The position numbers and the translations under genes were made by a program. This document shows, one piece after another, positions 1 to 64,000 of a stretch of 64,000 bases of DNA (within the stretch, counting starts at the first letter, position 1; every line of letters begins with the position of its first letter). The stretch is from assembly GCF_021534965.1 (NCBI RefSeq), contig NZ_CP091037.1, forward strand, positions 1,528,501 through 1,592,500, read 5' to 3'. Source of the DNA: Muricauda sp. SCSIO 65647. Its GTDB lineage: Bacteria; Bacteroidota; Bacteroidia; Flavobacteriales; Flavobacteriaceae. Below the pieces are notes generated by a model, which saw only the letters and a list, made by a program, of their open reading frames with translations, was not told the DNA's origin and made no database searches.

Positions 1-675
1 CCAGGTGCTGGCATACAGAATACGGGGATTGTTCGGGTCGAAGGTCAGATCGACCGCCCCGGCCATATCGTTGACGAACAATAGCTGTTTCCAAGTCTTG
101 CCCCCATCGGTGGTCTTGTAGATGCCCCGTTCTTTGGTGGGTTTGTAAATATTGCCCATCACGGCCGCATAGACCGTATTGTAATCGGTGGGGTGCACCC
201 GCAATCGCGACACATGACGACTCTTTTCGAGTCCGGCCGGTTGCCAGGTCTTGCCTGCATCGACGGTTTTCCAGATTCCATAGCCTGAGGAGACATTGCC
301 ACGCACGGTCTTTTCACCCCCGCCCACATAGATGACATTCGGGTCGCTCTTGGCCACCTCAACGGCCCCTATACTGCCCCCAAAATAGCCATCGGATATG
401 TTTGACCAGGCACGGCCACCGTCGGTGGTTTTCCATACGCCGCCCCCTGTGGCTCCAAAGTAAAAGAGGTTGGGTTCACCGGGCACTCCGGTTACCGCCG
501 CCGAGCGCCCCCCACGAAAGGGACCCACCAAACGGTATTCGAGGCTTGAATAGAGCGCCGAAGGTATGTCAGACGACGATTGGGTCGTTTTCTTGCGCCG
601 TTGCGCTTCAGCGGTAAAGGTGAAGAAGGTCAGGGCCAGCAATACGATGCCAGCTTTGGAAAGCAGAAATTTCAT
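1..675 (-). CDS. Sortilin/VPS10-like BNR beta-propeller protein, 5' part only
   Basis: Reading the minus strand from the ATG at 675 gives 225 open codons that run off the left edge, so the stop is not in the window. The protein begins with a Sec signal peptide (MKFLLSKAGIVLL..., ending near AEAQ). Asp-box (BNR) repeats follow, each ending a propeller blade: WKTTDGGRAW, WKTVDAGKTW and YKTTDGGKTW. These repeats are the hallmark of the sortilin/VPS10 and exo-glycosidase-like propellers that Bacteroidota export in many copies. It is a paralogue of the full-length protein at 57945-60791 (compare the shared stretch RGIYKTTDGGKTW). It is probably periplasmic or surface-exposed. The substrate is unknown, and a glycosidase label would be weakly founded. 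Confidence 0.85.
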   Translation of the reverse strand, partial: MKFLLSKAGIVLLALTFFTFTAEAQRRKKTTQSSSDIPSALYSSLEYRLVGPFRGGRSAAVTGVPGEPNLFYFGATGGGVWKTTDGGRAWSNISDGYFGGSIGAVEVAKSDPNVIYVGGGEKTVRGNVSSGYGIWKTVDAGKTWQPAGLEKSRHVSRLRVHPTDYNTVYAAVMGNIYKPTKERGIYKTTDGGKTWKQLLFVNDMAGAVDLTFDPNNPRILYASTW

Positions 676-774
676 GATAGGTATTTTGAATTAGTCAGAA
701 GCTAAAAATACGGAAAATGGACATCTTTTTTTCATTAAAAATTAACATCCCGATAAGTTCTTAGAGTCTTTTGT

Positions 775-782
775 TAGCTTTG
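775..782 (+). promoter_or_regulatory. -7 box (TAGCTTTG) of the restriction-modification operon
   Basis: TAGCTTTG fits the Bacteroidota -7 consensus TAnnTTTG and lies 18 bases before the ATG at 801. No convincing TTG -33 element is seen at the usual spacing. Transcription from here would start near 788-790. That excludes the in-frame TTG at 771 as start codon and supports ATG 801. Confidence 0.45.
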
Positions 783-800
783 AGTGTATTTAGCAGATTT

Positions 801-2642
801 ATGAGATATTACGGAGCCAAAACAAAACTTCTCCCACTTATAGAAGAAGTAGTCAAATCAACTGGAGTAAATGGAACATCAAATTTTGTTGACTTATTTG
901 CCGGCACTACTTCCGTTGGACAGCATTTTAAAAAGTTAGGCTATACGGTTTATTCTAACGATATGTTAGAGTTTTCATATGCTTTATCAAAAACGTATAT
1001 AGAACTCAACAAAGAACCTCAGTTCAAAAAACTCAATTCGAAATTAAAGCTAAAAAATGGCATAAGCTCATTGTTAAATTATTTAAACAAGTCAGATACA
1101 AATACTCAAGGTTTCATCTATGAAAACTACTCCCCAAATGGAGAAAGGATGTACTTCACAGATGAGAATGCTCAAAAAATTGACACATTTAGAACTCTAT
1201 TTGAGGAATGGAAAAATGAAAAATTAATCAATGAATTAGAGTACTATTATTTAATTACCTCTTTACTACGTGGAGTTAATTTAATTAGTAACGTTACTGG
1301 CACTTATGGGGCCTATTTAAAAACTTGGGATAATCGTGCATTAAAACCTTTAATTCTTGAAGAAGTTCCGATTATTAAAAGTTCTACCAAAAACAAGGCT
1401 TTTAAAAAAGATGCCAACGAGCTAATAAAGAGCATTAAACCTGACATTCTTTATTTAGATCCACCTTACAATTCAAGGCAGTATGCATCAAATTACTTCC
1501 TACTTGAACTAATTGCAGAAGGCTGGTTTGGCGAAAAGCAACCAGAAATATATGGCAAAACAGGAATGAGAAACTATGAACATCAGAAATCTGATTATTG
1601 TTCTAAAACTAAAGCATTAAACGCGTTAGAGGATTTAGTTCTGAATGGCAGTAAAGCAAAATATATTCTCTTAAGTTACAATAACGAAGGTGTTATTAGT
1701 CAACCTGGTATTCAAAAAGTTTTGGAAAAAGTTGGCGAGGTTGAAACAATGTTTGAAAATCATAAAAGATACCGAAGCATAAATCAAACCGTTGAAGACC
1801 CACAATTGACGATGGAATTTGTTTATAAAGTAAAACCAAAAAAAACAGTCAACAAGACCAACAATTTATCTGGCAAAGAATGGTTGCAAAACTCTTTCAG
1901 TATATGGAGAGAATTAGGAAAGACTGACGAGGAAAGAAAGTTAAACCATCCTGCAATTTTCACAATAAAACTTGCCTCAAAATTAATTGACACTTTTTGC
2001 AAACCCAATGGCGGCAAAATTTTAGACCCATTTGCTGGTTCAGGAACTACCCTTTTGGCAGGTTTAATGAAAAAGAAAGAAATAATAGGGTTTGACTTAA
2101 ATCCAGAATTCAAAGAACTTTTTATCAAGAGAGCTACTCAATCATATAACTTCGACGAATACAATCTTGAAAAAAAATATATAGTCAATGACTCAAGATT
2201 TTTAACAAATCACATCGAAGAGAATAGCGTTGATTTGTGTATAACATCGCCACCTTACTGGGATGTTTTAAATAGAAGAAGAACAGCCGACTATAAAGAT
2301 AACGTCAACTATTCTGACCAAAATGAGGACTTAGGAAACATTGAGGATTACAATGAGTTTCTTCAATCCTTAAAAGAAGTTACCGGCGAAGTGTTTAAAA
2401 GCTTAAAGCCTAAAGGGTATTACATCTTAAATGTTATGGACTTAAGAAAGAAAAGTAATTTTTATCCATTGCATATGGATGCATCAATGTTGGCAAAAGA
2501 AATTGGTTTTAATTTGGAAGATATAATTATTTGGGACAGACAAAACGAATATAACAATATGCGGCCACTTGGTTACCCATATAAATTTATTGTCAACAAG
2601 GTTCATGAATACCTTTTAATTTTAAGAAAACCGGAAAAATGA
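801..2642 (+). CDS. Two-domain DNA methyltransferase (D12-class adenine MTase fused to N4/N6-MTase)
   Basis: The protein has 613 residues and starts MRYYGAKTKLLP, typical of D12/Dam-class adenine methylases. Domain 1 has the AdoMet motif DLFAGTTSVG (about residues 30-40) and catalytic DPPYNSRQY (about 220). Domain 2 has a motif-X/I block (NHPAIFTIKLASKLI, then LDPFAGSGTT at about 408) and a second catalytic motif, TSPPYWD, at about 482. In domain 2 the AdoMet motif precedes the catalytic motif, although its sequence is N4/N6 beta-type. Fused methyltransferases usually protect the two strands of an asymmetric site, so a type IIS-like system is inferred. The ATG at 801 is preferred over the upstream TTG. 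The next gene overlaps it by ATGA. AT-rich codon use differs from the genes on either side, which suggests transfer. Confidence 0.9.
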   Translation: MRYYGAKTKLLPLIEEVVKSTGVNGTSNFVDLFAGTTSVGQHFKKLGYTVYSNDMLEFSYALSKTYIELNKEPQFKKLNSKLKLKNGISSLLNYLNKSDTNTQGFIYENYSPNGERMYFTDENAQKIDTFRTLFEEWKNEKLINELEYYYLITSLLRGVNLISNVTGTYGAYLKTWDNRALKPLILEEVPIIKSSTKNKAFKKDANELIKSIKPDILYLDPPYNSRQYASNYFLLELIAEGWFGEKQPEIYGKTGMRNYEHQKSDYCSKTKALNALEDLVLNGSKAKYILLSYNNEGVISQPGIQKVLEKVGEVETMFENHKRYRSINQTVEDPQLTMEFVYKVKPKKTVNKTNNLSGKEWLQNSFSIWRELGKTDEERKLNHPAIFTIKLASKLIDTFCKPNGGKILDPFAGSGTTLLAGLMKKKEIIGFDLNPEFKELFIKRATQSYNFDEYNLEKKYIVNDSRFLTNHIEENSVDLCITSPPYWDVLNRRRTADYKDNVNYSDQNEDLGNIEDYNEFLQSLKEVTGEVFKSLKPKGYYILNVMDLRKKSNFYPLHMDASMLAKEIGFNLEDIIIWDRQNEYNNMRPLGYPYKFIVNKVHEYLLILRKPEK

Positions 2643-3088
2643 CCCAACAAGAATTTTACATCAATGTAGGGTACTTGGCAAATCCTGAAAGGAGAACGAA
2701 TATCGAAGTTGAAATGCCGCATAGAAGACAAGCTTCATTTATTGCAGAATATGCTACTCTCACAGGCAACTTTCCTTTACCTCCTAACTCAAATATCGCT
2801 CCTTATTATGTTTGGGTACTTGGAACTGACAAATATGGATTAGAAACGCGAGCATATTTCACTTCAAATGCCAACATTCCTCAATCACTAATAGACACTC
2901 TAGAACCAAGGGGTTTTCAAAACAGACCGGGTTATGATGTTTATGATAGAAGAATAAGCAGGAAGAAGAATATCTTTCCGCTTTTAGAAGCTGGTTTTGT
3001 TCTTGGGCCAATCCAGGATGTGAATCGTATAAGACGACTAGTACCAGCAGCTCATATTAATGATTTTCATGCTGGATTTGCTCTTTAA
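2639..3088 (+). CDS. Unknown 149-residue protein in the restriction-modification operon
   Basis: I do not recognise this family. The start codon overlaps the methyltransferase stop (ATGA), and the stop directly abuts the next ATG, so translation is probably coupled. There is no signal peptide or membrane segment, so it should be cytoplasmic. The sequence is mixed alpha/beta-like, with aromatic residues and an Arg-rich middle (YDRRISRKKN, about residue 102) that could contact DNA. Its place between methyltransferase and nuclease genes suggests a specificity, control or small restriction subunit, but nothing in the sequence proves this. AT-rich like its operon partners. Confidence 0.75.
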   Translation: MTQQEFYINVGYLANPERRTNIEVEMPHRRQASFIAEYATLTGNFPLPPNSNIAPYYVWVLGTDKYGLETRAYFTSNANIPQSLIDTLEPRGFQNRPGYDVYDRRISRKKNIFPLLEAGFVLGPIQDVNRIRRLVPAAHINDFHAGFAL

Positions 3089-3991
3089 ATGGAAAAGAAC
3101 AAAATATCAAATTTTTTAACTCCTGATATATCCTATTTATTAGGATTGATAACTGGAAGAGGAGAAATCCAATACAATCGAGATGTTAAAAAAATTATTA
3201 TTGATTTTGAATACAAAAATCAAAAAGTAACTACTGGCAAGTTGGATTTTGATCAAAAGCTACATATCCAAACAAGTCTTGACAAAGTTGTTGTGAGGCT
3301 TCAAAATATGGGAATCAATGTCTCCAAAGACGTTTCTGAAAATAGTATCTCTTTGGTTTTAAAATGGGACAAAGAAGATATTGCTTGGTTGTTTATAAAG
3401 TTTTTAATTAATGGCACGAGATTTAGTTATCATGATTTTCAAGTGCCAGATCCTATTTTTGAATCAACTGAAATCAATAAAAAAGAATTTATTCGTGGGA
3501 TTGGAGATGTCACGGGATATGTTAGACCTTCTAACTATTACGGTTTTTCAAAACCTTATAGACACCGTGTATATTTAGAAATTACTCAAAAAAATTGGTA
3601 TTTGCCACCTCAACTATGCCGGCTATTGCAGTCTGTTGATGTACCAGTTCAGAATATAAACTATGGTCATCCAAATTTAAGAGACCCAAACAACAAAAAA
3701 GGTAATAGGTTTTGGGCTAAGGAGCATCAAATGAAATTTTTTGCTGAAGACTATCAAAAAATAGGTTTTTATATTTCCCACAAGGAACAAGCCTTAGCAG
3801 AATTCGCTGAAATAAACAAATCAAATTTTCATACCAGCATTCCTCTATGCAATGGTACCTCGAGTAGAAGTAAAACAAAACCTAAGCATCCGGATGAAAG
3901 TGACCATGAATTGCCAAAAGAGATAAAAAGCAAACACTTTGATGGATACAAAGAGATTTGCAATTGTTTAAACTGTTATATGCAGAACTAA
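3089..3991 (+). CDS. LAGLIDADG-like protein with altered catalytic positions
   Basis: The protein has 300 residues. Two motifs resemble the paired LAGLIDADG helices of homing endonucleases: YLLGLITGRGEI (residues 16-27) and FIRGIGDVTGYV (about 134-145). Between and after them lie beta-rich stretches expected of that fold. In active enzymes the acidic residue near the end of each motif binds metal. Here the first motif has Arg (GRG) and the second Thr (VTG) at that place. The protein may therefore bind DNA without cutting, or use neighbouring acids such as the Glu after GRG or the Asp in GIGDVTG. It follows the previous stop without a gap and overlaps the next gene (TAATG), so it is built into the operon and is not an inserted homing element. 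Family assignment is by eye only. Confidence 0.6.
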   Translation: MEKNKISNFLTPDISYLLGLITGRGEIQYNRDVKKIIIDFEYKNQKVTTGKLDFDQKLHIQTSLDKVVVRLQNMGINVSKDVSENSISLVLKWDKEDIAWLFIKFLINGTRFSYHDFQVPDPIFESTEINKKEFIRGIGDVTGYVRPSNYYGFSKPYRHRVYLEITQKNWYLPPQLCRLLQSVDVPVQNINYGHPNLRDPNNKKGNRFWAKEHQMKFFAEDYQKIGFYISHKEQALAEFAEINKSNFHTSIPLCNGTSSRSKTKPKHPDESDHELPKEIKSKHFDGYKEICNCLNCYMQN

Positions 3992-4473
3992 TGTACAGTA
4001 ATGAAATAGAGATGTATCCAGACATAATAGTTTGGCTAGAGAAAAGACTTAAAGGAAATTATGGTAGAAAAGCTAAAAAAATTACTGTTATAGACACACA
4101 CGATAGCGATTTATCTAATTTCATTATGAAGTTAAATTATCAAAAGTTTTTTCCTGAATTCACAACATACAAAATTCGTCAAGACATTACGGGCTTCATA
4201 GAATATGATGAAAAAGTTGATTTAGTTTTTGTTGAGTGTAAAAATTCAAAACTGACTTTGATTAACCTATCTCAACTAATCGGTTATTCTTGCATTGCTT
4301 TACCAATATTTTCGATTTTAATAGCACCCCAAGGAATGGGAACAACTTTGAACAAACTTTTGACTTCATTTAATCGGAAAGATGTACTTGAATATCGCTC
4401 AAAACGAAAAATTGAAATTTTAAAATGGAATGAAAACAGACAAGATATTGATTATATGAATAGCGTTCTGTAA
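3991..4473 (+). CDS. Small PD-(D/E)XK-type nuclease-like protein
   Basis: The protein has 160 residues from the ATG at 3991, which overlaps the previous stop (TAATG). An in-frame TTG at 3958 would extend it into the upstream gene and is less likely. The core reads KVDLVFVECKN (about residues 75-85): Asp77, then Glu82-Cys-Lys84, matching the D-x(n)-(D/E)xK nuclease core in two adjacent beta strands. The preceding stretch could be the missing helix and first strand. The C-terminal half is hydrophobic then basic. It is likely a restriction subunit acting with the next gene. Such folds also occur in non-nuclease proteins, so activity is an inference. Confidence 0.65.
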   Translation: MYSNEIEMYPDIIVWLEKRLKGNYGRKAKKITVIDTHDSDLSNFIMKLNYQKFFPEFTTYKIRQDITGFIEYDEKVDLVFVECKNSKLTLINLSQLIGYSCIALPIFSILIAPQGMGTTLNKLLTSFNRKDVLEYRSKRKIEILKWNENRQDIDYMNSVL

Positions 4474-4485
4474 CATCAAAATAGT

Positions 4486-5211
4486 ATGAACAAGTTCAAA
4501 TCTGCCGCCATTCAAATACTAAAAAAAGCTGGTAAGCCTCTTCACTATAAAGAGATTACTAAGTTGGCTCTAGAAAAAGGCATTCTTGAAACTCATGGAA
4601 AAACACCTGCTGCTTCAATGAACGCGCAAATAGTTACCGATATAAATGCCAAAGGTTCCAATTCTAACTTCATCAAAACAGCTCCTGCCACGTACGCCTT
4701 AAATCTTAAAAAGAAGCAACAAGAAGAAGTAAAATCGGTAAAATCAGAAATTTTCGAAAAAATAGGTAGTGGTTTTATAGGTAAAGCTGGTGAGCATTTT
4801 GTCACTTCAGAGTTACTATTTAGGGGTTATAATGCCAGCATAATGAGCGTAGATATTGGAATGGATATAATTGCTACCAAAAATAATAAGCTTTTCTCCT
4901 TACAAGTCAAAACATCTAATCTACTAGGTTCAAATAGCTACATTTTTGACATGCGAAAAGTCTCTTTAGAAAGAGACCATGCAGGTAATGTCTTTTACGT
5001 TTTTGTAATGATTCATCCTAATAATAAGAAATCTGCTGTAATCTTAACGCCAAACAAAATTGAAGAATTGATACATTCAAATGCAATTAAGAATATTGAA
5101 AAGTATGGTCGTTTTAGGGTTGTATTAAAAATCAGAGATAATAGAATATTTATAGGTACTCTTGACAACCCAATTGATTATTATTGGAATAATTGGTCAA
5201 TTATTAAGTAA
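4486..5211 (+). CDS. HARE-HTH plus PD-(D/E)XK restriction endonuclease-like protein
   Basis: The protein has 241 residues. Residues 1-73 match the HARE-HTH winged-helix domain (HB1/ASXL/restriction endonuclease HTH): AIQILKKAGKPLHYKEIT is a typical first part. A short Lys/Glu linker follows, then a nuclease-like domain with GKAGEHFVTSELLFRGY (Glu103), GMDIIA (Asp127) and LQVKTS (Gln140-Val-Lys142), the E-D-QxK pattern of Mrr-like and related PD-(D/E)XK enzymes. It is the best candidate for the DNA-cutting subunit of the operon. The gene starts 12 bases after the previous stop and ends the AT-rich block. Confidence 0.75.
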   Translation: MNKFKSAAIQILKKAGKPLHYKEITKLALEKGILETHGKTPAASMNAQIVTDINAKGSNSNFIKTAPATYALNLKKKQQEEVKSVKSEIFEKIGSGFIGKAGEHFVTSELLFRGYNASIMSVDIGMDIIATKNNKLFSLQVKTSNLLGSNSYIFDMRKVSLERDHAGNVFYVFVMIHPNNKKSAVILTPNKIEELIHSNAIKNIEKYGRFRVVLKIRDNRIFIGTLDNPIDYYWNNWSIIK

Positions 5212-5358
5212 CATTTTACTCATTCAACCTACTGCTTGTCCTCATCTATAAATTCACCCGAGCTGACAGTTTAGGACTTATAGAACATCAAATTTTTAGC
5301 GGTGTATTACTTAAAATTTTTCTCTAACTTGAAGAAGATACTATCATTTTCCAGCCTC

Positions 5359-5826
5359 ATGAAACGATTTTTACTTCTAGGATGCTTATTGGTTATTTCC
5401 TGCCAACCCCAACCGGGTAAACCCAACAAATCTCAAATTCCAAATTCCAAGCTCACCAAAACCTATATCGACCCCGCCCAAGGCTATTCACAAGCCGTGG
5501 CGGTGGAGGCCAATGGGGTCCAGACCATTTATATTTCTGGCCAAGTGGGCAGTGGCGAGAGCTTTGAGGACCAATTTCGAGATGCGTTGAGCAAACTTTT
5601 CAAAACGCTCGAAAACGCAGGGGCCACCTTTGATGATGTGGTCAAGTACAATACCTATATCGTCGACTACCAGCCCGCCTATCTCGATACCTTTAGAACG
5701 GTCAGAAAAGAACTCTTGGGCGATAAAGACATGCCCGCCAGCACCTTGGTGGGGGTACAGGCCCTGGGGCTGCCCGATTGGGGCGTGGAGATCGAGGCCA
5801 TTGCCGTGGTCAATAGCGCCGAATAA
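5359..5826 (+). CDS. RidA family (YjgF/YER057c/UK114) lipoprotein
   Basis: The protein has 155 residues from ATG 5359; an in-frame GTG at 5302 would place 19 residues before the signal peptide and is rejected. It begins MKRFLLLGCLLVISC, a lipoprotein signal with Cys as the lipidated residue. The rest is a RidA fold: IYISGQVG, an internal helix with LKTLENAG-like sequence, PASTLVGV, and a C-terminal strand VEIEAIAVV. RidA proteins deaminate reactive enamine/imine intermediates, but the usual catalytic Arg in the PxRxxV region is replaced (PASTLVGV), so activity is doubtful. Envelope-anchored versions are common in Bacteroidota, with unknown substrate. Confidence 0.85.
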   Translation: MKRFLLLGCLLVISCQPQPGKPNKSQIPNSKLTKTYIDPAQGYSQAVAVEANGVQTIYISGQVGSGESFEDQFRDALSKLFKTLENAGATFDDVVKYNTYIVDYQPAYLDTFRTVRKELLGDKDMPASTLVGVQALGLPDWGVEIEAIAVVNSAE

Positions 5827-5859
5827 CGCAACAACCCCCATTTTCAAAAAGGCACCCTG

Positions 5860-5879
5860 TCAAAACACAATTGTTTTGA
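5860..5879. other. Perfect 8-bp hairpin between RidA and TPR genes
   Basis: TCAAAACA and TGTTTTGA flank a four-base loop. There is no T-run directly after it, so it is not a canonical terminator. It lies 14 bases before the TPR gene start and could be an operator or a weak attenuator. Confidence 0.35.
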
Positions 5880-5892
5880 TTACCTTACCTAC

Positions 5893-6837
5893 ATGAAAGC
5901 CTTATTGCCCTTGTTGGCCATTCTTGTGCTGGGTTGCAAACAGACCCCCAAAACACCCACGGCCAAAAAAGTACAGATCGATACCCTGCAGGGGCAATCG
6001 TTGTTGGGCAAACCTTTGGTGAGCCCCAAGCTCAGGCCCATCGACGACAAAAAGGTAAAGAACTATGAAAAGGCCCTTGCCGTTTACAAACAGCATCCCG
6101 ACAGTGCCGAAACCAAGATTTGGCTGGGGCGGCGCCTAGCCTATCTGGGCGACTACCAAAAAGCCATAAAGGCCTATACCGAGGGCATCGAAAAATTTCC
6201 TGAAGATGCGCGTTTTTATCGGCATCGCGGGCACCGCTATATCTCTACCCGCCAGTTGGACCTTGCCATTGAGGATCTGGAAAAAGGGGCCACTTTGATA
6301 CAGGGCACAGCCGATGTCGTTGAACCCGATGGCATACCCAATCGGCTCAACCAACCGGTGTCGAGCTTGCATACCAACATCTATTACCATTTAGGACTGG
6401 CCTATTATCTAAAAGGGAATTGGAACAAGGCATTGGAACATTTTCAGCAGTGCTTTGATGCGTCGACAAACGATGATATGCGGGTGGCCAGCTCACATTG
6501 GCTGTATATGATTCTTCAGCGGATGGAACGGCCCGAGGATGCTGAAAAAATACTCGAACCCATTACCGCCGATATGGAAACCATTGAGAGCGATGGCTAT
6601 CACAGACTACTCTTGTTTTACAAGGGCGAGCTTGAAGAAACGGCCCTGAGTGGCAGTGGATCGATCGGTTCGAGCGAGGCGGTGCGCTATGGCATTGCCC
6701 ATTGGTACCAGTACAATGGCGATGCCAATAAGGCGAAAACTTTGTATGAAGAATTATTAGCATCGGGTACTTGGGCCGGTTTTGGCTATATCGCCGCCGA
6801 AGCAGAGCTGGCAAGATGGCCAAAGAATGAACAATGA
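5893..6837 (+). CDS. TPR-repeat lipoprotein
   Basis: The protein has 314 residues. It begins MKALLPLLAILVLGC, a lipoprotein signal. From about residue 50, degenerate tetratricopeptide repeats appear: AETKIWLGRRLAYLGDYQKA, DARFYRHRGHRYISTRQLD, then YYHLGLAYYLKGNWNKALEH. TPRs are helical scaffolds for protein-protein contact. No catalytic motif is visible. It sits 66 bases after the RidA gene and 22 before an NTF2-like gene, all on the same strand, so they may form an operon of exported proteins. Partner and function are unknown. Confidence 0.8.
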   Translation: MKALLPLLAILVLGCKQTPKTPTAKKVQIDTLQGQSLLGKPLVSPKLRPIDDKKVKNYEKALAVYKQHPDSAETKIWLGRRLAYLGDYQKAIKAYTEGIEKFPEDARFYRHRGHRYISTRQLDLAIEDLEKGATLIQGTADVVEPDGIPNRLNQPVSSLHTNIYYHLGLAYYLKGNWNKALEHFQQCFDASTNDDMRVASSHWLYMILQRMERPEDAEKILEPITADMETIESDGYHRLLLFYKGELEETALSGSGSIGSSEAVRYGIAHWYQYNGDANKAKTLYEELLASGTWAGFGYIAAEAELARWPKNEQ

Positions 6838-6859
6838 CGTAACCACAAAATTTGATTGA

Positions 6860-7297
6860 ATGAGAAAACTATTTTTGATAGGCTGTCTTTTCGTGGCAAC
6901 CCTTGCCATAGGGCAAACAAACACTACTGACGAAGAAGCCATCAAAGCAGTGCTGGAAACCCAGCGAACCGCTTGGAACAACTATGACCTCGAAACCTTT
7001 ATGGAACCCTATTGGCAGTCAGATTCCCTGACCTTTTACGGTAGCGCGGGCGTGGTACGTGGCTGGCAGGCCACGATGGACAGGTACCGAAAGAGCTACC
7101 CTACTCCCGCGCATTTCGGGCAACTGCGCTTTGTACTGAACGACATCACCCCTATTACCGCTAAAGCCTATTACGTGCTGGGCGAGTTTTACCTGACCCG
7201 TGAGGTAGGCGACGCCAAGGGTATTTTTATGCTGGTGATGAAAAAAATCGATGGGCAATGGAAGATCGTGGCCGATACGTCATGCGCCACGCCATGA
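6860..7297 (+). CDS. NTF2-like (DUF4440/SnoaL-type) exported protein
   Basis: The protein has 145 residues with a Sec signal peptide (MRKLFLIGCLFVATLAIGQ). The mature part is one NTF2-like domain of the DUF4440 kind: an N-terminal helix AIKAVLETQRTAWNNYDLE, then FYGSAGVVRGW, and a final strand pair ending DGQWKIVADTSC. These domains form a cone with an internal pocket, and their function varies. The stop overlaps the next start (ATGA at 7294-7297), so it is translationally coupled to the P1 peptidase gene. Two other NTF2-like genes lie at 12050 and 17319. Confidence 0.85.
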   Translation: MRKLFLIGCLFVATLAIGQTNTTDEEAIKAVLETQRTAWNNYDLETFMEPYWQSDSLTFYGSAGVVRGWQATMDRYRKSYPTPAHFGQLRFVLNDITPITAKAYYVLGEFYLTREVGDAKGIFMLVMKKIDGQWKIVADTSCATP

Positions 7298-8418
7298 ACA
7301 AGAACTACCTAGTACCGCTACTGTTTCTGTTAAGCATCGTCATGTGCCAATCACAGGTCCGCCTACGCGATCATGGTATTGAAATCGGTGTTTTGAAAAC
7401 CGGACCTCTCAACGCCATTACCGATGTGCCTGGGGTCAAGGTGGGGCACCAGACCCTTCATAAGGGAGATACGGTGCGAACCGGGGTAACGGCCATTCTG
7501 CCACATGAGGGCAACCTCTTTCAAGAAAAAGTGCCCGCTGCCATCTATGTGGGCAATGGCTTCGGCAAACTGGCGGGCTATACCCAGGTAAAGGAGTTGG
7601 GTAATTTAGAAACCCCTATTGTACTCACCAATACATTGAGTGTGGCCACGGCCGTCAATGCGGTCATTGGCCATACCTTGCAACAACCCGATAATGAAAC
7701 GGTGCGCTCGGTCAATGCCGTAGTGGGCGAGACCAATGATGGTTATCTTAACGATATTCGTGGGCGGCATGTCACCGAAGACGATGTGCTTCGCGCCATT
7801 GCAGGTGCCGGTTCGGGCGCCGTACAAGAGGGCAACTTGGGTGCCGGTACGGGCACGGTATGTTTTGGCTATAAAGGCGGTATCGGCACTTCGTCACGGG
7901 TGCTTCCTGAAAAAACAGGTGGGTATACCGTTGGGGTATTGGTGCAAAGCAACTTCGGTGGGGTACTGCAGATCGCCGGCGTGGAAGTCGGCAAAAAATT
8001 GGGGCACTATTCCGATAGTTTCAAATACACGCCCGATGGTTCGTGTATGATTGTCGTGATGACCGATGCGCCATTGCATTCCCGAAACCTGGAACGATTG
8101 GCAAAAAGGGCCATGTTGGGACTCGCGAGAACGGGGGGCATTGCCAGCAACGGTAGCGGTGATTATGTGATAGCGGTTTCAACAGCTGAGGAATGTCGCA
8201 TTCCCTATACCAGTGACGCGCCTGTTCAGACCGTGCCCACTTTGAGAAACGAGGCCATGACCCCTTTGTTCTTGGCGGTGATCGAGGCGACGGAGGAAGC
8301 CATTCTGAATTCCCTTTTTGCGGCCGAGACCATGACCGGATACAAGGGCCACACGATAGAGACCCTTTCGAAAGAAAAGGTGCTACAACTGCTTAGGGAA
8401 GCTGGGAAAATCAAGTAG
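7294..8418 (+). CDS. P1 family (S58, DmpA-like) aminopeptidase/esterase, exported
   Basis: The protein has 374 residues from the ATG at 7294, which overlaps the previous stop and gives a clean signal peptide (MNKNYLVPLLFLLSIVMC). The upstream ATG at 7258 adds 12 charged residues and is unlikely. The mature protein follows the DmpA/L-aminopeptidase family: N-terminal GPLNAITDVPGVKVGHQT, AGAGSGAVQEGNLGAGTG, and GGIGTSSR, where the Ser after Gly-Thr is the autoprocessing site and N-terminal nucleophile. These enzymes release N-terminal D- or L-residues from small peptides or amides. The last 25 codons are copied 0.8 kb downstream (9145-9219). Confidence 0.9.
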   Translation: MNKNYLVPLLFLLSIVMCQSQVRLRDHGIEIGVLKTGPLNAITDVPGVKVGHQTLHKGDTVRTGVTAILPHEGNLFQEKVPAAIYVGNGFGKLAGYTQVKELGNLETPIVLTNTLSVATAVNAVIGHTLQQPDNETVRSVNAVVGETNDGYLNDIRGRHVTEDDVLRAIAGAGSGAVQEGNLGAGTGTVCFGYKGGIGTSSRVLPEKTGGYTVGVLVQSNFGGVLQIAGVEVGKKLGHYSDSFKYTPDGSCMIVVMTDAPLHSRNLERLAKRAMLGLARTGGIASNGSGDYVIAVSTAEECRIPYTSDAPVQTVPTLRNEAMTPLFLAVIEATEEAILNSLFAAETMTGYKGHTIETLSKEKVLQLLREAGKIK

Positions 8419-8434
8419 GCCAAAAAATGTTCCC

Positions 8435-8553
8435 GTCATTTCGAACCGACCTGCACTAAGCAGCGAGCGTGAGAAATCTCAAATAATAGAAAATAGAGAT
8501 TCCTCGTCGTCCCTCTCTCACTCTCGATAGCTATCGGGACTCTGTCGGAATGA
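8435..8553. repeat. Palindromic repeat element with GTCATTTCGA ends, copy 1
   Basis: The element starts GTCATTTCGA and ends TCGGAATGA, imperfect inverted ends. Inside are GAGAAATCTC and GAGATTCCTCG, complementary arms, and the palindrome GATAGCTATC. It lies 17 bases after the peptidase stop codon. It belongs to the same family as the elements at 9237, 10801, 19158 and 56050. Confidence 0.75.
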
Positions 8554-9142
8554 GAAAGCCACCTGAAGCCCTCTTCCGGATTCTTCACTGCGTTCAGAAT
8601 GACAAATGATGAAAATAGTCTCTCTTGTCATGCTGAGGAGTCTTCGACGAAGCATCTAGACAAGCCCCTCCCAAAAACACAGGCTTCTTCCCTTACCACG
8701 ATCTCACAAAGCCGCTTGAAGCCTTCCTCTGGATTCTTCACTGCACTACGCTCCGTTCAGAATGACAAATGATGAAAAGAGCCCTTCTTGTCATGCTGAG
8801 GAGTCCTCGACGAAGCATCTTGACAAGGGCCTCCCATTAGAACACGGGCCTCTTTCCTTGCCATGATCTCACAAAGCCACCTGAAACCTTCCTCTGGATT
8901 CTTCACTGCGTTCAGAATGACAAAGGATGAAAAAAGCCGCTCTTGTCATGCTGAGGAGTCCTCGACGAAGCATCTAGACAAGCCCCTCCCATTAAAACAC
9001 GGGCTTCTTCCCTGACCATGATCTCACAAAGCCACTTGAAGCCCTCTTCTGGATTCTTCACTGCACTACGCTCCGTTCAGAATGACAAATGATGAAAATA
9101 GTCTCTCTTGTCATACTAAGGAGTCCTCGACGAAGCATCTAG

Positions 9143-9219
9143 ACAAGGGCCACACGATAGAGGCCCTTCCGAAAAAAAAGGTGCTACAACTGCTTAGGGA
9201 AGCTGGGAAAATCAAGTAG
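9143..9219 (+). pseudogene. Duplicated 3' end of the P1 peptidase gene
   Basis: This stretch repeats 8342-8418 with only a few substitutions and still reads in frame KGHTIEALPKKKVLQLL...AGKIK followed by TAG. The junction lies in ACAAGGGC, which occurs both in the gene and in the flanking 154-bp repeat, so short homology could have driven a tandem duplication of about 801 bp. It has no start or N-terminal part and is not a functional gene. Confidence 0.85.
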
Positions 9220-9236
9220 GCCAAAAAAATGTTCCC

Positions 9237-9355
9237 GTCATTTCGAACCGACCTGCGCTAAGCAGCGAGCGTGAGAAATCTCAAAGAATAGAAAATAGAG
9301 ATTCCTCGTCGCCCCCCCTCACTCCCGATAGCTATCGGGACTCTGTCGGAATGAC
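9237..9355. repeat. Palindromic repeat element, copy 2 (within the tandem duplication)
   Basis: Same length and layout as 8435-8553, about 802 bases downstream. Ends are GTCATTTCGA and TCGGAATGAC. The central palindrome CCCGATAGCTATCGGG at 9324-9339 is perfect in this copy. Confidence 0.75.
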
Positions 9356-9600
9356 AAAGCCACCCGAAACCTTCCTCTGGATTCTTCACTTCGTTCAGAA
9401 TGACAAATGATGAAAAAAGCCGCTCTTGTCATGCTGAGGAGTCCTCGACGAAGCATCCAGACAAGGGTCTCCATTAGAACAAGGGCTTCTTTCCTTGCCA
9501 TGATCTCACAAAGCCGTGAAGCCCTCTTCTGGATTCTTCACTGTGTTCAGAATGACCAAATACGTAGTGTAACAATTCCAAAAAAAATTCTACCAATAGA

Positions 9601-9632
9601 TTGGAGAATACAACACGCTTTTCTTAGCTTTA
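9601..9632 (+). promoter_or_regulatory. Promoter of the SPFH gene
   Basis: TTG at 9601-9603, a 21-base spacer and TAGCTTTA at 9625-9632 approximate the Bacteroidota consensus (last base A, not G). The predicted transcript starts near 9639, 20 bases before ATG 9659. This supports that start over the long upstream frame. Confidence 0.5.
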
Positions 9633-9658
9633 AAATCCTAATCAAAAAAAACACTAAC

Positions 9659-10792
9659 ATGGATATTTTCAGTAAAATCAAGGAAAAATTGAGCAATGAA
9701 TTCATCGACATTGTCGAATGGCTCGATTACACCGATGACACCATTGCCCATCGATTCGAACGTTATCAGAACGAAATCAAGAACGGAGCAAAGCTAATCG
9801 TTCGCGAGGGCCAGACCGCCGTTTTTGTCAATGAGGGCCAACTGGCAGACGTCTTTGAACCAGGGACCTATGACCTGACCACCAAAAACCTTCCCATCTT
9901 GGCCACATTGAAAGGATGGAAGTACGGCTTCAACAGTCCGTTCAAGGCAGAGGTCTATTTTGTGAACACCCACCTGTTCACCGATGAAAAATGGGGCACC
10001 AAGAATCCGATAACCCTAAGTGACGAACGTTTCGGATTGGTCGAAATACGCGCTTTTGGCACCTATGCCTTCAAAATCAGCGATGCGGGCAAGTTCATCA
10101 TCGATATTGTGGGCACCGACAACAACTTTACCAATTTCGAGATCAACGAACACCTCAAGAGTTTGATCGCCACAAGGTTTACCGATACCGTTGGGGAAGC
10201 CAACCTGCCCATTGAGCTCTATGCAGCCAATACTTCTGAACTTTCGGAAACCTGCCGTGAGGTCATGGCCCCGGAGTTCGCCAGTGTCGGCATCGGATTG
10301 GAGAAATTCTATATCGAAAACGTCTCCATGCCCGAAGATCTTAAAAAGGAAATCTTTGAGTACAGCCGTATCGATAAACTGGATTTGGACAAACTGGCCA
10401 AGTTCAAGACCGCCAAGGCCATCGAGGCCGCTGCCAAGAACGAGGGCGGAACGGCAGGAGCCGGTATGGGTATGGGCATGGGTTTTGTATTGGCCCAACA
10501 AATGGGCGGTCTTATGAATCCGCAGATGGGCGCACAACAGCCCGTGGCCCAAACGGGAGCGGTAGTACCGCCACCGATGCCCGTGGCTGTGCAATACTTT
10601 TACGCTGTTAACGGTATGCAACAAGGGCCGGTGGGCTTTGATCAATTAAAGGCACTGTTTGCCAATCGCACGATCAACAAAGAAAGCCTGGTCTGGAAAC
10701 AGGGCATGGCCAATTGGGCACCTTTACAAGAGGTCGAAGAGTTGAAATCGTTCTTGGGCGGTAATACGCCCCCGCCTTTGCCAAACAATTAA
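9659..10792 (+). CDS. SPFH-domain protein with C-terminal GYF_2 domain (YdjI-like)
   Basis: The protein has 377 residues from ATG 9659; the same frame is open back to 9407 but only through repeat DNA. Residues 1 to about 270 form the SPFH/virion-core-like domain: DIFSKIKEKLSNEFIDIVEW at the N-terminus, KLIVREGQTAVFVNEGQLAD, and the conserved FYIENVSMPEDLKKEIFEY. A Gly/Met-rich linker follows (AGAGMGMGMGFV). The last 65 residues form a GYF_2 domain (FYAVNGMQQGPV, LVWKQGMANWAPLQ). Bacillus YdjI shares the SPFH part and acts with PspA-like membrane stress proteins. The next gene resembles YdjG, so a membrane-stress role is inferred. Confidence 0.85.
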   Translation: MDIFSKIKEKLSNEFIDIVEWLDYTDDTIAHRFERYQNEIKNGAKLIVREGQTAVFVNEGQLADVFEPGTYDLTTKNLPILATLKGWKYGFNSPFKAEVYFVNTHLFTDEKWGTKNPITLSDERFGLVEIRAFGTYAFKISDAGKFIIDIVGTDNNFTNFEINEHLKSLIATRFTDTVGEANLPIELYAANTSELSETCREVMAPEFASVGIGLEKFYIENVSMPEDLKKEIFEYSRIDKLDLDKLAKFKTAKAIEAAAKNEGGTAGAGMGMGMGFVLAQQMGGLMNPQMGAQQPVAQTGAVVPPPMPVAVQYFYAVNGMQQGPVGFDQLKALFANRTINKESLVWKQGMANWAPLQEVEELKSFLGGNTPPPLPNN

Positions 10793-10800
10793 TTTCTTTT

Positions 10801-10875
10801 GTCATTTCGATGGAGCTTGCGACTGAGAAATCTAGATTTCTCACCTGCGCCTGCTACGGGCAGGTTCGAAATGAC
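10801..10875. repeat. Palindromic repeat element between the SPFH and zinc-ribbon genes
   Basis: This 75-bp element runs from GTCATTTCGA to TTCGAAATGAC and centres on the perfect palindrome GAGAAATCTAGATTTCTC (10825-10842). It would fold into a long hairpin in RNA and could reduce read-through into the next gene. Confidence 0.8.
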
Positions 10876-10891
10876 ATGCCATTATTGAATT

Positions 10892-11992
10892 TTGGAAAAA
10901 ACAACAAAACAAACTGAACTCAAAAAAGCCTGCATCAACTGTGGTGCCGAGCTAAAATATAAACCGGGCACCACGGCCATCAACTGTGAGTACTGTGGGC
11001 ATGAAGAGTCCATTGCCTTAGACGAGTCCGGTTTCAAAGAATTGGAACTGTACCCCTATCTGCAAGAGATGGGTGCCCAGCGGCATAGTGAAGAAATCGC
11101 CATGCTGCACTGTAAAAACTGTGGTGCTACCCAACATATTGAAGAAAACTACAAATCACTGCACTGCGTGTATTGCAGTACACCCCTTATTTTAGAAGAT
11201 GGCCATCAAGAAGAATGGATTTTACCGGGGGCTGTGCTGCCCTTTCAAATTGACCAAAAGGCTTCTTTTCGCATTTTTCAACGCTGGGTGAAAAAGTTGT
11301 GGTTTGCCCCCAATAAACTCAAAAAAGCCGCTTTAGATCCCCAATTCACCAAAGGGCTCTACCTGCCCTATTGGACGTTCGATGCGCAGTTGAAAGCCAA
11401 CTATTCAGGGCAACGTGGCGATCATTACTATGTCACCGAGACCTATCGTGACAGCAAAGGCCGAAAGCAGAAACGTCAGGTACGCAAGACACGTTGGACG
11501 CCGGCCTCGGGAACCGTCTCAGGCTTTGTCGATGATACCCTGGTCAAAGCCTCTAAGCAAAAGGCAGGGCGTATACCGAACAAAATCGCCCATTGGAACC
11601 TCAAAAAATTACAGCCTTTTGAAAGTGGATTCTTGGCCGGATTCGTGACCGAAAAATATACCATACCCCTAAAACAAGGGCATTTGACCGCCAAGAAAGA
11701 GGCCGAGAACATCGCGGGCCGTTGGTGCCGTCAAGATATTGGTGGTGACGACCAACGCCTGCACCATATGGATGTACGCCTTAGTGACGAAACTTTCAAA
11801 CATATTCTTCTGCCGGTCTATGTAAGCGCCTACCGCTATAAGGGGAAAGAGTACAACTTCTTTGTCAATGGTGAAAACGGACAGATTTCGGGCAGTCGGC
11901 CCTATAGCGCCTTGAAGATTTTCTTTGCGGTGCTCTTCGCACTGTTGCTGATTGCAATAATCATACTTCTTGCTGGCAACCAAGGGGTTTAA
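10892..11992 (+). CDS. Double zinc-ribbon protein with C-terminal membrane anchor (YdjG-like)
   Basis: The protein has 366 residues. No in-frame ATG is available, so the TTG at 10892 is the probable start, giving MEKTTKQTELKKACINCGAE. Two zinc ribbons are visible: CINCG...CEYCG (Cys14, 17, 32, 35) and CKNCG...CVYCS (about residues 76-98). A long middle region contains YLPYWTFDAQLKANYSGQRG, typical of YdjG-type proteins. A single hydrophobic helix (IFFAVLFALLLIAIIILL) is at the C-terminus. Pairing with the SPFH-GYF gene mirrors the Bacillus ydjFGHI operon. A membrane-anchored partner of the SPFH protein is inferred. Confidence 0.75.
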   Translation: MEKTTKQTELKKACINCGAELKYKPGTTAINCEYCGHEESIALDESGFKELELYPYLQEMGAQRHSEEIAMLHCKNCGATQHIEENYKSLHCVYCSTPLILEDGHQEEWILPGAVLPFQIDQKASFRIFQRWVKKLWFAPNKLKKAALDPQFTKGLYLPYWTFDAQLKANYSGQRGDHYYVTETYRDSKGRKQKRQVRKTRWTPASGTVSGFVDDTLVKASKQKAGRIPNKIAHWNLKKLQPFESGFLAGFVTEKYTIPLKQGHLTAKKEAENIAGRWCRQDIGGDDQRLHHMDVRLSDETFKHILLPVYVSAYRYKGKEYNFFVNGENGQISGSRPYSALKIFFAVLFALLLIAIIILLAGNQGV

Positions 11993-12049
11993 CAATCTTT
12001 TACATTCTTTGGGAAAGCTTATTGGCTACCTTTATTGAAAACCTGACCA

Positions 12050-12523
12050 ATGAAATACTTCATACTATCCTGTGGTCTTTTGTTACTACTCGCATGCCAG
12101 CAAGGAAAGCAAGAACTTCCCACAGCGCAAACTTCACTACAATCGGTTTCAAAAGAAGACAGTTTACTGCTTCGATACCTAAAAGAAGTACAATGGCCCA
12201 AGGCGTATCGGGAGCAGGACACAGTACTATTGGACAAAATTCTGGGCGATGATTTTCAGATGATCGATGCCAGCGGTAACTGGTCTGACAAAGTCGGTGA
12301 GCTCGAATGGATAAAAGCCAATGCCATGCAGCACGATTCCTTTTTTTATGAAATCAAACGATTGGATGTTTTGCCCAACGGTACCGCACTCATTTGTGGT
12401 ACGGGGCATATTATGAATGATACGGTGAAAACCATTTATCAGTCAAGCAATATTTTGATTAAACGCGATGGGATATGGAAAGCGGTCGCTTCCCATGTTT
12501 CCGGAATCAAAAAAGTGGAATGA
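12050..12523 (+). CDS. NTF2-like (DUF4440) lipoprotein
   Basis: The protein has 157 residues. It begins MKYFILSCGLLLLLAC, a lipoprotein signal. The mature domain has the NTF2/DUF4440 pattern: helix with YREQDTVLLDKILGDDFQMI, then DASGNWSDKVGELEWIK, GTALICGTGHI, and a C-terminal strand GIWKAVASHVS. The stop overlaps the following start (ATGATG at 12520), so it is coupled to the SMP-30-like gene. The pocket ligand is unknown. Confidence 0.8.
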   Translation: MKYFILSCGLLLLLACQQGKQELPTAQTSLQSVSKEDSLLLRYLKEVQWPKAYREQDTVLLDKILGDDFQMIDASGNWSDKVGELEWIKANAMQHDSFFYEIKRLDVLPNGTALICGTGHIMNDTVKTIYQSSNILIKRDGIWKAVASHVSGIKKVE

Positions 12524-13467
12524 TGAGGGTTTTTTCTTGTTTGCTGCTACTGGCTTTTTCCGCTTCTTTTGCCCAAACCCATTCAGATAGCATAGAATTG
12601 CCGCTCGAAAAAGACCTGATTCCCGAAGGCATTGCCTGTGATGCCCATGCAAAGCGGCTTTTCCTGAACAGTTTACGCAAAAACAAAATCGTAAGCCTTG
12701 ACCTTGATGGACGCGATCCGCAAGATATCATTGAATCTAATCAATACGGCTATCTTTCAGGATTCGGAATGACCGTAAAAGGTGATACACTCTTTGCACT
12801 GGGCAATTCGCTGCCCAAAAAAAACAATACATCCATTCTACTACTACTAAATAGCCGTTCGGGGGCTTTCATCAAATCATTCATGCTTGACGATACGACC
12901 ACCATTTATCTCAATGATTTGGCTATCAGCTCAACAGGAAAAGTGTATATCACCGATTCTGAGAGCAACAACATTTACACTATCGATGAACAAGCGGATA
13001 CGCTAAAAATCTTTCTATCCCATGATGAACTGAAATATTCAAATGGCATAGCGATATCAGATGACAATACCTTGCTCTATTTTGCCACCTATACCACCGG
13101 AATACGAATTCTCGACATCGCATTGCAAAGACTGGTGAACCTTCCGAACCCACATAAGGGCATCGATGGCATGAAGTTTTATAAGAACAGCCTCATCGCC
13201 ATTGTAAATGGAAAAAGGGATGGCGCACAAAATGGCATTTACCGATACCATCTCAATCAAGAAAGCACGGAAATTATCCGTACGGAAAAGATTTTTGATT
13301 TGAGATATGAATCGGATATCCCCACTACCTTCGACATTTGTGATGATATGCTCTATTTCATTGCCGATTCTCAATTGGATAACTTTGACCAAGACACCAA
13401 TGAAATAATCGATACGACCCGATTGGAACCCTATCAATTGATAAAAATAGATCTGACCAAAACCTAA
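12520..13467 (+). CDS. SMP-30/gluconolactonase-like exported beta-propeller
   Basis: The protein has 315 residues from the ATG at 12520 overlapping the previous stop; the longer frame from 12475 has no signal peptide in place. The signal peptide is MMRVFSCLLLLAFSASFAQ. The SMP-30 metal-site pattern is recognisable: PEGIA (Glu), LNDLAI (Asn), SNGIAIS (Asn) and GIDGMK (Asp), spaced along six blades. SMP-30 enzymes hydrolyse sugar lactones or other esters with a divalent cation. The export signal suggests periplasmic action. The substrate is not determined by the sequence. Confidence 0.8.
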   Translation: MMRVFSCLLLLAFSASFAQTHSDSIELPLEKDLIPEGIACDAHAKRLFLNSLRKNKIVSLDLDGRDPQDIIESNQYGYLSGFGMTVKGDTLFALGNSLPKKNNTSILLLLNSRSGAFIKSFMLDDTTTIYLNDLAISSTGKVYITDSESNNIYTIDEQADTLKIFLSHDELKYSNGIAISDDNTLLYFATYTTGIRILDIALQRLVNLPNPHKGIDGMKFYKNSLIAIVNGKRDGAQNGIYRYHLNQESTEIIRTEKIFDLRYESDIPTTFDICDDMLYFIADSQLDNFDQDTNEIIDTTRLEPYQLIKIDLTKT

Positions 13468-13471
13468 AGCC

Positions 13472-13882
13472 ATGATACCTAGAACATTTCTTTTACCAGT
13501 ATTTGTCATACTCACCACGTTCTTCTGTGTTGCACAAGAAGAGAACAAGCTCATCGCCAAGAACTATTGTACCGAAATTGGGCGCTTTGACCTTCTCATC
13601 GATAATGACGAAGTGGCCGGGGCCTATTATTTGATCCATAAAAATGCCCTGGGCGGGGTATGGGGAAGATTGAAGGGAAATGTCATGACAGGGCGCTGGC
13701 ATGACGCCGATGGCAAAGGGGATATCATCATCACCTTTGAGAGCGATTTTTCTTTTTTTACGGCCGATTACCGAAGTGATGACGAGCCCGAAAAATGGTA
13801 CAAAGATTCTTGGCATGGAAGCCTAAGACCGAACAAGGCATCCCAATTCACGGCGAAGGGCAAAACATTTAAATGCGAGTGA
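13472..13882 (+). CDS. Small exported protein of unknown function
   Basis: The protein has 136 residues with a Sec signal peptide (MIPRTFLLPVFVILTTFFCVAQ). The mature part looks like an all-beta domain: FDLLIDNDEVAGAYYLI, GVWGRLKGNVMTGRWHDADG and DIIITFESDFSFF. Repeated turns of the kind G-x-W/G-R recall lipocalin-like small domains, but I do not recognise a family. Two Cys residues remain in the mature part. It starts 4 bases after the SMP-30-like stop, so both are likely on one transcript. The stop abuts the stop of the convergent lactonase gene. Confidence 0.7.
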   Translation: MIPRTFLLPVFVILTTFFCVAQEENKLIAKNYCTEIGRFDLLIDNDEVAGAYYLIHKNALGGVWGRLKGNVMTGRWHDADGKGDIIITFESDFSFFTADYRSDDEPEKWYKDSWHGSLRPNKASQFTAKGKTFKCE

Positions 13883-14983
13883 TCACTGCTTCAAAAATAC
13901 CAAACATACCGGACTGCCCAGTTCAAACGAATTCAAAAAGTGTAGGGTGCCCTTATCGGTATCCCGCTTAAAAACGGAAATGTTGTTGCTGTTTTGATTC
14001 GCGACCAGCAAATGGTTTCCGCTGGGGTCAAGCACAAAGTTGCGGGGCCAGTCGCCATGAACGGATTCTCTTCCCACCAAAACCAACTCACCTGAAGCCG
14101 CATCCACGGCAAAGATGACAATGGTGTTCTCGCCGCGGTTCGAACCGTATAGAAATCGACCGTCGGGCGAAAGATGAATATCGGCACAAGAATTGTTTGC
14201 GCCATAATCGTCGGCCAACGTCTGAACCGTTTGCCGTTCTTCATACGAGCCCTGTTCGTCTTTTTCAAATAGGGTAATGGTCGAATTCAATTCGTTGATG
14301 ACATACAGCCTACTTTGGTCGTCATTGAACACAAAATGTCGTGGGCCGGCCCCATTGGGCAGATCGAGGGAGGCTTGGGCCGCAGGTCTCCATTCATCTT
14401 CTTTTTTTTGATACCGTTTTACGGCATCCAGACCCAGATCGGCGGCAAAGAGTTCATTATTGCTGAAATGGGCCTTGTGCGTGTGGGCCTGTCGTGTGGT
14501 GTCGAGCGCTTTATGGTCGATGAGTTGCCGTTGGCCGAGCTCTCCGCCCACTTCAAGATCAAAGATGGCGAGATTGCCTCCAGAGTAGTTTGAAACGGCT
14601 AGTTGGCCATCTCCCGAAAGGGCAGCATGACAGGGGTGCGCACCACCCGAACCCTTGCTATTCAGTTTTTCGAGAACTCCATTCTCTAGTGAAAAAGCGG
14701 TCACGCCGCCACCAAGACTATCAAAATCTGCGGTTTCTTGAACAGCGTATAGATAATCCCCTACTTCTGAAACGGCGAGAAAAGACGGATTGGGCAACTT
14801 GGCCTTTAACTGCAAAGAATCCAAAGCACCGGTCTCAGCATTAAATTGTAGGGTATAGATGCCCTCACTGGTACCATCGGTATAGGTGCCCACAAAAAGG
14901 GTCTCTGTATGGGCAACCTTTTTTTCAGAACAACCCATTACCGCCAAGACTAAAAGTAAACAGCCAACTATTTTCGTATTCAT
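13883..14983 (-). CDS. Lactonase family (Pgl-like seven-bladed) lipoprotein
   Basis: The protein has 366 residues, start ATG at 14983. It begins MNTKIVGCLLLVLAVMGC, a lipoprotein signal. The mature part matches the YbhE/6-phosphogluconolactonase propeller family: FVGTYTDGTSEGIYTLQFN, SGDGQLAVSNYSGGNLAIF-like blades, HKAHFSNNELFAADLGLDAV, GAGPRHFVF and LYGSNRGENTIVIFAVD. Cytosolic relatives act in the pentose phosphate pathway. This anchored exported version probably acts on another lactone or has a binding role. Confidence 0.85.
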   Translation of the reverse strand: MNTKIVGCLLLVLAVMGCSEKKVAHTETLFVGTYTDGTSEGIYTLQFNAETGALDSLQLKAKLPNPSFLAVSEVGDYLYAVQETADFDSLGGGVTAFSLENGVLEKLNSKGSGGAHPCHAALSGDGQLAVSNYSGGNLAIFDLEVGGELGQRQLIDHKALDTTRQAHTHKAHFSNNELFAADLGLDAVKRYQKKEDEWRPAAQASLDLPNGAGPRHFVFNDDQSRLYVINELNSTITLFEKDEQGSYEERQTVQTLADDYGANNSCADIHLSPDGRFLYGSNRGENTIVIFAVDAASGELVLVGRESVHGDWPRNFVLDPSGNHLLVANQNSNNISVFKRDTDKGTLHFLNSFELGSPVCLVFLKQ

Positions 14984-15048
14984 GATCCTCCTTATTTTTC
15001 CAAAAATAAACCATGCCCGGCTACCATTACTATTTTTATCTTTAAATC

Positions 15049-16065
15049 ATGGATAGTTCGTCGATACTATTGGTGTTAAGTTGTCTTGGCATTGCCCAAG
15101 CGCTGTTCTTGTGCCTCTACCTCTTTACCCTGAAAAAGGGAAACAGAAAAGCCCATGTTTTTCTGGCCTTGATCATTTTCGGATTGACCCTACGGATCGG
15201 AAAGTCTATTCTCAATACGTACATACATTTGGAGGCTTGGCAGCGAAACTTGGGCATAGCCGGTATTCTATTGGTCGGGCCCAGTATTTGGTTATATGGC
15301 AAAACATTGTTGAACAGCGCCCCAAAGCGTATTGGGCATAGCCTTCCTCATTATATACCATACGTTATTTTTAGTGTGTGCTGTGCCGTGATCCCGAACC
15401 GTTTTGACACACTGTCATTGGCTATTTACTATGCCGTTTTTGGTCATCTTTTATTGTATCTGGTGCTGGCCGCCCTCTTAAGTTTTCGTATAAGAAATCA
15501 ATCACAAAAGGCGGTTTTTCATTGGTATCGCAATTTGGTCATTGGGGTGGGTATCATTTGGGCATTCTATATGGGAAATGTATCAGGACTGATTCCGTTT
15601 TATATAGGCGGCGCTATTTGCTATACGTTTTTGGTCTATATTTTCTCTTTTTTGCTGCTGCGAAAACATACTTTCCATTTAGAAAAATACCAAGGGAAGC
15701 CATTGGATCAAAATACTTCCAAAAATCTGATGGATAATCTGGAAGCGCTTTTTGAGAATAAAGCGATTTACCTCAACCATCAAGTAACCTTGGCCGAAGT
15801 CGCCAAGTCTTTGGGTACCAATGCCAAAACATTATCACGGGTCATCAACGAGACCACGGGAAGAAATTTTTCTGAGTTTGTCAATGGCTATCGTGTCGAA
15901 AGGGCAAAAAAACTGTTGGCCTCAGAAGCGACCCAACATGAAAAGATTGCCTCTATAGCCTATGATTCAGGTTTCAACAATGTCACCTCCTTTAATCTTG
16001 CTTTTAAGGGATTGACCAAGCTTACCCCATCAGAATTCAGAAAACGGACATTGGTCAAAAACTGA
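15049..16065 (+). CDS. Membrane-bound AraC-family transcription regulator
   Basis: The protein has 338 residues. The N-terminal 210 residues contain about seven hydrophobic helices, starting SSILLVLSCLGIAQALFLCL. The last 100 residues form an AraC HTH: VTLAEVAKSLGTNAKTLSRV (first helix-turn-helix) and IASIAYDSGFNNVTSFNLAF (second), ending FKGLTKLTPSEFRKR. Such 7TM-AraC proteins are common in Flavobacteriaceae and are thought to sense an envelope signal. TATCTTTA at 15037-15044 resembles a -7 box but would give an almost leaderless message. The next gene encodes a sugar dehydrogenase-like lipoprotein 76 bases on, a possible target. Confidence 0.85.
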   Translation: MDSSSILLVLSCLGIAQALFLCLYLFTLKKGNRKAHVFLALIIFGLTLRIGKSILNTYIHLEAWQRNLGIAGILLVGPSIWLYGKTLLNSAPKRIGHSLPHYIPYVIFSVCCAVIPNRFDTLSLAIYYAVFGHLLLYLVLAALLSFRIRNQSQKAVFHWYRNLVIGVGIIWAFYMGNVSGLIPFYIGGAICYTFLVYIFSFLLLRKHTFHLEKYQGKPLDQNTSKNLMDNLEALFENKAIYLNHQVTLAEVAKSLGTNAKTLSRVINETTGRNFSEFVNGYRVERAKKLLASEATQHEKIASIAYDSGFNNVTSFNLAFKGLTKLTPSEFRKRTLVKN

Positions 16066-16141
16066 AAAAATCGTTTTAAGAATCATGATTTTTAAAGCCT
16101 AAGAACGGTTTTCTTCCCTTCTTTGAACCAAAATATATGCC

Positions 16142-17308
16142 ATGCGCTTTAGTATTTTATTGGTGTCGATCCTTCTCTTCGGATGCGGCCAAAACCTAAA
16201 CGAACCCAAGACCCCTAACGCCGTGCTACCTGTCAAAGAAACGGTCTTTGAGGGCCTGAACAGGCCTTGGGGCATCACCTTTCTTTCAGAAGAGGAAGCT
16301 TTGGTGACCGAGAAAAATGGGCATATGGTCAAAGTCGATCTCCAGACCAAGACCAAGAAAGTCATTAAAGGGTTCCCCTCTGATCTGACCGATAGTATCG
16401 GTGCTGTTCATATCGGCGACAACTCCGGAATTTTTGAGGTCATAAAGCACCCCGATTTTACCGAAAATCAAGTAATCTATTTCTCGTATGCCGCCAAAAA
16501 GCCCGGCGTAGGCAAAACGACCAAATTTGTCAGGGCCCGCTTGCAGCATGACTCGCTGGCCGATATCAAAACCGTTTTGGTCGCCGACCCTTACAACCAT
16601 ATCAATTACCATTATGGGGGCGGAATGGTCATTGGTCATGACAGAAAACTGTACATCACTGTTGGGGAGCGACTTTTTTGGGAACATGATGAGCCCGTAC
16701 TACCAATTGCACAAGATGTTACCGACAAAAGGGGTAAAATTCACCGCTTTGATCTAGACGGGGGTATTCCCGAAGATAATCCTGATTTTGGACCAGATGC
16801 CGTACCCAGCATTTTTGCTTTAGGTATTCGAAATACCCAAGGTATCGCAATACAGCCCAAAACAAACACCCTTTGGTTTACCGAGCATGGCACCATTCAA
16901 GGCGATGAGCTGAACATCTTGAAACCCGGAGCCAATTACGGATGGCCGAATAGAACCACGGGCAGATTGCGAAGCAAAGAGTACAAACCACCAAAAATAG
17001 AGGGGGTCGAATTTACCCCTCCGACATGGTTTTGGCACCATACCGTTGCCCCGACCGGATTATGTTTCTATACGGGAGATGAATTTCCCACTTGGAAGAA
17101 CAATCTATTTGTGCCCGGGCTTTCAAGGGGCAGTTTATGGCGATTTCACATTGAAGGCGATACCATAAAAAACGTTGAGGAACTGTTTTTGGACGACCGG
17201 GTACGTTCAAGAAAAGTAGCCCAAAGCCCCGAAGGAAAATTATATCTCTTGACAGACGAAGAGAACGGCAAGATTATTCGAATCAAAGCAAAACCCTTAT
17301 CAGAATAA
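16142..17308 (+). CDS. PQQ-dependent glucose/sorbosone dehydrogenase-like lipoprotein
   Basis: The protein has 388 residues. It begins MRFSILLVSILLFGC, a lipoprotein signal. The family (GSDH/Asd propeller) is shown by GLNRPWGITFLSEEEALVTE, GGGMVIGHDRKLYITVGE, KIHRFDLDGGIPEDNP, IRNTQGIAIQPKTNTLWFTE and PGANYGWP. Soluble relatives oxidise aldose sugars with PQQ and Ca2+. The first Arg/His contacts of the PQQ site cannot be verified by eye. A periplasmic membrane-anchored sugar oxidase is the most likely role. It follows an AraC-type regulator and precedes an NTF2-like gene by 10 bases. Confidence 0.85.
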   Translation: MRFSILLVSILLFGCGQNLNEPKTPNAVLPVKETVFEGLNRPWGITFLSEEEALVTEKNGHMVKVDLQTKTKKVIKGFPSDLTDSIGAVHIGDNSGIFEVIKHPDFTENQVIYFSYAAKKPGVGKTTKFVRARLQHDSLADIKTVLVADPYNHINYHYGGGMVIGHDRKLYITVGERLFWEHDEPVLPIAQDVTDKRGKIHRFDLDGGIPEDNPDFGPDAVPSIFALGIRNTQGIAIQPKTNTLWFTEHGTIQGDELNILKPGANYGWPNRTTGRLRSKEYKPPKIEGVEFTPPTWFWHHTVAPTGLCFYTGDEFPTWKNNLFVPGLSRGSLWRFHIEGDTIKNVEELFLDDRVRSRKVAQSPEGKLYLLTDEENGKIIRIKAKPLSE

Positions 17309-17318
17309 AGCAAAGGTC

Positions 17319-17744
17319 ATGAAAAAACATATTGTAACAGCACTGCTATTAGCTACATTTATCTGTTCTGCCCAATCTGAGGAGGAGGCGATACGGGCTA
17401 CCCTCCAGAAATATCTCGAGGGCTCTTCATACAGTGATCCCGAATTGATACAAACGGCTTTTTATGAAAATGCCGACCTATTCCTTTCCAAAGAAGGCCA
17501 AGAAATTTGGGTGCTGTCCCCAAAAGAATATGCCGCACTTTTTGAAAATCGGGTCAAAGGCAAATTCAACGGTCGTGAGGGGAAAATACTGGCGATTGAC
17601 CGTGCCAACGATATTGCTTCCGCAAAAGCGGAAATCCGTATCCCGTCCAGAAACCTTTACCTTATTGATATTTTTCTTTTGAAAAAACTTTCGGGAGAAT
17701 GGAAAATCATCGGTAAGGCCGCTACACAAATGCCAGAACAATAA
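17319..17744 (+). CDS. Lumazine-binding/NTF2-like exported protein
   Basis: The protein has 141 residues with signal peptide MKKHIVTALLLATFICSAQ. The mature domain starts EEEAIRATLQKYLEGSSYSD and continues LIQTAFYENADLFLSKEGQE, then a strand pair ending SGEWKIIGKAATQ. This is the layout of the small Lumazine_bd/NTF2-like family of Bacteroidota. The start lies 10 bases after the sugar dehydrogenase stop, so they probably share a message. Ligand and function are unknown. Confidence 0.8.
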   Translation: MKKHIVTALLLATFICSAQSEEEAIRATLQKYLEGSSYSDPELIQTAFYENADLFLSKEGQEIWVLSPKEYAALFENRVKGKFNGREGKILAIDRANDIASAKAEIRIPSRNLYLIDIFLLKKLSGEWKIIGKAATQMPEQ

Positions 17745-17750
17745 ACTTGA

Positions 17751-19142
17751 TCATCGCTTTGAAGAACCGCTGAGCTTGGTCTTTATTTCCTTCCTCAAAT
17801 AGATTCCCGTAACCATCGTTGCCAACACATCAGCGATCGGAAACGACAACCATACCCCAAGTTCGCCCAAGAAATTGGGCAACAGCAACAATAACGGAAT
17901 AAAGAAAAAGCCCTGACGAGTCAATGTCAACAATAGGGCAGGGATTGCCTTGCCAATGGCCTGAAAATAGGCAGCGCCGATAAGCTGCAGTGCAATAATC
18001 GGTGTTGCCGCGAACACCAATCGCATCGCCAGGGGGGCATGCTCCAACACAAAGGCGTTCATTTCAAGTTCTTTTATCGGTAAATCGGGCCGATCGCTCA
18101 AGAACAGATCGGCAATCTCAGCCGGAAACAGCATCAACACCACGAACACCAAAGCGGCCACCAGAGCGGCGTATTTAATGGCCGTATAGATCGATTGCTT
18201 GACGCGGTCATATTTGGCGGCCCCATAGTTGAACCCCGCGATGGGCAGAAACCCTTGGGTGACCCCAAACACGGGAAACAGCGCAAACATGAGCATTCGC
18301 CCAATGATGGCATACACGGCTACTAAGGCTTCACCTCCAAGGCTAAAAAGTATATTGTTGAGCAACAGGTAGATGATGCTGGTCACCGCTTGGCGCGAGA
18401 GCGTCACAAAGCCCAGTGAGCCGATTTCCCTTAAGATAGGGGCATTCAGTCCAAAATGTGATGGGCTTATTTTGAGTTCTGAATTTTTTGAGAGGAAGAA
18501 GTACACGATATAGGCAAGACACAACAAATACCCCGCCGTGGTCGCCCATGCCGCGCCATGCATGCCCCAATCGAATACATAGATGAAAATATAATCAAGC
18601 AATAGATTGCCCACCGAGGGTATGATCATGGCGATCATGGCAAACTTCGGTTTTCCCTCTGCCCGAATCACCGTATTGCCCATCATGCAAAGCGCCAAAA
18701 AGGGCACGCCGTACAAGACAATGATGTAATAAATCTTGGCGGGGTCAAAGATATCGCCCTTGCCCCCAAAAGCGGGAATCAAGCTATCGACATAGTACAG
18801 CCCCAAAATGACCATCGAAACGGTCACCAAAAGGGTCAACGTAATCTGGTTACCAAAGGTTTTGAGTGCCTTCTCTTTGTTGTTGGCCCCCAAGGCCCGT
18901 GAAATGATGCTCGATCCCCCGATACCAATGGCCATGCCCAGCGCAGCGATAAAAAAGGAAACGGGCAGTACCACATTGATGGCCGCGATGGCGATGGAGC
19001 CTATCCAATTGCCCACAAAAATGGAATCGACCAGCACATTGATCGACATGACCAAGATACCGATCGAAGCGGGCACGGCCTGTTTGATCAGTAATCTTCC
19101 GATGGGCTCAGAGCCCAATTGATCTGCGGTTACTTTGGCCAT
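17751..19142 (-). CDS. MATE family efflux transporter
   Basis: The protein has 463 residues, start ATG at 19142. It has about 12 hydrophobic segments in two similar halves, the MATE layout. Typical motifs are GRLLIKQAVPASIGILVMSI near the N-terminus, IGIGGSSIISRALGANNKEK after the second helix, and IGRMLMFALFPVFGVTQGFL in the second half. MATE proteins export cationic drugs or metabolites using Na+ or H+ gradients in the inner membrane. The stop lies 6 bases from the convergent NTF2-like gene. The substrate cannot be told. Confidence 0.92.
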   Translation of the reverse strand: MAKVTADQLGSEPIGRLLIKQAVPASIGILVMSINVLVDSIFVGNWIGSIAIAAINVVLPVSFFIAALGMAIGIGGSSIISRALGANNKEKALKTFGNQITLTLLVTVSMVILGLYYVDSLIPAFGGKGDIFDPAKIYYIIVLYGVPFLALCMMGNTVIRAEGKPKFAMIAMIIPSVGNLLLDYIFIYVFDWGMHGAAWATTAGYLLCLAYIVYFFLSKNSELKISPSHFGLNAPILREIGSLGFVTLSRQAVTSIIYLLLNNILFSLGGEALVAVYAIIGRMLMFALFPVFGVTQGFLPIAGFNYGAAKYDRVKQSIYTAIKYAALVAALVFVVLMLFPAEIADLFLSDRPDLPIKELEMNAFVLEHAPLAMRLVFAATPIIALQLIGAAYFQAIGKAIPALLLTLTRQGFFFIPLLLLLPNFLGELGVWLSFPIADVLATMVTGIYLRKEIKTKLSGSSKR

Positions 19143-19157
19143 ATTTAAAAAACAAAA

Positions 19158-19241
19158 GTCATTTCGGCCAAAGGGAGAAATCCAAGTGTGACCCTTAGAT
19201 TTCCCGATTGTCCGCCAAGGGCGGACCCATATCGAAATGAC
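19158..19241. repeat. Palindromic repeat element between hemH and the MATE gene
   Basis: This 84-bp element has GTCATTTCGG at one end and TCGAAATGAC at the other. It carries complementary GGGAGAAATCCAAG and CTTAGATTTCCC arms and an internal hairpin GTCCGCC-AAG-GGCGGAC. It belongs to the same family as 10801-10875. Confidence 0.75.
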
Positions 19242-19284
19242 ACTGTCATTGAATTTTTCTCGTCACTTTTTGCAAATGGGCTGC

Positions 19285-20319
19285 TTAAGCCGGCAACACT
19301 TCCTTTTGCTCCCACTCGTTCACCCATTTCGCCATCAGGGCGGCCCAGTCATCGCGATCGTTCAAACAGGGAATATGAATGTAAGCTTCACCGCCCGCTT
19401 CCATAAATTGGTGCTTGCCCTCCATGGCAATTTCTTCCAAGGTCTCGAGACAATCACTCACAAAAGCAGGGGTGATGACCGCCAAGCGTTTTTTTCCTTC
19501 TTTGGCCAATCGCTCAAACTCGAAATCGGTATAAGGCTTTAACCAAGGGTCACCGGCCAATCGTGATTGAAAGCTTGAACTGACCTTTTCAGAAGACAGG
19601 TTCAAAACCCGTTTCACCCGTTCAGTGGTATCGTAACACTGGTGCCGATAACAGGAGTGATGTGCCACGGAGTTGGTCTGGCAACATTGGCCATCGATCT
19701 TGCAATGGAATTTTGTCGGGTCGCTTTTTCTTATATGCCGTTCGGGTATACCGTGATAGGAAAACAACAGATGGTCGTATTCAAACTCTTTGAGCCCCTC
19801 GGCGATACTTTTTGAGAGCAATGCGATATACTCATCATTTTTATAAAACGCAGGTAGCGTAGTCAACCTCATGTTCGTAAAATGACGTTCCCGCTCTTGC
19901 ATGGCCTTTACCACCACGGTCTCATAACTCGACATGGCATAGTGTGGGTATAAGGGCACCAACAACACCTCATCAACTGACTCATCGGCCAATTTTTGTA
20001 AGCCTTCCTTGATGCTCATCGAGCCATAGCGCATACCCAAGGCGACGGGCATTTTGGTCAGTTTCCTTACTTTTTCAGCAAAGCGCTCAGAGATAACGAT
20101 AAGGGGAGAGCCTTCATCCCACCAAATCTTTGAATAGGCTTCGGCCGAACGTTTTGGACGGGTCTGCAAGATGATGCCGCGCACGATGATATTGCGCAAT
20201 ACTGGATTCACATCGATGACCCGTTCATCCATCAAAAATTCATCAAGATATGGCTTCAAATCTTTTGGGGTGGGGCTGTCGGGCGAGCCCAAATTAACCA
20301 ACAAAACTCCTTTTTTCAC
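19285..20319 (-). CDS. hemH: Ferrochelatase
   Basis: The protein has 344 residues from the GTG at 20319 (MKKGVLLVNLGSPDSP); a TTG 30 bases upstream is less likely because the family begins at this Lys-Lys-Gly-Val. It inserts Fe2+ into protoporphyrin IX as the last step of protohaem synthesis. The catalytic His lies in LLFSYHGIPERHI. A Cys-rich insert follows (CKIDGQCCQ, then HSCYRHQCYDT), which could hold a [2Fe-2S] cluster as in some bacterial ferrochelatases. The gene stands apart from the other hem genes, which begin 4.2 kb away on the other strand. Confidence 0.95.
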   Translation of the reverse strand: MKKGVLLVNLGSPDSPTPKDLKPYLDEFLMDERVIDVNPVLRNIIVRGIILQTRPKRSAEAYSKIWWDEGSPLIVISERFAEKVRKLTKMPVALGMRYGSMSIKEGLQKLADESVDEVLLVPLYPHYAMSSYETVVVKAMQERERHFTNMRLTTLPAFYKNDEYIALLSKSIAEGLKEFEYDHLLFSYHGIPERHIRKSDPTKFHCKIDGQCCQTNSVAHHSCYRHQCYDTTERVKRVLNLSSEKVSSSFQSRLAGDPWLKPYTDFEFERLAKEGKKRLAVITPAFVSDCLETLEEIAMEGKHQFMEAGGEAYIHIPCLNDRDDWAALMAKWVNEWEQKEVLPA

Positions 20320-20440
20320 AGCCTTTGTTTTAGCGGCGTAAAAATACAACTTACCATTATTTTAAAGTGGTTGTCGGCGATAACTTTACCTATTCGAGAA
20401 TAGATGCTATCGATTGCCTTTTTGGCCGTAACTTTAAACT

Positions 20441-21271
20441 ATGAAATACAATGCGCTTTTCTTAGTCTTCTTATGTGCCTCGCTATCGGCGCAGATTACC
20501 TGTAACCCCAAAGACCGTTTACTATTTCAACAGAAAATAGAGGCCCTTGAACAGGTCAAGGCCCATTCTTTCGGAGATACCTTGGTACAAGTGGGAAAGA
20601 CCTTTTTGGGCACCCCCTATGTGGAAAAAACACTTGAGATCGGCGATACAGAAACCCTTGTGATCAACCTTCGCGGACTCGATTGCACCACTTATGTAGA
20701 AAACGTTTTGGCCTTTTCAACCCTTTTGCGCGATGGTAATACCGATTTTGACGCCTTTGCTGAAACGTTAAAAACCATTCGGTATCGGAATGCTACTTTA
20801 AATGGGTATTCTTCTCGTTTACATTACTTTACAGAGTGGATTCGAAACAATAACGAGAAGGGTTTTGTCAAAGATATCTCAGCTGATCTGGGAGGGGTCG
20901 AATTGCAAAAGCCCATCAATTTTATGGGAACCCATCGCGAACTGTACCCCTTTTTGAAAGATGATGACAACTACCAAAAGATTTTGGAAACAGAGAAAGC
21001 ACTTGCCAAGCAAACCTTATGCATTTTGCCCCAAGACCAGATCAAAGCCGTAGAAGAAAAAATCAATAATGGTGATATCATTGCCTTGGCCACTTCCATA
21101 AAAGGTCTTGATGTGACCCACACGGGGGTTGCCATTCGACGACCGAATGGCCGCATACATCTCTTGCATGCCTCCAGCTCGGGCCAAGTGACCATAACCG
21201 AAGAGCCCTTGGCCGACTACCTTAAAAAAATCAAAAACAATATCGGGATCATAGTGGCTAGGCCTCTTTGA
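20441..21271 (+). CDS. DUF1460 family exported protein (NlpC/P60-like fold)
   Basis: The protein has 276 residues with a signal peptide (MKYNALFLVFLCASLSAQ). DUF1460 features are GKTFLGTPYVEKTLE, then NLRGLDCTTYVENVLAF (probable catalytic Cys), and THTGVAIRRPNGRIHLLHAS (probable His). Members have been likened to N-acetylmuramoyl-L-alanine amidases or cell-wall peptidases. A role in peptidoglycan fragment hydrolysis in the periplasm is inferred. The last 14 bases overlap the 3' end of the convergent glycosidase-like gene. Confidence 0.85.
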   Translation: MKYNALFLVFLCASLSAQITCNPKDRLLFQQKIEALEQVKAHSFGDTLVQVGKTFLGTPYVEKTLEIGDTETLVINLRGLDCTTYVENVLAFSTLLRDGNTDFDAFAETLKTIRYRNATLNGYSSRLHYFTEWIRNNNEKGFVKDISADLGGVELQKPINFMGTHRELYPFLKDDDNYQKILETEKALAKQTLCILPQDQIKAVEEKINNGDIIALATSIKGLDVTHTGVAIRRPNGRIHLLHASSSGQVTITEEPLADYLKKIKNNIGIIVARPL

Positions 21272-22643
21272 GGTACTCGTGGTAAACCGCAATGGGTATA
21301 AGGCCCGTCCATCCACAGAAATCTTTTTTTGCGGGCATGCCATATGAAATCAAATCGGGCGCATAGTTCTCCCAAAACGTATCGGTGGCCTTAAAGACCT
21401 CGGCCACGGCCGCATAGGTCTTTTGGGCCAGGTCTTTGGCAAGTTCGTGCCTGTTATTGGCTGTCAATCCTTTGAGCACCATATAGGAAGTCGGTGCCCA
21501 AACACCGCCCAACCAATAATCGCCCCAACCCACATAATCAGGGTCATCTGCTGAAAGTGCCGGTAGCGGTATCTTTCGATAAAACGCGTCGGGATCGGTC
21601 AGGTGCGCCAAAAAAGTATCCATTTTTTCTTCTGGAATCAATTCGCCCAGCAGCGTCCAGTACATACCGATATGCTTACGCTTTACTTGTTTGCCATAGC
21701 CCAAATCATAATAAAAGGCATCTTCATCGTTCCAGCACAACTCGTTCAAGGCCCCTTTTACCTCAGAGTGGAATGTGTCGTAAAAAGCAATATCCCCATC
21801 TTCGCCGATTTCTTGCGCAATGAATTTCAACTGCCTTGAGACCATGGCCATCTGGGCGGTAAAATCGACCAATCGGCCCTCGTCGTTCCACACCCCTTGC
21901 AAGGTCTCGACATAGTCGGCGATGAACATGTTCAATCGCTCTTCGGCTGTCGAGCCCCCCATTTTACCCAGCTTTTCACCCAGTTCGTGGTGGGTCATTC
22001 CATTGCCCTCATCGGTGGTCCACCCTCGCGGGGAACGGGGAATATTGTCCATGCCCATGCCCAGGGTATCGCCCCAGAACAGCTTGTCATCACCCTGATA
22101 GCGATCGATGAGAAATTCAAAGTTCTTTTTTAATATCGGATAGGCATACCGTAGCCGTTCCTTATCTTTTTTCACTCCATAAATCTCGGTCTCTGCCAAT
22201 GCCAACAGGGGCGGATTGATGGATACCGGATGTTCTTTCGACCAGAGCGGTTCTCCATTTTTCCGGTATTCACGGCAGATATATCCATCATCATCCATCC
22301 GTTCATAAAAATTGTCCAGGGCTTGATAGACGGGCAGTTCATCGAGATGATATTTTGCAAAACAAACGATGAAGCACGAATCCCATAGAAAAATATTATC
22401 GGAAAAGGCCGCATCGACGAAGGGTTTCTTGAAGAACGGTTCACCGTCGCCACCACGAACTTTCTTCTTGGTGATTTCGAGCGCTTTGGCATACATTCGT
22501 TCACCCAGTTCTGGCGTGACCTCAAAGTCGCACGATACGGGCAAGGTCGAATTGGTCTCGGTCTTACCTTTACAGGCTGTTAGAACGGTAGCCGTGCCCA
22601 AAGCACCCAGGCCCATGGCATGGGCAAAATCTCTTCTTTTCAT
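21258..22643 (-). CDS. MGH1-like glycoside hydrolase (alpha/alpha barrel), lipoprotein or Tat-exported
   Basis: The protein has 461 residues. The N-terminus MKRRDFAHAMGLGALGTATV...LTAC combines a twin-Arg-like KRRDF motif with a lipobox Cys. The catalytic part resembles trehalase/mannosylglycerate hydrolase (alpha/alpha)6 barrels: NIFLWDSCFIVCFAKYHL, NPPLLALAETEIYG, and near the end YVGWGDYWLGGVWAPTSYMV with WENYAPD. The acid likely sits in the WDSC region or near the GYICREY loop. The sugar is not determined. Gene order AraC regulator - ThuA - this gene (minus strand, gaps 9 and 32 bases) suggests an operon for sugar use. Confidence 0.8.
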   Translation of the reverse strand: MKRRDFAHAMGLGALGTATVLTACKGKTETNSTLPVSCDFEVTPELGERMYAKALEITKKKVRGGDGEPFFKKPFVDAAFSDNIFLWDSCFIVCFAKYHLDELPVYQALDNFYERMDDDGYICREYRKNGEPLWSKEHPVSINPPLLALAETEIYGVKKDKERLRYAYPILKKNFEFLIDRYQGDDKLFWGDTLGMGMDNIPRSPRGWTTDEGNGMTHHELGEKLGKMGGSTAEERLNMFIADYVETLQGVWNDEGRLVDFTAQMAMVSRQLKFIAQEIGEDGDIAFYDTFHSEVKGALNELCWNDEDAFYYDLGYGKQVKRKHIGMYWTLLGELIPEEKMDTFLAHLTDPDAFYRKIPLPALSADDPDYVGWGDYWLGGVWAPTSYMVLKGLTANNRHELAKDLAQKTYAAVAEVFKATDTFWENYAPDLISYGMPAKKDFCGWTGLIPIAVYHEYLKEA

Positions 22644-22675
22644 CTATCGGTATATTTCGTTTTTTGGGGGGTCTT

Positions 22676-23428
22676 TTATCGCTTTAGACACCATTCGATG
22701 GCACCCATCAAATGTTTTTTGAAATCTGGTTCATCGAATGATTCATCGGTATGGCCGCCCCCCGTATAATAGGCCCTGCCCCCATCAAATTCATGGTACC
22801 ACGCAATAGGATGGTGGTCGCCATTGGTGCCCCCTTTGTAACTATTCTCATCTAAATTCATGACCACGGTTACTTCGGGATTCAATTCTTTAAAGTTGTA
22901 CCATTCATCACTGCGCACCCATTTATCTGGCAAGTGTGCTGTTGACGAATGTGTTTTATCGAGCACCTCAATGGTCGCTTTTCGTACATTGGGATTGTTC
23001 GGATGCCCATCGAAGTACCCCCCGACCAATTTACCGTACCAAGGCCAATCGTATTCGGTGTCAGCCGCTGCGTGTATGCCCAAGAAGCTTCCCCCGCCCT
23101 TAATGTAGTTTTCAAACGCTTTTTGCTGGGCATCGTTCAACACGTTCATCGTTGTATTCAAAAAAACCACCAACTGGTAATTTTTCAGGTTTTCAGCACT
23201 GAAATCCTCACCAGATTCGGTCCGTAGGGCAATGAAGTTGTTGCTGCGCCCAAGTTTACGAAGGGTCATGACCCCCTTTTCTATACTCTGATGCCTAAAT
23301 CCATCGGTCTTGGTAAAGACCAGTACCAGATCTGGTTTCTTGGGCCGCTCGGCCGGCCCATCTTGTCCGGATGCAACAAGGGGAACGAGAAAAAGTGAAA
23401 AAACGGATAAAAAAAGTGTTTTCATCAT
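22676..23428 (-). CDS. ThuA domain-containing exported protein
   Basis: The protein has 250 residues with signal peptide MMKTLFLSVFSLFLVPLVASG. It is a ThuA/trehalose-utilisation domain with class I glutamine amidotransferase-like fold: DLVLVFTKTDGFRHQSIEKG, YQLVVFLNTTMNVLNDAQQK, GGSFLGIHAAADTEYDWPWY, and IAWYHEFDGGRAYYTGGGHT. The nucleophile position shows His-Ala (GIHAA) and not Cys, as is usual for ThuA. Family members are tied to disaccharide catabolism. It stands between an AraC-type regulator (gap 9 bases) and the MGH1-like glycosidase. Confidence 0.9.
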   Translation of the reverse strand: MMKTLFLSVFSLFLVPLVASGQDGPAERPKKPDLVLVFTKTDGFRHQSIEKGVMTLRKLGRSNNFIALRTESGEDFSAENLKNYQLVVFLNTTMNVLNDAQQKAFENYIKGGGSFLGIHAAADTEYDWPWYGKLVGGYFDGHPNNPNVRKATIEVLDKTHSSTAHLPDKWVRSDEWYNFKELNPEVTVVMNLDENSYKGGTNGDHHPIAWYHEFDGGRAYYTGGGHTDESFDEPDFKKHLMGAIEWCLKR

Positions 23429-23437
23429 CTAATGTTC

Positions 23438-24331
23438 TTAGGTTGTTGAAGATAAATATTTTTTGGGCGTCGTACCATACTTTTTCTTGAACGAGGCGAT
23501 GAAATGACTTGCCGTGCTATAGCCAACCCTAAGCCCCACTTCATTCACATTATACCGTCCGGTTTCTAACATTTTGCGTGCATACTCCATTTTATAGTCG
23601 AACAGAAATCCGTAAACAGAATCGCCATAAATCTGTTTGAAACCCTCTTTCAACTTTTTCAGGCTCAACCCAATTTCTTTTGAGAGTTCGGCCAAGGTGG
23701 GGGGTTCGGCCATACGTGTGATCATGATTTCCTTCGCCTGTCTGATGCGCCGCACATTCTCTTCGTCGGCCAAAAATGGGCATTGTTCCAAATCGGCATC
23801 CTCAACACGGTTGAAATAGAGTGAGAGCAGTTCATAGACCTTGCCCCTGATGTACAACTGTTTGATGGAAGGATGCAGGCTGTAGTTCATAATTTGGCTT
23901 AATATCACCGCAATGGCCGGGTTTACCGGCTCTTGTGAATAGTATTTTTTTTCGCGATTGTCAGCGCTCAAAAACGGAATGTAACCGGCCTCTGAGGAAA
24001 ATAGCGAATGAAATTTTCGAATGGTCATCACCACCGACAACAACCACGACTTCGGTGCCAACAATAGGTTCAAGGGCAAATCTTTTTGTGTGTTGTACAG
24101 CAAGAGCGAGTTTTCTTCAGAGACTTCCAATCCGTACGCCCCTTGATTGAAATTGAATCTTGCGTTGCCTTTCAAACAGAAATGGAACTGAATATAGGTG
24201 CTATCGATCTCACGCTCTACCCGCCTCGGTTCATCGCTATCATTCTGTATCTTAAGCACATAGAATCCGTCTTCGATCAAAACTTCCCGAAACGAACCGC
24301 TAGCGACATTTTCATTAGATGTGACTTGCAT
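23438..24331 (-). CDS. AraC-family transcription regulator (cupin plus HTH), divergent from hemA
   Basis: The protein has 297 residues. The first 190 residues form a cupin-type sensor region (IQFHFCLKGNARFNFNQGAY). The C-terminus is an AraC HTH: PPTLAELSKEIGLSLKKLKE and NVNEVGLRVGYSTASHFIAS, ending FKKKYGTTPKKYL. The layout resembles PchR-like iron/siderophore regulators of the AraC family. The gene diverges from hemA over 195 bases, and ThuA starts 9 bases after its stop. It may therefore control haem synthesis, the ThuA-glycosidase genes, or both. A 17-base dyad 21 bases upstream of its ATG is a candidate operator. Confidence 0.85.
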   Translation of the reverse strand: MQVTSNENVASGSFREVLIEDGFYVLKIQNDSDEPRRVEREIDSTYIQFHFCLKGNARFNFNQGAYGLEVSEENSLLLYNTQKDLPLNLLLAPKSWLLSVVMTIRKFHSLFSSEAGYIPFLSADNREKKYYSQEPVNPAIAVILSQIMNYSLHPSIKQLYIRGKVYELLSLYFNRVEDADLEQCPFLADEENVRRIRQAKEIMITRMAEPPTLAELSKEIGLSLKKLKEGFKQIYGDSVYGFLFDYKMEYARKMLETGRYNVNEVGLRVGYSTASHFIASFKKKYGTTPKKYLSSTT

Positions 24332-24351
24332 AAATGAACGATTTTATATTA

Positions 24352-24368
24352 TTTAGATTGAGTCTAAA
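24352..24368. promoter_or_regulatory. Dyad TTTAGA-N5-TCTAAA upstream of the AraC-type gene
   Basis: TTTAGATTGAGTCTAAA is a perfect 6-bp inverted repeat with a 5-base spacer, set in an AT-rich context (TTATT before, CAATAA after), and a further half-like site TTAGACTTAAA follows at 24380-24390. Position 21-37 bases before the ATG of the minus-strand gene overlaps its likely promoter. It resembles AT-rich Fur-type boxes, but the binder is not known. Confidence 0.5.
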
Positions 24369-24480
24369 CAATAATTTCCTTAGACTTAAACGCAGTAAAT
24401 TTAGGGTTTTTCATTGATTTTGATGTTTTGTGGCCAAAATGCATCCTATATCGTTATTAAAAGTTCTTCCAGCGTTATTT

Positions 24481-24506
24481 TTGACCGTGTACAGCATGTA
24501 TTTTTG
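24481..24506 (+). promoter_or_regulatory. Likely promoter of the hem operon
   Basis: TATTTTTG at 24499-24506 matches TAnnTTTG, and TTG at 24481-24483 precedes it with a 15-base spacer, shorter than usual. A transcript beginning near 24513 would start after the in-frame GTG at 24506. That supports ATG 24527 as the hemA start. Confidence 0.45.
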
Positions 24507-24526
24507 TGGGCGTCGTAAGACAGGGT

Positions 24527-25786
24527 ATGAAGCATTATCACATTTCAAGACATAGTTCATTCTACACGATTGGCCTGAGCTATAAAAAGGCTGATGCCAC
24601 TACAAGGGGCCAGTTCAGTCTCGATATACCTGCTATCGACCGCCTTTTACTGGCCGCTAAAGGCGAGGGCATCGATGGTCTTATGGTTATTTCAACTTGC
24701 AATCGCACAGAATTGCATGGTTTTGCGCAACACCCCTTTCAATTGATAAAGTTGCTTTGCGAACACACCCAGGGTACTGTTGAAGCTTTCCAAGAAGTGG
24801 CCTATGTCTATAAAAACCACGAAGCGATTACCCATCTTTTTCGTGTGGGCACAGGATTGGACAGTCAAATTTTGGGCGATTTTGAAATCATCAGCCAGAT
24901 CAAGCAAAGCTTTTATCGCTCAAAAAAGCACGAAATGGCCAATCCGTTTTTAGAGCGTCTCTGCAATTCGGTGATACAGGCCAGTAAACGCATTAAAAAC
25001 GAAACCGAGATTTCGTCGGGCGCTACCTCAGTGGCCTTCGCGTCTGTACAATACATTTTGAACCATGTGCCCGATGTACCAAACAAAGAAATATTATTGT
25101 TCGGTACGGGCAAAATTGGGCGCAACACTTGTGAAAACCTCATTAAGCATACCGATAACAAACACATTACCCTTATCAACCGCACGCGGCAAAAGGCAGA
25201 GGAAGTGGCGGGCAAATTTCATCTTGTGGTCAAGGAGTATGGCGATCTGCAGACCGAGATCAGAAAGACCGATGTACTTGTGGTGGCCACGGGCGCACAA
25301 CTGCCCACAGTTTCAAAAGAATTAATCTATACCGATAGGCCGCTCTTGATCTTGGATCTGTCCGTTCCAAAAAATGTGTCAGATGATGTAAAAGAATTGC
25401 CGAACGTTTCATTGGTGCACCTTGACGAACTTTCGCAAGTCACCACCAAGGCGTTGGAACGCAGAAAGCAGTACATTCCCAAAGCGGAAGCGATCATTGA
25501 TGAGGTACAGAACGACTTTACGAAATGGCTCGAGACCCGAAAATTTGCCCCTATAATCAAAGCCCTGAAAAAGAAGTTGAAGACCATGAAGGAAGAAGAG
25601 CTTAGCTTTCATTCCAAAAAACTGGAAGACTTCAACACCGAACAGGCAGAGATCGTCTCAGAGCGAATCATACAGAAGATCACCAAACAATTTGCCAACC
25701 ATTTGAAAAAGAAGGAAGTCGATACCGAAGATAGTCTGCAATTGATACAAGAGGTTTTTCAGCTTCAAATCAATGCTGATGAGTAG
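24527..25786 (+). CDS. hemA: Glutamyl-tRNA reductase
   Basis: The protein has 419 residues from ATG 24527; a GTG 21 bases upstream coincides with the predicted -7 box and is rejected. It reduces glutamyl-tRNA to glutamate-1-semialdehyde with NADPH, the committed step of haem synthesis by the C5 route. The catalytic Cys lies in STCNRTELHG. The NADPH site is LLFGTGKIGRNTCENL, and the C-terminal dimerisation helix begins near FTKWLETRKFAPIIK. It is the first gene of the operon and overlaps hemC. An AraC-type gene diverges from it. Confidence 0.96.
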   Translation: MKHYHISRHSSFYTIGLSYKKADATTRGQFSLDIPAIDRLLLAAKGEGIDGLMVISTCNRTELHGFAQHPFQLIKLLCEHTQGTVEAFQEVAYVYKNHEAITHLFRVGTGLDSQILGDFEIISQIKQSFYRSKKHEMANPFLERLCNSVIQASKRIKNETEISSGATSVAFASVQYILNHVPDVPNKEILLFGTGKIGRNTCENLIKHTDNKHITLINRTRQKAEEVAGKFHLVVKEYGDLQTEIRKTDVLVVATGAQLPTVSKELIYTDRPLLILDLSVPKNVSDDVKELPNVSLVHLDELSQVTTKALERRKQYIPKAEAIIDEVQNDFTKWLETRKFAPIIKALKKKLKTMKEEELSFHSKKLEDFNTEQAEIVSERIIQKITKQFANHLKKKEVDTEDSLQLIQEVFQLQINADE

Positions 25787-26699
25787 TCCGCTTCGTATTG
25801 GCACCCGTGACAGCGAATTGGCGCTTTGGCAGGCCAACACCGTCAAAAATGGTTTGGAGGCACTGGGGCACGTCGCCCAGTTGGTCCCTGTAAAATCATT
25901 GGGTGATCTGGTACTCGACAAACCGCTCTACGAGCTCGGTGTTACCGGTATTTTCACAAAAACACTTGATATCGCCTTGCTAAAAGGAGAAATAGACCTA
26001 GCGGTGCATTCGATGAAAGATGTGCCCACCCAGTTACCCCAAGGTATTGTACAGGTAGCTGTTCTAAAACGCGCAGATGCGGCCGATGTACTCGTGCACA
26101 GGGGATTAAATTTTCTGAATGAAGAGGGTATTGTCGCCACGGGAAGCCTTAGACGAAGAGCCCAGTGGTTGCACCGATATCCCCTACATGAAATGGTCGA
26201 TTTGAGGGGCAATGTGAATACCCGTTTGCAAAAATTGGAAGACAGCAAGTGGAACGCTGCCATATTTGCCATGGCAGGGCTGCAACGAATCGGCCTTTTG
26301 CCCGAAAACACCACCAAATTGAACTGGATGTTGCCCGCACCCGCACAAGGGGCCATGGTAGTGGTCGCTTTGGAAAAAGATGAGGAAACCATCGACAAAG
26401 TTGCTGCGCTCAACCATACAGAAACCGAACTTTGTACCCAAATCGAAAGGGCTTTTCTGCGAACCTTGGAGGGTGGCTGTTCGGCCCCCATAGGAGCCTT
26501 GGCCAAAATAAAAGACCAAAAGGTTTATTTTAAGGGAGGTCTTTTTTCCTTAGATGGAAAAAGAACGGTAACCGTTGAAAAAGAGGTAGCCATTTCAGCA
26601 GCCAAGGCGTTGGGCGAACTGAGCGCCAAAGAAGTTTTGGATACAGGTGGCAAGGAAATAATGGAAGACATTCGAAATGCGAACGGTGCTCTCAACTAA
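25779..26699 (+). CDS. hemC: Hydroxymethylbilane synthase (porphobilinogen deaminase)
   Basis: The protein has 306 residues from the ATG at 25779, which overlaps the hemA stop (ATGAGTAG); an ATG six bases earlier (25773) is an equal option. It joins four porphobilinogens into hydroxymethylbilane. Visible family marks: LRIGTRDSELALWQANTVK, HSMKDVPTQLP, TGSLRRRAQWL, and LEGGCSAPIGA, in which Cys carries the dipyrromethane cofactor. The Arg cluster binds the substrate acetate and propionate groups. The 3' end overlaps hemD by 23 bases. Confidence 0.96.
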   Translation: MSSPLRIGTRDSELALWQANTVKNGLEALGHVAQLVPVKSLGDLVLDKPLYELGVTGIFTKTLDIALLKGEIDLAVHSMKDVPTQLPQGIVQVAVLKRADAADVLVHRGLNFLNEEGIVATGSLRRRAQWLHRYPLHEMVDLRGNVNTRLQKLEDSKWNAAIFAMAGLQRIGLLPENTTKLNWMLPAPAQGAMVVVALEKDEETIDKVAALNHTETELCTQIERAFLRTLEGGCSAPIGALAKIKDQKVYFKGGLFSLDGKRTVTVEKEVAISAAKALGELSAKEVLDTGGKEIMEDIRNANGALN

Positions 26700-27339
26700 A
26701 ATCTTGGCCCTTGCACAAAAAGAACGACTGCTAAATGCCGGTTTGGGATTTGTCGAATACAATGCCATTAACATTGCCTTTTCTGATTTTGAAATCGATG
26801 ATGGCTACGACAATTATATTTTCACCAGCCAAAATGCCGTAAAATCGTATACGAAAAAAGAAAATTCTGAAAGAAATGGTGAAATCAACGCTTTTTCAGT
26901 AGGAAAAAAGACAGCAGACCTGCTGAAGCAACACGGATTTTCAGTAGTTGAGACGACCGATAACGCCACAGCCCTGGCCCAAATCATATCAAAAGACTAT
27001 AGCGATTGCCGCTTTTTGTTCTTATCGGGAAACAAAAGAAGAGATGAGCTGCCCGAACTTCTTAAAAAAAATAACGTTCGGTATAAAGAAGTGGTGGTCT
27101 ATGAGACATACTTGGTGCCAAAGCGCTTTGACCGAACTTTTGACGGTGTGCTGTTTTTTAGTCCGAGCGGAATACAGAGTTTTACGAAACAAAATAAATT
27201 GGGCGAGAGCATTGCTTTTTGCATTGGCGAAACCACGGCGAACGAAGCAAAAAAACATACTGAAAACATCATAACGGCAACAAGGCCAACGGTAGAGAAT
27301 GTATTGGTAAAAGCCATAAAATATTTCAATGGAAAATGA
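26677..27339 (+). CDS. hemD: Uroporphyrinogen-III synthase
   Basis: The protein has 220 residues. It cyclises hydroxymethylbilane with inversion of ring D. HemD is poorly conserved; recognition rests on the two-domain alternation, [17 protein letters not shown], the central [30 protein letters not shown] (typical Ser-Pro-Ser-Gly), and [12 protein letters not shown] near the end, plus its place between hemC and hemE. It overlaps hemC by 23 bases and hemE by 4 (ATGA), so all three are probably co-translated. Confidence 0.93.
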
Positions 27340-28361
27340 TTAAAAATGACCTTTTTTTAAAAGCCTTAAAAGGGGAGACCGTCGATAGGCCCCCCGTTTG
27401 GATGATGCGACAGGCGGGGCGTTATCTGCCCGAGTTTATGGAAATACGTGAGCAATACGATTTCTTCACCCGTTGCCAAACCCCCGAACTGGCTTCTGAG
27501 ATCACCGTACAGCCGATTCGTCGCTTCAACATGGATGCCGCGATTCTCTTTAGCGATATCTTGGTGATTCCGCAGGCAATGGAGATCGAAGTGCAGATGA
27601 AGCCCAATTTCGGCCCCTATTTGCCAGACCCCATAAGAAAGGCCGAAGATGTAACCCGAGTTGTTGTGCCCGATATCAACGATACACTGGGCTATGTGAT
27701 GGAGGCCATCAAAATGACAAAGGAAAAACTGAACGATGAGATTCCACTGATCGGTTTTGCAGGCTCTCCATGGACGATTCTCTGCTACTGTGTGCAAGGA
27801 CAGGGCAGCAAAAGTTTTGATCTGGCCAAGGGCTTCTGCTTTACCCAGCCCGAAGCAGCGCATGAATTGTTGCAAAAAATAACGGATACCACAATTGCCT
27901 ATCTCAAAGAGAAGGTCAAAGCCGGTTGTGATGCCGTACAAATTTTCGATTCATGGGGCGGTATGCTCTCACCGATCGATTACCAAGAATTTTCATGGCA
28001 GTACATTCAGCAGATCGTCGATGCCCTAAAAGGGCACGCACCCGTTATCGTTTTCGGTAAAGGCTGCTGGTTTGCACTGAACAAAATGGCACAATCGGGC
28101 GCTGCCGCCTTAGGTGTCGATTGGACCTGTTCTGCCCAAAATGCGCGGTACCTCACCGGTGGCCAAATAACATTACAGGGCAATTTTGATCCAGCCCGAC
28201 TACTGTCACCTCCCAAAGACATCAAGAAAATGGTACGCCAAATGATTGATGAATTTGGCAAAGACCGTTACATTGTAAACCTCGGACACGGAATTTTACC
28301 CAACATTCCACTTGAAAATGCAAAGGCGTTTGTCGAGGCAGTAAAGGAATACAGTCAATGA
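27336..28361 (+). CDS. hemE: Uroporphyrinogen decarboxylase
   Basis: The protein has 341 residues, the usual length. It removes four acetate carboxyls to give coproporphyrinogen III. Signatures: [17 protein letters not shown] near the N-terminus (substrate-binding Arg), [15 protein letters not shown] (catalytic Asp), [11 protein letters not shown], and [19 protein letters not shown] at the C-terminus. It overlaps hemD at its start and the DUF6973 gene at its end, both as ATGA. Confidence 0.97.
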
Positions 28362-28846
28362 GCCCATGGCAGACCATTAGAAGAATCGGTTCAAAAAACC
28401 TGTGGAGAGTGACCGTACTTGTTATAAAAAACCCATTGTTCGTTTGGCCGACCATCAGTGCCACAAGAGAAACCATTGATCTTTCCTATTATCATTACCA
28501 AAGAAAACATCACGAAAACGGACCTGCAAATGCTTTTCGGCATGCCCTTTGGAATTACCTGATCGCCAAGAAATGTGCCAAATGGTCTAAAAATAAGGGC
28601 AAAGTGCTGCGCTGGACCAAGAACATCACCGATTGGCATGAGCTTGCATTTCCCAATCGGGAACTGGCCAAAAAAATGGACCTGCACAACAACGAAGTAG
28701 GTCGAAACCTCTTTCTCGAGTATGCTGAAAGCAGCATTGACCATTTGGTCGAAAAATTGCAAAAAATGACCGAAGATTCGGTCTATGTTGAAAAGGCAGA
28801 AGAGTTGAAATCCCTTAAAAAACAATTAGTCCATATCATAAGATGA
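28358..28846 (+). CDS. DUF6973-like protein embedded in the hem operon
   Basis: The protein has 162 residues without a signal peptide. Conserved-looking residues are [25 protein letters not shown] and [13 protein letters not shown], a pattern of His, Asp and Asn spread over about 60 residues that resembles DUF6973 and could form a metal site. ATGA overlaps with hemE and hemF bind it tightly into the operon. Function is unknown. A role in handling a haem precursor or in membrane association is only a guess from context. Confidence 0.7.
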
Positions 28847-29751
28847 ACCTAAAAGACAACTTCTACGAATACATACAGAACCTGCAAGATACCATCACTT
28901 CAAAACTCGAAGAGGTAGATGGCAAGGCAACATTCAAACAAGACCTATGGCAGAGGCCCGAAGGTGGTGGGGGCCGCACGCGCGTTATCGAAAACGGAGG
29001 GGTTTTTGAAAAAGGAGGGGTCAATATTTCTGCAGTTCACGGCAAATTGCCTGAGAGCATGCAACAGTACTTCGGTGTCAGTGATGCCGATTTCTATGCC
29101 TGCGGATTGAGCTTGGTCATCCATCCTAAAAACCCGTTTGTTCCCACGGTACACGCCAATTGGCGCTATTTTGAACTGTACGATCAGCAAGGAAATATTG
29201 TGGACCAATGGTTCGGCGGCGGACAAGATCTGACCCCCTACTACCTCTTTGATGAAGATGCTGCGCATTTTCACTCTATCTGCAAACGGGCCTGTGATCG
29301 ACATCATCCGAATTTTTACCCACAGTATAAAAAACGCTGCGATGACTATTTTTGGAACCACCACAGAAACGAGGCCAGAGGTGTGGGCGGACTCTTTTTT
29401 GACTATTGCAAGGCCAACGAAGAAATGGATATGGAGGCCTGGCACAATTTCGTCACCGAAGTGGGCAATAGTTTTTTGGAGGCTTATATACCCATTGTTT
29501 CAAAACGAAAAGATATGGTATATGACCAGCCCCACCGCGATTGGCAAGAAATACGCCGTGGGCGCTATGTCGAGTTCAATTTGGTGCATGATAAGGGCAC
29601 ATTGTTCGGACTGCGTACCAACGGCCGTATCGAAAGCATATTGATGAGCCTTCCGCCCCATGTGCAATGGCAGTATGACCACCACCCTGAAAGGGGGAGT
29701 GAAGAAGAGCGGCTCACAAAAGTCTTGCAAAAACCAAAAAAATGGGCGTGA
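28843..29751 (+). CDS. hemF: Oxygen-dependent coproporphyrinogen-III oxidase
   Basis: The protein has 302 residues. It converts coproporphyrinogen III to protoporphyrinogen IX using O2, which fits an aerobic organism. Signatures: [63 protein letters not shown] and [12 protein letters not shown] with [16 protein letters not shown] at the end. It overlaps the preceding DUF6973 gene by ATGA and the next gene by 10 bases. Confidence 0.97.
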
Positions 29752-30611
29752 ACCGATCAAGCCAACAAAAAGCCAGTAAAGACAAGCTGCTCATCATACA
29801 CGCCGATGATGCCGGATTATCGCATTCTGAAAACAGGGCGACCATCGAATGCCTGAAAAAGGGAATGGTCAACTCTTACAGTATCATGGTTCCTTGTCCG
29901 GCTTTTGAGGAGATGGCGACCTTTGCCAAAGAAAATCCGGCATTTGATTATGGTATTCATCTGACCCTTACCTGTGAATGGCATGATTACCGCTTTGGTC
30001 CCGTATCGCCACCCGAAGAAGTCAAAAGCCTCATCGACCACAACGGACACTTCTACAAAACCAGACAAGAGTTAAGCGAAAATGCCCGAACTGAAGAGGT
30101 CTATAAAGAGCTTGTCGCCCAGATGGAACGTGCCCTTGATTTTGGATTGCAACCAAGCCATATAGATTCGCATATGTACAGCGTAGGGGCTTCGCCCGAT
30201 TTCTTCAAAAGCTATAAAGATCTGGGCAAAAAATATGGCCTGCCCGTATTCATCAACAAAAAATTGATGCATGGTGTAGGCCTAAAGGTAGCGGATTGTA
30301 TAGATGAAAGAGATTTTGTTGTGGATAATGCCGAATGGGCGACATTCGATCATTTTAAAAAACAGCATCTGAAAGCCTTTTATCAAGAAACCATCAAAAA
30401 TCTCGATGCAGGCCTTAATATCATTTTGATACATCCGGCATTCGATGACGACGAGATGAAAAGCATAACGATCGACCATCCTAATTTTGGTTCGGAATGG
30501 AGACAAATGGATTTTGAGACCTTTACCGATGAAAAAACCCGTTTGGTACTGGAAGAAAATGACATTCGGTTGGTCACTTGGAGGGAAATAAGCAAATTCT
30601 CAAAGGTTTAA
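29742..30611 (+). CDS. ChbG/HpnK (YdjC) family deacetylase
   Basis: The protein has 289 residues. The family catalytic pattern is visible: [14 protein letters not shown] (Asp-Asp pair), [10 protein letters not shown] (His), [10 protein letters not shown] (two His and Asp), and [10 protein letters not shown]. YdjC-type enzymes remove N-acetyl groups from amino sugars such as chitobiose with a divalent metal. There is no signal peptide, so a cytosolic or peripheral role is expected. It overlaps hemF by 10 bases but is not a known haem gene. Sharing of the promoter may be its only link. Confidence 0.9.
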
Positions 30612-30627
30612 TGCTTAGCTTTATGGC

Positions 30628-31416
30628 ATGAAACTGACCCTCTATCAAATCGACGCCTTCACCGACCATGTTTTTGAGGGCAATCCGGCCGCTGTCTGTA
30701 TTTTAGATAGTTGGCTCAACGCCGATATAATGCAAAAAATCGCCCAAGAGAACAATCTGGCCGAGACCGCTTTTATGGTACAGAAAAACAGCATCTTCGA
30801 GCTTCGCTGGTTCACCCCTGAAACCGAAGTCGATCTTTGTGGCCACGCCACCTTGGCCTCGGCCCATGTACTTTTCAATTATCACGGCTACACAGAAAAA
30901 ACCATTCGGTTTTATTCTCATCGAAGCGGTAATTTGTTGGTCACAAAGGGGTTGGAGGGTTGGATGACCCTTGATTTCCCTACAGACGATATTGTGCCCA
31001 TAAAGGGTTTGCCAGAGCTGGACAAGGCCATCGGACTGACCCCTTTTAAAACACTAAAGGGCAAGACCGACTATTTATTGATCTATAACTCCCAAGAGGA
31101 AATCGAAGCCATACAGCCCAATTTTTATTTACTGGCCCAACTGAATTGTAGGGGGGTGATCGTTTCAGCCGAGGGCAGACATTCAGATTTCGTATCACGG
31201 TTTTTTGCACCTTATTGTGGTATTCCCGAAGATCCGGTGACCGGCTCAGCACACACGTCGCTGACGCCCTATTGGGCAAAAGTGTTGGGCAAGAATAAAA
31301 TGACGGCGAAACAACTATCGAAACGGGGCGGTAATTTGATCTGCGAATATTTGGGTGAACGGGTAAAAATATCAGGGAAAGCCGTACCCTATCTAATTGG
31401 TGAAATTGAAATTTAA
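30628..31416 (+). CDS. PhzF family isomerase
   Basis: The protein has 262 residues. It has the twin-domain PhzF fold: LTLYQIDAFTDHVFEGNPAA at the start, NNLAETAFMV (catalytic Glu of PhzF), TPETEVDLCGHATLASAHVL, and FAPYCGIPEDPVTGSAHTSL in the second domain. PhzF isomerises a phenazine precursor, but most homologues in non-producers act on unknown metabolites. It sits between the deacetylase and hemB, with 4 bases to hemB. Confidence 0.92.
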   Translation: MKLTLYQIDAFTDHVFEGNPAAVCILDSWLNADIMQKIAQENNLAETAFMVQKNSIFELRWFTPETEVDLCGHATLASAHVLFNYHGYTEKTIRFYSHRSGNLLVTKGLEGWMTLDFPTDDIVPIKGLPELDKAIGLTPFKTLKGKTDYLLIYNSQEEIEAIQPNFYLLAQLNCRGVIVSAEGRHSDFVSRFFAPYCGIPEDPVTGSAHTSLTPYWAKVLGKNKMTAKQLSKRGGNLICEYLGERVKISGKAVPYLIGEIEI

Positions 31417-31420
31417 CACT

Positions 31421-32407
31421 ATGTATCCACTCATACGAAATCGAAGACTGCGTGCAAGCGAATCCATCAGGCGATTGGTGCGCGAAACAGTGGTGACGCC
31501 AGATGACTTCTTGGTACCGCTATTTGTGGTAGAGGGAAAAGGAATAAAGGAAGAAATACCCTCTATGCCCAATTACCATCGCCTGAGCCTTGATGAGCTC
31601 GAGAAGGAAGTCAAGGCGCTTTGGCAAATGGGGCTTTGTGCCGTCTTGCTTTTTGTCAAGGTGCCCGATAATTTAAAAGATAACAAAGGCTCAGAGGCCA
31701 TCAATGAGCACGGTCTCATGCAGCGGGCCATCAAAACGGTAAAAAATGCCTGTCCAGATATGTTGGTCATGACCGATGTGGCCTTGGATCCCTATTCTTC
31801 ATATGGCCATGATGGCATTGTCATCGACGGACATGTTCTCAACGATGAGACCAGTGAGCTATTGGCCGAGATGAGTGTCTCACATGCCCAAGCTGGTGCT
31901 GATTTTGTGGCCCCAAGCGATATGATGGACGGTCGCATACTTACCATTCGAGAAGCCTTGGAAGACGAGGGGTTCACCAACACGGGCATCATGAGCTACT
32001 CCGCCAAGTATGCCAGTGCCTTTTATGGCCCCTTTCGAGATGCCCTGGATTCCGCTCCCGTTGATGAAAAAAATGTGCCCAAAGACAAGAAGACCTATCA
32101 AATGGATCCCGCCAACAGATTTGAGGCCATCAAGGAAACCCAAATGGACATTGATGAAGGGGCCGATATCGTAATGGTCAAACCAGGAATTTGCTATTTG
32201 GACATTGTTCGTGAAATACGGAACGAAGTAGAAGTGCCCGTGGCGGTATATCAGGTTTCAGGTGAATATGCCATGTTGAAGGCGGCGGCTAAAAAAGGAT
32301 GGCTCGACCATGATGCTGTGATGATGGAACAATTGATGGCCATCAAACGGGCAGGGGCAACCATCATTGCCACGTATTTTGCGAAGGAAGCCGTACAGTT
32401 ATTATAG
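31421..32407 (+). CDS. hemB: Porphobilinogen synthase (delta-aminolevulinic acid dehydratase)
   Basis: The protein has 328 residues from ATG 31421; a GTG-led extension from 31397 overlaps the previous gene. It joins two 5-aminolevulinates. Schiff-base lysines lie in SYSAKYASAFYGPFRDA and IVMVKPGICYLDI. The metal-site region reads DVALDPYSSYGHDGI, with Asp in place of the Cys residues of Zn enzymes, so this is the Mg-dependent (plant-like) type. Last hem gene of the operon, although it acts before hemC in the pathway. Confidence 0.96.
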   Translation: MYPLIRNRRLRASESIRRLVRETVVTPDDFLVPLFVVEGKGIKEEIPSMPNYHRLSLDELEKEVKALWQMGLCAVLLFVKVPDNLKDNKGSEAINEHGLMQRAIKTVKNACPDMLVMTDVALDPYSSYGHDGIVIDGHVLNDETSELLAEMSVSHAQAGADFVAPSDMMDGRILTIREALEDEGFTNTGIMSYSAKYASAFYGPFRDALDSAPVDEKNVPKDKKTYQMDPANRFEAIKETQMDIDEGADIVMVKPGICYLDIVREIRNEVEVPVAVYQVSGEYAMLKAAAKKGWLDHDAVMMEQLMAIKRAGATIIATYFAKEAVQLL

Positions 32408-32425
32408 GGATAAAACAGCCAACAC

Positions 32426-33727
32426 TTGAAAAATCTTCTTTTTGTACCCATTCTATTGATTTCTTGGTGTTCGTTTGCCCAAGAAAATGATTCATTGCCA
32501 TTTGCCCATCCCTCAGAAATGGGTTTGGATAGCATCTATATCCATTCAAAAACAGATGCCATCATAACGAATGGTATAAAAAATAGGGCATTCCCCGGGG
32601 CACAGGTATTGGTAGCCAAAAACGGTGCTGTCATTTTTCATAAGGCATATGGTTTTCATACCTATGACAGCCTACAACCCGTTTCATTGACCGACGTATA
32701 TGATTTGGCTTCCGTTACCAAAATCACGGCCCCACTTCCGGCCCTGATGAAATTGGTCGATGAGAAAAAACTGAATTTGGATGTGCCTTTCTCAACCTAT
32801 TGGAGGCCTTGGCGAAAACAGAAAGACAAACGAAACCTGACCCTTCGCGAGATTTTGGCCCACCAAGCAGGCTTGCAACCCTATATTGTGTTCTTGGGAA
32901 AGGTGCTCAAGAAAAATGGCCAACTGAAAAAACGTTTTGTGCGGCACAGCGCCCACAAAAGATTCAAGAAGCAGGCCTATGATAGCCTCTATGTCAAGAA
33001 CCGCTTTGAACAAAAGATGCAGCGCATCATCAATCGCTCCAAGGTATCCGAAGAAAAGAAATACCGCTATTCAGGTCTTACCTTCCTGATCTTTCCGAAA
33101 CTTATTGAGCAATTGACGGGTGAAGACTATAAAACCTATCTGCGAAAGAATTTCTACGACCCCATGGGTGCCAAGACCCTATGTTTCAATCCCAATGAGA
33201 AAGCGCTGCCGAATAAAATTGTTCCCACAGAAATCGATACCCTTTTTCGCCATGCCCTGACACAAAATTGGGTACACGACGAGAACGCGGCACTGTTGGG
33301 CGGTGTCTCGGGCAATGCAGGTCTCTTTGCCTCGGCCCATGACCTGGCCAAACTCATGCTGTTATATCAAAACTATGGAGCGTTCAATGGCAAGCGCTAT
33401 CTCTCTTCAGCAGTGGTAAAAGAATTTATTTCGGTACAGTATCCTGAAAACGAAAATCGCCGCGGCCTTGGTTTTGACAAACCCCTGTTGGGCAATGATA
33501 CCTTGGCCCTGAAAGATGCCTATCCCGCGCCAATGGCCAACCCAGAAAGCTTTGGGCACTCGGGTTTTACCGGCACATTTGCTTGGGCAGACCCAAAAGA
33601 CCAATTGGTATTTATCTTTCTTTCCAATAGGGTACACCCTTTCAGGTCACATCGAAAACTATATGAACTCAATATCAGAACTGCATTGCACCAGGTTTTC
33701 CATGAGGCCGACATTGAAGGCAAATGA
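32426..33727 (+). CDS. Exported serine hydrolase (class C beta-lactamase/PBP-like)
   Basis: The protein has 433 residues from a TTG at 32426; no in-frame ATG precedes the signal peptide KNLLFVPILLISWCSFAQ. The fold marks are LASVTK (Ser-x-x-Lys nucleophile), RYSGLTFLIFP (Tyr-x-Asn/Gly position) and FGHSGFTGTFAW (His-x-Gly). These enzymes act as D,D-peptidases, esterases or beta-lactamases in the periplasm. The substrate is not predicted. It starts 18 bases after hemB and may be transcribed with it. Confidence 0.9.
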   Translation: MKNLLFVPILLISWCSFAQENDSLPFAHPSEMGLDSIYIHSKTDAIITNGIKNRAFPGAQVLVAKNGAVIFHKAYGFHTYDSLQPVSLTDVYDLASVTKITAPLPALMKLVDEKKLNLDVPFSTYWRPWRKQKDKRNLTLREILAHQAGLQPYIVFLGKVLKKNGQLKKRFVRHSAHKRFKKQAYDSLYVKNRFEQKMQRIINRSKVSEEKKYRYSGLTFLIFPKLIEQLTGEDYKTYLRKNFYDPMGAKTLCFNPNEKALPNKIVPTEIDTLFRHALTQNWVHDENAALLGGVSGNAGLFASAHDLAKLMLLYQNYGAFNGKRYLSSAVVKEFISVQYPENENRRGLGFDKPLLGNDTLALKDAYPAPMANPESFGHSGFTGTFAWADPKDQLVFIFLSNRVHPFRSHRKLYELNIRTALHQVFHEADIEGK

Positions 33728-33777
33728 ACAACAGGGTGTTCCTAAATTATTAATATCTTAGTCATAAGCAAGCGCTC

Positions 33778-34902
33778 ATGGGACTCCTGATTTTTTACGC
33801 ACTCATTTCCATCTTTTTCTCCTTTTTATGCTCAATTCTCGAAGCGGTACTGCTGAGCATCACCCCGACGTTCATCAATGTAAAAAAGGCAGAGGGAAAA
33901 ACGTACGCCTTTGAACTTGAAGATCTCAAAAAAGATGTTGACAAGCCCCTCATCGCTATTTTGACCCTCAACACCGTTGCCCATACCGTAGGGGCCATTT
34001 TGGTAGGTGTACAGGCCAAAACGGCCTACGCCAATGCCTTTGGTAGCGAACAGCGCACCCTTCTCGGCATCGAGTTTACCGAAGATCTCATGGTAGGCGC
34101 TGTTTCGACCATCATGACGATCTTGATCTTGGTCGCTTCTGAGATCATTCCGAAAACCATAGGCGCCACCTATTGGAAACAACTGGCCAATTTCACGGCA
34201 AAGGCCTTAAAAGCAATGGTCTTTGTATTGAAATGGACGGGATTGCTCTGGCTTTTGCAGCTATTTACCAAATTGATCGGCAAGAAGAACGTGCACGGTA
34301 GTGTATTGAGCCGTGAAGATTTCACAGCCATGGCAGACATCGCCCATGAAGAAGGGGCCGTATTGGAATCAGAATCGAAGGTCATCAAAAATCTTTTGCG
34401 GTTCGACGAAATCATGGCCAAAGATGTAATGACCCCGAGAACCGTAATGAAAATGGCTTCTGAAGATACCGCCATCAAAGACTTTTTTGAAGCCAATCCG
34501 CAGTTACGGTTTTCAAGAATACCCCTATTCAAAGACAGTGTTGACCATATCACAGGGTTTGTGTTGAAAGACGAAGTGCTCGAGACCATTATCAATGAAA
34601 AGGGCAAAGCCCCGTTATCGACGATCAAACGTGATATTTTGGCGACCAGTCGCAAAACGCCAATTCCCCAACTATTCGAAACCTTTGTCGCCAAACGTGA
34701 ACATATTGCACTGGTGGTCGATGAGTATGGTTCGGTCAGTGGGCTTGTCACCATGGAAGATGTCATCGAAACACTCTTGGGACTTGAAATCATGGATGAA
34801 AGTGACAATGTTGCCGATCTACAATTGCTGGCCCGCAAAAATTGGGAGGTGCGCGCCAAGCGTCTGGGCATTATACAAGAACAAATACCCGACGAAGACT
34901 GA
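33778..34902 (+). CDS. DUF21/CNNM membrane protein with CBS pair
   Basis: The protein has 374 residues. The N-terminal 160 residues hold a DUF21/CNNM transmembrane domain (about four hydrophobic helices, with VASEIIPKTIGATYW after the third). CBS domains follow: VMTPRTVMKMA and SRIPLFKDSVDHITGFVLKD, then HIALVVDEYGSVSGLVTMED. The C-terminal CorC_HlyC domain of most relatives is missing. Family members are linked to Mg2+ or Co2+ efflux, and CBS pairs bind adenine nucleotides. The stop overlaps the ogt start (TGATG). Confidence 0.9.
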   Translation: MGLLIFYALISIFFSFLCSILEAVLLSITPTFINVKKAEGKTYAFELEDLKKDVDKPLIAILTLNTVAHTVGAILVGVQAKTAYANAFGSEQRTLLGIEFTEDLMVGAVSTIMTILILVASEIIPKTIGATYWKQLANFTAKALKAMVFVLKWTGLLWLLQLFTKLIGKKNVHGSVLSREDFTAMADIAHEEGAVLESESKVIKNLLRFDEIMAKDVMTPRTVMKMASEDTAIKDFFEANPQLRFSRIPLFKDSVDHITGFVLKDEVLETIINEKGKAPLSTIKRDILATSRKTPIPQLFETFVAKREHIALVVDEYGSVSGLVTMEDVIETLLGLEIMDESDNVADLQLLARKNWEVRAKRLGIIQEQIPDED

Positions 34903-35372
34903 TGGAAACCGCTTACCTTAAAACCCCTATCGGCACGGCCGAATTCAAAGGCGATACTTCAGGATTGATTTCCATTACCGTAATCGACGAGAAAAAACCA
35001 GCCGATATCATTCCAGAAGTGTTGGAAGATGCCGTGTACCAATTGAAGGAATATTTTGAAGGCTCCCGAAAACAATTCGATCTAAAATTGAATCCCCAGG
35101 GCACAGACTTCCAGAAAAAGGTCTGGAGCGCTCTTCTGGAAGTTCCCTATGGAAAAACGGTCTCTTATCTAGAGCTCACAAAACGATTGGGCGATGTAAA
35201 GGCCATTCGTGCCGTTGCCGCCGCCAATGGAAAAAATCCATTATGGATAGTGGTTCCCTGTCACCGTATCATCGGAAGCAATGGAGATTTGACCGGTTAT
35301 GCCGGTGGCCTTCACCGAAAAAAGTGGTTATTGGATCATGAGAGCCCGATAAAGCAGCAAAGTTTGTTTTAG
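34902..35372 (+). CDS. ogt: Methylated-DNA--protein-cysteine methyltransferase (Ogt-type)
   Basis: The protein has 156 residues from the ATG at 34902 that overlaps the previous stop; the longer frame from 34842 lies inside the upstream gene. It moves the methyl group from O6-methylguanine to its own Cys. The signature IVVPCHRIIGSNGDLTGYAG contains that Cys, and FQKKVWSALLEVPYGKTVSY contains the HTH start and the Tyr. It is a single-turnover repair protein in the cytosol. It ends 4 bases into the convergent lipoprotein gene. Confidence 0.95.
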   Translation: METAYLKTPIGTAEFKGDTSGLISITVIDEKKPADIIPEVLEDAVYQLKEYFEGSRKQFDLKLNPQGTDFQKKVWSALLEVPYGKTVSYLELTKRLGDVKAIRAVAAANGKNPLWIVVPCHRIIGSNGDLTGYAGGLHRKKWLLDHESPIKQQSLF

Positions 35373-36484
35373 TTTTTTACGAAATACGTCGGAAAGAACG
35401 GAACCGTGATATTGGCCAATAGTTCTCCATCGGTCGAAATTTGCATTACGCCACCCAATACCTCTTCAGTACGAACCCTATAGCCCACTAAAAAAACCTC
35501 TTGAATCCAATCATAATCTTGTGCGATCACGGTAATACCTGTTCCCAATTCTATTTCTATTTCATTGGCGATGGCCAAGAAATCGATCCGTCTATTTTCT
35601 TGGGTGGTCAAATCGTATATCGCGGGCCCTGCTGAAAAAGGGGCAGGTTGCGCATAGGGCATCGAATAATAGAATCGGTTGTCGACAACTATGGCATCAT
35701 CAATGGGGCCGGGTAAAAATCCTGAATCCAAGCTCATCGGTACACCCCCTAAAAACATCAAACTATCTGCATCATAGATCTCCAAAGTGGTTTCAACACC
35801 ATTTCTGATGACCACCAGGTTACCCGACTCGTTAGTTAAAATGCTGATCGCGGTTTCTCCAAAATCAAGTGTAGCGCCTTTGTTCTTTGTGCGGGTATTG
35901 TACTGGGTCAATTTATAGTCTCCTTGATTGTCGCGATAGACCATATATATCTTATCTTCCAGAAAAAGAGGTTGAAAAACCTGATCGATACCAAAATCGA
36001 TGGTGATATCTTCGCCTTCATTTTCTTGCAGCGAGATATCTTGTATGGCAAGGTTTCTACTGCTCCAAGGGCCAAAATACCCGAAAAACACATTCGAGGT
36101 ATTATTGGTGCCCCACGCAACCGACCGCTCGGTGCTGTAGGTGTAAAAACTATCGTAATTTGCCAATGCGCCTGTTGAAACATCCTTTACCGCCAAAGAA
36201 AAAGCTCCAGCGAAAAAAGAAAAGAAAGAAAGTTGGTCTTTGAATTGCCTTAAGGTGATATAATTGGGCCAAACTCCCAATTCATCTGTCAGATCAATCT
36301 GTTCGCCATTATTTGAATCAGCATCATAGTTAAACTGATAAACAGTATCCAAGTCTTCGCCGATAACCATAAAATCAGCTTTCGCCGTTTTCTTGATATC
36401 TTCTTGGGTTACACCATTGTCATCGGTTGAACAGCCCATACCGACCAACGCCAAAACCGTACAGAGTATTCTTTTCAAATTCAT
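35369..36484 (-). CDS. Lipoprotein of unknown function, probably beta-propeller
   Basis: The protein has 371 residues. It begins MNLKRILCTVLALVGMGC, a lipoprotein signal. After an acidic linker come alternating beta-strand-like segments of about 45-50 residues (for example IDFGIDQVFQPLFLEDKIYM and GFLPGPIDDAIVVDNRFYYS), which fits a propeller such as the DUF4374-like group. No catalytic residues are obvious. It is convergent with ogt by 4 bases and divergent from the exonuclease gene, with a 77-base gap. Confidence 0.7.
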   Translation of the reverse strand: MNLKRILCTVLALVGMGCSTDDNGVTQEDIKKTAKADFMVIGEDLDTVYQFNYDADSNNGEQIDLTDELGVWPNYITLRQFKDQLSFFSFFAGAFSLAVKDVSTGALANYDSFYTYSTERSVAWGTNNTSNVFFGYFGPWSSRNLAIQDISLQENEGEDITIDFGIDQVFQPLFLEDKIYMVYRDNQGDYKLTQYNTRTKNKGATLDFGETAISILTNESGNLVVIRNGVETTLEIYDADSLMFLGGVPMSLDSGFLPGPIDDAIVVDNRFYYSMPYAQPAPFSAGPAIYDLTTQENRRIDFLAIANEIEIELGTGITVIAQDYDWIQEVFLVGYRVRTEEVLGGVMQISTDGELLANITVPFFPTYFVKN

Positions 36485-36561
36485 AGCCTTTTGAAAGTAA
36501 ACAAGATACCATTTAATTTTTGGAAGTATGCGGTTTCATCCCAAATTAGTATTTTTCGGCC

Positions 36562-37275
36562 ATGCTCTACAAACTGAATTTAGAGAACATTCTTTTTTTA
36601 GATATCGAGACCGTGCCCCAAAAAGAAAGTTTTGGCGAACTTGACCAAGAACGCCAAATACTCTGGGAGCAGAAGTCACAGTACCAAAGAAAAGATGAAA
36701 TCAGTCCCGAAGAGTTCTATGAGCGGGCCGGTATCTGGGCCGAGTTTGGCAAGATCATCTGTATCTCAGTGGGGTTTTTTGCCATCGATGGTGACGCCAG
36801 AAGTTTTCGGGTCACTTCTTACCACGGTGAAGAAATCAAGATCTTAAAATCATTCAAAAACCTGCTTATTGAGCATTTTAGCCAAACCAAACATTTGTTG
36901 TGCGCCCATAATGGAAAGGAATTCGATTTTCCGTATATCGCCAGAAGAATGCTTATCAATGGCATCAAACTACCCTATAAATTGGATTTGTTCGGTAAGA
37001 AGCCATGGGAAGTGCCCCACCTCGATACCATGGAACTCTGGAAGTTCGGCGATTACAAACATTTTACCTCATTGAAGCTCTTGGCCAATGTTCTGGATAT
37101 TCCTTCACCAAAGGAAGATATGGACGGCAGTATGGTAAGGGATGTCTATTATAAGGAAAGCGATCTCGACAGGATCATTACCTACTGTGAACTCGATGTG
37201 GTTACCACTGCCCAGGTTTTCTTGCGCTTACGGGGCGATGGGTTGTTGAAAGACAGCGAAATCAAAAAAGTTTGA
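36562..37275 (+). CDS. DEDDy-type 3'-5' exonuclease (PolB-exonuclease-like)
   Basis: The protein has 237 residues. The four acidic residues of a DEDDy exonuclease are seen in ILFLDIETVP (Asp, Glu), LLCAHNGKEFDFPYIARR (Asp), and IITYCELDVVTTAQVF (Tyr and Asp). The remainder matches the predicted 3'-5' exonuclease family related to the proofreading domain of DNA polymerase B. It probably trims DNA or RNA 3' ends. It is a stand-alone protein without a polymerase domain. A shared hairpin terminator follows its stop. Confidence 0.88.
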   Translation: MLYKLNLENILFLDIETVPQKESFGELDQERQILWEQKSQYQRKDEISPEEFYERAGIWAEFGKIICISVGFFAIDGDARSFRVTSYHGEEIKILKSFKNLLIEHFSQTKHLLCAHNGKEFDFPYIARRMLINGIKLPYKLDLFGKKPWEVPHLDTMELWKFGDYKHFTSLKLLANVLDIPSPKEDMDGSMVRDVYYKESDLDRIITYCELDVVTTAQVFLRLRGDGLLKDSEIKKV

Positions 37276-37306
37276 GCTTCAAAGCCCAATTAAGCTCTTA
37301 GTTTTT
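37274..37306. terminator. Bidirectional terminator between the exonuclease and subtilase genes
   Basis: GAGCTT (37274-37279) pairs with AAGCTC (37292-37297). It is followed by TTAGTTTTT on the plus strand and, reading the minus strand, by AAACTTTTTTG. The stem overlaps the exonuclease stop codon and abuts the stop of the minus-strand subtilase, so one hairpin may serve both genes. Confidence 0.5.
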
Positions 37307-39496
37307 GTAGAATTTCGAGCTTTTCAAACCCGAATGGTCCTGCACCATCAACACATATAGGCCAGAGGCCAAATCAGCGACATTGATGGCACCATTGACT
37401 TTTCCGTTCTTAATGATATTGCCCGATACGGTCACCACCGAATACTCGGCATCAGATGACAATTGGGCATTTACCATTAACTCATTCACTGCCGGATTGG
37501 GATATACGGAAATATGCAACGCTTCAGAATGTGACAATGGCCCATATTCGATCGGTTGCTCGGTAGCCGCTCCATTGAATTCAAATTCGAGTGTCTTACT
37601 GAATTCTGAGACCAAATTTTCAGTGCATACTGCCCGTAATCTGATTTCATACGCTTTGCCCTTTTCAAGGTCGGGTATGTTCCAATGGTTTTCCCAGGTA
37701 TGGCCAGTAACCCATTCAACCTCGTTCTTTTCTTTGTATTGAATCTCAAAGAGCGTTTCGGCTGCTGCATTCCATTCAAACCTTGCAACTGCTTCGGTCG
37801 CTGAGGCCAACTCCAGTCCATTTGGGGCCTCAATGCGACATTGGGTCAGCTCTGCCCCTGAAACAATCAATGAAAAATCTTGTACAGCACTGGTAAGACC
37901 GCCTTTGTGTGTGATGGTGATGGTGTATTCTCCTTTTGCATCCTGTATATCGATACGTTCATAGGGATCGACTCGATTATCGCCCTTTTGGGCTCTGTCA
38001 TTGGCTTTTGCCGGATTCAGTTTCCAAGGAAAAAATTCTTTTCCGTCCTTGGTAATCCTCATATCCAAATCATTTGTCAATGCTGCGGTGGCATCATTTA
38101 TACTGCCCCGGTTGATGAATTCTCCTTTAGGATCGGTCCAAGAAATGGAAGCCGATAAAGGCTGCTTTCCGTCGGCCTTTACCGTAATGGAATATACCGC
38201 ATTATTTGCCAAGGTTTCTTCAGAAATTATTGTACTAAAGTCTTTATGTTTCAATACCTCGGCCGCTTGCTTGACGTTCAGAACGCCCCATCCCATTTTA
38301 TAATCTGGCCCAGCAGCGGCAACATCATCGGCGGTATGTAGGGCAAGCCCCTTCAAAGTGGCCGCCTTCATGTAGGTGCCGTAAAGTTGCTCATGGTACT
38401 GTTGTAATAAAAGCAAAGAACCTGTTACCCCCGGTGTGGCCATCGAAGTGCCCGTTGAGGCTCCATAGCTTTGGTTGCCGTATGAACTTGCAGAAAAAAC
38501 CGAAGTGCCATCGCCTGCCAAATCAGGTTTGATACGACCATCATCAACCGGGCCAAAGCTGCTATAGCCCGCCACTTCGGCACTGGTCAATTCACCTTTG
38601 TCATTGATTCGGGTATTGGCTCCAGCTACGGTAATGCCATTTTTAGAAACGGCAAAGCCCAGCAAAAGATCGAACCCATCTTTTGTTTTGCCGTAAACGG
38701 GCATTTCATTGTCATAAGAATTCTGCGCATTGCCCGCTGCGGTGACCATTAAATAATAGGGCGCATTGAACATGATATCGTCCCAATCTTGTGACACCTT
38801 GATGTATGAGCCAAAGTACCAGTCAGGTACACGGTCAGATTTGATACCGTATGAATGGTTTGAAAGCAACATACCGTTTGCTGCGGCCTCTGCCACTTCA
38901 ATTTTATCGCGTGTCCAATCGTGGGTCAATGCATCAGCGGCAAAAGCCACGCCCTTGGCCTTTTTCTTGACCCCCGATGAAATTAGCGCCCCCGTGACCA
39001 TTGTGGCATGTGGGCTGATTTCTTCCGTACCATCCATATTCTTGGCCCTAACATCAAATTCTTGATGGGTGGCCAGGGCAATACCTGCATCCCAAACCCC
39101 AACCTCAAGATCGTCACCGTCTAAAGCCAAATTCAATGAGCCTCCTTGATGAAGTTCATTGGCCCTGGAAACTTTGCTGGTAGGATCCATAAATGTGGTG
39201 TAGAAAAGAGGCGTGCCGTCATCTCCCAAATCTTGCAATGAAACAATAGTGCCATCAGATAGTTTTTCATTCATCTTTAATCCATTTTCTTTGGCAAATT
39301 GTTGAAGCTTGATTTGCTTCATGTCATAACCAGCCTTCATTTTTGAAATGAAAGTCTCTATTTCTTTGGTCTGATAAACGGAACGAATGAAATTTTTCTG
39401 TTCTTTGGACTGACCTCTAACCAGTGCGGTGTAGAAAAGTACACTTGAAAAGAGAACAATTTGCAAAGTCTTAAAGACAATGTTATTGTAGTCCAT
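37298..39496 (-). CDS. Subtilase (S8 peptidase) with type IX secretion C-terminal signal
   Basis: The protein has 732 residues with N-terminal signal (QIVLFSSVLFYTALVRGQ). The catalytic triad lies in EVGVWDAGIALATHQEF (Asp), EISPHATMVTGALI (His) and GASTGTSMATPGVTGSLLLL (Ser). After the catalytic domain come a beta domain, a fibronectin-III-like domain (EIQYKEKNEVEWVTG, then YEIRLRAVCTEN), and a T9SS type A sorting tail (VYPNPAVNELMVNA, ending LMVQDHSGLKSSKFYKN). It is therefore likely sent through the outer membrane by the type IX system and attached to the surface or released. A TATATTTG -7 box is at 39525-39532 on the minus strand. Confidence 0.93.
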   Translation of the reverse strand: MDYNNIVFKTLQIVLFSSVLFYTALVRGQSKEQKNFIRSVYQTKEIETFISKMKAGYDMKQIKLQQFAKENGLKMNEKLSDGTIVSLQDLGDDGTPLFYTTFMDPTSKVSRANELHQGGSLNLALDGDDLEVGVWDAGIALATHQEFDVRAKNMDGTEEISPHATMVTGALISSGVKKKAKGVAFAADALTHDWTRDKIEVAEAAANGMLLSNHSYGIKSDRVPDWYFGSYIKVSQDWDDIMFNAPYYLMVTAAGNAQNSYDNEMPVYGKTKDGFDLLLGFAVSKNGITVAGANTRINDKGELTSAEVAGYSSFGPVDDGRIKPDLAGDGTSVFSASSYGNQSYGASTGTSMATPGVTGSLLLLQQYHEQLYGTYMKAATLKGLALHTADDVAAAGPDYKMGWGVLNVKQAAEVLKHKDFSTIISEETLANNAVYSITVKADGKQPLSASISWTDPKGEFINRGSINDATAALTNDLDMRITKDGKEFFPWKLNPAKANDRAQKGDNRVDPYERIDIQDAKGEYTITITHKGGLTSAVQDFSLIVSGAELTQCRIEAPNGLELASATEAVARFEWNAAAETLFEIQYKEKNEVEWVTGHTWENHWNIPDLEKGKAYEIRLRAVCTENLVSEFSKTLEFEFNGAATEQPIEYGPLSHSEALHISVYPNPAVNELMVNAQLSSDAEYSVVTVSGNIIKNGKVNGAINVADLASGLYVLMVQDHSGLKSSKFYKN

Positions 39497-39524
39497 GGCT
39501 TTCTAATGAGTAAGATTTGGACTA

Positions 39525-39532
39525 CAAATATA
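39525..39532 (-). promoter_or_regulatory. -7 box (TATATTTG) of the subtilase gene
   Basis: Read on the minus strand this is TATATTTG, matching TAnnTTTG, 29 bases before the ATG at 39496. No clear -33 TTG is seen. Confidence 0.4.
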
Positions 39533-39656
39533 TTTTTATTAACTAAAATCATCGATTAAAATCCCTATTTATTCGATGAAATGCGCAGTTTTTCTCATTC
39601 GCATGTTGTGAAAATTCAATTTTTTGTGGTTTTGTGGTGCCCTTGCCCCAAGCTTA

Positions 39657-40610
39657 TCACTGCTCTTTCAATATGACATAAACGGGAAAATGGTCGCTAT
39701 AACCGCCTAAATATTTTTTACCGGCAAAAGTCCGAAACGGATTCCCCTTGTATGAACCTTTCCATTCTTTTAGCAAACGAGGTGAAAAAATGGCTGCTTT
39801 CTGAAAGCTATGGGTATTCGGCTCGTGGTTCAAAAAGCTGTGCGACAGTAATATTTGATCAAAGAGGCTCCATACCCCTTTATAATTTGCACTACCGCTG
39901 ACCGGTGAAAGCAGTTTTCTCCACGGATTGATAAACTTGCCTGTCTTCATCAGCATTTCAATGCTCTTGGCATTGGGGTCGTCATTAAAATCGCCCATTA
40001 CAATAAGGTTTGCTTCTTTATCGGCAATTTTTTTCATTTTTCCCATTATCTCTTCTGCAGCCTTTATGCGTTTGTATTGGGTTTCTTCGGCCCCATCTCT
40101 CCTTGAGGGCCAATGGTTGACAAAAATGTGGACTTCTTCTGCATGAAGCTGCCCCTTCACATATAAAATATCTCGGGTAAGGTCTCGGTCACCGTTCAAA
40201 TTGTCAATGATAAGAGGTATCATCTCTGCCTGCAAAACCTCAAAGTGGTCTTTATGGTACAATAGTGCCGTGTCGATGCCCCTTTCGTCTGGCGAGTCAA
40301 AATGCACATAATCGTATGCTATTTCCGAAAGTGGTTTTTGGGCCAGCAAATATTCGATGACATTCTTGTTCTCTACCTCGGCAATGCCGATCAATACAGG
40401 TGGTTTTTGTGTTTCTTCAACACCGATCTTTGCAATGGCACGGGCCAACTTTTTTGCTTTCTTTTTGAAACGCTGTGGGGTCCACTTTTTAAATCCCGCT
40501 GGTGTGAAGTCATCATCAAGTGTGTAGGGGTCATTGACCGTATCGAAAAAATTTTCCAGATTATAGAAAGCGATCGTATGGGGTTTCTTATAGGGGCCCT
40601 TTTTTGACAT
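39657..40610 (-). CDS. Endonuclease/exonuclease/phosphatase family protein
   Basis: The protein has 317 residues from the ATG at 40610; the longer frame from 40652 runs into the intergenic region. The EEP fold is shown by TIAFYNLENFFDTVND (Asn), IGIAEVENKNVIEYL (Glu), VHIFVNHWPSRRDG (His), LIVMGDFNDDPNAKS (Asp, Asn) and YSDHFPVYV (Asp-His). These metal enzymes cut phosphodiesters in DNA, RNA or lipid-like molecules. The likely substrate is nucleic acid or a phospholipid, not resolved here. No signal peptide is seen. It diverges from hflX with a 74-base gap. Confidence 0.9.
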   Translation of the reverse strand: MSKKGPYKKPHTIAFYNLENFFDTVNDPYTLDDDFTPAGFKKWTPQRFKKKAKKLARAIAKIGVEETQKPPVLIGIAEVENKNVIEYLLAQKPLSEIAYDYVHFDSPDERGIDTALLYHKDHFEVLQAEMIPLIIDNLNGDRDLTRDILYVKGQLHAEEVHIFVNHWPSRRDGAEETQYKRIKAAEEIMGKMKKIADKEANLIVMGDFNDDPNAKSIEMLMKTGKFINPWRKLLSPVSGSANYKGVWSLFDQILLSHSFLNHEPNTHSFQKAAIFSPRLLKEWKGSYKGNPFRTFAGKKYLGGYSDHFPVYVILKEQ

Positions 40611-40660
40611 AGTAAAAAATGCTTCCCCCAAAATACAAAATTCAACTTGCAAACATTGTG

Positions 40661-40668
40661 TAGCTTTG
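40661..40668 (+). promoter_or_regulatory. -7 box (TAGCTTTG) of hflX
   Basis: TAGCTTTG matches TAnnTTTG and sits 17 bases before ATG 40685. TTG at 40647-40649 is only 11 bases upstream, so the -33 assignment is uncertain. Confidence 0.4.
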
Positions 40669-40684
40669 CAGTCTAATTAAGACT

Positions 40685-41899
40685 ATGCTTGACAAAAAGA
40701 ACATTGAGCTCGAAAAAGCCGCCCTCATCGGTATCATCAACAAATCACAGAACGAGCAAAAAGTCAAAGAATATCTTGACGAGCTTGAATTTCTGACCTA
40801 TACCGCCGGTGGTGAAGTGGTAAAACGTTTTGTGCAAAGAATCGAGGTGCCCAATCCGAAGACTTTTATCGGTAGCGGAAAGATGGAAGATGTACAACGA
40901 TTTGTCAAAGAAAATGATATTGGTTCGGTCATCTTTGATGATGAGCTCTCACCCGCACAGCAAAACAATATTGAAAAAATATTGCGCTGCAAAATATTGG
41001 ATCGTACCAGTTTGATCCTGGATATTTTTGCCCAACGGGCCCAGACCAGTTATGCCCGTACCCAAGTCGAGCTTGCCCAGTACGAATACCTTTTACCAAG
41101 ACTGACCGGCCTATGGACACACTTAGAGCGACAACGCGGGGGTATTGGTATGCGCGGACCTGGTGAAACAGAGATAGAGACCGATAGGCGTATTGTTCGT
41201 GACCGCATTGCCCTTTTGAAAAAAAAATTGGGCAAGATAGACAAGCAGATGGAAACCCAGCGGGGCAATCGCGGGGCCTTGGTACGGGTAGCCTTGGTCG
41301 GTTATACCAACGTAGGCAAATCAACCCTGATGAACGTTATCAGCAAGAGTGATGTTTTTGCCGAAGACAAGTTGTTTGCCACGCTTGATACCACTGTTCG
41401 AAAAGTGGTCATTGGCAACCTGCCCTTTTTACTGAGCGATACGGTCGGATTCATCAGAAAACTGCCCACACAATTGGTTGAAAGCTTCAAAAGCACATTG
41501 GATGAAGTACGTGAAGCCGACCTGTTATTGCATGTTGTTGACATCTCACACCCAAATTTTGAGGAGCATATTGAGTCGGTGAACCAAATTCTGGATGAAA
41601 TCGGAAGTGCCGACAAAAAAATCATCATGGTCTTTAACAAAATAGATCGATACCGACCCGAAACCATTGAGGAAGATGATTTGGTCACTGAAAAGACCGC
41701 TGCCCATTTTACCTTGGAAGAATGGCAAAAGACATGGTTTGGCAGAATGGGCAATGATGCACTATTCATCTCGGCCCTGAATAAAGACAACTTGGATGGG
41801 TTCAGAAAAAAGGTCTATCAAGCCGTTAGGGAAATACACGTGACGCGTTTTCCGTACAACAATTTTCTATACCCTGAACATCTTGACACTTTTTCATAA
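40685..41899 (+). CDS. hflX: GTPase HflX
   Basis: The protein has 404 residues. HflX is a ribosome-associated GTPase that splits stalled or heat-damaged ribosomes. The N-terminal HflX domain has FIGSGKMEDVQRFVKEND and a helical region RGGIGMRGPGETEIETDRR. The G domain has GYTNVGKST (G1), LSDTVGFIRKLP (G3) and NKIDRY (G4). Length and order agree with the family. It is probably transcribed alone, with a candidate small RNA starting about 120 bases after its stop. Confidence 0.95.
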   Translation: MLDKKNIELEKAALIGIINKSQNEQKVKEYLDELEFLTYTAGGEVVKRFVQRIEVPNPKTFIGSGKMEDVQRFVKENDIGSVIFDDELSPAQQNNIEKILRCKILDRTSLILDIFAQRAQTSYARTQVELAQYEYLLPRLTGLWTHLERQRGGIGMRGPGETEIETDRRIVRDRIALLKKKLGKIDKQMETQRGNRGALVRVALVGYTNVGKSTLMNVISKSDVFAEDKLFATLDTTVRKVVIGNLPFLLSDTVGFIRKLPTQLVESFKSTLDEVREADLLLHVVDISHPNFEEHIESVNQILDEIGSADKKIIMVFNKIDRYRPETIEEDDLVTEKTAAHFTLEEWQKTWFGRMGNDALFISALNKDNLDGFRKKVYQAVREIHVTRFPYNNFLYPEHLDTFS

Positions 41900-41980
41900 C
41901 ACCTCGCATAATGCTGTTCATCGATAAAACCGCACCACTGGTTTGGGCCACCACAAAAAAGAATTGTTTGACAACAAAAA

Positions 41981-42013
41981 TTGCGGGTTAACAATTTTGT
42001 GGTCGTATCTTTA
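41981..42013 (+). promoter_or_regulatory. Promoter in the hflX-DUF3078 intergenic region
   Basis: TTG (41981-41983), a 22-base spacer and TATCTTTA (42006-42013) approximate the flavobacterial consensus (last base differs). No gene on the plus strand follows before the terminator at 42110-42143. Confidence 0.45.
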
Positions 42014-42018
42014 CCATG

Positions 42019-42142
42019 ATTAAGTTATAGTGTTTATCCCCAAATTTTCACTCGAGCTTAAGCTCAAAAAAGGTTAGCAAAATAACCCAATTTAAACCCT
42101 ACTTACATTAAAAAAGCCCAGACAAATTGTCTGGGCTTTTTT
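42019..42142 (+). ncRNA. Candidate small RNA, about 124 nt, unknown family
   Basis: A promoter-like sequence ends at 42013 and an intrinsic terminator ends at about 42142, with no supportable reading frame between them (the ATG at 42016 reaches a stop after four codons). The hairpin AGCTTAAGCT lies near 42056-42065. The arrangement fits a free-standing small RNA, but I recognise no known family and no transcript evidence is available. Confidence 0.35.
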
Positions 42143-42143
42143 A
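42110..42143. terminator. Strong intrinsic terminator, bidirectional
   Basis: An A-run, then GCCCAGACAAATTGTCTGGGC, a near-perfect hairpin with an A/T-rich loop, then TTTTTT. Both strands have a T-run after the stem, so it can end transcripts from the left (hflX or small RNA) and from the minus-strand DUF3078 gene, whose stop is at 42164. Confidence 0.85.
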
Positions 42144-42163
42144 TGTGTATACCACCATGGTAT

Positions 42164-43090
42164 TTAGAAAGAATAGCTCAATCCCAAGGTCCAGTAGGTC
42201 TGTAAATCGTTGTCTATAGTATCAAAGGTGGCCCCGGTATTGCCAAGAGTGTTGACTTCATAGTTAAGGGCTTCCTGTTTGTTGTTGCGAAGTCCGAAAT
42301 CAAACCCGACGCCAATGACCTTCCAAAGTGTATAGGAAAAAGAGTTTATCCATGTCCAGTTGCTCAGGTCGCCATCTTCATAACTTTGAAACATCGAAAG
42401 GTTTGTCTTGAAGTTGATGGCACCGATCTTTCGTGTATAATCGGCCAAGATTTTGGCGCCCAATGACGAATTGAAAATGGTATCGTCATCGGCAAACACG
42501 AAATTATAGTTCAAGGGGTGTATCACTACCACTAGATCGGTAATGGGTGTCCATGTCATGCCGACACCCAAATCTAGATAACCGGGATCGTTAAAGTTGC
42601 TGAGAATGGTGGTGCGATATTCCATTAAACCAGATGCCGCCCATTTTTCACTCAATTTTCGACCATAAAGGGATGTCAAATTGAATACATCGGTCGCCTC
42701 ACGAAAACCTTCTTCATCATTGGGGTCATCTTCATCGTCCAATTTTACCCATGAAAGGTTGGTGTTCAATGAATTTCTCCAAAAAAACTTGTCTTCGATT
42801 AAATTGGCATATGCATTGACCGTAAAGCCTATGTTACCCGATGAGTTGTTCGGAAAACCTTGGGCGTACCAATTGTTGAAATTTGAAAGACTACCCCCAA
42901 TGGTACCGAAAGCGCCCACCCGCCAACCGGGCAGGGCATCAATTTGGGCCTGTAGGGCATCGACCCTACCTTGAATGGCGGCAATGGAATCTTTTTTGGG
43001 GGCCATTTCGGCCTCTAGTTCTTCTTTGGTCTGGGCCCATACCATAGTGGTCGCCAAAAGGGCGGCGACCATAGCGATTAAGTTCTTCAT
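42164..43090 (-). CDS. DUF3078 outer-membrane beta-barrel protein
   Basis: The protein has 308 residues with signal peptide (NLIAMVAALLATTMVWAQ). A short coiled-coil-like stretch EELEAEMAPKKDSIAAIQGR follows, then amphipathic strands (GWRVGAFGTIGGSLSNFNNW, FWRNSLNTNLSWVKL, FDFGLRNNKQEALNYE) and a C-terminal aromatic residue (LGLSYSF) typical of barrels inserted by BamA. DUF3078 is common in Bacteroidota, with no known ligand. It lies after the suf genes on the same strand, 63 bases downstream of DUF2480. A TACTTTTG box at 43119-43126 (minus) could give it its own promoter. Confidence 0.88.
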   Translation of the reverse strand: MKNLIAMVAALLATTMVWAQTKEELEAEMAPKKDSIAAIQGRVDALQAQIDALPGWRVGAFGTIGGSLSNFNNWYAQGFPNNSSGNIGFTVNAYANLIEDKFFWRNSLNTNLSWVKLDDEDDPNDEEGFREATDVFNLTSLYGRKLSEKWAASGLMEYRTTILSNFNDPGYLDLGVGMTWTPITDLVVVIHPLNYNFVFADDDTIFNSSLGAKILADYTRKIGAINFKTNLSMFQSYEDGDLSNWTWINSFSYTLWKVIGVGFDFGLRNNKQEALNYEVNTLGNTGATFDTIDNDLQTYWTLGLSYSF

Positions 43091-43153
43091 ACTGTTAGTG
43101 TTTTAGCGATTAGAAACACAAAAGTACGAATTGTCACATTTCTGCTTTGGGCA

Positions 43154-43660
43154 TTATTTTCTTTTGTGCAAGGGCACAGAAGAGCAGGCCTCACCGTACA
43201 TCACACTTTTGGCGACAGGCTGTATTTTGGCGATAGCCATGAGATAGGCATTTTCAGGTACGGGTTTGTTTGCACAGCCTTTGATGATAACAGGCTTGTC
43301 TTCAAAGCTGGAAACATCTAGGCTTTGAATGATTTCTTGATACAATAAGGTCTCGAGTGTCTCTGAATCACCTCGAACCACTTTTTTTGCAAAAGGCTGT
43401 AGTTTGGAAGCGAGCAGCATAAACGCCCAACCGGGCACAATGGCATCTGAAGAACAGGTAAGGGCCACATAAGAATCGGCATATTGCGACCAATCGTGCT
43501 CGTCAACTTTAAACCGGAATTCTTTTTCACGTAAGATCAACCCCTCGTAAAGCCACTCTTTGATGTCAAGCACCCTCCTTTCCCCTTCTGGATAGAGTTC
43601 TTCCAAATCAAAGGTGATCAGTTTACTTTGCGCGACCCTATTTACTATTTCTTCTGCCAT
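43154..43660 (-). CDS. DUF2480 family protein in the suf operon
   Basis: The protein has 168 residues from the ATG at 43660, one base after the DUF59 gene stop; the longer frame from 43696 overlaps that gene. DUF2480 is found in Bacteroidota, usually near suf genes. Marks: DIKEWLYEGLILREKEFRFK, QYADSYVALTCSSDAIVPGW, and near the end IIKGCANKPVPENAYLMAIA. Two conserved-looking Cys could bind metal or an iron-sulfur cluster. The function is unknown. Genomic context suggests a role in cluster assembly or use. Confidence 0.88.
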   Translation of the reverse strand: MAEEIVNRVAQSKLITFDLEELYPEGERRVLDIKEWLYEGLILREKEFRFKVDEHDWSQYADSYVALTCSSDAIVPGWAFMLLASKLQPFAKKVVRGDSETLETLLYQEIIQSLDVSSFEDKPVIIKGCANKPVPENAYLMAIAKIQPVAKSVMYGEACSSVPLHKRK

Positions 43661-43661
43661 G

Positions 43662-43994
43662 TTATAAAAGTCCCAACTCAAGTTTGGCTTCTTCACTCAT
43701 AAGATCTTGTGTCCATGGTGGGTCAAAGGTAATCTCGACCTCGGCACCCTTGACCACGTCCAAAGATTTCACTTTTTCCTCTACTTCAACGGGCAGTGTT
43801 TCTGCCACTGGGCAATTCGGCGAAGTAAGGGTCATCAGAATCTTGACATCATAATCTTCATTGACAAAGACATCATAAATCAGCCCCAATTCATAGATAT
43901 CAACAGGTATCTCGGGGTCATAAATCGTTTTTAATACCCGTACTATTTTTTCTCCCAGTTCGGCAGTATCAATGGTCTTTGTGTCTTCACCCAT
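43662..43994 (-). CDS. sufT: DUF59/MIP18-type iron-sulfur assembly protein (SufT-like)
   Basis: The protein has 110 residues. It carries the DUF59 core: IYDPEIPVDIYELGLIYDVF, then TLTSPNCPVAETLPVEVEEK with the conserved Cys, and ITFDPPWTQDLMSEEAKLEL at the end. SufT helps mature iron-sulfur proteins. The gene is one base downstream of sufE and one base upstream of DUF2480, so they are tightly linked. Confidence 0.93.
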   Translation of the reverse strand: MGEDTKTIDTAELGEKIVRVLKTIYDPEIPVDIYELGLIYDVFVNEDYDVKILMTLTSPNCPVAETLPVEVEEKVKSLDVVKGAEVEITFDPPWTQDLMSEEAKLELGLL

Positions 43995-43995
43995 G

Positions 43996-44418
43996 TTAGT
44001 TCAATTGTGTTTGATAGGCCACGGCATACAGTTTCAACTGTTTGATCATGCTGACCAGACCATTGGCCCTTGTAGGCGACAAATGCTCTTTTAGTCCAAT
44101 TTCATCAATGAAGCCAGTATTGGCTTCGATGATGTCTTGAGGTCTCTGATCGCTGTAGGCCCGAATCAAAATGGCTATAATGCCCTTTGTGATAATGGCA
44201 TCACTATCTGCGGTAAAGACCAATTTATCACCTTCTAATTCTGCATGCACCCAAACCTTGCTTTGGCAGCCCTTGATGAGGTTATCATCAGTCTTATATT
44301 GGTCATCTATCAACGGTAGTGATTTGCCCAATTCGATCATATACTCATAACGCTGCATCCAGTCATCGAACATCGAAAACTCATCTACTATCTCGTCTTG
44401 TATCTCGGCAATGGTCAT
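43996..44418 (-). CDS. sufE: Sulfur acceptor protein SufE
   Basis: The protein has 140 residues. It accepts persulfide from SufS and passes it to SufB. The acceptor Cys lies in DNLIKGCQSKVWVHAELEGD. The C-terminal helix region ends LSPTRANGLVSMIKQLKLYA, as in the family. It is 70 bases downstream of sufS and one base upstream of sufT on the same strand. Confidence 0.95.
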   Translation of the reverse strand: MTIAEIQDEIVDEFSMFDDWMQRYEYMIELGKSLPLIDDQYKTDDNLIKGCQSKVWVHAELEGDKLVFTADSDAIITKGIIAILIRAYSDQRPQDIIEANTGFIDEIGLKEHLSPTRANGLVSMIKQLKLYAVAYQTQLN

Positions 44419-44488
44419 CTGTCGGTTTTGTGCAAAAATACCATTCGTTCAGGCGTTTATCAAATGATTGGCAAAATGTTAACCTAGA

Positions 44489-45715
44489 TTACAATAACAT
44501 AGCTTTGGCCCTTTTGACCGCCTCGACCATTGCCTCGATCTCTTCTTTGGTATTATAAAAACTAAAACTGGCCCGAACCGTACCGGGAATCCGGTAGAAG
44601 TCCATAATCGGTTGTGCGCAATGGTGGCCGGTGCGTACGGCAATACCCAGTTTGTCTAAAATCGTGCCGATGTCATAGGGGTGAAACCCCTCGATGTTGA
44701 ACGATATGACCGATGTTTTTTCTTTTGCCGTACCATAAATCTTGAGCCCTTCGATTTTTAGCAGCTCTTCCGTGGCATATTCAAGCAGTTCTTGTTCGTA
44801 GGTCGCTATGGCATCAAACCCGATACCGTTCATGTAATCGAGTGCTGCACCAAAAGCGATGCCACCACAAACATTGGGTGTACCGGCCTCAAACTTGTGC
44901 GGTAAGTCGGCATAGGTGGTCTTTTCAAAGGTCACCTCAGCTATCATTTCACCACCGCCTTGATAAGGGGGCAACTTTTGTAGCCATTCTTCTTTTCCAT
45001 ACAGCATTCCGATTCCGGTGGGGCCACACATTTTGTGGGCGGAGACCGTGTAGAAATCCACATTCAAGGCTTGCACATCGGCCTTTATATGGGGGGCCGC
45101 TTGGGCACCATCGATCAAAACGGCTGCGCCTGCCCGATGGGCCGCTTCGATAATTTCCTTAATGGGATTGACCGTACCCAGTGCATTCGAAACATGGTTG
45201 CAGAACACCAATTTTGTTTTTTCGGAAAGGAGGTTGTGATATTCATCCATGATCAACTCACCTTCCAAATTCATGGGAATCACCTTTAAAACCGCCCCTG
45301 TTCGTTCACAGAGCATCTGCCAGGGCACGATATTGCTATGGTGCTCCATGGCCGAGACCAAAACTTCATCTCCTTTTTGTATAAAGGAAGAAAAGCCATT
45401 GGCCACCAAATTGATACCATGGGTAGTGCCCGAAGTGAAAATCACTTCATGGGGTTTGGCAATGTTGAAATGCCTTTGAATTTTGCCCCTAGCTTCTTCA
45501 TAGGCATCGGTGGCCTCTTGCGAAAGGGTGTGTACCCCTCGGTGTATGTTGGCGTTGTACCGTTGGTAATAATCAACAATGACATCGATGACCTGTTTAG
45601 GGGTCTGGGAAGTGGCCGCATTGTCAAAATAGACCAAAGGCTTTCCATTGACCTTACGATTTAGAATCGGGAAGTCTTTACGGATGGTTCCTATGTTAAA
45701 GGTTGTACCTATCAT
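44489..45715 (-). CDS. sufS: Cysteine desulfurase SufS
   Basis: The protein has 408 residues. It is a PLP enzyme that takes sulfur from cysteine for iron-sulfur clusters. Markers: VYFDNAATSQTPKQVID (PLP-binding), DFYTVSAHKMCGPTGIGMLY (Lys Schiff base) and AVRTGHHCAQPIMDFYRIPG (catalytic Cys on the type II short loop). The length fits SufS and not IscS. It is 33 bases downstream of sufD. Confidence 0.97.
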   Translation of the reverse strand: MIGTTFNIGTIRKDFPILNRKVNGKPLVYFDNAATSQTPKQVIDVIVDYYQRYNANIHRGVHTLSQEATDAYEEARGKIQRHFNIAKPHEVIFTSGTTHGINLVANGFSSFIQKGDEVLVSAMEHHSNIVPWQMLCERTGAVLKVIPMNLEGELIMDEYHNLLSEKTKLVFCNHVSNALGTVNPIKEIIEAAHRAGAAVLIDGAQAAPHIKADVQALNVDFYTVSAHKMCGPTGIGMLYGKEEWLQKLPPYQGGGEMIAEVTFEKTTYADLPHKFEAGTPNVCGGIAFGAALDYMNGIGFDAIATYEQELLEYATEELLKIEGLKIYGTAKEKTSVISFNIEGFHPYDIGTILDKLGIAVRTGHHCAQPIMDFYRIPGTVRASFSFYNTKEEIEAMVEAVKRAKAMLL

Positions 45716-45748
45716 GAAAGGGATTCCTGCTTCCGTTGGAATGATATT

Positions 45749-47065
45749 TTATAGTTCAAAGCCCAATCGAACACCCAACTTATTCGCGATCAATTTATTG
45801 ATACGGGTCTTCAATTCAGGAATACGGACGCTTTCCAACACATTATTGGCAAAGGCATACATGAGCAACGCCGCCGCTTCCTTTTTGGGGATACCCCTTG
45901 ACTGAAGATAAAAGAGTGCCTCCTCATCCAATTGGCCAATGGTGCAACCATGTGAACATTTGACATCATCGGCAAAAATCTCAAGCTGGGGCTTTGAGTT
46001 TACGGTCGCCTTGTCGCTGATGAGCACATTGTTGTTCTGCTGAAAGGCATTGGTCTTTTGGGCAATCTTATCGACAATGATCTTACCGTTGAAGACCCCC
46101 GTTGACCTTTCGCCGAAAACACCTTTATAATCTTGATGGCTCTCGCAGTTGGGCTCGGCATGGTGCACCAAAGTGTGGTGGTCAACATGCTGCTTTTCGC
46201 CTAAAATGGTAATTCCCTTCAAGGTCGAATCGATACGTTCACCATTTTGGTAAAAGTTAAGGTTGTTGCGGGTTAACTTTCCACCAAAAGAAAAGGTATG
46301 TACCCGAACCACGCTGTTATCTTTCTGCGAAATATAGGTGTTATCGACCAACGAAGCTGTATTAACATCGTTCTGTACCTTGTAGTAATCAACAATGGCG
46401 TCTTTGGCCGCAAAGATCTCGGTCACCGAATTGGTAAAGACTTCATTGCCTGTCAAACTTTGGTGACGCTCGATTACCTGAAGTTCAGCATTTTCTTCCG
46501 CAATGATCAAATTACGGGGCTGTAACATCAGGGCCGCTTCATTGCCCGTTGCCAAATGCAAAATCTGAATGGGCTTTCTCGGTGCCTTGTTCTTGGGAAT
46601 ATAGATATAGGCCCCCTCTTTGCTGAATGCCGTGTTCAAGGTAGTCAGTGATTCATCTTTAGAGGCCACTTTGTTGAAATAAACGTCAATGACCTGTTTG
46701 TACATGGGCTTGGTCAAAGCAGAGCTCATCAAACAGACATCGACCCCATCATGGGTGGTCTCAGATAGATAACTGCTATAGACACCATCGATAAATACAA
46801 TTTTATAGGTATCGATCTCGTGAAGAAAATACTTTTTGACATCTTTATACTCGAGTGCATTCTCTACTTTCGGAAACACACTGAAATCGACCTTTTGCAA
46901 ATTGTTCAAAGAGGTGTACTTCCAAGCTTCCTGTTTTTTGGTCGGAAACCCTTTCGCCTCAAAGGTTTTGATCGCTTCAGATCGAATGTCGTGCACCGGA
47001 TGGTTCACATCGACATTGTTCTCAAACGCCATGAACGATGATATGAGTTTGTCTTTTAAATCCAT
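45749..47065 (-). CDS. sufD: SUF scaffold subunit SufD
   Basis: The protein has 438 residues. It pairs with SufB in the SufBC2D scaffold. The C-terminal motif VKCSHGCTIGQLDEEALFYL and SRGIPKKEAAALLMYAFA are characteristic of SufD. The central beta-helix has regular strands (VRVHTFSFGGKLTRNNLNFY). The ATG shares one base with the stop of the upstream four-helix-bundle gene (TAATG), so that gene is translationally linked to sufD. Confidence 0.95.
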   Translation of the reverse strand: MDLKDKLISSFMAFENNVDVNHPVHDIRSEAIKTFEAKGFPTKKQEAWKYTSLNNLQKVDFSVFPKVENALEYKDVKKYFLHEIDTYKIVFIDGVYSSYLSETTHDGVDVCLMSSALTKPMYKQVIDVYFNKVASKDESLTTLNTAFSKEGAYIYIPKNKAPRKPIQILHLATGNEAALMLQPRNLIIAEENAELQVIERHQSLTGNEVFTNSVTEIFAAKDAIVDYYKVQNDVNTASLVDNTYISQKDNSVVRVHTFSFGGKLTRNNLNFYQNGERIDSTLKGITILGEKQHVDHHTLVHHAEPNCESHQDYKGVFGERSTGVFNGKIIVDKIAQKTNAFQQNNNVLISDKATVNSKPQLEIFADDVKCSHGCTIGQLDEEALFYLQSRGIPKKEAAALLMYAFANNVLESVRIPELKTRINKLIANKLGVRLGFEL

Positions 47066-47523
47066 TATTCTTTGGTTTCATGTTTCCCATCAAACTTTGT
47101 TTGATGTTTCAAGTTTCTATTGTTTACCACTCCGTTCCTGAATTTCAAGCCTTTGAAATCCTCTTTGTTCAGATAGGCCATGAAATTTGCAATACGTTTG
47201 CTCAGAATTTTGTAGTCCTTTATTAGATCAAATAATTTGTCTTCAGATATATATCCATTATCATAAATGCGGTACAATTGCGACCTTGTTTCACCAGCGG
47301 AAGATTTAGAGATAGATAGAAATTGTATGAATTCCCTATTTCCATCTCTTTCAAATCCTTCAGCGATATTGTCCATAACTGAGCCCGAAGAAGCTTTTAT
47401 TTGATCTCTCAATCGAAAATCAGATTTCAAGTCTGTCTTTTTGGATATTTCAATTATTTCTTTGGACAATCTTCGTGCCTCTTGCCAAACATCCAAATCT
47501 TCAAAATACTTTACAGTTGCCAT
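47065..47523 (-). CDS. Four-helix-bundle (S23/IVP-like) protein inserted in the suf operon
   Basis: The protein has 152 residues. It matches the four-helix-bundle family of 23S rRNA intervening-sequence proteins: YFEDLDVWQEARRLSKEIIE, LRDQIKASSGSVMDNIAEGF, REFIQFLSISKSSAGETRSQ and LIKDYKILSKRIANFMAYLN form four amphipathic helices. Such proteins form pentamers and have no established activity. The gene lies between sufC and sufD. Its 3' end encodes a low-complexity tail (NRNLKHQTKFDGKHETKE) made of GTTTC-type repeat DNA, and matching inverted GAAAC-type repeats lie at 47524-47556. These signs suggest an inserted cassette. Confidence 0.92.
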   Translation of the reverse strand: MATVKYFEDLDVWQEARRLSKEIIEISKKTDLKSDFRLRDQIKASSGSVMDNIAEGFERDGNREFIQFLSISKSSAGETRSQLYRIYDNGYISEDKLFDLIKDYKILSKRIANFMAYLNKEDFKGLKFRNGVVNNRNLKHQTKFDGKHETKE

Positions 47524-47556
47524 AACCTGAAACCAGAAACTTTGAACCAGAAGCCG
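47524..47556. repeat. GAAAC-type repeat beside the inserted four-helix-bundle gene
   Basis: CCTGAAACCAGAAACTTTG lies just upstream of the four-helix-bundle gene. The opposite end of the gene (47070-47117) carries GGTTTCATGTTTCCC and AAGTTTC, the inverted counterpart, and the short palindrome CATCAAA-CTTTG-TTTGATG. Together they look like inverted boundaries of an inserted unit. Confidence 0.45.
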
Positions 47557-48309
47557 CTAAACAGTAGCTTCTTGTTTGATCCAATCGTACCCTTTCTCTT
47601 CCAGTTCAAGGGCCAGGTCTTTGTCGCCCGACTTCACGATTTTGCCCTCGTGCAGCACATGTACATAATCGGGCACGATATATTCGAGCAATCGCTGGTA
47701 ATGGGTGATCACAACGATGGCGTTGTCTTTGCCCCGCAACTTGTTCACCCCATTGGCCACGATGCGCAGGGCGTCGATGTCGAGCCCTGAATCGGTTTCA
47801 TCTAAAATGGCGAGTTTTGGCTCCATCATCGCCAATTGAAAGATTTCGTTCCGCTTCTTTTCACCGCCTGAAAAACCTTCGTTCAACGAACGCGAAAGAA
47901 ACTTTCTGTCGATATCGAGCATCTCTGATTTCTCACGGATGAGTTTCAACATCTGGTTTGCCGGCATATCTTCAAGCCCCCTGGCCTTGCGTGATTCGTT
48001 GATGGCCGTTTTCATGAAATTGGTCACCGACACTCCCGGAATTTCAACTGGATATTGAAACGAAAGGAAAATTCCCTTATGTGCTCGCTCTTCAGGGGCG
48101 AGTTCTTCCAAGTCTTCCCCATCGAGTTCGATGCTACCCTTCTTTATCTCAAACTCTTCTTTGCCCGCAATGACCTCGGCCAAGGTACTCTTGCCCGAAC
48201 CGTTGGGGCCCATGATGGCATGTACCTCTCCGGCATTCACCTCTAAGTTTATACCATTCAATATTTTTTTGCCGTCGACACCGGCATGTAAATTCTTGAT
48301 TTTTAGCAT
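47557..48309 (-). CDS. sufC: SUF ATPase SufC
   Basis: The protein has 250 residues. It is an ABC-type ATPase that works with SufB and SufD in cluster assembly. It has Walker A GPNGSGKSTLAEVIAG, the signature LNEGFSGGEKKRNEIFQLA, and Walker B LAILDETDSGLDIDALR. It is cytosolic. The gene is 112 bases downstream of sufB; nothing else was seen in that gap. Confidence 0.97.
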   Translation of the reverse strand: MLKIKNLHAGVDGKKILNGINLEVNAGEVHAIMGPNGSGKSTLAEVIAGKEEFEIKKGSIELDGEDLEELAPEERAHKGIFLSFQYPVEIPGVSVTNFMKTAINESRKARGLEDMPANQMLKLIREKSEMLDIDRKFLSRSLNEGFSGGEKKRNEIFQLAMMEPKLAILDETDSGLDIDALRIVANGVNKLRGKDNAIVVITHYQRLLEYIVPDYVHVLHEGKIVKSGDKDLALELEEKGYDWIKQEATV

Positions 48310-48421
48310 TTTTTCTTTATTTCAAATAATTCGAACTCTTTGGAAACGTATCAAAATCTTTTTTAAAAGGCATTCATACGGACCTTGATCTGCGAAATGT
48401 CAGGGCCAATATTCTCTTCAA

Positions 48422-49867
48422 TCAACCAACTGAACCCTCTAAACTGATCTCCAATAATTTTTGCGCCTCTACGGCAAACTCCATGGGCAACTTGTTCAAT
48501 ACCTCTTTGCTAAAGCCATTGACGATCAAAGCGATGGCCTTTTCAGTATCGATGCCCCTCTGGTTGCAATAGAAAATCTGGTCTTCACCAATTTTACTGG
48601 TGGTGGCCTCATGCTCTATCTGAGCGGTCTTGTTCTTGGCCTCGATATATGGAAAAGTATGTGCTCCACATTGATTGCCCATCAACAATGAGTCACATTG
48701 CGAAAAGTTACGGGCATTCTCAGCACGGCCGTTCACCTGTACCAACCCCCGGTAACTGTTCTGCGACTGCCCAGCGGAAATACCCTTTGAAATAATGGTG
48801 CTTCTCGTGTTCTTGCCCAGGTGAATCATTTTGGTGCCCGTATCGGCCTGTTGAAAATTGTTCGTTACCGCGATGGAGTAGAACTCCCCGATAGAATTGT
48901 CGCCTTTCAATACACAGGAAGGATATTTCCATGTGATGGCCGAACCTGTCTCTACCTGTGTCCAAGAAATCTTGGCGTTCTTTTCGCAAAGTCCGCGCTT
49001 GGTCACAAAATTAAAGACCCCGCCATTTCCTTCCTTATCACCGGGATACCAGTTTTGTACCGTTGAATACTTGATTTCGGCATTATCTAAAGCGATCAAT
49101 TCGACTACCGCGGCATGCAATTGGTTCTCATCACGCATGGGTGCGGTACAGCCTTCTAAATAACTGACATAGCTGCCTTCATCAGCAATGACCAAAGTTC
49201 TTTCGAACTGGCCCGTACCCGCTTGATTGATACGGAAATAGGTCGACAGTTCCATCGGGCATCGCACTCCTTTTGGAATGTAGCAAAAGCTGCCATCTGA
49301 AAAGACTGCCGAGTTCAGCGCTGCATAGAAATTGTCTTTCTGGGGCACCACCGTACCGATATATTTCTTCACCAGTTCAGGATGTTCTTGTATCGCTTCT
49401 GAAATCGAGCAAAAGATGATGCCCTTTTCGGCCAAGGTCTTCTTGAACGTGGTGGCCACTGAAACAGAATCCATCACAACATCAACCGCCACTCCCGCCA
49501 GTTTTTTCTGTTCGTCCAAAGAAATACCCAGTCTCTTGAAGGTATCCAACAACTCTGGATCCACCTCATCCAAACTATTGTATTTGGGTTTTTTATTGGG
49601 AGCCGAATAATAAGAGATATCTTGAAAGTCAGGCTTTTTATAGGTGACGTTGGCCCACTCGGGCTCTTCCATTTCTTTCCAGATACGAAAAGATTCCAAA
49701 CGCCACTCTGTCATCCATCCGGGCTCTCCCTTTTTCTTTGAAATGGCGGCCACGATATCTTCGTTCAACCCCTTCGGAAAGGTGTCGGATTCAATATCGG
49801 TATAAAAACCATACTCGTACTCTTTGGTCTCGAGTTCTTTCTTTAATTCTTCTTCTGTATAGGCCAT
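48422..49867 (-). CDS. sufB: SUF scaffold subunit SufB
   Basis: The protein has 481 residues. It is the main scaffold on which iron-sulfur clusters form. Characteristic segments are [60 protein letters not shown] and [20 protein letters not shown], which contain conserved Cys and Glu residues. The length agrees with the family. It lies 17 bases downstream of sufA on the same strand. Confidence 0.97.
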
Positions 49868-49884
49868 GTTCCCGTTCTAAAATT

Positions 49885-50214
49885 TTATAATGAAAAACTT
49901 TCACCGCATCCACAGGTGCGCTGCGCGTTTGGGTTATTGAACACAAACCCCTTGCCATTCAATCCGCCAGAATATTCCAACGTGGTGCCGACCAGGTACA
50001 AAAAGCTCTTTTTGTCGATGATGATACGAACTGAGTTGTCTTCAAAAACCTTGTCATTATCTGCGGTTTTATCATCGAACTTGAGTTCGTATGACAACCC
50101 ACTGCAACCACCACTTTTCACACCTACGCGCACATAGTCTTTCGTGGCATCAAACCCTTCTTCAGTCATCAATGCCACAACTTTCTGCTTTGCTGTTTCA
50201 GAAACTTTGATCAT
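49885..50214 (-). CDS. sufA: A-type iron-sulfur carrier protein (SufA/IscA/HesB)
   Basis: The protein has 109 residues. The three Cys of A-type carriers are in VGVKSGGCSGLSYELKFDD and in NAQRTCGCGESFSL at the end. It receives clusters from the SufBCD complex and hands them to apoproteins. First gene of the suf operon. TATATTTG on the minus strand at 50246-50253 is a probable promoter box 32 bases before its ATG. Confidence 0.95.
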   Translation of the reverse strand: MIKVSETAKQKVVALMTEEGFDATKDYVRVGVKSGGCSGLSYELKFDDKTADNDKVFEDNSVRIIIDKKSFLYLVGTTLEYSGGLNGKGFVFNNPNAQRTCGCGESFSL

Positions 50215-50245
50215 TCTTTTACTAAGATTTATTCTAAATAGCTGT

Positions 50246-50253
50246 CAAATATA
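50246..50253 (-). promoter_or_regulatory. -7 box (TATATTTG) of the suf operon
   Basis: Read on the minus strand, TATATTTG matches TAnnTTTG 32 bases upstream of the sufA ATG. A TTG at the right -33 distance is not evident. It is the only good promoter box seen before the block from sufA to DUF2480. Confidence 0.45.
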
Positions 50254-50359
50254 CGGTATTAGTAGGGTTTTACCACGTTTTCTTACATTATAATAACGTA
50301 TGTTTTGATAAAGTTTTTCTATGGAAAGGTTAAACAGAATTTATCAATCAAAGAAGGCT

Positions 50360-51715
50360 CTATTTAATTTTCACCACCACAAGGTCTTTTTCGCCCTTAT
50401 GCTGAATTTCAGGAATATCGGTGCTCTTTGCTTCACCAACCAAAACAAGGCTACCATCTTGATTTTCAATGGCATCAAAACCAAAATCTAAATCAGACCC
50501 CCCAAAGGTCTGTTGCCAGGTAATATTGCCATTTCTGTCGGTCTTGATCAACAAAAGGTCATTCTCGCCCTTGTTTTGTGAAATGTCGCCATCACTGCTT
50601 TTCGAATTACCGGCAATTAGAAATCCGCCATCTTTCGTCAAAACCACGCTCTCGGCAGCGTCAAATTCCAATCCGCCCAAAGATTTTTGCCAAAGCTTGT
50701 TGCCATTGTCGTCTAATTTGACCAACCAGACATCAGACTCGCCATGATTCTGTGAAATATCAGCGTCAGTACTAAAGGTATGGCCTACCACAAGATAACC
50801 GCCATCTGTTGTTTTCGTAATATCACGGGCTATATCAATACCTGAGCCCCCCAGTGATCTTTGCCAGAGCATAGTGCCGTTCTTATCGACCTTGACCACC
50901 CAAAAATCATAGCTTCCCTTTGGGCTGGTTATATCAAAATCATCGCTTTCTGAGGCCCCGGCCATCAAAAAACTGCCATCATCGGTTGCCAAGACGCTAT
51001 AGGCCCGATCGTTGTTCGTACCCCCAAAATATCTTCGCCATTGAAGATTGCCATCGGCATCTAATTTAGTGCCCCAAAACTCACCCACACCGTGCCGCGT
51101 AAGGTAACCTCCCTTGCCAAAATTGCCCTCACCACCTGATTGGGTAACATCTAAAAACCCTGCAAAGAAAAAACCACCATCAACCGTCTGTACCACGTCA
51201 TAGCTGTGGTCATGGCCTGAAAACCCGAAACTTTTTTCCCATAGAATGCTTCCCGAAGCATCCAATCGCAAAATCCAATTGTCATGAAAGCCTTCGTTGT
51301 TGGTGCCATCACCATCATCGCTCATGGCGTAGCCCACAATGGCAAACCCCCCGTCATCGGTCTCGATGACCGATTGGCCCCTGTCGTCTTTGCTGCCGCC
51401 ATAGGTCTTGTTCCAAAGCAGGTTTCCATCAGCATCCAACTTCAACAACCAATAATCGTTGACCACCAATGATTTTCCGGTAATGTCACCATCTGTACTG
51501 TTGGTGTATCCGAGCACCGCATACCCCCCATCGGCGGTATGGACAATTTCTTGGGCCGTATCTTCACCTGAACCTCCATAGCTTTTGACCCAATCGATTT
51601 CACCCAAGAAATTGGTCTCTTCCATTTCGTCTTGCCCGTCATCATCTGAGCCATAGTCGTCACCTGAACATGAAAACAGCAAGAGGATCCCAAAAACAAA
51701 CCACCACTTTTTCAT
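50360..51715 (-). CDS. Lipoprotein with seven beta-propeller repeats
   Basis: The protein has 451 residues from the ATG at 51715 (MKKWWFVFGILLLFSC, lipoprotein signal); the longer frame to 52033 enters the upstream gene. An acidic linker (GDDYGSDDDGQDEMEE) is followed by seven repeats of about 52-55 residues. Each contains a TxDGGYxVxG core, an SDGDI turn and a closing LDxDGNxxWxKSxGG. These are propeller blades typical of exported Bacteroidota lipoproteins. No catalytic role is evident. It begins 7 bases after the choice-of-anchor B gene, so both are probably one operon. Confidence 0.8.
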   Translation of the reverse strand: MKKWWFVFGILLLFSCSGDDYGSDDDGQDEMEETNFLGEIDWVKSYGGSGEDTAQEIVHTADGGYAVLGYTNSTDGDITGKSLVVNDYWLLKLDADGNLLWNKTYGGSKDDRGQSVIETDDGGFAIVGYAMSDDGDGTNNEGFHDNWILRLDASGSILWEKSFGFSGHDHSYDVVQTVDGGFFFAGFLDVTQSGGEGNFGKGGYLTRHGVGEFWGTKLDADGNLQWRRYFGGTNNDRAYSVLATDDGSFLMAGASESDDFDITSPKGSYDFWVVKVDKNGTMLWQRSLGGSGIDIARDITKTTDGGYLVVGHTFSTDADISQNHGESDVWLVKLDDNGNKLWQKSLGGLEFDAAESVVLTKDGGFLIAGNSKSSDGDISQNKGENDLLLIKTDRNGNITWQQTFGGSDLDFGFDAIENQDGSLVLVGEAKSTDIPEIQHKGEKDLVVVKIK

Positions 51716-51722
51716 GCGTACA

Positions 51723-53012
51723 TTAATTGGATTTCTTGATGACGAACAACCCTGAATTGATATCGTTGACCAGTATCTTTCCGCTTGAAAAATAGGGGTA
51801 TACACTCCAAACCCCATTGAAATCTGCCGTATCGCTACTGGGATACGTGTCAAAGAACCCTTCTTCGACAATGATTTCATCGGCAATCTGTGAAATATCC
51901 AATATTCTGACACCGGCAGTGTAATTGGCCAAATAATACCGGTCGCCCAACACATAGCCGTTATGGTCAATGGCACCGGTCGGACCACTGTACGTGGTAT
52001 GCAATGTAGGGGCATCCAAGTCGGTAAAATCAAACACCAAGGTTCTTGAATCTACCCCAAAGTTCACCTCATCGAGCTCATCTCCCAAAATGAAGTACCG
52101 TTGGTCTTCAGTGAACCAACCTTGATGCGTGTAAGCCAATTGTGGATAGCCCAATGTTGCGATGTCGACCGGATTGGCCTTATCGGTCACATCGGCAATA
52201 ATTACTTGGGTCTCATTGGCCCCAATGAAGATTTCCCTTCCTGTATAATCTGAATCTGGACCGTTATAGGTCACCACTTGCGCGTCATGGGTATACCCTC
52301 GACCGCCATACCCCCCAACACCTACTGGACTTGTCGGATTCGCCACATCCAAAAAATGTGCGCCGCCATTGAATGCATCATTTCTATCAGTACCTACTGG
52401 ATAAGCAAAGCCCACCATTTCATTGATGACGATGTTATGGGCATTGCCAATACCCGTGTACCTGGCATCTGAAGAAAATGTTTCCGGCACATTGGCAACG
52501 TTTCGCAATCGGGTGAGGTCAAACACCTGCATACCATGATTGGCCGATTCTGCCACGATAAAGGCGTGGTTGCCATATACTTTGATATCCCTCCAAACAC
52601 TGCTGCCCGTAGCAGTAGGCAACTTTCCTAAATATACTGGGTTTTGGTCATCTGTAATATCAACGAAGGCCGTACCATTGTCAAGGCCTACCAGAGCATA
52701 CTCGTTATCGGTGTCTGGATCTGTCCATCCCCAAATATCATTGGCCCGTGAAGCATTAAAAGCATTTAAGGGCATTTGAAAAACAAGATCATAGCCTTGA
52801 CATGCATATCCTGCGGCTGACCCTCCCTCACATGGGGCGAATGAATTAGTGGTGTTTCCGGTACCGATATCGGGGTCATCACCGGTCATCGAACCGGCGT
52901 CATCATCGGTTATGGCAATGTCGTCATCGACTTGTATTGGGTCATCACCACTATCAGAAGAGCAGCCAAACAAAAAGAGGCCGAGCAAAAAGACGGGCAA
53001 AAAAAGTCTCAT
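51723..53012 (-). CDS. Choice-of-anchor B family lipoprotein (LVIVD-type propeller)
   Basis: The protein has 429 residues from the ATG at 53012 (MRLFLPVFLLGLFLFGC, lipobox Cys); the frame extends to 53093 without another good start. An Asp-rich linker (IQVDDDIAITDDDAG) precedes a propeller with LVIVD-like blades: TAFVDITDDQNPVYLGKLPT, AFIVAESANHGMQVFDLTRL, THQGWFTEDQRYFILGDELD and IDHNGYVLGDRYYLANYTAG. Many acidic surface residues could bind Ca2+. The role is unknown. It diverges from thiL, with only 60 bases between them. Confidence 0.85.
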   Translation of the reverse strand: MRLFLPVFLLGLFLFGCSSDSGDDPIQVDDDIAITDDDAGSMTGDDPDIGTGNTTNSFAPCEGGSAAGYACQGYDLVFQMPLNAFNASRANDIWGWTDPDTDNEYALVGLDNGTAFVDITDDQNPVYLGKLPTATGSSVWRDIKVYGNHAFIVAESANHGMQVFDLTRLRNVANVPETFSSDARYTGIGNAHNIVINEMVGFAYPVGTDRNDAFNGGAHFLDVANPTSPVGVGGYGGRGYTHDAQVVTYNGPDSDYTGREIFIGANETQVIIADVTDKANPVDIATLGYPQLAYTHQGWFTEDQRYFILGDELDEVNFGVDSRTLVFDFTDLDAPTLHTTYSGPTGAIDHNGYVLGDRYYLANYTAGVRILDISQIADEIIVEEGFFDTYPSSDTADFNGVWSVYPYFSSGKILVNDINSGLFVIKKSN

Positions 53013-53045
53013 GGGGTTTTGCAATTTTATCTTAAAGATACGATT

Positions 53046-53068
53046 TATATTTGTCCGCTGTACTTTTG
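53046..53068 (+). promoter_or_regulatory. -7 boxes upstream of thiL
   Basis: TATATTTG (53046-53053) and TACTTTTG (53061-53068) both fit TAnnTTTG and lie just before ATG 53073. The first leaves a leader of about 13 bases and is the better candidate. Either excludes the far-upstream in-frame start at 52932. Confidence 0.4.
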
Positions 53069-53072
53069 TAAA

Positions 53073-54119
53073 ATGCTTGAAGATAAAAACCAAAAACGTA
53101 CATCACTTGAAAAAATGGGTGAGTTTGGCTTGATCAAACACTTGACCAAAGATTTCCCATTGACACAGCCCTCAACAATGAAAGGCGTTGGCGATGATGC
53201 CGCCGTTCTTGATTTTGCGGGCAAAAAGACAATCGTTTCAACCGATCTTCTGGTCGAGGGCGTTCATTTCGACCTCAGCTATATGCCCTTAAGGCATTTG
53301 GGCTATAAATCGGTCATCGTGAACCTTTCCGATATTTGCGCCATGAATGCCCTGCCCACACAGATTACGGTGTCACTAGCGGTATCGAACCGTTTTTCAC
53401 TTGAAGCTTTAGAAGAGTTTTATGCCGGGGTGGCCACTGCCTGCAAGATTTATGGTGTTGATATGGTAGGCGGCGATACCACTTCGTCAACAAAGGGCAT
53501 GCTCATCAGTGTTACCGCACTTGGTGCCGCCCCTGAAGAGCATATTGTATATCGTTCGGGCACAAAACCCAATGATCTTTTGGTGGTTTCTGGAGACTTG
53601 GGGGGTGCTTATTTAGGCCTTCAAGTTTTGGAACGTGAAAAGGAAGTCTTCAAGGTAAACCCCAATAGCCAACCTGACCTGGACCCCTATTCTTATATCA
53701 TTGAACGACAACTAAAGCCCGAAGCCCGCAAAGACATTATCGAGCTCTTTGAAAAATTGAAAGTACGGCCCACTTCAATGATCGACATCAGTGATGGGCT
53801 TTCATCTGAAATTTTGCACCTCTGCGAGCAAAGTGGGGTAGGCTGCAATCTGTTTGAAGATAAACTGCCACTTGATCCCACGGTAATATCAACTGCAGAA
53901 GAGTTTAAAATGGATAGTACAATGATCGTATTGAGCGGAGGGGAAGACTATGAACTTCTGTTCACCATCGATCAAAAAGATTTTGATAAGATAAAGGGCA
54001 ATCCGAATTTGACGGTAATCGGGCATATGACCGACAAAAAAGAGGGGGCCCATTTAATCACCAGGGCCAATACCAAGATTCCCCTAAAAGCGCAGGGGTG
54101 GAATTCATTTCATGATTAA
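53073..54119 (+). CDS. thiL: Thiamine-monophosphate kinase
   Basis: The protein has 348 residues from ATG 53073 (MLEDKNQKRTSLEKMGEFGL); the frame is open 47 codons upstream but that part overlaps the divergent lipoprotein gene. It phosphorylates thiamine monophosphate to the diphosphate cofactor. Motifs: KGVGDDAAVLDF, STDLLVEGVHFDLSYMP, DMVGGDTTSSTKG, and SGDLGGAYLGLQ, all ATP/Mg sites of the AIR-synthase-like fold. It ends 4 bases into the convergent small gene at 54116. No other thiamine gene is in the window. Confidence 0.95.
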   Translation: MLEDKNQKRTSLEKMGEFGLIKHLTKDFPLTQPSTMKGVGDDAAVLDFAGKKTIVSTDLLVEGVHFDLSYMPLRHLGYKSVIVNLSDICAMNALPTQITVSLAVSNRFSLEALEEFYAGVATACKIYGVDMVGGDTTSSTKGMLISVTALGAAPEEHIVYRSGTKPNDLLVVSGDLGGAYLGLQVLEREKEVFKVNPNSQPDLDPYSYIIERQLKPEARKDIIELFEKLKVRPTSMIDISDGLSSEILHLCEQSGVGCNLFEDKLPLDPTVISTAEEFKMDSTMIVLSGGEDYELLFTIDQKDFDKIKGNPNLTVIGHMTDKKEGAHLITRANTKIPLKAQGWNSFHD

Positions 54120-54370
54120 GCCACGTTCTGCACCATACGGCCACTGCGCTTGCGGTACATATCTTGCAAAGCACTATTGATTTCACGCATTTGGGGCGTG
54201 AGCGCTGATAGTTTTCCGCTAGCGTCGGTCGTTACCTGCTTTTGGCAATGCAGGCACGTGTATTCTTTAATGTGTCCGGTCACTTTTCTTGAGACCACAT
54301 AGTGATGGCCAAAAAGATTGCAGAAAAGAGCACTGAAAAAGTTGCCTTTAGGGGAAGTCGTATTTTTCAT
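54116..54370 (-). CDS. Small conserved-looking protein with a Cys pair
   Basis: The protein has 84 residues. It has GNFFSALFCNLFGHHYVV near the N-terminus and TCLHCQKQVTTDASGKLS in the middle. One Cys, two His and a C-x2-C pair could form a small zinc site. The C-terminal part is helical and basic (MREINSALQDMYRKRSGR). I do not recognise a named family. It overlaps the convergent thiL by 4 bases. The plausible zinc site makes it more than a chance frame. Confidence 0.65.
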   Translation of the reverse strand: MKNTTSPKGNFFSALFCNLFGHHYVVSRKVTGHIKEYTCLHCQKQVTTDASGKLSALTPQMREINSALQDMYRKRSGRMVQNVA

Positions 54371-54468
54371 AAGTCGGTTTTTGGGTGCATTGTACGATTT
54401 GGGGACCGATAATGCTAATTCACTAATTGTTATACGTTTGAAAGTGTTTTTTAGATGTTATCGTTAAA

Positions 54469-54500
54469 ACAGCAACGCCGCTGTACAGCTTTTATTTTTT
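54469..54500 (+). terminator. Orphan terminator-like hairpin
   Basis: ACAGC-AACGCC-GCTGT (54469-54484) is followed by ACAGCTTTTATTTTTT. No plus-strand gene ends just upstream: thiL stops 350 bases earlier and the small minus-strand gene lies between. It may end a thiL-antisense or small transcript, or be chance. Confidence 0.3.
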
Positions 54501-54609
54501 GTATTCATCCTTTTTCGATGAAATACTGATATAGTTCATCTGTAGGGTCGAAATGATGCTGTGGTCAATATACAATATTTGACCTATCTTTCCCAATAAA
54601 ACCAAGCCT

Positions 54610-55914
54610 TTGATATCAAAAAAGCAACTATTTGTAGTCACATTTGCGCTTTTTTCTTTGTTCTTTGGCGCCGGCAATCTCATTTTACCGCCCCAATTGG
54701 GGTTCAAGTCAGGTGAATTTTGGTGGTCGGTGGCACTTGGTTTTTGTCTTTCTGCTGTTTTGATTCCCATTTTGGGCATTTTGGCGCATGCAAAACTGCA
54801 GGGCACCATGTTCGATTTCGCAAAAAAGGTATCTCCGACCTTCAGCTTGTTTTACTGTTATTTGGTGTATGCCATATCTATCAGTCTACCTTCACCACGC
54901 ACTGCATCGGTGACCCATGAAATGGGGGTTGCGCCACTGTTTGGATCCTCCCCGTTGTTGACAAGCACAGTGTATTTTATCTTGGTTTTCATTTTTGTGA
55001 TGAACCGCTCCAAAATACTGGATATCATCGGAAAGCTTATGACGCCGGCCATTATCCTTATTCTTTTCTGTATCATCGGTATTACTGCTTTTTCCATGGA
55101 TTTTTATTTTGGAGGTTCTGAATTCCCCCATCCGTTCTCACATGGCATTTTAGAAGGGTATCAAACTTTTGACGCCATTGGCGCGGTAGTTGTTGGCGGG
55201 GTCATCATCATTTCCATCAACCTAAAAAATACCACAACCGACTATGCGACAAAAAGAAGCCTTATCGCCAAGGCGGGATGGTTGGCGGGTCTCGGACTCT
55301 TTCTCATCTACACCGGACTCATTTTGACGGGGGCCCTCATGCAAGGTGAATTTTCACCTGACATCGGCCGAACCGCAATCTTGAGCGGCATCAGCCTCAA
55401 GACCATGGGCAATACCGCCAACCTTTTTTTGGGTCTTTTGGTGAGCCTCGCTTGTTTTACCACAGCCGTGGGCATCGTTACCGGTACCGCCGATTTTGTC
55501 AAGGGCAGGTTCAATGATTCGCAAAAAGCCTACACCATCACGGCTGTTTTGGGGTGTGCACTAGGGGTCTTGATGGGCCGGTTCAACGTCGATTATATCA
55601 TTGCCGTGGCCATACCGGCACTGATGTTCATTTATCCCATTACCATCGTGTTGATCTTTTTGAACGTATTGCCCGAGAAATGGGTTTCAAAAAGGGTTTT
55701 TCAGTTGACGGTCGCCATGACCATTTTGTTCAGTATTCCAGATTTTCTCTCAAGCCTTGGTTTTGCAGCACACTTGCAAAGTGTTAAAAACTGGATTCCG
55801 CTTTCGGGCTTTCATATGGGATGGGTACTGCCCGCATTGATCACCCTTATTTGTGCCAATGTCATTCAGAACCCCTTCTTTTTTTCTGATAGTGATAAAT
55901 CAGATAAGCAATAG
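54610..55914 (+). CDS. brnQ: Branched-chain amino acid transporter BrnQ
   Basis: The protein has 434 residues. The first in-frame start that fits the family is TTG 54610 (MISKKQLFVVTFALFSLFFG); no ATG precedes the first helix. It has about twelve membrane helices. Signature GAGNLILPPQLGFKSGEFWW follows the first helix. BrnQ takes up leucine, isoleucine and valine with Na+ or H+. It sits in the inner membrane. The 3' end overlaps a minus-strand small membrane-protein gene by 53 bases. Confidence 0.93.
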   Translation: MISKKQLFVVTFALFSLFFGAGNLILPPQLGFKSGEFWWSVALGFCLSAVLIPILGILAHAKLQGTMFDFAKKVSPTFSLFYCYLVYAISISLPSPRTASVTHEMGVAPLFGSSPLLTSTVYFILVFIFVMNRSKILDIIGKLMTPAIILILFCIIGITAFSMDFYFGGSEFPHPFSHGILEGYQTFDAIGAVVVGGVIIISINLKNTTTDYATKRSLIAKAGWLAGLGLFLIYTGLILTGALMQGEFSPDIGRTAILSGISLKTMGNTANLFLGLLVSLACFTTAVGIVTGTADFVKGRFNDSQKAYTITAVLGCALGVLMGRFNVDYIIAVAIPALMFIYPITIVLIFLNVLPEKWVSKRVFQLTVAMTILFSIPDFLSSLGFAAHLQSVKNWIPLSGFHMGWVLPALITLICANVIQNPFFFSDSDKSDKQ

Positions 55915-56038
55915 CCACCAAAGCAACAAAAGGAAGGTATGACCCGATGACCACCCCTATTTCGTAAGCACTATTGGGGGCTTCTTCCATCTTTTTTTCG
56001 ATATCGGGCTGTTGTAAAAGGGCTACTAAAAATTTCAT
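55862..56038 (-). CDS. Small single-pass membrane protein
   Basis: The protein has 58 residues from ATG 56038 (a TTG lies six bases upstream). After an acidic amphipathic start (QPDIEKKMEEAPNSAYEIGV) comes one membrane helix (GSYLPFVALVAIAYLIYHY) and a basic tail (QKKRRGSE). The charge pattern suggests the C-terminus faces the cytosol. It overlaps the end of brnQ by 53 bases on the other strand. It resembles unnamed small proteins of flavobacteria; function unknown. Confidence 0.6.
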   Translation of the reverse strand: MKFLVALLQQPDIEKKMEEAPNSAYEIGVVIGSYLPFVALVAIAYLIYHYQKKRRGSE

Positions 56039-56049
56039 TTTCAAAAAAT

Positions 56050-56076
56050 AGATTTCTCACATGCGTTCGAAATGAC
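56050..56076. repeat. Half copy of the GTCATTTCGA palindromic repeat
   Basis: AGATTTCTC followed by TTCGAAATGAC matches the right arm of the element at 10801-10875. The left arm is missing or replaced by the small gene start. Confidence 0.65.
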
Positions 56077-56106
56077 AATCGATCATTGACAGGCAACGAT
56101 TAACCA

Positions 56107-57399
56107 TCAGCCATTCATCAACTCTTCCAACTCGTCTGCCTCAATGGGAATATCGCGCATCAAATTTAACGGTTCACCAGATTTTTGAATGACCACATCA
56201 TCTTCAAGGCGAATGCCGAATCCCTCTTCAGGTATATAGATGCCCGGTTCTACCGTAAACACCATGTTCGCTTTCATGGGGGTCTTTAAGGCACCATAGT
56301 CATGGGTGTCCAAACCGATATGGTGGCTGGTACCATGCATAAAGTATTTTTTATAGGCGGGCCAATCGGGATTCTCGTTATTCACATCTGCGGCATCCAA
56401 CAACCCCAAGTTCAATAATTCTGAGGTCATGACCTTACCGACTTCTTCATGATATTCTGCCCAAATTGTACCCGGCACGAGCATTTTGGTCGCCTCATTC
56501 TTGACCCTGAGCACAGCTTCGTACACTTCTCTCTGTCGTTTGTTGAACCGCCCGCCCACAGGAATGGTACGGGTCATATCGCTAGAGTAATTGGCATATT
56601 CAGCACCGACATCCATCAAAATCAGATCACCGTCTTTGCATTGTTGGTTGTTTTCGATATAGTGCAGTACGTTGGCATTGTTTCCCGAGGCAATGATGGG
56701 TGTATAGGCAAAGCCTTGGGAACGGTTACGGATGAACTCATGTAGATACTCTGCCTCCAACTCATACTCCCAAACCCCGGGTTTGGTGAATTCCAATATC
56801 CTTCTGAACCCCTTTTCGGTAATGTTGCAGGCCTGTTGCATCAGTTCAATTTCTTCAGGTTCTTTGATTCCCCTGATCTCTTGTAAAATCGGGTTGCTCT
56901 TCGCCCACTGGTGCGCCGGGAAATCTCTTTTGCACTTTTCGATAAAGCGGTCTTCGCGGGTCTGGGTCTCAACGGCCTGGCGATAGTGCTCGTTCGTATT
57001 GAAATAGATGGTTTCGGCCTCGGTCATCAAATCAAAGAAGACCTTGTCGAAATCATTGAGCCAATAAATGGTTTCAATCCCCGAAACCATTGTAGCCTGT
57101 TCTTTGGTGAGCTTGGCCCCCTCCCAAACGGCAATATGCTCATTGGTCTCTCGAACGAACAACACCTCTCGATGCTTAACATTCAATGCATCAGGAAACA
57201 AAAGTAAAATGGTCTCTTCTTGGTCGGCCCCGCTTAAATAAAAGATATCACGGTGCTGTTTGAAAGGCATGGTACTATCTGCGCTGATGGGGTAAATATC
57301 GTTGGAGTTGAACACGGCAATGCTCTTGGGCCGCATTTGCGCCATGAATTTCTTTCGGTTTTTAACGAACAATGAGCTCGGTATTGGGTCGTACTTCAT
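56107..57399 (-). CDS. pepP: Aminopeptidase P family (M24B) metallopeptidase
   Basis: The protein has 430 residues from ATG 57399; the frame is open to 57447 but that adds residues unlike the family. It removes N-terminal residues before proline, using two metal ions. Metal ligands: LMDVGAEYANYSSDMTRTIP (two Asp), FMHGTSHHIGLDTHDYG (His), FTVEPGIYIPEEGFGIRLED (two Glu). The N-terminal creatinase-like domain contains FYLSGADQEETILLLFPDAL. It is cytosolic. Confidence 0.93.
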   Translation of the reverse strand: MKYDPIPSSLFVKNRKKFMAQMRPKSIAVFNSNDIYPISADSTMPFKQHRDIFYLSGADQEETILLLFPDALNVKHREVLFVRETNEHIAVWEGAKLTKEQATMVSGIETIYWLNDFDKVFFDLMTEAETIYFNTNEHYRQAVETQTREDRFIEKCKRDFPAHQWAKSNPILQEIRGIKEPEEIELMQQACNITEKGFRRILEFTKPGVWEYELEAEYLHEFIRNRSQGFAYTPIIASGNNANVLHYIENNQQCKDGDLILMDVGAEYANYSSDMTRTIPVGGRFNKRQREVYEAVLRVKNEATKMLVPGTIWAEYHEEVGKVMTSELLNLGLLDAADVNNENPDWPAYKKYFMHGTSHHIGLDTHDYGALKTPMKANMVFTVEPGIYIPEEGFGIRLEDDVVIQKSGEPLNLMRDIPIEADELEELMNG

Positions 57400-57452
57400 C
57401 GATTGGTTTGCTTTTTTCAAAAGTAGCGATTTGCCAAAGGGACACAAAACAA

Positions 57453-57475
57453 AAAGAGGGCTGTTGGCCCTCTTT
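57453..57475 (-). terminator. Terminator after the Gly-rich small gene
   Basis: AAAGAGGGC-TGTTG-GCCCTCTTT forms a perfect 9-bp stem with a five-base loop. On the minus strand a TTTTTGTTTTG run follows it, so it probably ends the message of the small gene at 57498-57779 before it reaches pepP. Confidence 0.75.
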
Positions 57476-57497
57476 GAAAAAAATGTGTGTCCATTGA

Positions 57498-57779
57498 TTA
57501 TTTTGACATGGCATTTTTTATGGCCCCGATAATGGCCATGATTATGCCACCACCGACACCACCACCGGCCACACTTCCTAAAATGCCAGCAGCATCCATA
57601 CCACCGTCAGTGCCCAAGCCCAGGGCTCCTAAAACATAGCCCCCCAGTCCACCGCCAAGTATTCCTGAGATTGAATTGCCCAGAGTGCCCAAATTCAACT
57701 TGGGCAACAATTTTGCGGCCAGATTGCCTCCAAGGGCTCCTGAAATCAATTGAATGATCAATGGCAAATACTCTTCCAT
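57498..57779 (-). CDS. Small Gly-rich membrane-associated protein
   Basis: The protein has 93 residues. It is rich in Gly, Ala, Leu and Ile, with glycine-zipper-like runs (ISGILGGGLGGYVLGALGLG and SVAGGGVGGGIIMAIIGAIK) and little charge before a short Lys end (KNAMSK). It may insert in the membrane as paired helices. No lipoprotein or Sec signal is seen. Function unknown. It has its own terminator downstream, which supports a real gene. Confidence 0.7.
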   Translation of the reverse strand: MEEYLPLIIQLISGALGGNLAAKLLPKLNLGTLGNSISGILGGGLGGYVLGALGLGTDGGMDAAGILGSVAGGGVGGGIIMAIIGAIKNAMSK

Positions 57780-57891
57780 ATTTATAGTTTTAATGGTTAC
57801 TTGTCAATAAATAAACATAAATTTTGCCATATCGTCAAAATTTTAGTTGATAAATCTAATTTTTATCAGAATTGATAGGTGGTTCGTGGGT

Positions 57892-57922
57892 TTGTTCCTA
57901 CAACTTGCTTTTCCTACCTTTC
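57892..57922 (+). promoter_or_regulatory. Promoter of the sortilin-like gene
   Basis: TTG at 57892-57894, a 20-base spacer and TACCTTTC at 57915-57922 approximate the consensus (last base differs). The ATG at 57945 follows 22 bases later. A small dyad AGGGCTAATTAACCCT lies in the leader. Confidence 0.45.
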
Positions 57923-57944
57923 AGGGCTAATTAACCCTATCGAG

Positions 57945-60791
57945 ATGAGAATACCCTTTTTTCTTTCTGTTTTCCTGATTTTTCAAATGGCCCTGTCACA
58001 GCAACCTGCCACATCTGCTGTACAGGTCATGAAAGCACTGCAACGAAAAGCTGAAATGGCCAAAACTTCTTTGGTCAAGAACATTCCATTAAAAAACATA
58101 GGCCCTTCGATAATGAGTGGCCGCGTTGTCGATTTGGCTGTCAACCCCAACAATCCGACCGAATTTTATACGGCCTACGCCTCGGGCGGTCTGTGGTACA
58201 CCCGTGACAATGGCATTTCTTTCACTCCAATACTGGACAATTCAAATACGCAGAACATCGGCGACATCGCCGTAGATTGGAAAAATGGTATTCTTTGGGT
58301 CGGCACGGGTGAAAACAATTCGTCTCGTTCGTCGTATGCGGGCATAGGTATCTTGAAATCTACCGATGGCGGAAAAACCTGGCAGAACATGGGGCTACAA
58401 GATTCACACCATATCGGTAGAATCATCATCAACCCCAATAAGCCCGATGAAGTGGTCGTCGGTGTAACGGGGCATTTGTATTCACCCAATGAAGAACGGG
58501 GCATTTACAAGACTACCGATGGTGGAAAAACTTGGCGAAAGACACTTTTTGTCAATGCCGAAACCGGCATTATCGATGTGGCACATGCCCCTGATGATTT
58601 TACCATCCAATATGCCGCGGCATGGCAGAAAGACCGAAAAGCCTGGAACTTTACCGGTAACGGTAATACCTCGGGCATCTACAAAAGCGTCGATGGAGGT
58701 AACAGTTGGAATTTGGTCACCGTTTCAGAAAGTGGTTTTCCCACAGGTGATGGAGTCGGTAGAATTGGCCTGGCCGTTTTTGATGACAATACGGTCTATG
58801 CCGTACATGACAACCAATTCAGGCGAGAAAAAACAGTCGGGGAAAAGATAAAAGATGGACTGACCAAGGAAGATTTCAAGACGATGGACAAGGCTTCTTT
58901 TTTGGCGCTCGACAATAAAGAGTTGAATGATTTTCTCAAGACCAATGGTTTTCAAGAAAAGTACCGCGCCGAAAATGTGAAAAACATGGTGCGCGATGGT
59001 GCGGTACAGCCCATTGACCTTGCCAAGTATCTTGAAAATGCCAACTCATTGCTCTTCGATACCCCCGTTATAGGGGCCGAGGTCTATCGCAGTGATGATG
59101 CGGGCAAAACTTGGCAAAAAATGAACAAAGACCATATCGATGACCTCTTTTACAGTTACGGCTATTACTTTGGGCAAATCGGTGTCGACCCCAATGACAA
59201 AGACAAAATCTACCTATCAGGGGTACCGCTCATCATGTCGACCGATGGTGGCAAAACCTACGAGGCCATCGACAAAGAAAACGTACACGCCGACCACCAT
59301 GCCCTATGGATAAATCCAAAGCGGTCGGGCCACCTCATCAATGGCAATGACGGTGGGGTCAATATCACCTATAACGATGGCAAGTACTGGATGAAGAACA
59401 ATTCGCCCACCGTTGGCCAGTTCTATGCCATAAATGTCGATAACGAAGAACCGTATCACGTATATGGTGGTCTGCAAGACAATGGTGTGTGGAAAGGTGC
59501 CCATAACAACGAGGAAAACAGTCGTTGGCTCGCTGAGGGTAAAAATCCTTGGCAGCGCATCATGGGTGGTGATGGCATGCAGGTACAGATTGATAATCGC
59601 AACAGCGATATCGTATATACTGGATTTCAATTCGGAAATTATTTTCGATTGCATTTGGATGAAGGAAAAAACACCCGAATACAGCCCAAACACGAACTGG
59701 GCGAAGCACCTTATCGCTTTAATTGGCAGACACCCATTTTGTTGAGCCCGCACAATCAAGATATTCTATATCTCGGAAGCGATAAACTGCACCGTTCGAT
59801 GAACCAAGGTGATGATTGGGAAGCCATTTCAGACGATTTGACCAAAGGCGGTAAAAAAGGAAATGTCGCCTATGGCACCTTGACCACCATTTCAGAATCA
59901 CCGTTCAAATTCGGATTGATCTATGTAGGTAGTGATGATGGTCTGGTACATGTGACCAAAAATGCTGGGGGCAGTTGGGAGCTTATTTCCAGTTCTTTCC
60001 CCAAAGACTTATGGGTCAGCGAAGTTGCCGCCAGCAAGCACAAAAAAGAACGGGTCTATGTTACCTTGAACGGATACCGGTGGGATGATTTCACTTCTCA
60101 TGTGTACATGAGCGACGACCACGGAAAGACTTGGAAGAATATTTCAAGTAACATTCCCAACTCACCCGTGAATGCTTTGACCGAAGATCCAAAAAATGAA
60201 AATCTGCTCTTTGTAGGCACCGATAACGGATTGTACGCATCGTTCAATCGTGGTGAATCTTGGGAGCTATTTCAAAATGGCATGCCCAACGTAGCGGTAC
60301 ACGATCTGGTGGTTCAACCTGAGGCCAAACATTTGTTGGTGGGCACCCATGGCCGAAGCATTTACAAGGCAGGTATTTCAAGCCTTCAAAAAATGAACGC
60401 CCAGGTAATGGCCAAGAACTTACATGTCTTCGGGGTTGACAACATCAAGCACTCAGAACGTTGGGGCAACAGCTGGAGCTTGTGGAGCAAGCCCAATACT
60501 CCCGGTTTGGATGTGCATTTTTATACTTCGTTTTCCGAGAATATAAATGCTTCTGTGAAAACCATTGATGGTATTGAAGTTAGTTCCACAACAATGCAAA
60601 CAGACAAGGGCCTGAATATCCTTTCCTATGATGTGGCCTTCACAAAAGAAGGAAAAAAGAATTTTTTGAAAAAGAACAAAATGGAATTGAAGGAAGCCAA
60701 AAATGGAAAGACCTACTTGCCCAAAGGCAAGTATTTGGTTGAGATTTCAAACAATAGTGGTCTAGAAAAAGTCGAATTTGAGATAGAATAA
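57945..60791 (+). CDS. Sortilin/VPS10-like BNR propeller protein, full length
   Basis: The protein has 948 residues from ATG 57945 (MRIPFFLSVFLIFQMALSQ, Sec signal); the frame is open upstream to 57879 but the promoter lies there. Two propeller regions contain repeated Asp-boxes: YTRDNGISF, LKSTDGGKTW, YKTTDGGKTW, YRSDDAGKTW and YMSDDHGKTW. The last 120 residues form an extra beta domain. Sortilin-like propellers bind peptides or glycans; a hydrolase role has been assigned to some, but no catalytic pair can be chosen here. It overlaps the DUF2721 gene by one base (TAATG). It is paralogous to the partial gene at 1-675. Confidence 0.88.
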   Translation: MRIPFFLSVFLIFQMALSQQPATSAVQVMKALQRKAEMAKTSLVKNIPLKNIGPSIMSGRVVDLAVNPNNPTEFYTAYASGGLWYTRDNGISFTPILDNSNTQNIGDIAVDWKNGILWVGTGENNSSRSSYAGIGILKSTDGGKTWQNMGLQDSHHIGRIIINPNKPDEVVVGVTGHLYSPNEERGIYKTTDGGKTWRKTLFVNAETGIIDVAHAPDDFTIQYAAAWQKDRKAWNFTGNGNTSGIYKSVDGGNSWNLVTVSESGFPTGDGVGRIGLAVFDDNTVYAVHDNQFRREKTVGEKIKDGLTKEDFKTMDKASFLALDNKELNDFLKTNGFQEKYRAENVKNMVRDGAVQPIDLAKYLENANSLLFDTPVIGAEVYRSDDAGKTWQKMNKDHIDDLFYSYGYYFGQIGVDPNDKDKIYLSGVPLIMSTDGGKTYEAIDKENVHADHHALWINPKRSGHLINGNDGGVNITYNDGKYWMKNNSPTVGQFYAINVDNEEPYHVYGGLQDNGVWKGAHNNEENSRWLAEGKNPWQRIMGGDGMQVQIDNRNSDIVYTGFQFGNYFRLHLDEGKNTRIQPKHELGEAPYRFNWQTPILLSPHNQDILYLGSDKLHRSMNQGDDWEAISDDLTKGGKKGNVAYGTLTTISESPFKFGLIYVGSDDGLVHVTKNAGGSWELISSSFPKDLWVSEVAASKHKKERVYVTLNGYRWDDFTSHVYMSDDHGKTWKNISSNIPNSPVNALTEDPKNENLLFVGTDNGLYASFNRGESWELFQNGMPNVAVHDLVVQPEAKHLLVGTHGRSIYKAGISSLQKMNAQVMAKNLHVFGVDNIKHSERWGNSWSLWSKPNTPGLDVHFYTSFSENINASVKTIDGIEVSSTTMQTDKGLNILSYDVAFTKEGKKNFLKKNKMELKEAKNGKTYLPKGKYLVEISNNSGLEKVEFEIE

Positions 60792-61180
60792 TGCAGCTTA
60801 CCCTTACCATACCCGCTTTATTGTTTCCAGCGGTCTCGTTGACCATGTTGGCCTACAATGCCCGTTATCTGGCCATCGCAGCCTTGATACGGCAGTTACA
60901 TAAACAATTTGAAGAAACCCAGGCAAGTCCGCTAAAACGACAGATCGAGTCATTGCGAAAACGACTGAACATCATTAAAAACATGCAGGCCACCGCTATC
61001 GCCAGCTTTTTATTTGCGGCGGTTTCCATGTTCATGATCTACGTCGAAATGAATGTGTGGGCCAATGTGATTTTCGGTATCAGCCTGATTTTTTTGATGG
61101 TCTCATTGGTGCTGTCGCTGATCGAGGTACAGTTATCGACCAGAGCCTTGGGCATACAGCTCAAGAATATGGAAAAATAG
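60791..61180 (+). CDS. DUF2721 membrane protein
   Basis: The protein has 129 residues with three hydrophobic segments: an N-terminal one (LTIPALLFPAVSLTMLAYNA), a second (QATAIASFLFAAVSMFMIYV) and a third (ANVIFGISLIFLMVSLVLSL). A charged amphipathic stretch QLHKQFEETQASPLKRQIES separates the first two. This matches DUF2721, a small family with no known function. The start overlaps the sortilin-like stop, which suggests co-translation. Confidence 0.9.
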   Translation: MQLTLTIPALLFPAVSLTMLAYNARYLAIAALIRQLHKQFEETQASPLKRQIESLRKRLNIIKNMQATAIASFLFAAVSMFMIYVEMNVWANVIFGISLIFLMVSLVLSLIEVQLSTRALGIQLKNMEK

Positions 61181-61313
61181 CCTACACCGCCCGTATTCTT
61201 TCGGGCAATGGAATATCAGAATTTTCATCACTTTCAATGCTCCTTTACTTTCACTGAAACTAAAAGGAAATTAGTATCTTTAATATTCAACTTTTAACGC
61301 CAACTAACTAGCT

Positions 61314-61751
61314 ATGAAAAGTGTGCGCGAACTTGATTTTTTCAAGAACATTCGCGAGATACGCGAATTCGAATTTGGTTTCTTCTATTATTTCGACGGA
61401 CTGGTCATTTCTGAGATGAAAGAAGGGGTTCACATGACATGGGGCATGGCCAAAAAAGCCGTCAAAGCCGCCGTTGAAATATATGGAGAAGATATGCCCA
61501 TCGCCTATATCTCTAACCGTATCAACGACTACACCATAGTGCCCTCAGATTGGATCAAATTCTATACGAACCGGCACCAACTCGATTTTTATTCTGTAGT
61601 GGGCAGCACCAAAGGGAGTTTTGCCAGTTTGGTGTTGGAAAAAATGTTCTTTCAAAATTCCATCAATCAGTTTACCGATATTGAAGAGGCCATTGAATGG
61701 AGCGTTGCAAAAATTGAACAGAGAAGTAAAATGAGCAGCGCAATAAATTAG
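61314..61751 (+). CDS. Small cytosolic protein, possibly STAS/SpoIIAA-like
   Basis: The protein has 145 residues with no signal peptide. It has alternating strands and helices: FEFGFFYYFDGLVISEMKEG, then helix KKAVKAAVEIYGEDMPIAYI, then LDFYSVVGSTKGSFASLVLE and a C-terminal helix DIEEAIEWSVAKIEQRSKMS. This fits the SpoIIAA-like/STAS fold seen in several unnamed Bacteroidota proteins, but I cannot confirm it. TATCTTTA at 61275-61282 may be a -7 box. It ends 4 bases into the convergent aspartoacylase-like gene. Confidence 0.65.
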   Translation: MKSVRELDFFKNIREIREFEFGFFYYFDGLVISEMKEGVHMTWGMAKKAVKAAVEIYGEDMPIAYISNRINDYTIVPSDWIKFYTNRHQLDFYSVVGSTKGSFASLVLEKMFFQNSINQFTDIEEAIEWSVAKIEQRSKMSSAIN

Positions 61752-62701
61752 CGGCCAATATGAAACAGTGCGTCACCTTGATTCACGACTGCTTGATGGT
61801 TGATACAAATGATATGGCCGTCTGAAGGGGCCTTTATTTTTTTGTTCGTTTTTGAATACGTATCGTTTATCGCCCCCAAAATCTGGTTTTTGCTGACACT
61901 GCTTCCATTTTCTATTTCAGGGATAAACATGCCCGCCCTAGGGGCACGCAACCATTTGGTAGTTTTCAAATGCATAGATTTCGGTTTTCGTTTCCCTTTT
62001 GATATCATCCCCAAATGCCCCAAAACATTCTTGATACCAGTTACCGCGGTCTTGATCGAGTGCTCATCAAACCGCATGCTTTCCCCTGCCTCATATATCA
62101 GAACGGGTTTCCTCATGGTATGCATCACCTTTCTAAAGGAACCCCTTATCAATTTAGATGGGAAATGGAATGGGGCGTCAAATAAAGCGGCCAGTTCTTC
62201 GCTCTTTGAATCTCCAGATGTGTACCTTACCTGCGGATGGTTGTGCCGTTGCGCCCCCCCTGTATGCAAATCAATGGCAATATCTATTTGCGGCAGTACC
62301 TCAGAGGTATAGTGGTAGGCGATTCTACTGGCCAATGAGCCCTTGCTACTACCCGGAAAACTGCGGTTCACATCTTTCCCATCAGGTACATCCCTAGAGA
62401 AATGTATGAATCCAAAAATATTCAAGACGGGCACCACGATCAACGCTCCCTTTTCAATTTTGAGTGCCCTGTCTTTCAATAACCTTCTCAACGCTTCGAC
62501 TCCGTTGATTTCATCGCCGTGCAGCCCCGCCTGCACCAAAACTGTGGGGCCGGCTTGTTTGCCATTGAAAACATGAATGGGTATATCGATCAATGTACCG
62601 GTCGGCAAACGTGCAATTTCGATGCGAACCAATTGGCTTTGTCCTGGTTTTACTGTATTGCCATTGACGGTTATCGTCTTATTTTCTTCTCTTGAATGCA
62701 T
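61748..62701 (-). CDS. Succinylglutamate desuccinylase/aspartoacylase family protein
   Basis: The protein has 317 residues. It is a zinc carboxypeptidase-like enzyme: VLVQAGLHGDEINGVEALRR (zinc His and Glu), DVNRSFPGS, and IDIAIDLHTGGAQRHNHP (zinc His). The C-terminal domain is beta-rich. Relatives remove N-acyl groups from amino acids. It overlaps rimK by 23 bases, so it is co-translated with it. A role in removing or recycling glutamate added by RimK is an inference. Confidence 0.9.
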   Translation of the reverse strand: MHSREENKTITVNGNTVKPGQSQLVRIEIARLPTGTLIDIPIHVFNGKQAGPTVLVQAGLHGDEINGVEALRRLLKDRALKIEKGALIVVPVLNIFGFIHFSRDVPDGKDVNRSFPGSSKGSLASRIAYHYTSEVLPQIDIAIDLHTGGAQRHNHPQVRYTSGDSKSEELAALFDAPFHFPSKLIRGSFRKVMHTMRKPVLIYEAGESMRFDEHSIKTAVTGIKNVLGHLGMISKGKRKPKSMHLKTTKWLRAPRAGMFIPEIENGSSVSKNQILGAINDTYSKTNKKIKAPSDGHIICINHQAVVNQGDALFHIGR

Positions 62702-63569
62702 TTCTTTCTACGAACTTCACAATATGTTCTGCAACATTTATACCAGTGGCCCCTTCAATTCCCTTCAGCCCAGGTGAAGCATTGACCTCTATCAATAACG
62801 GTCCCTTTTTGGAGCGGATCAAATCTACCCCCGCTACACCAAGGCCCAAATATTTTGTAGCGTTCAGCGCAATATACTGTTCTTTTGCCGTGGGTTTGAT
62901 GGCCTCGGCCTCGGCGCCTCGATGAACGTTCGACCTGAAATCGTCCAGCTCACTTTTGCGCTTCATACTGGCAACGACCCGGTTGCCGACCACTATGATT
63001 CGAATGTCTTCACCATTGGCTTCTTCAATATATTTCTGAATAAGAATGCTGGTATCCATCTTGTAAAACGTATCGATGATCGATTTCGCCGATTTCTTGC
63101 TCTCTGCGAGTATAACGCCCAGCCCATGGGTGCCTTCTTGAAGTTTTATGATGACCGGCGGGCCGCCAAGTAGTTTTATTTGTTCTTCAATATTATCAGG
63201 ATTGATCGAAAAAACCGTTTCAGGGATCGGGATTCCCTTTCTGGCCATGATCTGAAGTGTTCTCACCTTGTTCCGCGCCCTGGTAATGCCCAAAGAACGG
63301 GCAGTGCTGAACACCCCGTTCATTTCGAACTGCTTGACGATCGCAGCACCGTGTCGGGTCACTTTTGCCCCTATTCTGGGTATGATGGCATCGAATTCAT
63401 CAGTGACATCATCTTCACCCATATAGATTCTGGGGCTTCCCCCTCCCAATTTAACAGAGCATTTCGTATGGTCGATAAGTTCTACATAGTGCCCCGCCCG
63501 TTGTGCTTCTTCCACGATTCGCTTTGTGGAATGTACATTGAGGCTAACGGAAAGTATGGCAATGTCCAT
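62679..63569 (-). CDS. rimK: ATP-grasp ligase RimK (ribosomal protein S6--L-glutamate ligase-like)
   Basis: The protein has 296 residues. ATP-grasp features: VIIKLQEGTHGLGVILAESK (ATP-binding), SILIQKYIEEANGEDIRIIV, and LLIEVNASPGLKGIEGATGI (metal-binding Glu and Asn). The N-terminal preATP-grasp part reads NVHSTKRIVEEAQRAGHYVE. E. coli RimK adds glutamates to the C-terminus of ribosomal protein S6. The substrate in flavobacteria is not proven. It is followed on the same strand by the aspartoacylase-like gene. Confidence 0.93.
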   Translation of the reverse strand: MDIAILSVSLNVHSTKRIVEEAQRAGHYVELIDHTKCSVKLGGGSPRIYMGEDDVTDEFDAIIPRIGAKVTRHGAAIVKQFEMNGVFSTARSLGITRARNKVRTLQIMARKGIPIPETVFSINPDNIEEQIKLLGGPPVIIKLQEGTHGLGVILAESKKSAKSIIDTFYKMDTSILIQKYIEEANGEDIRIIVVGNRVVASMKRKSELDDFRSNVHRGAEAEAIKPTAKEQYIALNATKYLGLGVAGVDLIRSKKGPLLIEVNASPGLKGIEGATGINVAEHIVKFVERNAFKRRK

Positions 63570-63710
63570 TTTGGTAGTTAGTGCGGCTGATCTTCAGCCT
63601 AATATCGGGTAAATTTTACAATCGAGCCAATTTGTAGGTAGATTTTGACCAAAGCAATTATAACATTGATCAAAACGCTTCTAAATAAGTATTTTTGGTA
63701 CTTTCAAAGT

Positions 63711-63740
63711 TTGTTAAAACTCGTTCGTACCGTAAATTTG
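63711..63740 (+). promoter_or_regulatory. Near-perfect flavobacterial promoter of sdhC
   Basis: TTG (63711-63713, part of TTTG), a 19-base spacer and TAAATTTG (63733-63740) fit the Bacteroidota consensus fully. The ATG at 63759 follows 18 bases later. Confidence 0.75.
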
Positions 63741-63758
63741 TGGTAAAACCAACAGCTA

Positions 63759-64000
63759 ATGAGCGGATTGATAAAATCTTCGATTGCCCGAAAAGTCGTC
63801 ATGGCGCTTTCGGGTCTTTTTTTGGTCATTTTTTTGGTACTCCATGTCACCATTAACCTAGCTTCTGTCATTTCTCCTGATTTTTTTAATGAGGCTTCCC
63901 ATTTTATGGGCTACAACCCGATCGTGCAATTTATCATGCAGCCCATTTTGATTGCCGGGGTCGTCATACATTTTGTCATGGGCTTTGTGCTGGAAATACA
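63759..64000 (+). CDS. sdhC: Succinate dehydrogenase cytochrome b subunit, 5' part
   Basis: The ATG at 63759 opens a frame that runs off the right edge after 80 codons. It starts MSGLIKSSIARKVVMALSGL and continues with membrane helices FLVIFLVLHVTINLASVI and PILIAGVVIHFVMGFVLEI. The His residues in these helices are candidate haem b ligands. The family is the Bacteroidota/epsilon-type succinate dehydrogenase/fumarate reductase cytochrome b. The flavoprotein and iron-sulfur subunits are expected beyond the window. Confidence 0.92.
   Translation, partial: MSGLIKSSIARKVVMALSGLFLVIFLVLHVTINLASVISPDFFNEASHFMGYNPIVQFIMQPILIAGVVIHFVMGFVLEI

Follow-up and report, generated by a model that had tools for sequence, protein, structure and literature searches.

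A probable mobile Type II-like restriction-modification system in Muricauda sp. SCSIO 65647 with a predicted dead LAGLIDADG specificity subunit and a separate predicted PD-(D/E)XK nuclease

Results

A 64,000-nucleotide stretch of DNA (hereafter the window, positions 1,528,501-1,592,500 of the complete 3.81-Mb genome of Muricauda sp. SCSIO 65647) was found to carry what is likely a mobile Type II-like restriction-modification (R-M) system. Its restriction enzyme would be a complex of two proteins encoded by overlapping genes, P0003, a protein of predicted LAGLIDADG fold deprived of its catalytic acids that would read the DNA, and P0004, a predicted PD-(D/E)XK nuclease that would cut it. The features discussed below are collected in Table 1.

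Table 1. Features of the R-M island, in window coordinates
Feature	Position	Strand	Basis or remark
Replaced/inserted segment (defence hotspot)	about 699..5395	no strand	Flank alignment with congener G395
P0001, fused double DNA methyltransferase	801..2642	+	D12-class (DPPY) + N6_N4-type (SPPY); Pfam
P0002, 149 aa, recurrent optional accessory	2639..3088	+	Relatives in other loci
P0003, predicted specificity subunit, two-domain LAGLIDADG fold	3089..3991	+	AlphaFold2 model, Foldseek, VIA-align
LAGLIDADG motif 1, YLLGLITGRGEI	3134..3169	+	R24 (codon 3158-3160) at catalytic Asp position
LAGLIDADG motif 2, FIRGIGDVTGYVR	3488..3526	+	T142 (codon 3512-3514) at second catalytic acid position
P0004, predicted cleavage subunit, PD-(D/E)XK, 160 aa	3991..4473	+	AlphaFold2, VIA-align
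P0004 predicted active site, D65 ... E82-x-K84	4183..4242	+	Invariant in 12/12
P0005, HARE-HTH + PD-(D/E)XK-like protein	4486..5211	+	Pfam

Genomic setting of the island

A preliminary description of this DNA had pointed out five closely spaced genes in an AT-rich block at 801-5211, and its coordinates, junctions and difference in GC content (0.29-0.35 in the block vs 0.48-0.57 in the flanks) were all confirmed. Gene 1 starts with the ATG at 801 and overlaps gene 2 by ATGA (2639-2642), the stop codon of gene 2 abuts the ATG of gene 3 (3088/3089), genes 3 and 4 share TAATG (3989-3993), and a 12-base gap (4474-4485) precedes gene 5. With dN/dS values of 0.02-0.08, genes 1-4 bear the mark of strong purifying selection, gene 5 being without a relative to compare.

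Alignment to a congener (G395) showed that both flanks continue in that genome (1-698 and 5396-7421, with nucleotide identity of 94% and 93%, respectively), while the segment between them has been replaced by different, defence-related content. The edges of the segment are formed by a minus-strand gene for an exported beta-propeller protein with a signal peptide and by a RidA-family gene. At the same spot, G395 (locus L049) encodes a ThsB-like TIR protein, a large ATPase-like protein and a small MazG-like protein, a second congener (G397, locus L050) has a complete Type I R-M system, and a third (G396) has ordinary genes. The island thus occupies a defence hotspot, and this supports both the acquisition of the island by horizontal transfer, as originally proposed, and its presumed role in defence.

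Elsewhere in the window, diverged repeats, each about 155-165 bases long, form an array at 8342-9560, with an 801-base spaced duplication that takes in the 3' end of the gene before the array; genome-wide, the repeat unit occurs at this place only.

Conservation of the P0003-P0004 pair

A search with P0003 through 84,980 species genomes returned four close relatives, from Snuella (L003), two Bacteroidales MAGs (L004 and L005) and Winogradskyella (L006), with P0004 following P0003 in all four and P0001 preceding it in three. A protein search of annotated records produced relatives with 35% identity on Lactiplantibacillus plasmids (L007 and L008) and in two gut phages (L009 and L010), annotated as hypothetical proteins only and located beside a DNA methyltransferase, and viral contigs contributed four further loci (L012-L015). 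With the window included and the two plasmids counted once, the resulting set of 12 loci spans Bacteroidota, a Lactiplantibacillus plasmid, gut phages and viral contigs. Since P0003 was the search key, the tests reported here concern its neighbours.

P0004 adjoins P0003 in 12 out of 12 loci, their genes overlapping by 1, 4, 8 or 11 bases, and a reverse search, in which viral contigs were scanned for the P0004 family only, recovered the same four contigs. Pairwise identities of the two proteins are correlated (r = 0.97 across all loci and 0.78 among the non-Bacteroidota loci). Methyltransferases were located upstream of the pair at every locus; the middle genes 3 and 4, whose occurrence elsewhere without methyltransferases would have argued against a single system according to the preliminary description, were thus accompanied by them throughout (12/12). 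In phages and viral contigs (L009, L010 and L012-L015), it is the entire R-M system that is carried.

The pair is rare in Bacteroidota, being confined to the window's own genome among 395 genomes sampled across the phylum; the same was seen among 395 genomes of the class, aside from a weak partial hit in G624 (57 residues, E 4e-4) that was discounted as chance.

Predicted folds and active sites

HMM searches of Pfam, NCBIfam, PADLOC and PHROGs with P0002-P0004 gave nothing significant, and profile searches of PDB sequences with P0003 and P0004 gave no real match. The LAGLIDADG-like character ascribed earlier to gene 3 was nevertheless borne out by motifs and predicted fold. P0003 contains the LAGLIDADG motifs YLLGLITGRGEI and FIRGIGDVTGYV, and its AlphaFold2 model, built from nine sequences and of middling confidence (pLDDT 70.8, pTM 0.80), has two copies of the alpha-beta-beta-alpha-beta-beta-alpha order. 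The best 50 of 72 Foldseek matches in the PDB (E < 0.001) were LAGLIDADG homing endonucleases, inteins, a maturase and engineered derivatives, including I-Tsp061I with E of 9.8e-8. VIA-align returned Z scores of 16.3 for PI-SceI, 15.8 for I-Tsp061I and 12-14 (up to 14.1) for WhiA. In a profile alignment of motif 1, YLLGLITGRGE of P0003 was placed on YLLGLIIGDGG of I-DmoI (for which a sequence identical to 1b24 was used). As hhalign assigned this comparison a probability of only 18% (E = 0.0013), the link between the two sequences rests on motif and fold.

Homing endonucleases combine this fold, which is strongly predicted for P0003, with an acidic residue closing each LAGLIDADG helix, which P0003 lacks. 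Position 24, corresponding to the catalytic Asp, is occupied by R in Bacteroidota and by N in the remaining loci (replaced in 12/12), and position 142, corresponding to the second catalytic acid and located where helix 128-142 of the model ends, is T in 12/12. With both catalytic acids replaced, P0003 is predicted to bind DNA without cutting it.

The model of P0004 reached a pLDDT of 93. Its closest structures by VIA-align were all PD-(D/E)XK proteins, namely the PaqCI nuclease (Z = 9.0), a Pyrococcus repair nuclease (8.7), FokI (7.5) and the small subunit of BspD6I (7.3); with a Foldseek E value of 0.013 at best, the fold match is good, not strong. Residues D65, E82, K84 and Q95 are unchanged in all 12 loci. 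Both hallmarks of PD-(D/E)XK nucleases, the fold and the D...E-x-K motif, are therefore predicted for P0004, in agreement with the initial assignment of gene 4, made together with that of gene 5, for which Pfam recognised a HARE-HTH domain and, below threshold, a PD-(D/E)XK-like part (see below).

Methyltransferase modules

The double methyltransferase suspected in gene 1 was identified by Pfam (PF02086 with 159.5 bits and PF01555 with 105.1 bits). From its motifs, the D12 half of P0001 is predicted to produce m6A and the SPPY half m4C; orthologues in L004-L006 are 80-90% identical. A gene resembling an XRE-type controller is located directly upstream of the double methyltransferase in L004 (80-448), L005 (5814-6161) and L006 (687-1031), and is absent in the window.

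Three unrelated make-ups of the methyltransferase module were distinguished, each locus having one adenine-type and one cytosine-type domain or gene. The D12 + SPPY fusion (module a) is present in the window and L004-L006; an Eco57I/TaqI-like m6A gene with a separate SPPY gene (module b) in L012 and L013, where the SPPY protein has 49-51% identity to the C-terminal half of P0001; and an EcoRI-type m6A with an m5C methyltransferase, fused or split (module c), in L003, L007, L009, L010, L014 and L015. These target bases are putative assignments from family and motif (DPPY/NPPF, SPPY, PCQ).

A tree built from the two concatenated proteins of the pair places Snuella as sister to the window (support 100/99), although Snuella has the unrelated module c. 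The methyltransferases have thus been swapped beside a nuclease pair that remained in place. Provided that the specificity of the pair was preserved (window and Snuella share 84% and 78% identity), the modules of the two must protect the same site. Protection of one site by an adenine and a cytosine methyltransferase suggests that the site is probably asymmetric, with A on one strand and C on the other. The preliminary reading of an R-M system whose double methyltransferase suits an asymmetric site is supported. The swapping of modules around a constant pair also yields a prediction, that unrelated methyltransferases should methylate the same sequence.

Is P0003 a regulator?

The dead LAGLIDADG fold of P0003 could, by analogy with WhiA, be that of a regulator. 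P0003 might then be a WhiA-like transcription regulator acting as controller of the operon and P0004 a complete small restriction enzyme, an explanation that we regard as unlikely, even though controllers are frequent in R-M systems and WhiA, itself a transcription factor with a dead LAGLIDADG fold, matches P0003 (Z = 14.1). P0004 has just 160 residues, and PvuII, a complete enzyme, is of about the same length, so P0004 could in principle recognise DNA by itself. However, P0003 has no match to the WhiA family in Pfam at E up to 1, and L004, L005 and L006 keep P0003 despite their XRE-type controller-like gene. Furthermore, the overlap of P0003 with P0004 persists under any upstream methyltransferase module, which points to a stoichiometric partner.

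Accessory genes

Co-occurrence of all five genes, for which a comparison of neighbourhoods had been suggested, held for genes 3 and 4 with methyltransferases and failed for genes 2 and 5, and the reading of the five as one unit was not supported. P0002 is a recurrent optional accessory present in 6 of the 12 loci, i.e. the window and, as relatives lying before or after the pair, L004 (diverged), L006 (87%), L012, L013 and L014, and absent elsewhere. In L014 (2868-3941) a P0002-like domain lies between the methyltransferases and the pair as part of a fusion with a NOV_C (DUF3883) nuclease-like domain. P0005 has a clear HARE-HTH domain (72.2 bits vs a cut-off of 25.9) and a PD-(D/E)XK-like part with a sub-threshold Pfam match. 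It was not found at other pair loci, where two of the L003-L006 contigs stop soon after the pair, and no full-length relative was detected among 395 Bacteroidota genomes. Its two domains have relatives in 39 of these 395 genomes (the window's own counted), occurring apart from each other and in unrelated contexts, and in five neighbourhoods of such relatives no methyltransferase pair is present. Neither P0002 nor P0005 had plasmid relatives in our searches. P0005 is probably a passenger or a separate nuclease outside the core. In another Bacteroidota genome (L026), a HARE-HTH stretch was noted near two proteins resembling, by eye, BglII-family restriction enzymes.

The position of P0005 in the same island, 12 bases after P0004, and the joining of a P0002 relative to a nuclease-like domain in L014 would fit a Type IIT-like enzyme with two nucleases, in which P0003 recognises the site, P0004 cuts one strand and P0005 or the NOV_C fusion the other. 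We consider such an arrangement quite improbable: the other loci are without P0005, and similarity of P0005 to the L014 fusion was not significant (BLASTP E = 0.097).

Finally, P0003 might, by its LAGLIDADG fold, be taken for a homing endonuclease, or the remnant of one, lodged among R-M genes. Such a reading is hardly credible given the replacement of both catalytic acids in 12/12 loci, the lack of an intron or intein frame, the strong purifying selection and the retention of the gene beside P0004 in distant phyla and phages.

Discussion

We therefore favour a restriction enzyme composed of a P0003 reader and a P0004 cutter. P0001 would mark host sites on both strands, with m6A by its D12 half and m4C by its SPPY half; P0003 would bind the unmarked asymmetric target sequence, and P0004, which has no separate recognition domain, would cut while docked on P0003. 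Since each pair has a single active site, cutting both strands would require either two complexes or nicks made one after the other. By a modest margin of belief, we further lean towards a separate natural class of restriction enzyme, in which a domesticated dead meganuclease reads and a detached PD-(D/E)XK subunit cuts, this pair being conserved to such a degree that three unrelated adenine/cytosine methyltransferase modules have come to be plugged in next to it, each with the same kind of site to protect.

If true, a dead meganuclease as reading head would add a fold to restriction biology and represent a second route of LAGLIDADG domestication, beside WhiA. Reviews sort Type II restriction enzymes according to their catalytic sites, which are of the PD-(D/E)XK, HNH, GIY-YIG or phospholipase-D kind. 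LAGLIDADG is never mentioned in a 2014 review (PMC4081073), and no LAGLIDADG-based restriction enzyme, nor the natural arrangement proposed here, was found among the open-access papers searched.

The adjoining of methyltransferase and nuclease genes in 12/12 loci is as expected of a Type II R-M system. In the Type IIT enzymes BsrDI, BtsI and BspD6I, a larger subunit reads the site and is joined by a small nuclease without specificity (PMC4081073). The present system resembles them in its predicted larger reader and small nuclease, in its two methyltransferases, sometimes joined, and in its presumably asymmetric site. However, their large subunit also cuts one strand, whereas P0003 has a LAGLIDADG fold without catalytic acids. 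Two different catalytic sites characterise Type IIT enzymes; here one intact site is predicted (P0004), and the system is therefore filed as a variant of Type II R-M. The analogy with BsrDI and BbvCI drawn in the preliminary description is supported as regards a two-subunit enzyme and falls as regards the partners, the conserved pair being the LAGLIDADG-like protein and the small nuclease instead of two PD-(D/E)XK proteins. Another double methyltransferase, that of MhoVII (PMC12898733), is a different fusion, of YhdJ-type and D12 parts that both produce m6A.

P0003 is similar to PI-SceI, I-Tsp061I and I-DmoI in predicted fold and motif positions but differs in its replaced catalytic acids and in being encoded outside any intron or intein, as part of an R-M operon that also encodes a separate nuclease. 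Like WhiA/DUF199, it is predicted to use a dead LAGLIDADG fold for binding DNA, and is set apart by the absence of a WhiA match in Pfam, its nuclease partner and its R-M setting. The closest known design is man-made: the fusions of catalytically inactive I-SceI and PvuII engineered by Fonfara et al. (2012), as described in PMC5751168. There, as proposed here, a dead meganuclease targets and a PD-(D/E)XK nuclease cuts; unlike those fusions, the P0003-P0004 pair is natural, encoded by two genes and accompanied by cognate methyltransferases, and would, if the proposal holds, be nature's version of the engineered enzymes.
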